The notes under the pieces were generated by a model. That model was not told where the DNA came from. It did no database searches and worked only from the letters and a program-made list of their open reading frames with translations. Positions 1 through 36,452 of a DNA stretch of 36,452 bases are shown here, in pieces (within the stretch, counting starts at the first letter, position 1; the number at the start of each line of letters is the position of its first letter). Made by a program: the position numbers and the translations under genes. This stretch comes from Candidatus Eiseniibacteriota bacterium (GTDB lineage: Bacteria > Eisenbacteria > RBG-16-71-46): assembly GCA_025360715.1 (NCBI GenBank), contig JANYBS010000057.1:1-36452 (forward strand), read 5' to 3'.

Positions 1-1
1 C

Positions 2-106
2 AAGCGCGTGGGGCTGCCCGAGAGGTGGGCGGACTACTACTACCGCCGCATCCCGACGCGGCGCATCAAGAACAACACGATCCACAACGCGAAGTACGCC
101 CGCTGA
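2..106 (+). CDS. 3' end of an unidentified gene (partial)
   Basis: The second forward frame is open from the window edge to a TGA at 104-106 and gives 34 residues, rich in Arg, Lys, Tyr and Asn (it includes WADYYYRR and ends in NAKYAR). The basic, aromatic tail reads like the C-terminus of a real protein, but it is too short to assign a family. The next gene faces it, with a strong hairpin in between, which fits the end of a plus-strand transcription unit. The alternative is a chance open frame; the hairpin and the convergent arrangement argue mildly against that. Confidence 0.5.
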   Translation, partial: KRVGLPERWADYYYRRIPTRRIKNNTIHNAKYAR

Positions 107-164
107 GAAGCGCCGCGACCCGCGCCTTCGAGGGGCACGGGGCCGCAGTAGATGCAATCTTCGG

Positions 165-184
165 CGCACAACCTACGTTGTGCG
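165..184. terminator. Hairpin between convergent genes
   Basis: A perfect 8-bp stem (CGCACAAC / GTTGTGCG) with a CTAC loop lies between the plus-strand gene ending at 106 and the minus-strand exporter gene ending at 195. A second GC-only hairpin, 187-203, contains the exporter stop codon. Neither has a T-run, so this is an inferred bidirectional terminator rather than a canonical intrinsic one. Confidence 0.4.
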
Positions 185-194
185 TCTGCGCGGC

Positions 195-1040
195 TCAGCC
201 GCGCGAAAGCAGCACGATCGCCACCAGCGCCAATGCGATGCCGGCCTTCTGCGCCGTCACCAAGCGCTCGCGCAACACGATCTGCGCGAGCACGACCGTA
301 CTGGCCGGCGCGAGCGAGACCAGAGTGGCGGTAAGACTGAGCGGCGCGCGCTGCACCGCCCACAAGTAGAGCAGGTTGGCCGTGGAGTCGAGCACGCCGC
401 AGCAGATCAGCAGCGGCCACGCGCTTCGCTCTACGCGCCAGGACGTGCGCCGCACGAGCGCGACCGTGCCCACCACGAGCGTGCCTCCGGCGCGCGCGAT
501 AACGAGTGGCCAGAGTCCCCCACCGGTTCCGACGCGGCCCATGCTCACGAGGAAGCCGCCGATGAACACGCCGCTCGCGATCGCCACCGCCAGCGCGCGG
601 CCTTCGACGCGCGTGCTCGCGCCCGTCTCGTGATGCTCACCGCCGCCGCTGATCGCCACGATGGCGATCGCGCCGAGCGCGACTCCGGCCAGCGGCAGTA
701 CGCCCGGCCGCTCGCCAAGCAGAAGGCCCACGCCGACCGGGACGGCGATCGCGATCATCGAGATGAGCGGTGCCACGGTACTCACCTGGCCGATGGTCAT
801 GGCGTGATAGAGCAGCAGCACGCCGAGGCCGCCGGTGATACCTGCAAGCGCCGCCCACGCGATGTCGGCGTGCGAGGGAACGCCGTGCACGAACATCGAT
901 CCCACGAGCAGCGCCGCCATGCCGCACGCCTGTGTGACCGTGGTCACGCGCAGCACCGGATCGCGGCGCGAGGCGATTCCGCCCAGGAAGTCGGCGGATC
1001 CGTACAGGATCGACGCCATGAGCGCGACGAAGAATGGCAT
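195..1040 (-). CDS. EamA/DMT-family membrane transporter
   Basis: This is a 281-residue inner-membrane protein of about ten hydrophobic segments arranged as two halves, the usual size and layout of the drug/metabolite transporter superfamily (EamA domain repeated twice). Each half ends in the typical stretch where a helix is followed by an E-R loop and another helix: LLLGERPG about residue 90 and VLRERLVTAQKAG near the end. The ATG at 1040 (MPFFVALMAS) is chosen because hydrophobic sequence begins there; an upstream extension of the frame only reads through the preceding gene. It starts 13 nt after the Nudix/MBL gene and is probably cotranscribed with it. The substrate cannot be read from sequence; small metabolites or amino acids are usual for the family. 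Confidence 0.85.
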   Translation of the reverse strand: MPFFVALMASILYGSADFLGGIASRRDPVLRVTTVTQACGMAALLVGSMFVHGVPSHADIAWAALAGITGGLGVLLLYHAMTIGQVSTVAPLISMIAIAVPVGVGLLLGERPGVLPLAGVALGAIAIVAISGGGEHHETGASTRVEGRALAVAIASGVFIGGFLVSMGRVGTGGGLWPLVIARAGGTLVVGTVALVRRTSWRVERSAWPLLICCGVLDSTANLLYLWAVQRAPLSLTATLVSLAPASTVVLAQIVLRERLVTAQKAGIALALVAIVLLSRG

Positions 1041-1053
1041 GATGGCGAGCGCC

Positions 1054-2586
1054 TCAGCGCGGCGAGGTGCTCCACGCGTCGCCGCTTCGCACCGCGCGGC
1101 CATCGCGCTCGAGCAGCAGCAGGTGCGCGAGCAAGCTGCGCTCGGCGTAGGCCCAGAGCTCGCGCGGCGTGTCTGGGTATGACTGTTCGAGCAGCGCGGC
1201 CGCGGGCCGCGCGTTGGCATCCAAAGCCGCCAGCACGAGCGCTTCACGCTCCTTGCGATGCGCGATCATCTTGTGGATGCGCTTCACCGCGGCGCCCTGC
1301 GGCGAACCATGCGCCGGGAAGATCGTGCGCGGCGCCAGCGCTGCCACGCGCGCGAGCGAACCCAGATACGCGCCCATGTCGCCATCGGGCGGATCGATGA
1401 TCACGCTACCGGGCCCGCCCGGGATGAGATCGCCGCAGAACAACGTGCGCGTGCGCGGATGCCACAGGCTGATGGAGTCCTGCGTGTGCCCCGGCGTGTG
1501 CAGCACCTGCATGTTCCAGTCGCCGATGCCGGGCACGAGCGGCAGCCAGTCGCCGTCTTTGACCGCCAGGTCGAGCGCCATGCGCTCACCCAGCAGCCGG
1601 TGCCCCACGACGCGCGCGCCATAGCGCTCGCGGCACGCCTTGGCGCCCGCGGTGTGGTCGCTGTGATGGTGCGTGAGCACGACGAGCGCGAGCTTGCGCC
1701 CCTCGGCCGCCAGCGCGTCGATCGCGGTGAAGAGTTGCGCGAGCTCGCCGGGATCGTCGCTGCCCGGATCGAGCAGCATCATCTCGCTCTCGCCGATCAG
1801 GAACGCGTTCGTGTGCGTGGCCGGCGGCAATGGCTTCGTGCGCATCGGGTGCAGCACCACGCCCCACTGCAGCTCGATGCGCTTGAAGGGCGTGGCGCTG
1901 CGCTGCGGGCCCATGGCCAGACGCTCGGCCAGCGCGTGCTCGCCTTCGGCCAGCGCGATCAGGTTCCACAATATCGGCGCCGCGAATGTCTCGTGCCCGT
2001 GGCGATAGCGGTCCAGCGCATCGAGCGGCTTCACCCACTCGCCGCTGGCGAGTTCTCCTTCGACGACGCTCGGTTCTTGTCCTGGGGGCACGCGCGCCAC
2101 GAAGAAGAGCGTGTCGAACCGCACGGGCGCGAACGCCGGCGTCTGCCAGCGCCCCGCGGGCACGAGCGCTCGGGCATCGAACCGCCAGCCGCGCTCGGCC
2201 ACGACATCGGCGAAGCGGCGGCGCTCCTCGCGCACGTCCTCCCACAGCGCGGCCAGCGTCGCGGCGTCCGGCGCGGGGCCGATCAAGCCCAGCAGCACGC
2301 CGGTCTCTTCGAACGACTCACGGATCGCGCAGGCCCGTGAGGCGCGCTCGAAGAGCTGCGCTTCGCTCGTGGCGCCGGCGAGTTCGGGCACGCCGTCCAT
2401 GGGCAGATCGGCGTCGCCGGCATCGACCTTGCCGCCGATGAATGCGCGAAAGCCCGGCTGCACGGAGACCGCATCGCTGCGCAGCACCCAGAACGTATCC
2501 AAGCGCGCGCCTTCGCCGCGGATCAACACCACGGCAGCGGAGTCGCGGAACTTCGGCTTGGGCTTCATGGCAAGGGGCTCGCTCAT
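1054..2586 (-). CDS. Nudix hydrolase-metallo-beta-lactamase fusion (LACTB2-like)
   Basis: This 510-residue protein has three parts. Residues 10-230 are a Nudix fold with a Nudix-box core R89-E-S-F-E-E-T-G96, preceded by GGKVDAGD; an insert of about 25 residues stretches the usual spacing. Residues 240-430 are a metallo-beta-lactamase domain with the zinc motif T305-H-H-H-S-D-H311 and later ligands in PGHT, CGD and PAHG. The last 70 residues resemble the winged-helix tail of LACTB2-type enzymes (RHRKERE, then a helix-rich stretch with LLAHL). LACTB2 relatives are RNA endonucleases or thioester/lactone hydrolases; Nudix domains cleave nucleoside diphosphate-X compounds. The true substrate is unknown. 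The ATG at 2586 (MSEPLAM) is preferred to an in-frame start 14 codons upstream, whose extra residues do not resemble the domain. The exporter gene follows closely. Confidence 0.85.
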   Translation of the reverse strand: MSEPLAMKPKPKFRDSAAVVLIRGEGARLDTFWVLRSDAVSVQPGFRAFIGGKVDAGDADLPMDGVPELAGATSEAQLFERASRACAIRESFEETGVLLGLIGPAPDAATLAALWEDVREERRRFADVVAERGWRFDARALVPAGRWQTPAFAPVRFDTLFFVARVPPGQEPSVVEGELASGEWVKPLDALDRYRHGHETFAAPILWNLIALAEGEHALAERLAMGPQRSATPFKRIELQWGVVLHPMRTKPLPPATHTNAFLIGESEMMLLDPGSDDPGELAQLFTAIDALAAEGRKLALVVLTHHHSDHTAGAKACRERYGARVVGHRLLGERMALDLAVKDGDWLPLVPGIGDWNMQVLHTPGHTQDSISLWHPRTRTLFCGDLIPGGPGSVIIDPPDGDMGAYLGSLARVAALAPRTIFPAHGSPQGAAVKRIHKMIAHRKEREALVLAALDANARPAAALLEQSYPDTPRELWAYAERSLLAHLLLLERDGRAVRSGDAWSTSPR

Positions 2587-2626
2587 GGGCGCAACATCTC
2601 CGGTCCCGGCGGGGCGTGCAAGCAGC

Positions 2627-2658
2627 ACGGGCCGCCGGGGTCTCCCCTGGCGGCCCGT
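2627..2658. terminator. GC-rich hairpin after lat
   Basis: A 14-bp stem (ACGGGCCGCCGGGG against its complement with one bulged T) closes a three-base TCT loop in the gap between lat and the Nudix/MBL gene. It is the obvious place for lat transcription to stop. It lacks a T-run on the minus strand, so it may act with Rho or only protect the mRNA 3' end. Confidence 0.5.
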
Positions 2659-2683
2659 CGCTGCCTGCTCGTTCGTTGCGCGC

Positions 2684-4024
2684 TTACGCGGTCTTCTTCG
2701 TCACCATGTCGCTGGCCTTGGCGAAGAGCGTGAGCGCCTCGTCGACCTCGGCCTTGGTGATATCGATCGGCGGACGGAAGCGCAGCGAGCGCTTGCCGCA
2801 ACCCAGGATGATCACGCCCAGGTCGTACGCCTTGTCCGCGACCGCATTGCGGGTCTCGGTGTCGGCAAAGTCGATCGCACACATGAGGCCGCGGCCGCGC
2901 GCATTGCTGAGCACGTCCGGACGCTCGGTCTGCAGCGTCTGCAGGCCATCCAGCAGATACGCGCCGACCGTGGCCGCGTTCTCTACCAGCTTCTCCTCGT
3001 GGATGATCTCCAGGTACTTCGCGCAGCGCACCATATCCACGAGATTGCCGCCCCACGTGGAGTTGATGCGGCTCGAGGTCCTGAACACGTTCTCGGGCTC
3101 TTCATCCATGCGCCCGCCACCCAGGCAGCCGCACACCTGCATCTTCTTGCCGAACGCCAACAGGTCGGGCTGCACATCGTGGTGCTGGTGCGCCCACATG
3201 CGGCCGGTCAGGCCGATGCCCGTCTGCACCTCGTCGAAGATGAGCAGGGCGTCGTTCTCGTGCGCGAGGCTCTTCAGCGCCGCCAGGAACTCGGTGCGGA
3301 AATGATGATCGCCGCCCTCGGCCTGGATCGGCTCGATGCAGATGGCCGCGATGTCGTCCTTGCGCTCGCGGAACGCGGCGCGGATCTGCTCCAGCGAATG
3401 CGCCTCGGCCTTCTGCACACGCTCGAGCTCGGCCGCGTTCACCGGGAACGTGAGCGCGGGATGGTCCACTCTCGGCCAGTCGAACTTGGCGAAGTACTGG
3501 TACTTGCGCGGATCGGCCGTATTGGTCATCGACACGGTGTAGCCGCTGCGGCCATGGAAGGCGTCGCGGAAGTGCAGGATCTGGTGACCCTTCTCTTCTT
3601 TGTAGCCCTTCTTGAAGTTGCGGCGGACCTTCCAGTCCATGGCCGCCTTGAGCGCATTCTCCACGCCCAGCGCGCCGCCGGCGATGAAGAACGCGTGCGG
3701 CAGGTACGACGGCTGCGCGAGCGTGCCGAAGGTGTCGACGAACTCCGCCATCTCGGTGGAATAGATGTCGGAGTTGGTCGGGTTCACGAGCGCGGCGCGC
3801 GTGAGCTTCTTCAGGAACTCCGCTTCGTGCGTCTTGGGATGGTTGAAGCCGATGGGAAGCGTGGCGAAGAACGAGAAGAGGTCCAGGTAGTCGCGGCCGC
3901 TCTTGGCGTCGTGAAGGCGCCGGCCCTGCGACTTCTCCAGGTCGAGCACGATGTCGTAGCCGTCGGCCAGCATGTGGCGGCCGATCGTGGAATGCACCTG
4001 CGCGGGAGCGATACGAGCGTTCAT
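2684..4024 (-). CDS. lat: L-lysine 6-aminotransferase
   Basis: This is a 446-residue class III PLP aminotransferase. It transfers the epsilon-amino group of lysine to 2-oxoglutarate, giving allysine/piperideine-6-carboxylate, the entry to lysine breakdown via 2-aminoadipate. The PLP-binding Asp lies in LLIFDEVQTG, and the Schiff-base lysine is one of the pair in FGKKMQVCG (K293/K294). Length and block order match mycobacterial Lat (about 449 residues), including the PTNSDIYSTEMAEF and INSTWGGNLVDM blocks that separate this subfamily from ornithine or GABA aminotransferases. The ATG overlaps the stop of the upstream Lrp-type gene by 4 nt, so the two are translationally coupled. The same regulator-enzyme pair occurs in Mycobacterium. 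No lysine-pathway dehydrogenase is in the window. Confidence 0.9.
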   Translation of the reverse strand: MNARIAPAQVHSTIGRHMLADGYDIVLDLEKSQGRRLHDAKSGRDYLDLFSFFATLPIGFNHPKTHEAEFLKKLTRAALVNPTNSDIYSTEMAEFVDTFGTLAQPSYLPHAFFIAGGALGVENALKAAMDWKVRRNFKKGYKEEKGHQILHFRDAFHGRSGYTVSMTNTADPRKYQYFAKFDWPRVDHPALTFPVNAAELERVQKAEAHSLEQIRAAFRERKDDIAAICIEPIQAEGGDHHFRTEFLAALKSLAHENDALLIFDEVQTGIGLTGRMWAHQHHDVQPDLLAFGKKMQVCGCLGGGRMDEEPENVFRTSSRINSTWGGNLVDMVRCAKYLEIIHEEKLVENAATVGAYLLDGLQTLQTERPDVLSNARGRGLMCAIDFADTETRNAVADKAYDLGVIILGCGKRSLRFRPPIDITKAEVDEALTLFAKASDMVTKKTA

Positions 4025-4518
4025 GAGTCACCTCCTCGGGAGTCCGGGTCCACGTACGTCTCTTCTTTCACGGTCGAGAGCACCATCACCGTGCGCGTCT
4101 GCCGCACACCTTCCATCGCGTTGAGCTGCTGCAGCAGCAGTTGCTGCAGCGACTCCATGCCGTGAACGCGAACCTTGAGCAGTAGCGAGAACTCGCCGGT
4201 GATGTGATGACACTCGAGCACTTCGTCGAGCTTCTGCGATCGTTCGATGAAGCCGGACTCGAATCGCGGATGCTCGAAGAAGACCTCGATGAATGCTGTC
4301 ACGGACGCGCCGACTGCAGTGGGTTCCACGATCGCCGCCCAGCGGCGGATGACGCCGGACTTCTCGAGCTTCGCGAGCCGCTCACTCACGGCAGCGGTCG
4401 AGAGCCCCACCTTCTTCGCGATCTCGCTCTGCGCCATCGCCCCGTCGCGCTGCACGAGATGCAGGATGCGGCGGTCTTTGTCGTCGAGCGGCTGTCGTGA
4501 TTTTGGTCGAAGTGCCAT
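4021..4518 (-). CDS. Lrp/AsnC-family transcriptional regulator
   Basis: This 165-residue protein has the standard two-domain Lrp layout. A winged helix-turn-helix occupies about residues 12-62 (LDDKDRRILHLVQRDG, then SEIAKKVGLSTAAVSERLAKLEKSG), and a ligand-binding RAM domain follows (CHHITGEFSLLLKVRV, then the beta strand MVLSTVKEET). Such proteins sense an amino acid and control its metabolism. Its 4-nt overlap with lat points to control of lysine catabolism, as proposed for the paired gene in mycobacteria; the ligand is inferred. A promoter sits so close to the ATG that the message should be leaderless. Confidence 0.9.
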   Translation of the reverse strand: MALRPKSRQPLDDKDRRILHLVQRDGAMAQSEIAKKVGLSTAAVSERLAKLEKSGVIRRWAAIVEPTAVGASVTAFIEVFFEHPRFESGFIERSQKLDEVLECHHITGEFSLLLKVRVHGMESLQQLLLQQLNAMEGVRQTRTVMVLSTVKEETYVDPDSRGGDS

Positions 4519-4524
4519 ATGACG

Positions 4525-4553
4525 AGAATATCATCGGTATACTAGGCCTTCAA
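4525..4553 (-). promoter_or_regulatory. Promoter of lrp-lat, predicted leaderless
   Basis: On the minus strand TTGAAG (4548-4553) and TATTCT (4525-4530) are separated by 17 nt, and only 6 nt lie between the -10 box and the ATG at 4518. Transcription should start at or next to the A of the start codon. No Shine-Dalgarno sequence is present. The same geometry recurs at the two permease genes. Confidence 0.55.
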
Positions 4554-4617
4554 CTTGAATCTTTTCGGCCTCCAACCGATAGGCACACCGATGGCCCAGG
4601 GGCGGATCAAGGCGGCG

Positions 4618-7242
4618 TCAGCGCGCGATCACGATGCGCCCGTGGCGCTCCGTGGCTCCCTGACGCAGGCGCGCCCAATAGACGCCTGGCGCACGGAACG
4701 ATTTGAACGGCAACGAGATGCGTTGCGGTCCATCGGCCGGCAGGAGGTCCACGGGCCCGCCGACTGAGCGTCCAAGGAGGTCGAACATCTCGAGTCGGGC
4801 GACCGGCCCGGGTGGCACCGTGGCAAGGCACTCGACATGAGCCCCGAGCATGGCCGAATTCGCCATCCGGATCGTGAGTTCGTCACGAGGCGACGTGAGC
4901 CAGACCTCGCCTCCCTTATGACGGATCCCCTCGGCCATCCAAGTAAGTCGGAAGCCGTGCGGCACTCCAGGTTCGAGATCGGTCGTCGAAAACCTCACAA
5001 CGCCACCACCATCGGGAAGCACCCTCTCGAGATCCACCCACTCCGCGCCGTCACGCGAACCCTGCACCGTCACCGCGAGTCGATCGCCCCCCAGCAGCCA
5101 CGCGATCTCGGCGCGACCGTGTACGACGCGTGACGAGGCGAGACTCACCTCGGTCGCCGTGAGCGAGTCCCCGGAGAAGAGCTGCAGCGCGTGATAGTCC
5201 GACAGTTCGTAGGACGAACTCGCATTGTAGTCACGGTTCTGCCCACTGAAGACGACCATGCGATTCATCACGGGGTCGTAGCTCACTCCCGCGTTCGACC
5301 GTGCGGACGGCGCACCGAGCGCGTTGTCGAGCACGAGCGCGTGCCACACGAGTGTGTCGCGCATCGGCAATTCCCAAACGGGATGCGCGGCGTCCTGACC
5401 GTCGTAGAGAAGGATGCGTTTCCGGATCGGGTCCCAGAACGTCTTCACGCCATAAGTCGCGGGCGCGGGCGCGGGAGTGACACGCGCCGACCACTCGAGC
5501 GTCGAGAGCGATAGTCGCCAGAGCGTCGGTGTCTCGCCAAGACCGTAGACGAGCACGGCGTCCTGCTCCGAGTCGAGGACCGCATTCGTGTAGACACCAG
5601 TCGCCGGCCCTCCCGTGGTCGCCAACGTATCCCAGCGCACCTCGGGCGCGAGCGCGAGCGACCAGGTCTCTCCTCCGTAGTAGGGACCGCTGCCAAGGCA
5701 GAGGACGCGGTCGCGCGCGGGGTCGTAGAACTCCGCCTGCGCGCCGATGAACTTCGGTCCGCTATTCACTGGTGTCAGTGTCTGCCATGCGTCAGGATAC
5801 GTGAGTGAGAGCGCGAGGATGTCGGGCAGGAGGTGAGACGTGATCGAATGGCTGCACGGTCCCGCCTCGAGGTCGAGCCCTCCGAGCACGATGAGTCGGT
5901 CGAGCCGGTCGACCACGAGCCCGCAATCACAGCGCGGCGCCGGCGTGTTCGCTCCCCCGGTCCCGTACCACAGCGAGTCCGGGGACGCGCCGATCACTGC
6001 GCCGTAGTTGAGTGTCGAGATATTCGCATTGGTCGCGTGTGGATCGTTGCAGTCGTAGGGCGTCTCCACGAGCCCACCGAAAGCGTACATCCTACCGGTG
6101 TGCGGGTCGGTGACCGTGGCCACCCGCTCGCGCGTTCCAGGCCCACCAGGCGGCAGCTGACGTTGAAGCCGCGACGCCACCCGCCACTCGACGGCGATCG
6201 CAGGATCGAGGACGACAATCGAGTCCGGATAGACTTGGAAGACCGCGTTCCGCTCGTGGGAGAAGAGTGAGTTCGAGTCGTAAGCTGGCGGCTCATTCAG
6301 GAGCGCCGTGCTGTCCCACACAGCGCCGTCGCGAAGCCCATGCGTCCAGAGGCCTTCGCCCCCTCCACCCGTCATGTGCAGCAAGGAGTCCTCGGGCGAG
6401 TACCAGAGGACCGGTGCCAACTTCGGAATCATCCCAAGACCGGGATCCAGGTGGCGCCACGAACGAGGCGAGTCGACGTTCAGCTCCCACAGATCGGAGC
6501 CGCCGTAATTCACCGCGTAGCCGGCGAAGGTGAGACTGTCACCCGCGAAGATCCAGAGCCGACGAGAATCCTCGTCCCATGCGCACGAGTGGTAAGCGCG
6601 CCCACCCGGCCCGCCGAGCGTCGGCGTGATATCGGCGACGCTATCGTTCGCGAAGGAGTAGGAGATCAATCGGGCAGACGCCGGGTCGAAGTCGGGATAT
6701 CCGCTGACTGCGCCACCGAAGGCGATCAGGCGATCCGCGGTGCTGTCATAGACGGCCGTGTGACCGAACACGCGAGGCATGATCCCGGACAACTGCTTCC
6801 AACGCGGCGTGCTCGAGAGCTCGAGTGCCCAGATCTCATTTCGTGGGTAGAGCGATCCGTTCGACAGAACATCTTCGCCGCCGTAGTAGACGAACCTCTC
6901 GCGCCGGGAGTCGTAGGTGAACGTCGCGCGGTCGCTGCTCTTCGGCTTCGGAGCCGGGATGGGCACATAGCGCCAACTCGACAGACTATCGATCGGCATG
7001 ATCCAGACACCGTTGGCGTCCACATCACCGTAACCGCTGCCGAAAGCCACGATGCGACGGTGGTGTGAATCGTAGGCGATGCTCTTGCATCCGGGTTCTC
7101 CGTTCCACGGCGCGAACCACGCGCCATCACTGGCGCTCGCGGGCTTTGCCGGAAAAAGGATCGACACGGCGATGAGCAGACCCGCTGCGGGAAGCACGCT
7201 CGCGCGGAGCACAGCGAGTACAAGGCGGCGAAGGGCGTTCAC
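4618..7242 (-). CDS. Secreted Kelch-type beta-propeller protein with C-terminal sorting-like domain
   Basis: This protein of about 874 residues begins with a signal peptide (hydrophobic LLIAVSILF, cut near KPASAS). The bulk consists of Kelch/galactose-oxidase-like blades in which RR-x-hydrophobic-FGG patterns alternate with SDLWELNVDSPRSWR-like strands (for example RLIAFGGAVSG, RRLWIFAGDS, DRLIVLGGLD, NRMVVFSGQN). The last 70 residues are a FlgD-Ig-like module (LEMFDLLGRSVGG, APGVYWARL, ending in RIVIAR), seen in many secreted proteins of FCB-type bacteria. I prefer the GTG at 7242 to one at 7254, because a GGAG lies 6 nt before 7242. A catalytic role is not evident; the repeats suggest binding or structural use outside the cell. 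It is monocistronic and divergent from thrH. Confidence 0.8.
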   Translation of the reverse strand: MNALRRLVLAVLRASVLPAAGLLIAVSILFPAKPASASDGAWFAPWNGEPGCKSIAYDSHHRRIVAFGSGYGDVDANGVWIMPIDSLSSWRYVPIPAPKPKSSDRATFTYDSRRERFVYYGGEDVLSNGSLYPRNEIWALELSSTPRWKQLSGIMPRVFGHTAVYDSTADRLIAFGGAVSGYPDFDPASARLISYSFANDSVADITPTLGGPGGRAYHSCAWDEDSRRLWIFAGDSLTFAGYAVNYGGSDLWELNVDSPRSWRHLDPGLGMIPKLAPVLWYSPEDSLLHMTGGGGEGLWTHGLRDGAVWDSTALLNEPPAYDSNSLFSHERNAVFQVYPDSIVVLDPAIAVEWRVASRLQRQLPPGGPGTRERVATVTDPHTGRMYAFGGLVETPYDCNDPHATNANISTLNYGAVIGASPDSLWYGTGGANTPAPRCDCGLVVDRLDRLIVLGGLDLEAGPCSHSITSHLLPDILALSLTYPDAWQTLTPVNSGPKFIGAQAEFYDPARDRVLCLGSGPYYGGETWSLALAPEVRWDTLATTGGPATGVYTNAVLDSEQDAVLVYGLGETPTLWRLSLSTLEWSARVTPAPAPATYGVKTFWDPIRKRILLYDGQDAAHPVWELPMRDTLVWHALVLDNALGAPSARSNAGVSYDPVMNRMVVFSGQNRDYNASSSYELSDYHALQLFSGDSLTATEVSLASSRVVHGRAEIAWLLGGDRLAVTVQGSRDGAEWVDLERVLPDGGGVVRFSTTDLEPGVPHGFRLTWMAEGIRHKGGEVWLTSPRDELTIRMANSAMLGAHVECLATVPPGPVARLEMFDLLGRSVGGPVDLLPADGPQRISLPFKSFRAPGVYWARLRQGATERHGRIVIAR

Positions 7243-7365
7243 GGGGATCTCCACAAGGCGGATGGCGACGCTCTCGGGGGAATAGCAAGCGTATCACGCT
7301 CGCTTTCTCGCAACACCGCAAATCGCCGCGCGGTCCGTCGCCGCCTCGCCGCCTCGCCGACCGCC

Positions 7366-7374
7366 TGATATACT
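7366..7374 (+). promoter_or_regulatory. Extended -10 promoter of thrH, short or no leader
   Basis: TGATATACT is a TGn-extended -10 box (TATACT matches five of six consensus positions) only 9 nt before the thrH ATG. No -35 match and no Shine-Dalgarno sequence are visible, so the transcript is predicted to start within a few bases of the start codon. Confidence 0.55.
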
Positions 7375-7383
7375 TGCGTTCTT

Positions 7384-8004
7384 ATGATCTTCGCTCTCGA
7401 CTTGGAAGGCGTGCTGGCCCCTGAGATCTGGCCGATCCTGGGCGCCCACTTCGGTATTGCCGACTTCTCGCTCACGACGCGCGACACGGCCGACTTCAGC
7501 GAGCTCATGCGCCGCCGCGTGGCTGCGGCCGACAAAGCCGGCCTGCGGCTGGCGGACCTCTGCAAGGTCGCCCACGTGGTCGAACCGTTCCTGGGCGCAC
7601 GCGAGTTCATCGACCGCCTGCGCAGCATGGGCAACGTGGTCATCATCTCGGACACGTTCAACGAGTTCGCGGACCCGCTCGCGACCAAGCTCGGCAGCGT
7701 GAGCCTGTTCTCGAACCGCTTCGAGACCGACCAGCATGGCGTGATCCGCGGTTTCAAGCTGCGCATCCGCGGGCAGAAGGAGCGCATCGTCTCTGGCTTC
7801 AAGCTCGCCGGCTTTCGTGTAGCCGCAATGGGCGACTCGATGAACGACCTGTCGCTCCTGCGCAGCTGCGACTTCCCGGTGCTCTACCGCGCCGTGCAGA
7901 CGCTCATCGACGAGTTCCCCGAAGCGCCTGCGGTCGAGAACCTGGACGACGCCCTTGCGCTCATGGAACAGGCGCGCAAGAAGGTCGACGAGCAGGGCGG
8001 TTAG
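7384..8004 (+). CDS. thrH: Phosphoserine phosphatase/homoserine phosphotransferase ThrH
   Basis: This 206-residue HAD-superfamily enzyme closely follows Pseudomonas ThrH (about 205 residues). It has the diagnostic D-L-E-G-V-L-x-P-E-I-W opening (nucleophile D6; Glu where most HADs have Asp), ISDTFNEF for motif II, and GDSMND for motif IV. ThrH removes phosphate from phosphoserine and can move it to homoserine, linking serine and threonine synthesis in the cytosol. The ATG at 7384 is the only sensible start and follows a strong -10 box. It is a lone plus-strand gene between two minus-strand blocks; the converging dipeptidase gene ends 27 nt away. Confidence 0.85.
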   Translation: MIFALDLEGVLAPEIWPILGAHFGIADFSLTTRDTADFSELMRRRVAAADKAGLRLADLCKVAHVVEPFLGAREFIDRLRSMGNVVIISDTFNEFADPLATKLGSVSLFSNRFETDQHGVIRGFKLRIRGQKERIVSGFKLAGFRVAAMGDSMNDLSLLRSCDFPVLYRAVQTLIDEFPEAPAVENLDDALALMEQARKKVDEQGG

Positions 8005-8031
8005 GCGCGAGCGCGGCCAAAGCGCCCGCCC

Positions 8032-9078
8032 CTACTTCCACGTCTCGCCCAGCACGCGCAGCCAGTTCTCGCGGGCAATCTTCGCGAGGGCGGCGTCGTC
8101 GAAACCGCGCGCCCGCAGCGCCTCAAGAAGTCGCGGATACGCGGTGGCGTCGCTGAACACGTCGGGCAGGTAGCGGGGCACGCCGAGATCGGCGCCGATG
8201 CCCACATGGTCGATGCCCATGCGCTCGACCATGTACTCCACGTGGCGCACCAAGTCGCTCATCGGCGTGTCCTTGGCGTCGCGGCCGTCCTCGCGCACGA
8301 ACGCGCTCAGCACGTTGAGCCCAGCGATGCCGCGCGTGTCGCGGATCGCGTCGAGTTGGCGGTCGGTGAGATTGCGCGGGCTGTTCGTGAGCGCCCACGC
8401 GTTCGAATGCGAGGCGATGAGCGGCGCATCGCTGATGCGCGCGACGTCCCAGAAGCCCTGCTCGTTCAGGTGCGACAGGTCGAGCGCCACCCCTAAGCGA
8501 TTGCAGGCGCGCACCAGTCGTTCGCCCGCTGGTGTAAGGCCTTCGCCGATATCAGGACCGTGCGGGAAGCGGAACGGCACGCCCTGCGCGAAGATCGTCG
8601 GCCGGCTCCACACCAGACCCAGCGAGCGTAGGCCGGCTTCATAGAACAGCTCCAGCGCGTGCAGGTCAGCGTCGATCGGCTCGGCGCCCTCGAAGTGCAG
8701 CACCATCGCCATCACACCCTCGCGCATGCAGCGCAACAGCTGCGCGTGGTCGCGCACGACCTCCGCCTGGCCGTTCGACGCGGCCGCGATGCGGTGCAGA
8801 TTCGCCGACATGGCGATCGCGCGCTCACGCGCGAACACGGGATCGAGCGCTGGCATGGGCGGCGGCCCGTTCGTGGGGTCGAAATCCGCGAATGCCGCAA
8901 GGGTCGCGTCATCCTCGATGAAGACCGCGAAGATGCCACCAGCAAGTCCGCCCTCGCGCGCGCGCGGCGCGTCCACGCTCACGTCATCGGCGCGCGTGAA
9001 GAACTCCTCGATCGGCGCCGGACCCGCGGGCGCGTAGCGCATGAGCGCATCGTTGTGGCCATCGAAGACGGGGATCAT
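8032..9078 (-). CDS. Membrane dipeptidase-type (M19) metallopeptidase
   Basis: This 348-residue M19 (renal dipeptidase) family protein hydrolyses dipeptides, in some members D-Ala-D-Ala-like ones, using two zincs. The ligand motifs are present: FDGHNDAL at the N-terminus (H-x-D), VLHFEGAE (bridging Glu), IASHSN (His) and DHVGIGADLG near the C-terminus. There is no signal peptide, so a cytoplasmic location is likely. The ATG at 9078 is chosen because AAAGGA lies 9 nt upstream and the family motif begins at once; an ATG three codons earlier has no room for a ribosome site. It starts 14 nt after the HAD phosphatase stop and forms an operon with it. Confidence 0.88.
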   Translation of the reverse strand: MIPVFDGHNDALMRYAPAGPAPIEEFFTRADDVSVDAPRAREGGLAGGIFAVFIEDDATLAAFADFDPTNGPPPMPALDPVFARERAIAMSANLHRIAAASNGQAEVVRDHAQLLRCMREGVMAMVLHFEGAEPIDADLHALELFYEAGLRSLGLVWSRPTIFAQGVPFRFPHGPDIGEGLTPAGERLVRACNRLGVALDLSHLNEQGFWDVARISDAPLIASHSNAWALTNSPRNLTDRQLDAIRDTRGIAGLNVLSAFVREDGRDAKDTPMSDLVRHVEYMVERMGIDHVGIGADLGVPRYLPDVFSDATAYPRLLEALRARGFDDAALAKIARENWLRVLGETWK

Positions 9079-9092
9079 TCGGCGCATTCCTT

Positions 9093-9800
9093 TCAGAGCG
9101 TTCGAGCCCAAGCCAGCAATCGCGCCGGATCCGCGAGCGAGTCCAACAGCAGATCGGGCGCATGTGCCGCCAGCATGTCGCGCGAGGAGCCGCCCGTGGC
9201 CACCGCGACCGCATGCGCGCCTGCGGCTCGCGCGCAGGCGATGTCGTGCTCGGTGTCGCCGACCACGATGCAGCGATTCGCTGGCAGGCCGGTGAGTTCC
9301 CATGCGCGCTCCACCGCGAGGATCGCGAGCGCATTGCGGTCAACCGCCTCATCGCCGAACGCGCCGAACGCGAAGCGCTCGCGCACGCCGAACGCACCCA
9401 GCTTGATGTGCGCCATCTCCACCTGGTTGCCCGTGAGCAGCGCGCTCAGCCACGACGGCTCCGCATCCACGGCGTCGAGCAGTGCCGGCACGCCGGGCAG
9501 CAGGCCGCCGCGCGGCGGGTCCATCACACGGCGCATGTGCGCATGCACGAGCGGCCAGAACGCGGCGTTCTCGGCCGGGTCGTCGAGCGGCAGGCCGTGC
9601 TTTGTGGCGATGTCGGTGACGATCAGCGGGTCCGTGCGGCCCGCGAACGCGATCGAGCGCAGGTCGTCGGCCACGCCATAGCGCTCTTTTACAGCGGCGG
9701 CCATGGCTTCTCTACCGGCGCCTTCCGTAAGCAACAGCGTGCCGTCGATATCGAAAAGCCAGACCAGCGTGGGCAGGGGGATCGAGGGCTGTAGGTCCAT
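9093..9800 (-). CDS. HAD-superfamily hydrolase (phosphoglycolate phosphatase-like)
   Basis: This 235-residue HAD protein has a helical cap. Motif I is WLFDIDGTLL (D-x-D-G-T), motif II is LLTGN, the Lys of motif III is in HIKLGAFG, and motif IV is VVGDTEHDIACARAAG. The arrangement matches the Gph/PGP-like subfamily I, whose members act on phosphoglycolate, sugar phosphates or nucleotides; the substrate is not readable. The ATG at 9800 starts just before motif I. The same frame stays open for 2.9 kb upstream only because it runs antisense to the carboxypeptidase gene. It probably leads an operon with the M19 dipeptidase, divergent from the carboxypeptidase. Confidence 0.85.
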   Translation of the reverse strand: MDLQPSIPLPTLVWLFDIDGTLLLTEGAGREAMAAAVKERYGVADDLRSIAFAGRTDPLIVTDIATKHGLPLDDPAENAAFWPLVHAHMRRVMDPPRGGLLPGVPALLDAVDAEPSWLSALLTGNQVEMAHIKLGAFGVRERFAFGAFGDEAVDRNALAILAVERAWELTGLPANRCIVVGDTEHDIACARAAGAHAVAVATGGSSRDMLAAHAPDLLLDSLADPARLLAWARTL

Positions 9801-9847
9801 GGGTGAGCGCAGCCTAAGGGGCCTTGCCAAGCGGCGCCAGCGGGCCA

Positions 9848-9856
9848 TGCTAGACT
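9848..9856 (+). promoter_or_regulatory. Extended -10 promoter of the M14 carboxypeptidase gene
   Basis: TGCTAGACT (TGn plus TAGACT) lies 40 nt before the chosen ATG at 9897. This leaves a leader of about 34 nt containing GGAG (9884-9887), 9 nt before the start. An in-frame ATG at 9858 lies too near the -10 box to be the main start. Confidence 0.45.
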
Positions 9857-9896
9857 CATGTCGCGACTCGAACGCCACCTTCTGGAGAACCCCTCG

Positions 9897-12455
9897 ATGA
9901 CCCGTCGCCGGCGCTGCCTCCCGCTCCTCGCCCTGCTCCTTGCCGCCGCCTGCGCCACCGCCTGCCTGCACACCCCCGCTCGCGCCGGCGAAGGCCGCCC
10001 GCGTCTGGTGCGCGTGACCTTCGATGCGCGCATCACGCTGCAGACGTTGCTCGGCGCCGGACTCGACCTGGCCGACGTGCGCGCCGGCCGATACGCCGAC
10101 GTGCTCGAGTGGCCCGGCGATGCCGCCACGCTCGCGCAGCTGGGCGCCGCGACGCGCGTGCTCGATGAAGACCCGGGCGTGACGGCCTCGCAGCGCTCGG
10201 CGCGCGAACTCGCGTCGTTGCCGCGGCCCGCCGCGCGCACCGTGCGCGTGACAGGCGCCGATGGCGTAAAGCACACCGAGAGCTACCCGCCCTTCGGCTT
10301 CGGCAGCCTGGGCGGCTTCTGGACGCTCGCCGAGGTCAAAGCGAAGCTCGACGACATGGTGGCGAGCGACACGCACAACATCGTCGCCGACAAGGTCGAC
10401 ACGATCGGCACCTCGCTGCAGGGCCGGCCGATCTGGGGCCTGCAGATCGGCAAGGCGGTCGCCGGCCCCGATACGCGCCCCGTGGTCTACTTGAGCGCGC
10501 TCACGCACGCGCGCGAGCCCGAGGGCATGCAGAACCTGCTCTATTTCGTGGACGACCTGCTCGGCAGCTACACGAGCGACCCGGTCTCGCATTACCTGCT
10601 GGACTCGCGGCGCATCTACATCTGCCCGGTGGTGAATCCCGATGGCTACCGATTCAATCAGCAGATCCACGACACCACGACTTCGCACGCGTTCGGCCTG
10701 TGGCGCAAGAACCTGCGCGATAACAACAACGATCACCGCACCGCGGCCGGTGACGGCGTGGACATCAACCGCAACTACGGCTTCAAGTGGGGCATCGACA
10801 GCATCGGCTCCAGCCCCACGACCAGCAGCGACGTCTACCGCGGCCCCTCGGCGTTCTCCGAGCCCGAGACGCGCGTGCAGCGTGACATCGTGGTCGCGCT
10901 CAAGCCGATCGTTGGCGCGTCCTATCATACGTATAGCGACCTGTTCGTACACCCGTGGGGATGGACCAGCGCCGGCACGCCCGACTCCGCGAAGTTCCAG
11001 GAGTGGAGCGACGAGATGACGTTCCCCAATGGCTATACGGCCGGCCCGGGACCGCGCATCCTGTATTCGGTCAACGGCGAGTTCAACGACTGGACTTACG
11101 GCGACACGCTGCTCAAGCCCAAGGCCTACACGTGGACGCCCGAGATCGGCAGCCCCAACGATGGCTTCTGGCCCTCGCCCACCCGCATCGAGCCGCTTGC
11201 GCTCGAGATGCTGCGCTCGAATTACACGCTCGCGGGTATCGCGGGTCCGTGGGTGCGGGTGACCTCGAGCCGCATCACCGAGGGCGCGCTCAACGCGGGC
11301 GGGCTCGCGCATCTGGAGCTGCGCCTGCGGGACATCGGCGCCACCGGCGTTGCGGGCCCGGGCCTGCAGGCCACGCTCACAGCCGTGGATCATGAGGTGG
11401 AGTGCCTGAGCGGCGCGGTCGCGTATCCGTCGCTGGGCTCGCTGCAAGAGGCGAACGCTACCACTGGCGCATCGTTCCTGGTGGCCGCCGCCGACACCGT
11501 GACGCCGGGACGCATGCTGCGCTTCAAGGTGGACATCACCGACGCGAGCGGCCTGCGCTGCCGTGACACCGTCGAGGTGATCGTGGGCACGCCCACCGTG
11601 CTGTCCGTGCAGGCGTTCAATGACATGAGCGCGCTCAAAGTGGTCTCGGGGCCGTGGGGCATCGCAGTGAATGACTCCGACCACGTGAGCCGCTACTTGA
11701 GCGACAGCCCGGGCGCCATCTACCCCGCCGGCAATACGGGTGAGGTGTGGCTCAAGAACGCATTCGACCTCTCGAAGGGCGTGCACGCTTGGGCGCTCAT
11801 GGAGAACCGCTGGCAGTTCGAGAGCGACTTCGATGACGGGCTCTTTGAAGCAAGTCTCGACTCGGTGAACTGGACGCCGCTCGCCGGCAATGCGACCACG
11901 CTGAGCGCTGGCACCAGCAGCGCCGGCACCGGCGTGATGGCGTTCGAAGGCACGCGCTGGCGCTGGCATGCAGACCGCTTTGACCTCTCCGCATTCGCGG
12001 GTGGGCCCGCCGCCACGCGTGTGCGACTGCGCCTGCGCTCGCTATCGGATTTCGGGCTGGAGCTGGATGGCCTCAATGTGGATTCACTGCGAGTGCTCGT
12101 GTACGACCCGGCGCTGCAGCCCGCGCCGGTGGCGGTGCCCGGCGACGCGCATCCCATGCGCGTGAGCCTGGCCGCACCATCGCCCAACCCGGCCGGCTCG
12201 CTGGTGCGGTTCGACTTCGCCACGCCCGACGCGGGCGCGCTCACATTAGAGGTGCTCGATATCGCCGGCCGCCGCGTGCTCACGCATACTCAGCAGGTTG
12301 CCGCGGCGGCCAATGGCAGCGCCGCAGCGTCGCACTACGCGTGGGGCTGGGACCTGCGTGGCGACGACGGCCGTCGCGTCGCGCCTGGCGTGTACCTTGC
12401 GCGCGTGCGCTCGCGCTCCGGCGCCGCGATGCGGCGGTTGGTCGTCCTGCCGTGA
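9897..12455 (+). CDS. Secreted zinc carboxypeptidase (M14) with C-terminal sorting-like domain
   Basis: This 852-residue exoprotein starts with a signal peptide (basic MTRRRR, then LPLLALLLAAACATAC). A prodomain-like segment precedes an M14 catalytic domain with zinc ligands H204-x-x-E207 in THAREPE and H344 in SYHTYSD, substrate-binding blocks NPDGYRF and DINRNYGFKWG, and catalytic E416 in TPEIGS. After about residue 450 come beta-rich Ig-like regions, then a FlgD-Ig-like module with PSPNPAGS, LEVLDIAGRRV, GWDLRGDDGRRVAPGVYLARV and a basic end. It would trim C-terminal residues from peptides outside the cell, perhaps at the surface. The ATG at 9897 is chosen for its signal peptide and GGAG at 9 nt. 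Confidence 0.9.
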   Translation: MTRRRRCLPLLALLLAAACATACLHTPARAGEGRPRLVRVTFDARITLQTLLGAGLDLADVRAGRYADVLEWPGDAATLAQLGAATRVLDEDPGVTASQRSARELASLPRPAARTVRVTGADGVKHTESYPPFGFGSLGGFWTLAEVKAKLDDMVASDTHNIVADKVDTIGTSLQGRPIWGLQIGKAVAGPDTRPVVYLSALTHAREPEGMQNLLYFVDDLLGSYTSDPVSHYLLDSRRIYICPVVNPDGYRFNQQIHDTTTSHAFGLWRKNLRDNNNDHRTAAGDGVDINRNYGFKWGIDSIGSSPTTSSDVYRGPSAFSEPETRVQRDIVVALKPIVGASYHTYSDLFVHPWGWTSAGTPDSAKFQEWSDEMTFPNGYTAGPGPRILYSVNGEFNDWTYGDTLLKPKAYTWTPEIGSPNDGFWPSPTRIEPLALEMLRSNYTLAGIAGPWVRVTSSRITEGALNAGGLAHLELRLRDIGATGVAGPGLQATLTAVDHEVECLSGAVAYPSLGSLQEANATTGASFLVAAADTVTPGRMLRFKVDITDASGLRCRDTVEVIVGTPTVLSVQAFNDMSALKVVSGPWGIAVNDSDHVSRYLSDSPGAIYPAGNTGEVWLKNAFDLSKGVHAWALMENRWQFESDFDDGLFEASLDSVNWTPLAGNATTLSAGTSSAGTGVMAFEGTRWRWHADRFDLSAFAGGPAATRVRLRLRSLSDFGLELDGLNVDSLRVLVYDPALQPAPVAVPGDAHPMRVSLAAPSPNPAGSLVRFDFATPDAGALTLEVLDIAGRRVLTHTQQVAAAANGSAAASHYAWGWDLRGDDGRRVAPGVYLARVRSRSGAAMRRLVVLP

Positions 12456-12518
12456 ACAGGTTAGCGTGAAGTCGCGTTCCTGCCCGCCGATTCCTGTCCG
12501 AGAACTTCGAGAACCTTG

Positions 12519-13676
12519 GTGACCGAACCCTCCGCCGTCTCCCCCACGACGAAGGCGAGTATCCTGCTCGACTCCGCGCGCCGACTCCACGACTACCTCG
12601 CCCCCCGGCATCTGCATGCGGGCCAACTGGCCGGTGCGGATCAGGGCGTGCGCTGGAACATCCGCGTGTGGCGGTTCGTGAAGAGCTACCTGCCGGCGCT
12701 ACGTCCGCAGGAGCGCTTCTACTTCCTGCAGGGTCAGGCGTACTGGGCGCTCGCGAACTGGACGCTCGGCGACCTCACCGGCGAGGCGCGCTATCACGTC
12801 GCGGCGCGCGCCGCGACCGACGTGATCCGCGCGACGCAGCGCCCCGATGGCGCGTGGGCGTATCCGCTGCCCGAGCGCAAGCACCTGATCGCCACGGTCG
12901 AGGGCGACTTCGCCGCGATCGCGATGCTCGAAGGCCATGCGCGCGCCGCCGCTTCCGGACATGCCGGCTGGCTCGCGGGTGCCAAGGCGTGGCATGCCTA
13001 TCTGGAGCGTGAGATCGGCTATCAGGAGCACCCTGCGGGACTCTGCGTGAACTACTTCCAGAAGCCGCGCGGCATGGTGCCCAACAACACCTGCGAGTGG
13101 ATCTGGGTGCTCGGCCGCCTCGCGAGCGTCACCGGCGACCGTGCGTATCAGGAGAAGATCCCGGCCATGCTCGGCTTCCTCGAGGCCGTGCAGCTGCCGA
13201 GCGGCGAGCTGCCGTACGAACTGTCCGGGCCCTTCGAGCCGCGCACGCAGGTGCATTACCTCTGCTATCAGTACAACGCGTTCCAGTGCATGAAGCTCGC
13301 GTGGTATGCGCGCGCGCACAACGACACGCGGGCGCAGGCACTTGCCACGCGCATCGCGGCCTACTTGGCCACGGGCGTGCTCGAGCGCGGCGCGGTGCGG
13401 GCGTCGTGCGCCAAGGTGAATCCCGAGGTCATCTACTACGCCGACGCCGTGGGCATGGCCCTGCACACCGTGAGCGCGTACGGGTGGGCGGATCACAAGG
13501 CCCTGGCCGACCGCACGTTCGCTTTCGTGCTTTCACGTCAACGTGCGGACGGCGGCTTCCGATACTTCTCCCGCGGAGACTACGGGCTACTGCAGGACCA
13601 GAATGACTATCCGCGCTACCTGGCGATGACCCTCTACCACCTGAGTGAGCGCGCGCGTGACGCGCGACCCCTGTGA
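12519..13676 (+). CDS. Alpha/alpha-barrel protein in a glycan cassette
   Basis: This protein of about 385 residues has no signal peptide. It has repeated helix pairs containing QRPDGAW, LPSGELPYE and SRQRADGGFRYFSRGD. Such QxxDGxW-like turns are typical of (alpha/alpha)6 barrels (terpenoid-cyclase, lyase or glycosidase-like folds). No catalytic motif of a named family could be fixed. Its stop (TGATG) overlaps the glycosyltransferase start by 1 nt and the amidotransferase follows at once, so a role in making or trimming a surface glycan is likely. The GTG at 12519 is taken as start; a TTG one codon earlier is less likely, and there is no strong ribosome site. Confidence 0.7.
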   Translation: MTEPSAVSPTTKASILLDSARRLHDYLAPRHLHAGQLAGADQGVRWNIRVWRFVKSYLPALRPQERFYFLQGQAYWALANWTLGDLTGEARYHVAARAATDVIRATQRPDGAWAYPLPERKHLIATVEGDFAAIAMLEGHARAAASGHAGWLAGAKAWHAYLEREIGYQEHPAGLCVNYFQKPRGMVPNNTCEWIWVLGRLASVTGDRAYQEKIPAMLGFLEAVQLPSGELPYELSGPFEPRTQVHYLCYQYNAFQCMKLAWYARAHNDTRAQALATRIAAYLATGVLERGAVRASCAKVNPEVIYYADAVGMALHTVSAYGWADHKALADRTFAFVLSRQRADGGFRYFSRGDYGLLQDQNDYPRYLAMTLYHLSERARDARPL

Positions 13677-14659
13677 TGCGCGTGCTGGTCGTGACGAACA
13701 TGTACCCGAGCGAGGCGCGCCCCCACTGGGGTGCGTTCGTCAAGTCGCAGGCGGATTCGCTCGCCGCGGCCGGCGTCGAGAACACGCTCTACGAGATCGA
13801 AGGTTGGCGCAGCACGCGCGCGTACTTCGACGCGCTCGCCAGGCTGCCGGCGCTCGCAAAGGCGACACGCGCCGATCTCGTGCACGCGCACTACGGGTAT
13901 TCCGGCGCCGCAGCCATGCGCGTGCCCCTGCCGCTGGTGGTGAGCTTCTGCGGCGACGACCTGCTCGGCCGCCCCGATGATCTGGGGCAGCTGTCGTTCA
14001 AGTCCAAGGCGCTCATCCCGCTGTCGAAGTGGGTCGCCCGCAAGGCCGATGGCGTGATCGTGAAGTCCGCGGAGATGCGCCGGACGATCGCCGATGTCCC
14101 CGGCGTGAACGTGATCCCGAACGGCGTCGACTTGGACCGCTTCCGCCCGCTCGCACGGGCTGCGGCGCGTGCACACCTCGGCTGGCCGGCCGAAGGCCAC
14201 GTGCTGCTGTTCGCCGCCAACCCCAAAGAGCCGCGAAAGAACTGGGCGCTCGCGAAGGCCGTGGAACAAGCGCTGCAGGCGCGAGGTATGTCCGTGCGAC
14301 TCGAATATGTTTACGGCAAGCCGCAGTCGCATATGGTGCAGGCGATGAATGCGTCGGACGTGCTGCTGCTCCCCTCGTTTCACGAAGGCTCCCCGAACGT
14401 GCTGAAGGAAGCGATGGCCTGTGACCTGCCGGTGGTCGCGGCGCCCGTGGGTGATTGCGAAGAGCGCCTGCGCGGGTGCACGCCCAGCGCCGTGGTCGCG
14501 CGCACGAGCGAAGCGTTCACTGAAGCCACTACCGCGGTGCTCGCTGCGGGCACGCGCTCGAACGGCCGCGAACGCGTGGCGTCGCTCGCGCTGCCCGCCG
14601 TTGCCACGCAGGTGATGGCGGTGTACGAGAAGGCGCTCGCGCGCCGGCAGGCTCGCTGA
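13676..14659 (+). CDS. Family 4 glycosyltransferase
   Basis: This 327-residue GT-B glycosyltransferase opens with VLVVTNMYPSEARPHWGAFV, the usual GT4 start. It has the acceptor-domain DLVHAHYGYSG, the linker NVIPNGVDLDRFRP, and the donor site PSFHEGSPNVLKEAMACDLPVVA, which contains the E-x7-E motif. It transfers a sugar from a nucleotide donor at the cytosolic side of the membrane, probably to a lipid-linked glycan. It starts inside the stop of the upstream gene (TGATG), and the next gene begins one base after its own stop, so the three genes are coupled. The sugar is not predictable. Confidence 0.88.
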   Translation: MRVLVVTNMYPSEARPHWGAFVKSQADSLAAAGVENTLYEIEGWRSTRAYFDALARLPALAKATRADLVHAHYGYSGAAAMRVPLPLVVSFCGDDLLGRPDDLGQLSFKSKALIPLSKWVARKADGVIVKSAEMRRTIADVPGVNVIPNGVDLDRFRPLARAAARAHLGWPAEGHVLLFAANPKEPRKNWALAKAVEQALQARGMSVRLEYVYGKPQSHMVQAMNASDVLLLPSFHEGSPNVLKEAMACDLPVVAAPVGDCEERLRGCTPSAVVARTSEAFTEATTAVLAAGTRSNGRERVASLALPAVATQVMAVYEKALARRQAR

Positions 14660-14660
14660 C

Positions 14661-16559
14661 ATGTGCGGCATCGCAGGCTGGTACGCGCGCGGCGGACGTC
14701 CGGTGGAAGTGGGCCTGGTCCGCGCCATGTGCGACACCATCGTGCATCGCGGCCCCGACGATGAAGGGCTTCACACGGACGGCGATTTCGGCTTTGGCAT
14801 GCGCCGTTTGGCGATCGTCGATGTGGCCGGCGGCCATCAGCCCATGGTGAGTGACGATGGCCGCTACGTGATCACGTTCAACGGCGAGATCTTCAACCAC
14901 CCCCAGCTCACGAAAGAGCTACAAGCGCTCGGCCATGTGTACCGCAGCCACAGCGACACCGAGACGATCCTGCGCGGCTTCCAGTCGTGGGGGTCGGGCG
15001 TATGGGCGAAGCTCGAAGGCATGTTCGCCGTGGCGATCTGGGACACGCGTGAGCGCACGCTTCATCTGGCGCGCGACCCGCTGGGGATCAAGCCGCTGTT
15101 CCTCACGCGTCAGGGCGGCGGCCTCGCGTGGGGGTCCGAGCTCAAGACGCTGGTGCCGCTGCCCGGACACGCGTTCACGCCGCGCGCGAAGTCGATGGAC
15201 GAGTACTTCGCCTTTGGCCACGTACTCGCGCCGCACACCATCTACGACGAGGTCACCAAGCTCGAGCCGGGCTGCGCGCTCACGCTGGGCCCCGAGGGCG
15301 ACGGGCACACCGCGCGCTTCTGGAGCTTCGAGTACAAGCCCGCACCGGCCATGAGCGAGAGCGCGTGGATCGAGCGCTTTCGCGAGGAGTTCCTGAGCTG
15401 CGTGCAGCGCCACCTGCAATCCGATGTGCCGCTGGGCGCGTTCTTGTCGGGCGGCGTGGATTCGAGCGCTCTGGTCGCGGCCATGAGCAAGGTCATGGAC
15501 GATCCCGTGCGCACGTTCACCATCGGGTTCTCCGTGAACGAGTTCGACGAGTCGCCGTACGCGCGCCGCGTGGCCCAGCATCTGGGCTGCCGGCACACCG
15601 AACAGCGCGTGGAACTCGACGACGCCGCGACGATCCTGCCGCAGCTCGCGCACTGCTACGACGAGCCGTTCGCCGACCCGTCGATGATCCCCACGTGGTA
15701 CGTGTCGCGCATGGCGCGCGAGCAGGTGATCGTGGCCATGTCCGGCGACGGCGGCGACGAGCTCTTCGCCGGCTACGAGCGCCACTACAACGAGCGCTTG
15801 GTGCAGACGCGGCGGCCGCTGTTCGCGCTCGCCGGTGCGATCGCGGCACTGCCGCCGATGCCGATCCCCCGATGGAACTATTTCCGCCAGCGGCTTGCCA
15901 AGATCAGCGCCGACGCGGCGCTGCCGGGCACCTTCGAGCGCTTCTTCAGCAAGTACCAGGTGAGTTCGCGCGCGATGCGCGCCGGGCTCTACCGCCCCGA
16001 GTTCATGAGCCAGCTGAGCACGGGTGACGAACTCGAGCGCCTGGCGCGCACGTACTTCCCCGCGCCAGTGTCCAAGGATCCGGTCGAGAACCTGCTCTAC
16101 GCCGACACGGTCGTGCGCCTGCCCGACGACATGCTCACCAAGGTGGACCGCGCGAGCATGGCGCACTCGCTGGAAGTGCGCGTGCCGTTCCTGGCGCACA
16201 CGTTCGCGGACTTCGCCGCAAGCATGCCGATCGACATGAAGCTGCGCGGGAGCACGGGCAAGTACATCCTGCGCAAGGCGGTCGAACCGTGGCTGCCGCC
16301 GGGCATCCTGGACCGGCCCAAGCAGGGCTTTGCCGTGCCACTCGCGAGCTGGGTGCGCGGCGACATGGGTACCTACGCCGAGAGCGTGTGGCGCGACGCC
16401 AACGCCGATGACGCCGGCGCGCTGCGCCCCGAGGCCGTCGCGCAGCTCTTCCGCGAGCACCGCAGCGGCACGGTGGACCGCTCGCAGCTGCTATTCGCGC
16501 TGACGATGTTCGCGTTGTGGTGGCAGGGCCGCCCGCGCGCCATCAACGCGGCGCGCTGA
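14661..16559 (+). CDS. asnB: Asparagine synthase (glutamine-hydrolysing)-type amidotransferase
   Basis: This 632-residue class II amidotransferase has the N-terminal nucleophile Cys2 (MCGIAGWY) and glutaminase blocks RGPDDEG, RRLAIVD, FNGEIFN and SDTE. The synthetase domain has the ATP PP-loop S263-G-G-V-D-S-S, and later GDGGDELFAGYERHY and LRKAVEPWLPP. True AsnB makes asparagine, but proteins of about 630 residues beside glycosyltransferases often amidate sugars or other groups in exopolysaccharide pathways (the exosortase-associated amidotransferases are similar in size). Given the cassette, a glycan-modifying role is at least as likely as asparagine synthesis. The coding end overlaps the converging M48 protease gene by 17 nt. 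Confidence 0.88.
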   Translation: MCGIAGWYARGGRPVEVGLVRAMCDTIVHRGPDDEGLHTDGDFGFGMRRLAIVDVAGGHQPMVSDDGRYVITFNGEIFNHPQLTKELQALGHVYRSHSDTETILRGFQSWGSGVWAKLEGMFAVAIWDTRERTLHLARDPLGIKPLFLTRQGGGLAWGSELKTLVPLPGHAFTPRAKSMDEYFAFGHVLAPHTIYDEVTKLEPGCALTLGPEGDGHTARFWSFEYKPAPAMSESAWIERFREEFLSCVQRHLQSDVPLGAFLSGGVDSSALVAAMSKVMDDPVRTFTIGFSVNEFDESPYARRVAQHLGCRHTEQRVELDDAATILPQLAHCYDEPFADPSMIPTWYVSRMAREQVIVAMSGDGGDELFAGYERHYNERLVQTRRPLFALAGAIAALPPMPIPRWNYFRQRLAKISADAALPGTFERFFSKYQVSSRAMRAGLYRPEFMSQLSTGDELERLARTYFPAPVSKDPVENLLYADTVVRLPDDMLTKVDRASMAHSLEVRVPFLAHTFADFAASMPIDMKLRGSTGKYILRKAVEPWLPPGILDRPKQGFAVPLASWVRGDMGTYAESVWRDANADDAGALRPEAVAQLFREHRSGTVDRSQLLFALTMFALWWQGRPRAINAAR

Positions 16560-17910
16560 CGCCCTTCGCCTGCGCCTGCGGATAGAAGCGCGGCTTCTGC
16601 CCGCTCTCCCACGGCTTGTAGCCATGCGCGAAGCGGATACGCGCGGCGAGCGGCGGATGATCGTAGAGCAGCAGCTCGATCCAGCGCGGCGGGTCCGGGT
16701 CGCTGCGATTGCCCTCGGCCAGCTGTAGGAACGCGCGCTCGGCGGCGTCGGTGTCATGCGTGAGCTCCAGGCCGAAGATATCGGCCTCGTGCTCGGTGGC
16801 ACGGGTGAGGGCGTTGAGCGCCGGCGTGGCCGCGAGCATCACCAGGCTGATCGCGATCGCGAGCATGGGCATCGCCGCAAGGTCGGCCACACTGTCCACG
16901 AGCCAGAGCGCGCCGAAGCGGCGCACGCACCACGCGTGGACCTGCGCGACGAGGAAGAACACCAGATAGGCGCCCGCGCCCAGGAAGAGCACGAACTTCC
17001 AGATGTGCCCCAGCGCGTAGTGGCCCATCTCGTGGCCCATCACGAACAGGATCTCGTCGGTCTTCATCGCGCGCAGAGTCGTGTCCCAGAGCACGATGCG
17101 CTGCGAGGCCCCGAAGCCGTTCACGTAGGCGTTGAGCTTGCGCGTGGTCGTGCTCATGTCGATCTCGTACACGTGCCGCGCCGGTATGCCCGCGCGCGCC
17201 GCCAGATCGAGCAGTTGATGCCGCAGCGGGGAATCGGGCAGCGGCGTGAAGCGATGGAAGAGCGGATCGAACACGAGCGGCTGCAGCAGCACCGCCGCGA
17301 GCGCCACCGGCAGCGTTCCCGCCGCAAGCCACAGCCACCAGCGGCGCGGCTGGCGCTCGATGCTCGACCACGCCAGAGCCAAGAGCGGCACCACGCCCAA
17401 CACGACGATCGAGAAGACGACGCCCTTGAGCGAATCACCCAGCCACCCGAGCCAGCTCTGGGTGGAGAGCGCGAACTGGTGCTCGACCGCGTACTCCTCG
17501 TACCACGCAAGCGGCAGGCTGAGCAGGAACATCGCCAGCGTGTAGAGCGTGAAATAGACCAGTACACGCACGTACAAGCGCTTGCCCAAGCCGTATGCCA
17601 CATCACGGAAACGCGCCGACAGCCGCGAGAAGAGCAGGAACAGTCCGGCCAGGACGCCATACCAAGGCCCCAGCAACCGCAGCGCGACGCGGATCCGCGC
17701 GTAGGCGCGGTTCTCGGGCGTGAAGCTCGCGTAGGCCTGCGCCAGGCGATCGGGGGCCGGCGCGGCGACGAGGGCGGCGGCGGCCGCCGGCGACGAGACC
17801 GCCAGCGATTCCGCTGAAGACTGGGCGTGCGCCGAAGGTGCGAACGCGCAGATGCTCACCGTGAGCGCAGCGAGGAGCAGGCCACGCAGGACCCGGAGCG
17901 ATCGCAGCAC
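16543..17910 (-). CDS. M48-family (Ste24-like) membrane metalloprotease
   Basis: This 455-residue protein begins with a signal-like segment (LLLAALTVSICAFAPSAHA), followed by several membrane spans. The zinc site H293-E-M-G-H297 lies within FVMGHEMGHYALGH, and the third ligand is in ATEHEADIFGLEL. NAYVNGFGASQRIVLWDTTL precedes the active site as in CAAX-protease-type (M48A) enzymes. Bacterial members take part in membrane-protein or cell-envelope quality control; the substrate is unknown. The GTG at 17910 has a full AGGAGG only 4 nt before it, closer than usual. Its tail overlaps asnB by 17 nt with no room for an intergenic terminator. Confidence 0.87.
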   Translation of the reverse strand: MLRSLRVLRGLLLAALTVSICAFAPSAHAQSSAESLAVSSPAAAAALVAAPAPDRLAQAYASFTPENRAYARIRVALRLLGPWYGVLAGLFLLFSRLSARFRDVAYGLGKRLYVRVLVYFTLYTLAMFLLSLPLAWYEEYAVEHQFALSTQSWLGWLGDSLKGVVFSIVVLGVVPLLALAWSSIERQPRRWWLWLAAGTLPVALAAVLLQPLVFDPLFHRFTPLPDSPLRHQLLDLAARAGIPARHVYEIDMSTTTRKLNAYVNGFGASQRIVLWDTTLRAMKTDEILFVMGHEMGHYALGHIWKFVLFLGAGAYLVFFLVAQVHAWCVRRFGALWLVDSVADLAAMPMLAIAISLVMLAATPALNALTRATEHEADIFGLELTHDTDAAERAFLQLAEGNRSDPDPPRWIELLLYDHPPLAARIRFAHGYKPWESGQKPRFYPQAQAKGVSAPR

Positions 17911-17949
17911 GACACCTCCTGTCAGTTCAGGATCGCCGGGGAGAAATCG

Positions 17950-18013
17950 CGAGGGACCGGCATGGGGACCGGTCCCTCGTCTCGCGCAGGCAGCGGGTCA
18001 GGGGATCGCTGCC
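17950..18013 (-). terminator. Two hairpins downstream of the secreted Ig-like gene
   Basis: A perfect 11-bp stem (CGAGGGACCGG / CCGGTCCCTCG, 17950-17979) is followed on the minus strand by CGATTTCTCC, a weak T-rich stretch. A second stem, GGCAGCG / CGCTGCC (17989-18013), lies nearer the stop. Together they probably end the transcript of the gene at 18040-18726 before the M48 gene. Confidence 0.55.
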
Positions 18014-18039
18014 GCGCGCACGTCATGTTCGACAAAGTC

Positions 18040-18726
18040 TCAGCGCAGCACGACCACACGCCGCACCCACTCCCGCCCGCCCGCACGCGCGCGAACGAAG
18101 TAGACGCCCGGCTGCGAGCGATGCCCGGCATCGTCGTGCAGATCCCACGTGAGCGTATGCGGCCCAGGCGTGAGTTCGCCGCGCTGCAACGAGCGAACGA
18201 GCCGCCCGCTCACGTCCATCGCCTCGACGAATGCAGGACCGCGCGTGGGTAGAGTGAGCGTGAACGTCGCCTGGACACGCGCCGGCACAGGGAAGCCCTC
18301 GGAGAACGACAGCACGTTGACGCCACCACCAACGCCTGCGACCTGCTGCGCCGCCAGCACGTTGGAGATGCGCGACCAGTTGCCGCGCCGATCTCGCGTG
18401 CGCAGCGCGAAGTACACCGTCGTGCTCTCGGGAAGATCGGGGATCACCAGATGCTCGATCGTGCCCGGATCCGATGGCGCGGCAACCGAGATGCGTCGCG
18501 CTGTGAAAAAGCGCGTCGGGAACTGGTTCGCGTGCAGCGACCAGCGCAGGTCGTACTCCGCGGCGCGGCCATAGGTGCTGTCATCGCCCGGCGCGGTCCA
18601 CTCGAGGATGATGTTGTTCGCACGTGCCACCCGCGCGGTCCCCAGGAGTCCTGCACCCGCTACGGCGATCGACATCACGAACAGCCACAGGACTCTGGAT
18701 AGCGAACTTCGGACCACCACGGACAT
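18040..18726 (-). CDS. Small secreted fibronectin-III/Ig-like protein with C-terminal sorting-like domain
   Basis: This protein of about 228 residues has a signal peptide (LWLFVMSIAVAGAGLL, cut near RVARA). A fibronectin-III-like domain (WTAPGDDSTYGRAAEYDLRWS, then YFALRTRDRRGNWSRISN) matches a pattern common in FCB secreted proteins. The FlgD-Ig-like module follows (FVEAMDVSGRLVRSL, LTWDLHDDAGHRSQPGVYFVRA, ending VVVLR). No enzymatic motif is present; binding or adhesion is possible. The start is uncertain: the ATG at 18726 follows GGAGG by only 3 nt, a GTG at 18720 has ideal spacing, and the frame opens at 18750. It stands alone between the B12 operon and the M48 gene. Confidence 0.72.
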   Translation of the reverse strand: MSVVVRSSLSRVLWLFVMSIAVAGAGLLGTARVARANNIILEWTAPGDDSTYGRAAEYDLRWSLHANQFPTRFFTARRISVAAPSDPGTIEHLVIPDLPESTTVYFALRTRDRRGNWSRISNVLAAQQVAGVGGGVNVLSFSEGFPVPARVQATFTLTLPTRGPAFVEAMDVSGRLVRSLQRGELTPGPHTLTWDLHDDAGHRSQPGVYFVRARAGGREWVRRVVVLR

Positions 18727-18865
18727 CACCCTCCGAAGAGTTACAGGCACAGGCAGTTCACGTCCCCATGACTGGCAGCGGCGCGAGATGACGCGCGGCC
18801 GAGGGCCGGAGGATGGAGCGCGGGTAAGTGTCTACCATCGTGCACTTTGCAACAAGCCGTTAGTT

Positions 18866-18997
18866 GTGGAGCGGAGAATGTGGATGGAGGCTGCCAACCG
18901 CTTGGTCTGGCAAGGGGTTACACGCCAGGAGACGGAAAATAGCGTAACACGTAGTCCAATAATCACTTAACCACTCCATCCACATTCTTCGCTCCAC
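18866..18997. repeat. 24-bp inverted repeat pair enclosing an AT-rich core
   Basis: Arms at 18866-18889 and 18974-18997 are complementary over 24 bp with one mismatch (the right arm has A where the left has G). They flank 84 bp that are visibly poorer in GC than the neighbourhood. The core holds a smaller hairpin (TGCCAACC / GGT-C-TGGCA) and a GTTAC / GTAAC pair. No open reading frame or clear target-site duplication was seen. It sits 3 nt after the stop of the BtuG-like gene. It could be a miniature inverted-repeat element, a long 3' stem of the B12 operon, or a regulatory structure. Confidence 0.7.
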
Positions 18998-18999
18998 CA

Positions 19000-20406
19000 T
19001 CAGCGGACAACCAGCAGACGGTGGGTAAGGGCCTGGCCACCCACCTGGGCGCGTACCAGGTACACCCCCGGTGCCACCCCGGCAAGGTCCCAGGTCTCGC
19101 TATGCGCGCCTGCTGGCAAATCCCCGGCGAACAGCGTGCGCACGCGGCGCCCGGTCGCGTCGAAGGCGTCCATTCGCGCGGGGCCGCCCTGGGGCAGCGT
19201 CAGAGTGAAACGGGCGCTCGTGCGAGCGGGGCTGGGCGCGGGTGGTGCGAACGCGAGCGTGGGCGTGGCGGACGGCACGTCGCCGACGGATCCGGACGCG
19301 CTGTCGAACGTGAGTGCGACCGGCGGCAGCGTGCACGCGAGCGGGCCGGCCAGGCTCTGGCCGCTGGCGGCGCTGAACACTCGCACGCCGCTGGTGCCGA
19401 AGCCGTTGTCGCACACCCACAGCTCGCCAGCGTCGTTCTCGGCGATGTCGCCGATCGCGAAACCGCCGGGCGCGTAAATGGTGTCGGTGATCGCGGCGCG
19501 AGTCAGGTCGACTCGCAACAGCAGCGTGTTGAACGCCACGTCGCTCACCACGGCGAATGCGTGACCGGCGCCGGGACGGCCGGGCGCAAAGCTGATGGCG
19601 TTCACGTCGCCGTGCAGTTGCGACTCGCGCATGGCGATGCCGGCGCTCTTGAGCGCGACGGGATCGAGCCACTCGATGCCACCATCGAGCACGCTGTAGT
19701 CGCCCACGCAACCGATGGCCAGCCGGCTCGTGGCGGCGTCGAACTGGAACGCGGTCACGGGGTTCGTCAGCTGCAGGCGGATCGCCTGGATGCCAGGCTT
19801 GCTCGCGTCGCAATCCACGATCGCATCGGTGCGCGTGTCCACCACCGCCACGAGTGACGTATCGGTGGCCACGAAGCCATGGGCGCGGTCCACGCGTTGC
19901 AGCGAGATGAAGAGCAGCGGGCCCACCGTGATCATGTGGTCCATCTCGGGAATGCCGTCGGCGTCGGCGAAGGCGGCCAGTGAAATGGTACCGGTGTGCG
20001 CGCCGGTCTGCGGGTTCACGATCCACAGATCGCTACTCTCGTAGCGCGTCACGTACGCCTTGATCGGCGACGCGAAGGCGATGTCGTACGGGTTCGAACC
20101 ATTGCCCACTGAGAACTGCAGCGTGGTGTTGCCCGTCACGGGGTCGACCACCTGGATATTGTCCGCGCCGAAGCGGTTCACCACGTACAGCTTGCCGTTG
20201 TAGTAACGCAGCCGGGCGTCGGAGTGGACGCTCGCGATGTCGCAGTGCTTCGTGCGCGGGGCCACGTCGATGCTCGACAGGCTGCCGGTCGTGTAGTCGG
20301 TCTGGAAGACGAACGCGCGAGTGGCGGCCTGCGCGTGCGGCGCGAGCAGGCCGAGCGCCGCGCACATCGACGCGGCGAGAAGCAAAAGGTGGTGACGAGT
20401 CTTCAT
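19000..20406 (-). CDS. YncE-type beta-propeller in B12 operon, candidate BtuG-like surface cobalamin binder
   Basis: This 468-residue exoprotein has a signal peptide (HHLLLLAASMCAALGLLAPHAQA). Residues 25-380 are YVTN/YncE-like blades (GKLYVVNRFGADNIQVVDPVTG, KAYVTRYESSDLWIVNPQTG, SLVAVVDTRTD, GELWVCDNGFG). A FlgD-Ig-like module ends the protein (MDAFDATGRRVRTL, ETWDLAGVAPGVYLVRA, LLVVR). It begins 26 nt after the receptor gene, with GGAG 6 nt before its ATG, and is downstream of a cobalamin riboswitch. In Bacteroides, BtuG is a propeller that binds B12 on the surface and caps BtuB. By operon, fold and secretion this protein is a candidate counterpart, but it has no lipobox and would need the C-terminal module for display. 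The B12-binding role is inferred. Confidence 0.75.
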   Translation of the reverse strand: MKTRHHLLLLAASMCAALGLLAPHAQAATRAFVFQTDYTTGSLSSIDVAPRTKHCDIASVHSDARLRYYNGKLYVVNRFGADNIQVVDPVTGNTTLQFSVGNGSNPYDIAFASPIKAYVTRYESSDLWIVNPQTGAHTGTISLAAFADADGIPEMDHMITVGPLLFISLQRVDRAHGFVATDTSLVAVVDTRTDAIVDCDASKPGIQAIRLQLTNPVTAFQFDAATSRLAIGCVGDYSVLDGGIEWLDPVALKSAGIAMRESQLHGDVNAISFAPGRPGAGHAFAVVSDVAFNTLLLRVDLTRAAITDTIYAPGGFAIGDIAENDAGELWVCDNGFGTSGVRVFSAASGQSLAGPLACTLPPVALTFDSASGSVGDVPSATPTLAFAPPAPSPARTSARFTLTLPQGGPARMDAFDATGRRVRTLFAGDLPAGAHSETWDLAGVAPGVYLVRAQVGGQALTHRLLVVR

Positions 20407-20432
20407 GAACTGCTCCGATGGCGAGAGGAGTT

Positions 20433-22535
20433 TCAGTGATTCGTGTTGTCGTTTTCAGCAAGGCCGAAGCGTGTCTCGCATGCGACGAACACGCTGCGGC
20501 CAGGAAGCGGGAATCCGGCCAGGTCCTGCGCTCGAACATCGCCAAGGTTCTTGCCCTCGAGCGTCACGCGCACGAGCCCAAGCGCGCGCGAGAGCGACGC
20601 GCCCGTAAGCGTGCGCGAGGGCGCGCGGCGAAAGTTGATCGGGTCCAGAAAATCGTCCGACAGGTATTGCACGTCGGCGGCCACGCGCCACGCGCCAGCG
20701 CGCGCATCGAGCCGTCCGTATGCGCTGCGCACGGGGCGCTGCGGCAGGCGGCGGCCGTCGTAGAGCGACGCGGCGTCGGTCTCGAGCGCCGACAGCCAGC
20801 TGAGCGAGCCACTCGCTGCCAGCGAGCGCCACAGCACGCGCGCGCTCGTCTCCTCGCCACGTAGCTCTGCTCGCGCCACGTTGCGCGCGCGCACGCTGCT
20901 CTGCGAGTAGCGCTGGAACACGATGAGGTCGCGCGGATGCGATTCGTGGTGCGACCACTCGAGCGCGCCGCACCATTCGCCCGCGGCGCCGCTCCAGCCG
21001 CCGCCCACGTCCCACCCTTCGCTGTGCTCAGGCTTCAGCTGCGGATTGCCGGCCGTCGCAGCCTGATCGCCGAAGAGTTCGACGAACTCGGGCGCGCGCG
21101 CGGTCTTGCTCCAGTTCGCGCGCACCTCCAGCGCGCGCGGCAACAGCAGCCGCGCGCCCACCTGCGGCGCGTCGAGCGTGCGCGCCGCGTCGCTCACGCG
21201 CAGCAGGCCGCCAGCGCCGGTCGTGCGCAGATGATCGTCCTGCGCGTCCCAGCGCCGGCCCGCATGCAGCAGCAGCCGGTCGCCAGCGATGTGCGCCTGC
21301 AGCGCGAGCCATGCGCTCTGCGTACCTCGATGGCTTTCGGGCGGCGTGGGCTGGCCCTGCGTGAGCGGCGGCGCGGTCTCGCGCTCGCGGCGCGCGCCCG
21401 CACCCACACCGGCGGTGACCCAGCGCCACGCCGCGGGGCTCGCCAGCTCGAGCGTCACGCCGCTCGAGTGCTCGTGCGTATCGGTGTCCTGGACGCCGTA
21501 GCCCAGCTGCCCGCCCGTGTCGCGGAATCGCGAGCGCTCCGCGCCTAGATCACCGCGCCATGTGAGTGTGGGCCACTGCGGCGCGGCGCCCATGCCGATC
21601 TCGCCCACCGTGATCGCGCGCGAGAACGCTAGCGACGGATTGCGCGCGGGCACATTGCCGAGCCCGGGCACGCCCTGCGCCTTGCGGAAGAACTCTTCGC
21701 GCACGCTGGCGCGCACAGCCGGCCGCGGCGCCCAGCCCACGCGTGCAAGCGCCGTGAACGCGTCGAAGCGGTCGTTCACACGCGTGAGCGTCACGTCATC
21801 GCCCGGATTGAGCGGCGTACCGTTGTCGCTGCGGTACGCGTAGTCGCCACGCGAGCCTTCGTAGCCGGCATGCGTGAGCAGCGACCACGCACCGGGCGAG
21901 GCCGCGTACGTGCCGCGGGCGATGCGCGTGCCGAATGAACCCGCCGCCACACGCAGCACTCGCGCTTCGCCGCCGGCGGCGGTCACCAGATTCACCGCTC
22001 CACCGGGTGTGGGCACACCGAGCGCGAGCGGCGCCGCGCCGCGATAGACCTCGACACGTTCCACCGCGCCCAGCGGCAAGTCGGAGAGATCGACCACGCC
22101 GTGCGCAGCAGACGTGATGGGCACGCCGTCAAGGAACAGGCTCACCTGCCCCGGCGCCGCGCCGCGCAGCGACACGGTGCTGAAGGCGCCCAGGCCGCCG
22201 TACTGCACGATGCGCACACCTGCCGCCGCCGAGAGCAACTCGGGCAGCGACTCCACGGCGCGGTTGGCAGCGTCGGCGCGCAGGTCGGTCACCGACGCGG
22301 TGGGTGCGCGGCGACGCGCATCGCGCAGCACGCGCTCGCGCGAGACTTCGATCGCCGGCAGCGTGCGCACGGGTGTGGGCAGCGCGGCATGCGCGGAGTC
22401 GCGCTCCGCCGCGGCGTTTGCAACGCGCGAGGGTGCGAGCGGCATGTGCAGGGACAGAGTCCACGCGATAAGAAGTGCGGCCAGTGTATCGATCACGGCG
22501 TCGATCGCGCTCGAATCGAAGACGCCCCGCCTCAC
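20433..22535 (-). CDS. btuB: BtuB-like TonB-dependent cobalamin receptor
   Basis: This 700-residue outer-membrane receptor has a signal-like stretch (VIDTLAALLIAWTLSL). A plug domain spans about residues 75-190 (LPELLSAAAGVRIVQYGG, TVSLRGAAPGQVSLFLDGVPI, AVERVEVYRGAAPLALG). The rest is a 22-strand-type barrel with the TonB-receptor signature WSKTARAPEFVELFGD and NPQLKPEHSEGWDVG. A cobalamin riboswitch lies 88 nt upstream, so cobalamin or a related corrinoid is the likely cargo, taken up with TonB energy. The C-terminus runs about nine residues past the last strand instead of ending in an aromatic residue. The GTG at 22535 has no good ribosome site; a GTG 13 codons inside is a possible alternative. 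No ABC transporter genes (btuCDF) are in the window. Confidence 0.87.
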   Translation of the reverse strand: MRRGVFDSSAIDAVIDTLAALLIAWTLSLHMPLAPSRVANAAAERDSAHAALPTPVRTLPAIEVSRERVLRDARRRAPTASVTDLRADAANRAVESLPELLSAAAGVRIVQYGGLGAFSTVSLRGAAPGQVSLFLDGVPITSAAHGVVDLSDLPLGAVERVEVYRGAAPLALGVPTPGGAVNLVTAAGGEARVLRVAAGSFGTRIARGTYAASPGAWSLLTHAGYEGSRGDYAYRSDNGTPLNPGDDVTLTRVNDRFDAFTALARVGWAPRPAVRASVREEFFRKAQGVPGLGNVPARNPSLAFSRAITVGEIGMGAAPQWPTLTWRGDLGAERSRFRDTGGQLGYGVQDTDTHEHSSGVTLELASPAAWRWVTAGVGAGARRERETAPPLTQGQPTPPESHRGTQSAWLALQAHIAGDRLLLHAGRRWDAQDDHLRTTGAGGLLRVSDAARTLDAPQVGARLLLPRALEVRANWSKTARAPEFVELFGDQAATAGNPQLKPEHSEGWDVGGGWSGAAGEWCGALEWSHHESHPRDLIVFQRYSQSSVRARNVARAELRGEETSARVLWRSLAASGSLSWLSALETDAASLYDGRRLPQRPVRSAYGRLDARAGAWRVAADVQYLSDDFLDPINFRRAPSRTLTGASLSRALGLVRVTLEGKNLGDVRAQDLAGFPLPGRSVFVACETRFGLAENDNTNH

Positions 22536-22621
22536 CCGAAGGCAACAGAGACGGGGAAACGGGGCCGCAAGGACGCCGTCACCGCGTCTGCCTTCTTCAG
22601 AGGCAACGGGCGTGGATGGCT

Positions 22622-22800
22622 TCCGGGCAGGTTTCCTGACTTAGGGTGCCGGAGCGCTTGCGCGTTTCCAGACGATGCTCGCCTTCCCGGTGACCTCGCG
22701 GTCACCCGTGGCATCGGAGCATCGGCACCCTTCACAGTGGCGGGACCGTGCGGGAATCTCACCCGCTTCCCTCTTACCCCACAAGATGTGGGCACCTGGA
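22622..22800 (-). ncRNA. Cobalamin (B12) riboswitch
   Basis: Reading the minus strand, the hallmark elements occur in order: CCAGGTGCC near the 5' end, GAGGGAA, GGGTGAGATTCCCGC, GGTCCCGCCACTGTGA, a variable paired region, and the B12-box-like AAGTCAGGAAACCTGCC at 22625-22641. Order and spacing are those of the classic cobalamin riboswitch. It lies 88 nt before the BtuB-like start with nothing between, so it should lower receptor and propeller expression when adenosylcobalamin or a related form is plentiful. Which corrinoid it prefers, and whether it stops transcription or translation, cannot be decided by reading. Confidence 0.93.
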
Positions 22801-22813
22801 AGATGTCGCTCGC

Positions 22814-22843
22814 AGCATGGCGCGGCGCGCACCGCGGCGTCAA
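22814..22843 (-). promoter_or_regulatory. Promoter of the B12 uptake operon
   Basis: On the minus strand TTGACG (22838-22843, five of six consensus bases) and CATGCT (22814-22819, three of six) are 18 nt apart. The predicted start falls a few bases before the riboswitch's first conserved element, as expected. Confidence 0.5.
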
Positions 22844-22897
22844 TGACTTTGAATTGGAAGTGCGTGCGCGCCGCTCCAGTAGCGGCTGCGGCGTGTG

Positions 22898-23647
22898 TCA
22901 GCGATCGTGGGAAGCCCGCGGCAGCTTGTCCACATGCGCGCGCATGCGGTCGAACACCGCCTGCCACATGGCGCGTGTGAGCCTCCCGGTCTGGGTGTTC
23001 TGCCGGCTCGGGTGGAACGTGCTCGCGAGCAGGGTCCCATCGGGCAGCGTGGCTTCCGCGCCATGTCCGAACAACGGGCGCTCACGCGGCGGCAGGAGGT
23101 CCCACCAGCCGCTCGCGCGCAGGTAGGCCTCGTGGCCGATGCGGCCCAGCGCGAGCACGATACGCACGTTGGGCAGCAGCACGAGTTCGCTCTGCAGATG
23201 CACGCGGCAGGCGACGAGCTCTGCGGGCTCGGGCCGGTTGCCCGGCGGCGCGCAGCGGCCGGCGGCGCCGATCCAGGCGCCTTGAAGCTGCAGGCCATCG
23301 CCGCGCGCCGTGCTCGTGGGCTGGTTGGCGAAGCCCGAAGCGTGCAGCGCCGCGAACAGCCAATCGCCGCTCGAGTCCCCGGTGAACATGCGCCCGGTGC
23401 GGTTGGCGCCATGCGCACCGGGCGCAAGCCCCACGAGCAGCAGTCGCGCGGCAGGATCGCCGAAGCCCGGCACGGGCTTGCCCCAGTACGTCTCGTCGCG
23501 GTAGGCGCGACGTTTCTCCACCGCGACCTGCGCACAATGCTCGCGCAGCCTTGGACAGAGCGTACACGCGACGATGCGCTTCTCGAGCGCCGCGAGCGTG
23601 CGCGGCGGCGCGGGCTCTCGCGCGGTCACCTTGCGCCCGGGGCGCAT
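22898..23647 (-). CDS. udgB: Family 5 uracil-DNA glycosylase (UdgB type)
   Basis: This 249-residue DNA repair enzyme removes uracil, and in family 5 also some other deaminated bases, from DNA. The first catalytic block is GLAPGAHGANRTGRMFTGD, the family 5 form with no Asp or Asn in the GLAPx position; the second is FHPSRQNTQTGRLT. Four cysteines placed for an Fe-S cluster are C28 and C31 (CTLC), C132 and C147. The ATG at 23647 gives a short basic lead before the first cysteine pair. It begins 24 nt after the secreted glycosidase-like gene and may share its transcript, though the functions are unrelated. Confidence 0.92.
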   Translation of the reverse strand: MRPGRKVTAREPAPPRTLAALEKRIVACTLCPRLREHCAQVAVEKRRAYRDETYWGKPVPGFGDPAARLLLVGLAPGAHGANRTGRMFTGDSSGDWLFAALHASGFANQPTSTARGDGLQLQGAWIGAAGRCAPPGNRPEPAELVACRVHLQSELVLLPNVRIVLALGRIGHEAYLRASGWWDLLPPRERPLFGHGAEATLPDGTLLASTFHPSRQNTQTGRLTRAMWQAVFDRMRAHVDKLPRASHDR

Positions 23648-23671
23648 CGCGCGCGACTCATCGCGCGCAAC

Positions 23672-25288
23672 TCATCGCGCAGCATGCCCCAGCCACGTCA
23701 CGCGGCGAACGCGCACGGCGCGTGAGTCTTCGAGCCGCGCAAAGTAGAGCCCGGGTGTCACCGCGCGGCCGTCATCGCCGCGGCCATCCCATGTGATGAT
23801 GCTCGCACCCGTTGCGAACCGCCGCGCCCAGACGCGGCGGCCCGTCACGTCGAGCAACTCCAGGTGCGACGCGCCCGCCATGCCACTCACCTCGAAACGC
23901 ACCGAGGTGTGCGCGGGCTGCGGGCCCGCGAGCAAGCGCAGCGGGCCGCTGCCCGCGCCGAGCGCATCGAGCGGCTGTGACAGGCGCAACAGTGTGAAGT
24001 CGCCAGGTGCCAGGTCGAGCGCCACGCTCACGCCCTGGCTCGCGGGCGCGGGTGCCAGCGCGCGCCACACGCCCAGCGAATCGAGTCGGCTCGCATCGCG
24101 CACACCGCGCAACGTGAGCGTGATGCGCTGCGCGAGCGCGGAATCACTGTTCGCGACTAGCACGCACGGCGCGCCGGTGGAGTCGGCGAAGAGACCCAGC
24201 GCACAGCGGCCCTGCACGCCCTCGATCAGGCTGTCGGGCGCGAAGGGCGTGCCGCCGGGCTCCACGGAGCCCGCGTGCTCGGTCGCCAGCCATTGCATGC
24301 GCGCGAGGGTCTCGCCCAGCGGCCGCAGGCGCTTGTCTAACTGCTGCACGAAGTCATAGTGCCACGTGCGCGCGCCTTCGCCCCACGTGATCATAGCGGG
24401 CTGCCAGCGATAAATGGAATCCGGTGCAGGCGTCCAGTACGTGAAATAGCCGATGCCACGCGCGCCATATGAGAGCCACTGGCCGATCTGCCAGCGCAGC
24501 ATCCCGGCATCGACCGCTCGGTACGTACCATGCTGCACGAGCAGGACGATCCCCCAGAACGGCAAGGCGTTCTCGCGCGCGACGCTTGCGAGCCCCGCGA
24601 TGTTCTCGATCAGCTGATGACGGTCCCCGCTTCCCAGGAATTCATACTGATCATTGCAGAGTACCGCCGGCTGCGTCAGCGACACATACGTGCGCGTGTA
24701 GTCGAGCCACGCCTCGCGCGAGGGGAATCCGCTGCGCCCGAGCAGGTTGTTCCAGCACGGGTGAGCCGCGTCGCGAATGCGCAGTTCCCGGAAGAGCACC
24801 TGCAACGTGCCGAACTCGTTCGGGTTCGGTTCATCGCCCAGGTAATAGCCCAGGAACGCAGGGTCGTCGCGGTAGCGCGCCGCGACCGAGTCCATGTGCG
24901 CGTACGTGCTGCCGTCGCCCGGCACGACCTTCTCGAGCTCGCGATCGAACAGCAGGTTGCGCACGCCAAGGCTGCGCGTGAAGTCGAGGCGCTTGCGGTT
25001 ATCGCTCACGCGCCCGGAGTCCTCCCACGCGAGAACGGTCATGTTGAAGCCCGCTCCGGCGAGTTCGGCGTAACGCGCTGCGGTCGTGGAATCGAGCGGC
25101 GGGCTGACCCAGCCGAAGAGCGTGAATGCCGGCAATGTGGATGGCGACGTGGAGGACACCATGGTGCGAGTCGCGGCGATCCCGGCCGGGACGCGGCCCT
25201 CCCGCGCGGGCCGGTCCGCGGCGGCCGTGGCGGCAAGCAGCAGCGCGAGCGATACGGCGGCGAACCGCCGGCTTCGGTGAGTGGTCAT
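23672..25288 (-). CDS. Secreted glycosidase-like TIM-barrel protein with C-terminal sorting-like domain
   Basis: This 538-residue exoprotein has a signal peptide (FAAVSLALLLAATAAA). Residues 55-330 look like a glycoside-hydrolase (beta/alpha)8 barrel: FTLFGWVSPP, AGAGFNMTVLAWED, FLGYYLGDEPNPNEF (D-E-P where clan-A enzymes keep the acid/base Glu), LPFWGIVLLVQHGTYR, and ARGIGYFTYWTPAP. A beta-sandwich-like region and then the FlgD-Ig-like module follow (LELLDVTGRRVWARR, ITWDGRGDDGRAVTPGLYFARL). A polysaccharide-degrading role is plausible, but the nucleophile and family number were not fixed. AAGGG lies 8 nt before the ATG. The gene is divergent from the first permease gene. Confidence 0.78.
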   Translation of the reverse strand: MTTHRSRRFAAVSLALLLAATAAADRPAREGRVPAGIAATRTMVSSTSPSTLPAFTLFGWVSPPLDSTTAARYAELAGAGFNMTVLAWEDSGRVSDNRKRLDFTRSLGVRNLLFDRELEKVVPGDGSTYAHMDSVAARYRDDPAFLGYYLGDEPNPNEFGTLQVLFRELRIRDAAHPCWNNLLGRSGFPSREAWLDYTRTYVSLTQPAVLCNDQYEFLGSGDRHQLIENIAGLASVARENALPFWGIVLLVQHGTYRAVDAGMLRWQIGQWLSYGARGIGYFTYWTPAPDSIYRWQPAMITWGEGARTWHYDFVQQLDKRLRPLGETLARMQWLATEHAGSVEPGGTPFAPDSLIEGVQGRCALGLFADSTGAPCVLVANSDSALAQRITLTLRGVRDASRLDSLGVWRALAPAPASQGVSVALDLAPGDFTLLRLSQPLDALGAGSGPLRLLAGPQPAHTSVRFEVSGMAGASHLELLDVTGRRVWARRFATGASIITWDGRGDDGRAVTPGLYFARLEDSRAVRVRRVTWLGHAAR

Positions 25289-25315
25289 CGGTGCAACCCT
25301 TGCGCTGACATGGGC

Positions 25316-25344
25316 TTGAAAACCCCCTCACGATAGCCTAGCGT
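25316..25344 (+). promoter_or_regulatory. Promoter of the first APC permease, predicted leaderless
   Basis: TTGAAA (25316-25321) and TAGCGT (25339-25344) are 17 nt apart, and 6 nt separate the -10 box from the GTG start at 25351. There is no Shine-Dalgarno sequence. The paralogue downstream repeats this arrangement exactly, which supports both the promoter and the GTG. Confidence 0.6.
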
Positions 25345-25350
25345 TCCGCC

Positions 25351-27330
25351 GTGCTCGAACGATTGCGTGACCTCCTGATCGGAGGGCGGAAAAACCTACT
25401 CGACCCACAGATCCATCATCAGCTCGCGCTGATCGCGTTCTTCGCTTGGGTCGGCTTGGGCTCCGATGGACTGTCTTCCTCGTCCTATGGCCCCGAAGAA
25501 GCGTTCCTCGCGCTCGGGCACCACACGCACCTCGCACTGTACCTGACCGTGGCCATGGTGCTCACGGTCTTCCTGATATCGGCGTCGTATAGCCAGATCA
25601 TCGAACTCTTCCCCAGCGGCGGCGGCGGCTATCTGGTGGCCACCAAACTGCTGGGCCCCACGGTGGGACTGATCTCGGGCAGCGCGTTGGTCGTGGACTA
25701 CATGCTCACGGTCGCCACGTCCGTGGCGTCAGGCTGCGATGCGATCTACTCGTTCCTGCCGCACACGATGGTCGGCACGAAGATGATATCGGAGTTCCTG
25801 GTCATCGCCGGATTGACCGCACTCAACCTGCGCGGCATCAAGGAGTCGGTCAAGACCCTGATCCCGATCTTCATCACGTTCTTGATCACCCACTTGGCAC
25901 TCATCCTCTGGGGGATCTTCTCGCACGGTCAGGCGCTCGGCGTGATCATCCCCGACACCGTGCGCGACACGCACCTGGCGGTGCAGGAACTCGGCACGCT
26001 TGGCGTGCTGGCGATATTCCTGCGGGCGTTCTCGCTCGGCGGCGGCACGTTCACCGGCATCGAAGCGGTCAGCAACGGCGTGCAGATCCTGCGCGAGCCG
26101 CGCGTACACACGGCGAAGAAGACCATGTTGTACATGGCCACGTCGCTCAGCTTCACGGCCGGCGGCATCCTGCTGTGCTACCTGCTCAACGACGTGCATC
26201 ACATCGCCGGCCAGACGCTCAATGCCTCGCTGTGGACAACGCTCACGCGCAACTGGCACATCGGGGGCGTCAACCTCTCGCCCGCGATCGTGAGCATCAC
26301 GCTGCTGTCCGAGGGCATGCTGCTCTTCCTCGCGGCGCAGACGGGCTTCATCGACGGCCCGCGCACGCTCAGCGTGATGGCGGTCGACAATTGGGTGCCA
26401 AAGCGGTTTGCGCACCTCTCCGAGCGCCTCGTCACGCAGAATGGCGTGCTCATCATGGCCATCGCGACGGTGCTCGTACTCGCGTACACGCATGGCGACG
26501 TGCGCATGCTCGTGGTCATGTACTCGATCAACGTGTTCATCACCTTCACGCTCTCGCAGATGGGCATGGTGCTGCACTGGTGGCAGGTGCGAAAGACCGA
26601 AGCGCACTGGCGCCGCCGCTTCCTGCTGGCCCTGGTCGGCACGCTTGTCACGGGCACCATCTTGATCATCACGTCGGTCGTGAAGTTCGGCGAAGGCGGC
26701 TGGGTCACGCTCGTGGTCACCGGGATCCTGATCGGCTTCTGCCTGATCGTCCGCCGCCACTATGACCAGGTGCGCGACGTGCTCAAGCACCTCGATGAGC
26801 TGCTCACGAACCTGCCGATGTCGGCGAATGAGAAGTCCCCGGAACTCGTACCCGAGGGCCCGACGGCGATCGTACTCGTGGAGTCGTATGCCGGGCTCGG
26901 CATCCACACGTTGCTCAGCATCCAGCGGATGTTCCCGCGCCACTTCAAGAACTTCGTGTTCGTCACGGTCGGGCAGGTCGACTCTGGGCAGTTCAAGGGC
27001 GCCGAGGCGATCGAGGCGCTCGAAGCCAAGTGCCGCGACGATCTGGAGCGCTACGTGGAGTTGGCGAACCAGATGGGCTATTACGCCGAGTATCGCTATA
27101 CGCTTGGCACCGAGCTGATCACCGAGCTCGAGCACATGACGCAGTCGCTCACTCGCGAATTCCGCCGCTCGCTCGTCTTCGCGGGCCAGTTGGTATTCCA
27201 GCGAGAGACACTCTTCACTCGCACGCTTCACCACGAGACCGCGTTCTCGATCCAACGCCGCCTGCAGTTCCTCGGCATCCAGGTGATCATCCTGCCGATC
27301 CGCGTCTGGGAGCAGAAGCGCACCGCCTGA
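25351..27330 (+). CDS. APC-superfamily permease with cytosolic C-terminal domain (first copy)
   Basis: This 659-residue inner-membrane protein has about twelve membrane spans in residues 25-475, followed by a soluble C-terminal domain of about 180 residues. Typical blocks are GLGSDGLSSSSYGPEEAFLALG in the first span, ELFPSGGGGYLVATKLLG and ALVVDYMLTVATSVASG. These resemble amino-acid permeases of the APC superfamily and also KimA-type potassium importers, which carry a C-terminal cytosolic domain. Substrate (amino acid or K+) is undecided. The next gene is a full-length paralogue with only 5 differences in the first 102 residues. Start is GTG, supported by the identical start context in the paralogue. 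Confidence 0.87.
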   Translation: MLERLRDLLIGGRKNLLDPQIHHQLALIAFFAWVGLGSDGLSSSSYGPEEAFLALGHHTHLALYLTVAMVLTVFLISASYSQIIELFPSGGGGYLVATKLLGPTVGLISGSALVVDYMLTVATSVASGCDAIYSFLPHTMVGTKMISEFLVIAGLTALNLRGIKESVKTLIPIFITFLITHLALILWGIFSHGQALGVIIPDTVRDTHLAVQELGTLGVLAIFLRAFSLGGGTFTGIEAVSNGVQILREPRVHTAKKTMLYMATSLSFTAGGILLCYLLNDVHHIAGQTLNASLWTTLTRNWHIGGVNLSPAIVSITLLSEGMLLFLAAQTGFIDGPRTLSVMAVDNWVPKRFAHLSERLVTQNGVLIMAIATVLVLAYTHGDVRMLVVMYSINVFITFTLSQMGMVLHWWQVRKTEAHWRRRFLLALVGTLVTGTILIITSVVKFGEGGWVTLVVTGILIGFCLIVRRHYDQVRDVLKHLDELLTNLPMSANEKSPELVPEGPTAIVLVESYAGLGIHTLLSIQRMFPRHFKNFVFVTVGQVDSGQFKGAEAIEALEAKCRDDLERYVELANQMGYYAEYRYTLGTELITELEHMTQSLTREFRRSLVFAGQLVFQRETLFTRTLHHETAFSIQRRLQFLGIQVIILPIRVWEQKRTA

Positions 27331-27371
27331 TCGTCGCCCCGAAGCGCCGGAACCCGTGTCCTGACAAAGAC

Positions 27372-27400
27372 TTGAAAAGGCATGGGCTATCCTCTAGCTT
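27372..27400 (+). promoter_or_regulatory. Promoter of the second APC permease, predicted leaderless
   Basis: TTGAAA (27372-27377), a 17-nt spacer, TAGCTT (27395-27400), 6 nt, then GTG at 27407. This is the same layout as upstream of the first copy, lying in the 76-nt gap between the two genes. It implies that each copy is transcribed on its own. Confidence 0.6.
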
Positions 27401-27406
27401 CCCGCG

Positions 27407-29386
27407 GTGCTCGAACGATTGCGTGGCCTTCTCATCGGCGGCAGGAAGAACCTCTTCGATCCCCAGATCCATCATCAGCTCGCGCTGATCGCCTTCTTCG
27501 CGTGGGTCGGACTGGGCTCGGATGGGCTTTCCTCGTCGTCCTACGGCCCCGAGGAGGCCTTCCTCGCCCTCGGCCAGCACACCCACCTCGCCCTGTACCT
27601 GACCGTGGCGACGGTGGCCACCGTCTTCCTGATCTCGGCCTCGTACAGCCAGATCATCGAACTCTTTCCCAGCGGCGGTGGCGGTTACCTCGTCGCCACC
27701 AAGCTGCTGGGCGAAGGCCCCGGCGTCATCTCGGGCAGCGCTCTCGTCGTCGACTACGTGCTCACGATCTCGATCTCGATCGCTTCCGGCGTCGATGCGA
27801 TCTTCTCGTTCGTGCCGCCGGAGTTCCAACTCTGGAAGCTCCCGATCGAGGTCTTCGTCGTCCTCGGACTGACGGGGCTCAACCTGCGCGGGATCAAGGA
27901 GTCGGTATCGGTCCTGATGCCGATCTTCATCGCGTTCGTGCTGACTCACCTGGTGCTGATCGTGTACGGATTGTTCGTGCACGCGGGCGCATTCGGGTCC
28001 TTGATCGCCGATACCACGGTCGACACCCACCGGGCCGTCGGCGAGATGGGCATCCTCGCGGTGATCGCGCTGTTCCTCAAGGCATTCTCGCTGGGCGGCG
28101 GCACATTCACCGGTATCGAGGCCGTGAGCAACAGTACGGCCATGCTGCGGGAACCGCGCGTCGAGACGGGCAAGCGCACGATGCTCTACATGTCGTTGTC
28201 GCTCTCGTTCACGGCCGGCGGCATCTTGCTGTGCTACCTGCTCAACAACATCCACCACGAGGCTGGCAAGACGCTCAACGCCGTCCTGTGGGAGACGCTC
28301 ACGCGGAGCTGGAGCGTGGGTGCATTGCCCGTGGGCCACGCCCTCGTCGTCTTCACGCTGCTCGCGGAAGGCGCACTGCTCTTCGTGGCCGGGCAGACGG
28401 GCTTCCTGGCCGGGCCTGCGACCCTGGCGGCGATGGCCCTGGATAACTGGGTGCCCAAGCGATTCGCGCATCTCTCCGAACGCCTGGTCACGCAGAACGG
28501 CATCATCACGATGGGGCTCGCCGCCGTCGCCACACTTTTCTATACCGGCGGCCAGGTGAAGATCCTCATCGTCATGTACTCGATCAATGTGTTCCTCACG
28601 TTCACCTTGTCGCAACTCGGCATGGTGCGGCACTGGTGGCAGGTCCGGAAGACCGGGGCCCACTGGCGCCGCCGCATCACGCTCGCATCGCTCGGCACTC
28701 TGGTCACCGGCGGCATCCTGATCGCGACCTCGGTCATCAAGTTCACGCAGGGCGGCTGGGTGACGCTGGCGGTGACCGGTGTGTTCGTGGGTGTCTGCGT
28801 GCTGGTGCGGCGCCACTACCATCGCGTGCGCCACGTGCTCAAGAGCCTGGATGATGTGCTGAGCGACTTGCCGATGCCGGCGCGCGAGCAGGCGCCCGAA
28901 CTGGCCCCGGAGGGGCCCACGGCATTCATCCTGGTCGAGGCCTACGCGGGGTTGGGCATCCACACCTTGCTGACGGTGCAGCGTATGTTCCCGCGCCACT
29001 TCAAGAACCTGGTCTTCGTCTCGGTCGGCCTCGTGGATTCGGGTCAGTTCAAGGGCACGGAAAGTGTCTCGGCGCTCGAAGCCAAGGTCCGCGCCGACCT
29101 GGAGCGCTACGTGGACCTGGCGCAGCGCATGGGTTATTACGCAGAGTACCGGTACACGCTCGGAACCGACCTGATCGAGGAACTCGAGCATATCTGTCTG
29201 GATTTGATGAAGGAATTCCGCCGTTCTTTGGTGTTCGCTGGCCAGCTGGTATTCCAGCGCGAGACGTTGTTCACTCGCACCTTGCACCACGAAACGGCAT
29301 TCTCGATCCAGCGCCGCCTCCAATTCGGAGGCATCCAAGTGATCATCCTGCCGATCCGGGTCTGGGAACAGGACCACTCGGCATGA
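27407..29386 (+). CDS. APC-superfamily permease with cytosolic C-terminal domain (second copy)
   Basis: This 659-residue paralogue of the gene just upstream has the same length and aligns end to end without an obvious gap. Membrane blocks GLGSDGLSSSSYGPEEAFLALG, FPSGGGGYLVATKLLG and SALVVDYVLTISISIASG are kept, as is the C-terminal domain (EGPTAFILVEAYAGLGIHTLLTVQRMFPRHFKN, ending in RIRLQF-like and LPIRVWEQ blocks). Differences cluster in the segment after the fifth span (FVPPEFQLWKLPIEVFVV against FLPHTMVGTKMISEFLVI) and in the loop near residue 205, so the copies may differ in substrate or regulation. Neither copy is broken. Confidence 0.87.
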   Translation: MLERLRGLLIGGRKNLFDPQIHHQLALIAFFAWVGLGSDGLSSSSYGPEEAFLALGQHTHLALYLTVATVATVFLISASYSQIIELFPSGGGGYLVATKLLGEGPGVISGSALVVDYVLTISISIASGVDAIFSFVPPEFQLWKLPIEVFVVLGLTGLNLRGIKESVSVLMPIFIAFVLTHLVLIVYGLFVHAGAFGSLIADTTVDTHRAVGEMGILAVIALFLKAFSLGGGTFTGIEAVSNSTAMLREPRVETGKRTMLYMSLSLSFTAGGILLCYLLNNIHHEAGKTLNAVLWETLTRSWSVGALPVGHALVVFTLLAEGALLFVAGQTGFLAGPATLAAMALDNWVPKRFAHLSERLVTQNGIITMGLAAVATLFYTGGQVKILIVMYSINVFLTFTLSQLGMVRHWWQVRKTGAHWRRRITLASLGTLVTGGILIATSVIKFTQGGWVTLAVTGVFVGVCVLVRRHYHRVRHVLKSLDDVLSDLPMPAREQAPELAPEGPTAFILVEAYAGLGIHTLLTVQRMFPRHFKNLVFVSVGLVDSGQFKGTESVSALEAKVRADLERYVDLAQRMGYYAEYRYTLGTDLIEELEHICLDLMKEFRRSLVFAGQLVFQRETLFTRTLHHETAFSIQRRLQFGGIQVIILPIRVWEQDHSA

Positions 29387-29426
29387 AGCTCAACGCAATC
29401 GACTGGGAGGGCAGCATGGAGGCAGC

Positions 29427-30203
29427 ATGGTGACCATCGACCTGACCGGCCGGCACGCGCTCGTGCTCGGCGTGGCCAATCACCGCAGCCTCTCGTGGGC
29501 GATCGCGCAGCAGTTGCATGCGGCCGGCGCCACGCTCTGCATCACGTATCCGAATGAACGCATGAAGGACGGCGTGCTGGAGCTGGCGCACAAGCTCCCT
29601 GGCGTGCTCACCCTGGAGTGCGACGTCACGAACGACGCCCATGTCGACGCGGTCGCCCAAGCGCTCGCCGAACGCTGGGGCAGCCTAGAGATGCTCAGCC
29701 ACGGCGTGGCTTTCGCGAATCGCGAGGACCTGGAAGGCTCATTCGTATCCACCTCGCGCGCCGGCTTCCAGCTCGCGCTCGACGTGAGCGCGTATAGCCT
29801 GCTCAACGTGACGCACCGCATGATGCCGCTGCTTGAGAAGCACGGCGCTTCGGTGATCTCGCTCAGTTATCTGGCCGCTGAGCGCGCGATCCCCATGTAC
29901 AACGTGATGGGCAGCGCCAAGGCCGTGCTCGAGCAGTCCACGCGGCAGATGGCATACGAGCTGGGCCCAAAGAACATCCGCGTCAACTGCATCAGCGCGG
30001 GGCCGGTGAACACGCTCGCGGCGCGCGGCATCAAGGGGTTCGTCGAGAAGCTCAAAGAAGGCTCGCACCGCTCTGCGCTGCAGCGCGGCATCACGCAGGA
30101 GGAAGTCGGCAAGGCTGCGCTCTTCCTGCTGAGCGACATGGCGAGCGGCATCACGGGCGAGATCATGTATGTGGATGCCGGCTACAACGTGATGGGCGCG
30201 TAG
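29427..30203 (+). CDS. fabI: Enoyl-[acyl-carrier-protein] reductase (NADH), FabI
   Basis: This 258-residue short-chain dehydrogenase-like enzyme performs the last reduction of each fatty-acid elongation cycle, reducing trans-2-enoyl-ACP with NAD(P)H in the cytosol. The catalytic pair Y158-x6-K165 (YNVMGSAK) and the additional FabI tyrosine Y148 (LSYLAAERAIP) match the E. coli positions Y156/K163 and Y146. The cofactor-binding LVLGVANHRSLSWAIA is the FabI form of the Rossmann loop, and SAGPVNTLAARGIKGF is the family substrate loop. GGAGG stands 4 nt before the ATG. The stop codon is only 4 nt from the stop of the converging outer-membrane gene. It is a typical FabI with no unusual residues noted. 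Confidence 0.93.
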   Translation: MVTIDLTGRHALVLGVANHRSLSWAIAQQLHAAGATLCITYPNERMKDGVLELAHKLPGVLTLECDVTNDAHVDAVAQALAERWGSLEMLSHGVAFANREDLEGSFVSTSRAGFQLALDVSAYSLLNVTHRMMPLLEKHGASVISLSYLAAERAIPMYNVMGSAKAVLEQSTRQMAYELGPKNIRVNCISAGPVNTLAARGIKGFVEKLKEGSHRSALQRGITQEEVGKAALFLLSDMASGITGEIMYVDAGYNVMGA

Positions 30204-30207
30204 CTTC

Positions 30208-31791
30208 CTAGAGCCGCGTCGTCCAGCGCAGTTCCGCGCCGTCGAGGGACGGCACGTCGTAGCACGTGCCGCTCGTGCACGCCCGCCCGCCGCGGCGCTT
30301 GCCGATGAACAAGCTGAGCGTGTGCATGCGGCTCACCTGCGCGCTCGCGTCGAAGCCCACGAACCAGCGATGATCGCTCGTGGGCTCGTAGTCGGCGTCC
30401 AAGGGCAGGTCGGCGGCGGCCGTCGTGCGTATCGCGGTCACGCCCACGCTCCCCCAGCCGGCGCGCGAGACGTCGAGCTGGATCAGTCGGTCATCGATGC
30501 GCACTGCTCGGCCGCGAAAGGGCGCCGTGACCGATCGCTTGCGCTCCACGTCGGCATGCACGGCCAGGCCGCGCGGCAGGCGCGCCTGCGCGGAGATGCC
30601 GGCGCTGTGCCGGTCGCCGATGAAGTCGAAGCGGTCGTAGCCGCGGTCGGCGAAGACCGTGGCGTCCCACGCGTCGCTGCCCGGCGGCGCCACGCGCAGC
30701 TCGCCGTAGCGCTCTTCGAAGCGCAGCAGCCGCACGCCCGGCGGGCCATCCGCGCGGCTCAGGTTCGCCACCAGAGTCACCCACGCGTGCACAGGCGCTG
30801 TGGCCTCGAGCTGGAAGCCGGATTCGCCGTCGGCGTCCAAGAGATGCGTGTCGCGGTTGAGCAGCGGCGCCGAGTGTTCACGCACCAGCGAAGGCGGATC
30901 GTTGATGCCGAGGCGGAACTGGTCGTAGTCCTTGACCTCGCCGCTCAGCGCGTAGCCGCGCCACAGCAGCTGCGCCGAGCCGTAGAGCGCGTGCGGCGTT
31001 TCGTGATCGCGGCGGAACTGCCACCACTGCGAACCATTCTGCCGCGCGAGCGCGTACTCGAACGCCAGTGGGAGCGAGAACTCGCCGGCGTGAGCGAACG
31101 CCAGCAGGTCCGCGCTGGCGAAGCCGCTGCCGTATTCGTGCGAACCGCCATAGGGCGATTCGAAGCGCGCCCACGCCGTGCCCACGCGCGCACCATGGGG
31201 CAGCGTGCCTTCCAGCTGGGCGCCGGTGAGCGTGCCGCGATAGCGGCCCGAGGTGGCGGGATCCGCCAAAGGCGAGATCGTGGCGTCGCTGGGTTGGCCC
31301 GAGAACACACGCGCCTGAAGCGCGCCCGCGTCGCCTTCGGCCAGCACGCCGTCCACGTCGCGCGATGCGGCATAGCGCGCGCCGGAGCCGGCTTCGTCGT
31401 ACACCACGCCCGGCAGCTCGAATGAGCGATGCAGCAGGCCGCGGCCGAGGATCGTGGCGAAGTTGCCGACACGCACCTTGGCGTGCGCGTCCTCCCACTC
31501 GGCCCAACGCTGGGTGATGCGGTCGTAGCCCTGATCACTCACCGTGGTGAAGCCGCTCGTGCGGTCGATCAAGGTCGCGCGGTCGTGTTCGAAGCGCACG
31601 CCGGCCGCAAAGCCCTCCTGCCGGTACGCCAGGTCGAGCTTGTCGTACACGTCGCGGCGGCTCTGCTCGGAGATGCCCACCGGCACGCCATCGCGCCCGA
31701 GAAGCAGGTTGCTCGCGGCCACCTGCGCATGCGCCGCCGCAGGCGCCAGCGTGACCGCCAGCGCCAAGCATACGACCCGCGCGCGCATCAC
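30208..31791 (-). CDS. Outer-membrane beta-barrel protein, DUF6029-like
   Basis: This 527-residue protein has a signal peptide (VVCLALAVTLAPAAAHA). The rest is a run of alternating strands rich in aromatic ends (for example LDLAYRQEGFAAGVRFEHD, VGTAWARFESPYGG, LAFEYALARQ, GISAQARLPRGLAVHADVE) ending in ELRWTTRL, consistent with an integral outer-membrane barrel. The early segment KVRVGNFATILGRGLLHRSFELPGV resembles DUF6029-type proteins of FCB bacteria. A small C-x5-C pair (CTSGTC) lies near the end. The ATG overlaps the stop of the TlpA-like gene by 4 nt, so barrel and thioredoxins are coupled. The function is unknown; the linkage suggests redox handling of, or export with, the thioredoxin-like proteins. 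Confidence 0.75.
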   Translation of the reverse strand: MMRARVVCLALAVTLAPAAAHAQVAASNLLLGRDGVPVGISEQSRRDVYDKLDLAYRQEGFAAGVRFEHDRATLIDRTSGFTTVSDQGYDRITQRWAEWEDAHAKVRVGNFATILGRGLLHRSFELPGVVYDEAGSGARYAASRDVDGVLAEGDAGALQARVFSGQPSDATISPLADPATSGRYRGTLTGAQLEGTLPHGARVGTAWARFESPYGGSHEYGSGFASADLLAFAHAGEFSLPLAFEYALARQNGSQWWQFRRDHETPHALYGSAQLLWRGYALSGEVKDYDQFRLGINDPPSLVREHSAPLLNRDTHLLDADGESGFQLEATAPVHAWVTLVANLSRADGPPGVRLLRFEERYGELRVAPPGSDAWDATVFADRGYDRFDFIGDRHSAGISAQARLPRGLAVHADVERKRSVTAPFRGRAVRIDDRLIQLDVSRAGWGSVGVTAIRTTAAADLPLDADYEPTSDHRWFVGFDASAQVSRMHTLSLFIGKRRGGRACTSGTCYDVPSLDGAELRWTTRL

Positions 31792-32324
31792 TTCGCGGAG
31801 TCCGCCACTGCGGGCGTGAGCAGGCGCTTTACCGCCAGCGCGAGGGCGTCATCCTCGCCGGGCAGGTAGCCCGAATGCGCGCGCACGACATGACCATCCT
31901 GCGCGACCAGGATCGTGGTGGGCACCGAGTTCACCTGGTACTTCTGCGCGATCGAGCCGTCTTCATCGATCACGACCGGCATCCTGAGCCCCAGGCGCTG
32001 CGCGAAGGGCCGCACACGCGCATAGTTGCGCGGGCCGTCGATCGAGATCGCCACGACGTTCAAGCCCTGCGGCGCGTACTCGGCGCGCAGCTTCTCGATC
32101 GCCGGCAGCGACTCCAGGCACGGATGGCACCACGTGGCCCAGAAGTCGATCAATACGGGCCCCTTGGCGAGCGCGGTCTCGAGCTCGAACTTTTCCCCTG
32201 TGAGCGTGCGCGCGGTGAATCGTGCCGCGGGCCCCGCAGTGAGGACCGGCGCCGCCGGCCGGGCAGCGGGCGCAAGCAGCGCCACGGCTGTAGCGGCCAC
32301 GAGCAGACGGCGCCGGATCCTCAT
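31788..32324 (-). CDS. TlpA/ResA-like periplasmic thioredoxin
   Basis: This 178-residue protein has a signal peptide (RRRLLVAATAVALLAP) and a thioredoxin fold: FWATWCHPCLESLP (active site C-H-P-C), VVAISIDGPRNYARV, and the cis-proline block VNSVPTTILVAQDGHVV. Such proteins reduce or isomerise disulfides outside the cytoplasm, for instance in cytochrome c assembly. Its ATG overlaps the stop of the upstream thioredoxin-like gene and its own stop overlaps the barrel gene start, 4 nt at each junction, so the three form a tight operon. No DsbD/CcdA electron donor is in the window. Confidence 0.88.
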   Translation of the reverse strand: MRIRRRLLVAATAVALLAPAARPAAPVLTAGPAARFTARTLTGEKFELETALAKGPVLIDFWATWCHPCLESLPAIEKLRAEYAPQGLNVVAISIDGPRNYARVRPFAQRLGLRMPVVIDEDGSIAQKYQVNSVPTTILVAQDGHVVRAHSGYLPGEDDALALAVKRLLTPAVADSAK

Positions 32325-33178
32325 CGCACGACCACGATTCGCCGGGCGACGCGCGCGCCTTCGGCCTCGGCGACGACCATATACACGCCCGGCGCACAGG
32401 CGATGCCAGCATCATCGGCGCCATCCCACACCAGCGCGCGCTCGCCGGCGGCGCTGATGGCGTCCCAGAGCATGGCCACGCGCCTACCGCTCACGTCGTG
32501 CACCGCCACACGCGCCGCGGCCGCTCGCGGCAGCGACAGCGTCACCGTGAGCGCGCCACGCACCGGCGAGGGGCCCGCGCTGAGCGCAAGATGCGCGGGC
32601 AGGATGCCGGGCACGCCAAGCCCGACCGTGACGAGCGAGTCCACGCACGCGCGGATCTCGTTCAGGTGGTAGCCCTGACCGTATGCGTAGGTGAGCGCGG
32701 AGTTGTACCGCACGATGCCCTGCTTATTGATGACCGCGAAGTGATCGCGCTCGCCATACCACGGCACCATGTTCATGGCGGGATTCGCGGCCAGGTCGTA
32801 GCACCGCAGCAGCAGCGGATAGGTGACGCCGGTGTTCGTGCGGAAGCCGCGCAGCTGTGGCACCGTGCCGTCGGTCACGTCGCAGCCGAGCACCTGTACC
32901 TGCCCGGGCACCGCGGTCTTGTAATACTGGTGCAGGTTGGTCTCCACCGACGGCCCGTCGTTCAGGCAGTACTGGCAGTCAAAACCCAGTATGTGCAGGA
33001 TCAGCACCTTGCCCGCGAATTGGCTCTGCGAGGCTGTGGGCCAAGGATCGGAATCCAGCACGCTCTTGGTCCAGGCGGGCGCGGTGGCGCCCGGCGTGAG
33101 CAGCGCGGCGCAGGCCGGTGTTGCGAAGAAGGTCGCCGCACACAAGGCGGCATAGGCAAAGAGATCGCGGGCTCGCAT
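32321..33178 (-). CDS. Secreted thioredoxin-fold protein with C-terminal sorting-like domain (operon copy)
   Basis: This 285-residue protein has a signal peptide (FAYAALCAATFFATPACA). A peroxiredoxin/thioredoxin-like domain (residues 30-195) carries C-Q-Y-C in LHILGFDCQYCLNDGPS, then QVQVLGCDVTDG and HFAVINKQGIVRYNS, where a proline precedes no clear cis-Pro site. The FlgD-Ig-like module follows (VAVHDVSGRRVAML, VWDGADDAGIACAPGVYMVVA, VVVR). GGAGG lies 6 nt before the ATG. It is the first gene of the operon that continues into the TlpA-like and barrel genes. A redox enzyme tethered or sorted by this module would work at or outside the outer membrane; that location is inferred. Confidence 0.8.
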   Translation of the reverse strand: MRARDLFAYAALCAATFFATPACAALLTPGATAPAWTKSVLDSDPWPTASQSQFAGKVLILHILGFDCQYCLNDGPSVETNLHQYYKTAVPGQVQVLGCDVTDGTVPQLRGFRTNTGVTYPLLLRCYDLAANPAMNMVPWYGERDHFAVINKQGIVRYNSALTYAYGQGYHLNEIRACVDSLVTVGLGVPGILPAHLALSAGPSPVRGALTVTLSLPRAAAARVAVHDVSGRRVAMLWDAISAAGERALVWDGADDAGIACAPGVYMVVAEAEGARVARRIVVVR

Positions 33179-33306
33179 GGGGCTCCTCCGGCAGTTCGAG
33201 AAAGGCTGTCTCTCTGTGCTGGCGCGGGGGCGCCGCAGGATGGTTTGCTATTGTCCCATCCAAGCGGGTCCCGCTGCCACTGCGAATTCGCTAGGCCACC
33301 GCACGT

Positions 33307-34149
33307 TCAATGCAGCCACACCAACTTCGCCGTGACGCGACTCCCGGCCGCCTGGGCCTGGGCGAAGTACACGCCACCGGGCACCATCGCGCCGGAGTCG
33401 TCGCGGCCATCCCACTCGAGCGTGATCGCACCAGGCGTTGCCGCCGCATCACGCAGAGCGCGCACGACGCGGCCATTCACGTCGAGCACGTCGACGCGCA
33501 GATGCGATGCCCCGCCCGGCAACTCGAAGCGCAGCGTCGCGCGCTCGTGCGCCGGCAACGGCCCCACGCTCAGACGCAGCGCAGTGGGCAGGCTGGGCGC
33601 GACCGCCGCGGTCTTGGGCACCAGCGGATCGAGTACGGCAAGAATCTCGTCCAGATGATAGCGGTTGCCGTGTGGCCACTTGAGCGCGGCGTGATATCGC
33701 ACGATGCCGGCGCCATCGAGGATCACGTAGTTGTCGAACGGCCCATAGAGCGATTGCAGATCTCCGCCAGCGGCGGTGGCGCCGTTCAGCAGCAGCGGGA
33801 ACTGTGCGCCCGTGAGCGACTGGAATGCGTTCACTTGTGCCGGCGTGCCGTTCCACATATCGGCACCGATGACCTTGAGCATACCGGGGCTGCGTGCTTC
33901 GTAGTATTCCGCGATGTCCTGCTCCACCGACGGTGCGGCCGCCTGGCAGAATGGGCAGTCGTACCCCAGCAGGAACAGAAGCGTCGGGTGGCCGGAAGGC
34001 GACGCGTACGAGAGCGATCCGCCGCCCAGGCGCGCCTTGCTGAATGCGGGCCCAGTCGCGCCGAGCGCGATGTCGGCACGGACGGGGCTCGCGCTGCAGA
34101 TGAGCGCGATGAAGAGGACTGCGAAGACCGAGCGGAAGACCGAGCGCAT
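33307..34149 (-). CDS. Secreted thioredoxin-fold protein with C-terminal sorting-like domain (second paralogue)
   Basis: This 280-residue protein has the same design as the gene at 32321-33178: signal peptide (FRSVFAVLFIALICSASP), a thioredoxin-like domain with C-P-F-C in LLFLLGYDCPFCQAAAPS, VIGADMWNGTPAQVNAF, and NYVILDGAGIVRYHAAL. The FlgD-Ig-like module follows (VDVLDVNGRVVRAL, LEWDGRDDSGAMVPGGVYFAQA). The ATG at 34149 has GGAG 5 nt upstream; the frame is open much further but only into non-hydrophobic sequence. It is 128 nt upstream of its paralogue on the same strand, so one transcript is possible, though a small hairpin lies in the gap. Both copies appear intact. Confidence 0.8.
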   Translation of the reverse strand: MRSVFRSVFAVLFIALICSASPVRADIALGATGPAFSKARLGGGSLSYASPSGHPTLLFLLGYDCPFCQAAAPSVEQDIAEYYEARSPGMLKVIGADMWNGTPAQVNAFQSLTGAQFPLLLNGATAAGGDLQSLYGPFDNYVILDGAGIVRYHAALKWPHGNRYHLDEILAVLDPLVPKTAAVAPSLPTALRLSVGPLPAHERATLRFELPGGASHLRVDVLDVNGRVVRALRDAAATPGAITLEWDGRDDSGAMVPGGVYFAQAQAAGSRVTAKLVWLH

Positions 34150-34337
34150 GAGAACTCCGGGCGTGAAGTGGGGTGTGGAGTGCGGTCGCGTGTCGCGCCA
34201 GCTACGCGCGGACCCTCTCACAAGTGACGGGCAAGGCGCGGAAGTGACACGCGCCTGACACCGCGCGCCGGTTCGCAAGCGCCACAGGTGAGGCGCACGC
34301 GCAGCGCCGGCCGCTGCACCCGGAGCGGGCAATGCCA

Positions 34338-34367
34338 GCGAAATGCCGGGAATTCGCGGCATTTCGC
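34338..34367. repeat. Perfect 11-bp inverted repeat inside a structured intergenic region
   Basis: GCGAAATGCCG (34338-34348) and its exact complement (34357-34367) enclose an 8-nt spacer. The neighbourhood 34326-34397 adds directly repeated GCCAGCG-n-AATGCC units, GGGCA / TGCCC flanks and a CGCCAG / CTGGCG pair that could compete with the main stem. The whole gap 34150-34466 separates divergent genes and holds the promoters of both. No clear promoter boxes or small gene were found in it. Confidence 0.6.
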
Positions 34368-34466
34368 CAGCGTGGGAATGCCCGCGTGGGACTGGCGTAT
34401 CCCATGCAACACGGGAGCGACAGAGACCCGCGGCACTTCACCCCCTTCTATCCTAAGGAGGAAGCC

Positions 34467-35429
34467 ATGAACAGCAACGTGACTCGTTTCCAGCCCCTGC
34501 GTGGCGCCCTTGCCGCGCTCGCTTTTGCCGCCACCCTCTCCACCGTTCCCAGCGCCGCGCACGCCTATGGCCGCTCCGCCGAGAACGACACCTGGGCCGA
34601 TGGCCGGCTCGTGGACGTGCAGCTGCAACTCGACGGCGATCCCGCGCCGCTCTTCTGGGCGCCGGGCCGTGACGACCGCCGCTACTTCCAAGCGTTCGAG
34701 GGCCAGAATTATTCGGTCGTGCTGCACAACAACACCTCGCGCCGCGTGGGTGTGCTGCTGGCCGTCGACGGCATCAACGCGGTGAATGGCGAACGCACCC
34801 ACTTGGGCAACTTGGGCAACAATGAAGCGATGTACGTGCTCGGACCGTGGGAGAACGCGACGATCCGCGGCTGGCGCACCAATCTGGACGAGGTCCGCCG
34901 CTTCGTGTTCGTGGACGAGCAGCGTTCGTACGCGGCGCGCACCGACCAGGCGAATGGCGACATGGGTTGGCTGCGCGTGCTGACCTTCAAGGAGAAGAAC
35001 GCGTGGAACGTCTTCGACCCGCGGCAGAACCGGGACTGGCGCTTCAAGGATGACCGCAGCGAGCAGGGCGCGGTGCCCGAGCAGATGGCGCCCCAGGCCT
35101 CCAAGCCTGGCCGTCCGGAGGCGGCGCCGCGCGCGATGGCCGGGGACGATCGGGTGGACAGCAAGTCTCGCGCGCAGGCCGATGGCCAGGGCCTGGCGCA
35201 GGGCGGCAGCGACCAAGGCTTCCCCGGCACCGGCTGGGGCCAGCGCACCCAGGACCACGTGAACCGCACGCAGTTCAACCCCGAGTACCGGGCGACCGAT
35301 CAGCTGGTGTTCCGTTACGAGTACGAGTCGGGCCTGCGGGCACTGGGCATCTTCCCGGACCGCGACCGTCTCGGCGACCGCGACCGTGGCCGCGGTCCGG
35401 TGGGCTTCGCGAAGCCCCCGCGCTGGTAG
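34467..35429 (+). CDS. Secreted protein of unknown function
   Basis: This 320-residue protein has a signal peptide (LRGALAALAFAATLSTVPSAAHA). Residues 30-170 form a compact beta-rich domain with GQNYSVVLHNNTSRRVGVLLAVDG, NNEAMYVLGPWENATIRGWRTNLDEVRRFVFVDE and NGDMGWLRVLTFKEK. Residues 180-270 are low-complexity, rich in Gln, Ala, Pro and Gly. The tail has RDRLGDRDRGRGP. The rest is an acidic and aromatic stretch with no catalytic motif. I do not recognise a named family, although the central domain looks conserved enough to be one. AAGGAGG at 34455-34461, 5 nt before the ATG, sets the start and is the strongest ribosome site in the window, suggesting high expression. It is monocistronic with a hairpin after it. 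Confidence 0.82.
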   Translation: MNSNVTRFQPLRGALAALAFAATLSTVPSAAHAYGRSAENDTWADGRLVDVQLQLDGDPAPLFWAPGRDDRRYFQAFEGQNYSVVLHNNTSRRVGVLLAVDGINAVNGERTHLGNLGNNEAMYVLGPWENATIRGWRTNLDEVRRFVFVDEQRSYAARTDQANGDMGWLRVLTFKEKNAWNVFDPRQNRDWRFKDDRSEQGAVPEQMAPQASKPGRPEAAPRAMAGDDRVDSKSRAQADGQGLAQGGSDQGFPGTGWGQRTQDHVNRTQFNPEYRATDQLVFRYEYESGLRALGIFPDRDRLGDRDRGRGPVGFAKPPRW

Positions 35430-35452
35430 TGGCAACAGACGACGCTCACGAA

Positions 35453-35488
35453 GAAGCGGCCGCTCCGGGAGACCGGGGCGGCCGCTTC
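35453..35488 (+). terminator. Long GC-rich hairpin after the secreted unknown protein
   Basis: GAAGCGGCCGCTCC pairs with GGGGCGGCCGCTTC (14 positions, one mismatch) around an 8-nt loop, 24 nt past the stop codon. Only a weak T content follows, as at the other hairpins here. It also marks the boundary with the AT-richer cassette on the right. Confidence 0.6.
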
Positions 35489-35542
35489 GCGTTCGGGCAA
35501 TCACCAAAGCCCCATCGAGCGCGACGAATAGGCCTATAGCGC

Positions 35543-36052
35543 CTATCGCGTCAGCATCTGAGCAAAGCGTTCGGCAAGACGCTTGGCCGGTTCCGGTCGA
35601 AGCCCGCAACTCTCGTCAAGAGCATTGACTCGCAAGTCAACGTATTCACGAGGAAGCGAGTAGATCTCCCGAAAGTCGCAAACCAGGTATGGGCTCCCAA
35701 GCTCATTGTCGGCTACCGAAGGCTCGATTGGATCAGGCAGGACGCAGATAGTGTTCATGCGTCCACCAACGGCATGTCCCCATTTGCCTGACTGCAAGAA
35801 GCCCGGATTGGCGTCGAGGAATACCTTTGAAGCCCAGCAACCGCACAGCAAGACGGGCATTTCTCGCTTGTTGTCGAGATCACAACTGTTGGACAGGATC
35901 ATCAGGTCTACCCTGTCCAAATCAACAGATTGCGGGCCTTCGCCTGTCAGGATTGCAGAAGACAATTGAGGCACAAGGCACCCAGGAACCAGTTGACCTT
36001 GGCTTAGAATCCCTCGATTGGCAGACACCCAATCCGATTGCCAATCAGTCAT
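35543..36052 (-). CDS. Conserved hypothetical protein, accessory type
   Basis: This 169-residue protein has no signal peptide or membrane span. It resembles a widespread hypothetical family with a short GQLVPG-like start, a central VDLMILSNSCDLDNKR motif (hydrophobic strand, then N/Q-S-C-D-L), a C-G-C pair in LLCGCW, a Phe/Gly/Lys-rich middle, then CDFREIYSLPREYV and a helical end ERFAQML. The family is known to me only as accessory genes of unknown role. It begins inside the upstream gene's stop (8-nt overlap) and is the last of the cassette. Its coding DNA is clearly poorer in GC than the core genes. Confidence 0.72.
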   Translation of the reverse strand: MTDWQSDWVSANRGILSQGQLVPGCLVPQLSSAILTGEGPQSVDLDRVDLMILSNSCDLDNKREMPVLLCGCWASKVFLDANPGFLQSGKWGHAVGGRMNTICVLPDPIEPSVADNELGSPYLVCDFREIYSLPREYVDLRVNALDESCGLRPEPAKRLAERFAQMLTR

Positions 36053-36359
36053 TGTCCTGGGACATCTGTCGAGGCGGCTTCGGCCCGCGGTGGTTCAGAC
36101 TGACAAGCCGCTGCCGAACCGTTGTGCGCGCCGGAACTGCATATTCAGCGTCGTAGGAGTCCGAACGGCGAACCGCAAGCGAGCTCTCACATTCACGCCT
36201 GACGACACTCTTTACTATAAAATAGATAGAGCGCCCATCTGCTCCGAAGAAGGATCCTGCCTGATTCAGAACCAAACCACACCGTTGCGCCAGGTCCACC
36301 TCTTCGCGCTCAAATGCCACCGTAGGCACTCGAACACTGTCCGCGGCAATCATTGGCAT
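36045..36359 (-). CDS. Small hypothetical protein of the accessory cassette
   Basis: This 104-residue protein is short and basic towards the end (LNHRGPKPPRQMSQ). I recognise no family. Support for it being real is positional: its ATG overlaps the upstream stop as TAATG, and its TGA lies within the first codons of the next gene (8-nt overlap), which is tight coupling on both sides. A run of A and T within it (about 36211-36230) is unusual for this genome and supports foreign origin. Confidence 0.55.
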   Translation of the reverse strand: MPMIAADSVRVPTVAFEREEVDLAQRCGLVLNQAGSFFGADGRSIYFIVKSVVRRECESSLAVRRSDSYDAEYAVPARTTVRQRLVSLNHRGPKPPRQMSQDND

Positions 36360-36452
36360 TAGGAGATTACCTCCCGCAAGAGATCGGTTATGCAGGACTC
36401 AAACGTTCGATTCTCGATTTCGTGCACAAGTTCAGCCTTCCGCCAAATCTCA
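36359..36452 (-). CDS. 3' end of a cassette gene (partial, start outside window)
   Basis: A minus-strand frame is open from the window edge to a TAA at 36359-36361 and encodes 30 C-terminal residues, charged and helix-like (EIWRKAELVHEIENRT, then LLREVIS). The TAA shares bases with the ATG of the next gene (TAATG), the mark of a coupled operon. The family cannot be named from this fragment. Confidence 0.55.
   Translation of the reverse strand, partial: EIWRKAELVHEIENRTFESCITDLLREVIS

Follow-up and report, generated by a model that had tools for sequence, protein, structure and literature searches.

Sequence comparison and structure modelling support that a BtuG-like propeller is encoded beside BtuB outside Bacteroidetes, with a sorting-type tail apparently replacing the lipid anchor, which is new here. 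The window, i.e., the whole stretch of 36,452 nt that was analysed, stems from Candidatus Eiseniibacteriota bacterium (GCA_025360715.1, contig JANYBS010000057.1) of the little-known phylum Eisenbacteria. Its minus strand carries, in order, a cobalamin riboswitch, a BtuB-like receptor and a secreted propeller with an Ig-like tail. This is probably a riboswitch-controlled corrinoid-uptake operon with a T9SS-exported propeller serving the receptor, whereby we infer corrinoid binding, lid geometry, export and attachment.

Locus organization

The 5' leader of the operon contains a cobalamin riboswitch aptamer (22609..22814, minus strand) that matches RF00174 with 98.0 bits (E 1.7e-23; gathering score 31.5). 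The aptamer is complete, i.e., model positions 1-189 are covered, and a scan of the whole genome found this match only. While the clear riboswitch reported in the initial annotation is thus recovered, the promoter reported along with it is not: a consensus scan of both strands of 18000-23700 yielded no sigma-70-like promoter. This negative result is weak evidence, since the phylum is uncharacterised and GC-rich.

The TonB-dependent receptor (20433..22535, minus strand; 700 aa, assuming a GTG start) shows plug and barrel domains (Pfam Plug 7.9e-17, TonB_dep_Rec_b-barrel 7.3e-26). When its family profile A2 is compared with PDB, BtuB1 of B. thetaiotaomicron (8blw_A, 1.5e-48) ranks first, followed by E. 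coli BtuB (3.4e-47). That is, the nearest solved relatives are those expected for the BtuB-like receptor that had been proposed. Against TIGR01779 (TonB-B12) it reaches E 2e-31 and 109 bits, and we name it BtuB-like because this is below the equivalog cut-off of 599.7 bits. Between receptor stop and propeller start lie 26 nt (20407-20432), which is the spacing noted before.

Downstream of the propeller, a gene at 18040..18750 (minus strand) encodes a secreted fibronectin-III-like domain with the same type of C-terminal tail as the propeller (FlgD_ig 28.6 bits). Homologues follow the propeller in 7 related genomes, and the gene is probably the third member of the operon. Both genes are separated by an imperfect inverted repeat (18857..19006; 33 nt around 84 nt), the outer arm of which overlaps the propeller stop codon. 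Its RNA fold has an energy of -66.2 kcal/mol (z -5.75). A comparison of the repeat with Rfam gave nothing above chance, and 368 kb of this genome contain no second full copy; an isolated 24-nt arm follows the stop of another tailed gene. A FecCD (BtuC-type) permease and CbiC were also sought in the genome and not found; at the inner-membrane step, the missing permease counts against the uptake reading.

Relation of the propeller to BtuG

The third feature is a protein of 468 aa (19000..20406, minus strand), for which AlphaFold2 predicts seven blades (pLDDT 93.1, pTM 0.89). Model, Foldseek and family alignment A1 together delimit the beta-propeller domain to residues 29-366 (19309..20322, minus strand), and the family motif ADADGIPEM is located near residue 150. 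The genome encodes one full-length copy; among the matches listed, all others concern the tail only.

When the model is compared with PDB chains using Foldseek, places 1-14 are all taken by BtuG1/2/3 (E 3.9e-15 to 3.7e-13, TM by target mostly 0.75-0.80), i.e., BtuG matches better than any other solved structure, as the earlier proposal of a secreted BtuG-like propeller would predict. The runners-up are an archaeal S-layer propeller (1.6e-11), BtuK1, YncE and XusB. The profile comparison gives the same picture: profile A1 of the propeller family ranks BtuG at places 1-9 of the PDB sequences (1.1e-5 to 1.2e-3), and for a homologous lipoprotein from Myxococcota (L047) BtuG chains are the sole matches (E 5.6e-5). 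A single-sequence PDB search with the window propeller is weak (E about 0.1), and 9/11 matches are BtuG chains. No propeller family of Pfam/NCBIfam is matched by the window protein, which includes DUF5074 (PF16819), a model matched by 2/28 relatives.

The identity to BtuG of about 15% and the general YncE-like similarity would also suit an unrelated YncE/YVTN propeller that was recruited independently beside BtuB, and the more divergent propellers at other B12-riboswitch loci (L101, L104) resemble YVTN repeats more. We consider such a recruitment improbable, given that BtuG clearly leads over YncE in both the sequence profile and the structure comparison. Judged from profiles and the predicted fold, the propeller is distantly homologous to BtuG. 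Of the "independent or distant" version of B12 capture considered at first, the distant homologue is thus the option that stands.

Conservation within the family points to one side of the propeller. Loops of the top face are more conserved than those of the bottom face (2.60 vs 2.05 bits, p = 0.001), and the conserved residues cluster on the DA/BC-loop face. This is the face on which Trp194 of BtuG sits (PMC10404256), such that the proposed check of the central face came out in favour of the BtuG relation. The pocket of BtuG2 comprises Trp194, Trp272 and Tyr316; in the profile alignment, which has partial coverage of the protein, Trp194 falls beside a gap. Together with the about 15% identity, this means that the pocket chemistry may differ from BtuG2.

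Export signal and C-terminal tail

Judged by its sequence (MKTRHHLLLLAASMCAALGLLAPHAQA, with the break before A), the N-terminus of the propeller protein is a type I signal peptide (residues 1-28; 20323..20406, minus strand), of which residues 2-19 are modelled as a helix. It has no lipobox, since the sole early Cys follows Met, and the protein therefore fits the earlier description as secreted and lacking a lipobox. We file it as a BtuG-like variant rather than as BtuG because N-terminal lipobox and lipoprotein export signal are missing.

The C-terminus forms an Ig-like tail of the T9SS type A sorting or FlgD_ig type (residues 391-468; 19003..19236, minus strand). The FlgD-Ig-like module assigned initially is found with 21.4 bits, i.e., under Pfam's threshold of 27, and TIGR04183 (T9SS type A sorting domain, cut-off 23) is matched with 26.0 bits when the tail is scanned alone and with 22.2 bits for the whole protein. 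Among the aligned tails, 14/15 match TIGR04183. Profile A3 of the tail finds FlgD, PorU, the 84 kDa immunoreactive antigen (PG93) and gingipain chains in PDB, while Foldseek reports a generic Ig-like fold for the tail and permits no assignment. Matches in plasmid records concern the tail only.

The genome encodes a PorU homologue (498 bits vs cut-off 420), SprA_N above the curated cut-off on two contigs and PorV_fam above cut-off at at least 8 places; the C-terminal part of the PorU model matches dozens of its ORFs. Several relatives of the propeller have a lipobox (L039, L040, L047, L048, L075, L078, L088 and others). Within the propeller family, lipobox and tail exclude each other: 0/12 lipobox proteins carry the sorting tail (Fisher p about 1e-6). 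This supports, on the level of sequence, that tail and lipobox replace each other as propeller anchors, and within Eisenbacteria the anchor changed type at least twice. The other attachment route that had been suggested is thereby backed, again for the sequences, by mutually exclusive anchors and a genome with T9SS components.

Still, the propeller might bind corrinoids while being periplasmic or freely secreted, such that there is no surface lid and the Ig-like tail is structural instead of a sorting signal. The tail's match to FlgD Ig domains, its generic fold and the whole-protein TIGR04183 score slightly under the cut-off are compatible with this. On the other hand, the score of the tail alone, the 14/15 matching tails, the PorU, SprA and PorV homologues, the widespread C-terminal PorU matches and the substitution of tail and lipobox all argue for sorting, and we regard a propeller without surface attachment as rather unlikely.

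Conservation of the locus

To assess co-occurrence, as had been proposed, a species-wide scan covered 30 loci from Eisenbacteria, Krumholzibacteriota, Myxococcota, Binatota and others. BtuB adjoins the propeller relative in 28/30 of them. For Eisenbacteria-class genomes, the riboswitch is found upstream of the propeller on the same strand in 25/30 cases; in the other 5, the contig with the propeller gene is short or broken. A phylum sample that we take to be Myxococcota has a member of the propeller family in 110/284 genomes, and within the sampled phylum of genome G066 a riboswitch is at most 6 kb upstream of the propeller in 43/60 genomes. That is, nearly all homologues have BtuB-like receptors and B12 riboswitches as neighbours. 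Chance does not explain this order of genes, since it is found again in tens of genomes. Three Eisenbacteria-class genomes (G021, G026, G029) have the riboswitch without the propeller; there, type II secretion ATPase genes follow the receptor rather than another propeller.

These data also bear on the ligand. Receptor and propeller could import something else, e.g., a siderophore or porphyrin-like compound, with the riboswitch merely tuning expression. The XusAB system for siderophore piracy in Bacteroides likewise pairs a propeller lipoprotein with a TonB receptor, and XusB is present in the Foldseek list. Furthermore, the receptor alone scores MxcH (myxochelin receptor, 3.8e-37) slightly above TonB-B12 (2e-31), both far below cut-off, and has the TonB-linked receptor 9gbc as best single-sequence PDB match. 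In contrast, the receptor family profile ranks BtuB1 and BtuB above 9gbc, and about five orders of magnitude separate the Foldseek E-values of BtuG and XusB, in favour of BtuG. XusAB binds siderophores, and we know of no B12 riboswitch link for it. In our system, that link is kept across phyla, even where no other gene lies between riboswitch and propeller (L039; in the sampled phylum, ten propellers at 273-518 nt). Import of another ligand hence has a small probability in our view.

Discussion

The locus resembles BtuB-BtuG of Bacteroides thetaiotaomicron (BtuG1/2/3; PDB 8bmx, 8bmy, 8okv, 8blw) in its B12 riboswitch, its BtuB and the adjacent seven-bladed propeller. It differs in phylum, in the low identity, in the ADADGIPEM motif together with the missing DUF5074 match, and in that a type I signal peptide plus C-terminal sorting-type tail takes the place of the lipobox and lipoprotein export signal at the N-terminus. 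BtuH and BtuJ (DUF4465) are also B12-binding accessory surface proteins genetically tied to BtuB, but they are a separate family beside beta-propeller (PF16819) genes and no propellers themselves (PMC13398666). DUF4465 is known from eight bacterial clades, and the DUF5074 propeller family was reported near these B12-binding genes (PMC13398666). With signal peptide, Por_Secre_tail-type domain and PorU/SprA/PorV homologues, the protein further looks like T9SS type A cargo. Among the papers searched, none joined T9SS, BtuB and sorting domain, or T9SS and Eisenbacteria.

For the corrinoid-uptake operon, we propose that at low B12 the riboswitch would permit expression of receptor and propeller. 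The latter would be exported by Sec and then cross the outer membrane via T9SS by means of its sorting domain. Its retention at the surface may rely on PorU-type attachment, on docking to BtuB, or on both. By analogy to the BtuG lid of Bacteroides, its loop face would bind corrinoids and pass them to BtuB.

More generally, the BtuG-like lid might serve Gram-negative bacteria at large as a device that captures corrinoids and whose surface anchor can be exchanged, i.e., lipid (Myxococcota, other phyla), T9SS sorting tail (Eisenbacteria, Krumholzibacteriota), dockerin-like repeats (Binatota) or a C-terminal membrane-type tail (a Desulfococcus-like genome), which works whichever end or chemistry anchors the lid; we give this generalization even chances. 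If true, the N-terminal lipid hinge would be dispensable for the 'pedal bin' known from Bacteroides. The natural exchange between lipid anchor and tail offers a ready way to test whether the lid mechanism depends on this hinge. BtuG and lipoprotein-capped TonB transporters were stated to be exclusive to Bacteroidetes (PMC6143338 and PMC10404256, respectively) and were linked to the gut (PMC6143338, PMC10404256). With a BtuG-like family linked to B12 riboswitches and BtuB in Eisenbacteria, Myxococcota, Binatota and further phyla, which are mostly environmental, the capture of corrinoids with the help of a lid would be a widespread strategy.

Locus organisation

The locus is encoded on the minus strand and starts with a complete cobalamin riboswitch aptamer (22609-22814; RF00174, E 1.7e-23), followed by the BtuB-like receptor gene (20433-22535), the propeller gene 26 nt further on (19000-20406) and, 249 nt beyond the latter, a gene for a small fibronectin-III-like protein (18040-18750) that is secreted and shares the propeller's sorting-type tail; seven related genomes keep it downstream of the propeller. 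Both the riboswitch and the order of receptor and propeller are as the initial annotation had described them. The promoter it also claimed is left unconfirmed: a consensus scan of both strands (18000-23700) yielded none, a weak negative given that the host phylum is GC-rich and uncharacterised. The aptamer is the sole RF00174 match found in the genome (4.29-Mb assembly, 96% complete), using a genome-wide search with stricter filters that is prone to losing weak matches.

Propeller and downstream gene are separated by an imperfect inverted repeat (18857-19006; 33 nt, 84-nt centre, fold z-score -5.75), which overlaps the stop codon of the propeller. One arm also occurs singly in L176 (14128-14151), where it follows the stop codon of a further tail-bearing gene. 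Elsewhere in the window, two closely similar amino-acid-permease-type transporters stand in tandem (25351-27330, 27407-29386), probably by duplication.

The receptor comprises plug and barrel domains. Its sequence alone hits several competing NCBIfam receptor models, every score being far under the cut-off. When a family profile built from 14 relatives was run against solved structures, the nearest kin were BtuB1 of Bacteroides thetaiotaomicron (1.5e-48) and E. coli BtuB (3.4e-47), ahead of other receptors, which bears out the earlier BtuB-like assignment.

Relation of the propeller to BtuG

The AlphaFold2 model of the propeller (28 homologues as input) reached a pLDDT of 93.1 and a pTM of 0.89. 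From its DSSP string, we assign seven predicted blades, blade 1 being closed by the C-terminal strand. Foldseek against 350,542 PDB chains places BtuG1, BtuG2 and BtuG3 at ranks 1-14 (E 3.9e-15 to 3.7e-13), followed by an archaeal S-layer propeller (1.6e-11), the B12-binding BtuK1, YncE and XusB; the proposed likeness to BtuG thus holds for the predicted fold. On the sequence level, the protein searched singly yields a best E of only about 0.1, with BtuG chains making up 9/11 matches; with the family profile, BtuG takes places 1-9 and the best E falls to 1.1e-5. A Myxococcota lipoprotein relative (L047), searched alone, matches BtuG exclusively (5.6e-5).

The family motif ADADGIPEM aligns beside the BtuG segment GSTEQM...NCWSYQN. 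If the 8bmy chain is numbered so that its first residue is Cys32, the tryptophan of this segment would be Trp194, a residue that constricts the B12 cavity (PMC10404256). On the DA/BC face, loops are more conserved than on the opposite face (mean 2.60 vs 2.05 bits, p = 0.001).

Distribution and genomic linkage

Within the window's class, the homologue listing contains full-length members from 30 genomes. By our tally, 25 of these have a riboswitch upstream of the gene, on its strand and contig; the five remaining ones (G004, G011, G036, G042, G044) have the gene close to a contig end or on a short contig. When 84,980 species genomes were scanned, 30 distinct propeller loci were obtained, some of them from genomes already counted in the class survey. 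A BtuB-like receptor adjoins the propeller in 28/30 of them, and in L039, one of the two exceptions, the propeller directly follows the riboswitch. By scripted count, a riboswitch is present in 16/20 loci having enough upstream DNA, and the genome-wide RF00174 search added a seventeenth (L033). The co-occurrence of propeller, receptor and riboswitch, which the initial annotation proposed to survey, is therefore found among related genomes.

By lineage or title, the loci belong to Eisenbacteria, Krumholzibacteriota, Myxococcota, Binatota, Thermodesulfobacteriota, Nitrospirota, Spirochaetota, Pseudomonadota and Effluviviacota. Since the propeller-bearing genomes are metagenome bins throughout, single phylum placements could be binning errors; the breadth across phyla is not attributable to them. 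Among 284 sampled genomes from the phylum of G066 (source of the Myxococcota record L048), 110 encode a family member at E 1e-15 or better. Of these, 60 were checked, picked mostly by score; 43 have a same-strand riboswitch no more than 6 kb upstream, and a receptor adjoins the propeller in 17/20 fetched loci. One Thermodesulfobacteriota genome has two B12-riboswitch loci with a family propeller in each (L043, 5959-7458; G062:C323:20969-21850).

Anchors and sorting-type tails

Lipobox and Ig-like tail exclude each other (Fisher p about 1e-6, lipoboxes assigned by inspection): the tail is found in 0/12 complete homologues with a lipobox; 29 complete homologues that start with an ordinary signal peptide carry it, 28 of them recognised by pattern and L082 by eye. 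In the maximum-likelihood tree, the lipobox forms of G009/G017 and G034 are nested within well-supported tailed Eisenbacteria groups, which implies at least two anchor exchanges within Eisenbacteria. Scanned alone, the tail of the window protein passes the T9SS type A cut-off, and the genome encodes PorU, SprA and PorV homologues, all above curated cut-offs. Two adjacent secreted proteins of the window (32321-33178, 33307-34362) also have sorting-type tails, the second together with an AhpC/TSA redoxin domain.

Further architectures occur. Four non-redundant Binatota-type homologues show N-terminal dockerin-like repeats; in L049, L051, L053 and L055, two such repeats precede the BtuG-like propeller. 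A Desulfococcus-like homologue (L060, 5905-7221) ends in a Cys-containing membrane-type C-terminus (SGCFIGTA...RARRRR) that looks like a membrane-sorting signal; at the applied threshold, no NCBIfam model matched it. The L043 homologue has a different C-terminal extension. More divergent propellers at B12-riboswitch loci of other groups have T9SS-type tails (L101, 5014-6372; L102, 2809-4116; L105, 648-2066), and another such propeller has a dockerin-like C-terminus (L104, 7785-9335).

Classification and corrinoid physiology

BtuG was reported as confined to Bacteroidetes based on BLASTP at 1e-10 in 313 gut genomes (Wexler et al. 2018, PMC6143338), and lipoprotein-capped TonB transporters seem exclusive to that group (Abellon-Ruiz et al. 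2023, PMC10404256). In the open-access journal literature that we searched, BtuG-like propellers turned up neither from Eisenbacteria nor from Myxococcota, and no T9SS-tailed one was described. DUF4465, a separate B12-binding family often near PF16819 propellers, is known from eight clades (Clarke et al. 2026, PMC13398666), so surface B12 capture outside Bacteroidetes is not wholly new. The window protein lacks the lipoprotein feature defining BtuG and is therefore filed as a BtuG-like variant, not as BtuG.

The functional roles at the locus are those suggested by homology, linkage and conservation. The genome encodes B12-binding-domain proteins, while neither CbiC nor a FecCD (BtuC-type) permease was found genome-wide, a gene content that would be consistent with an organism dependent on corrinoid import.
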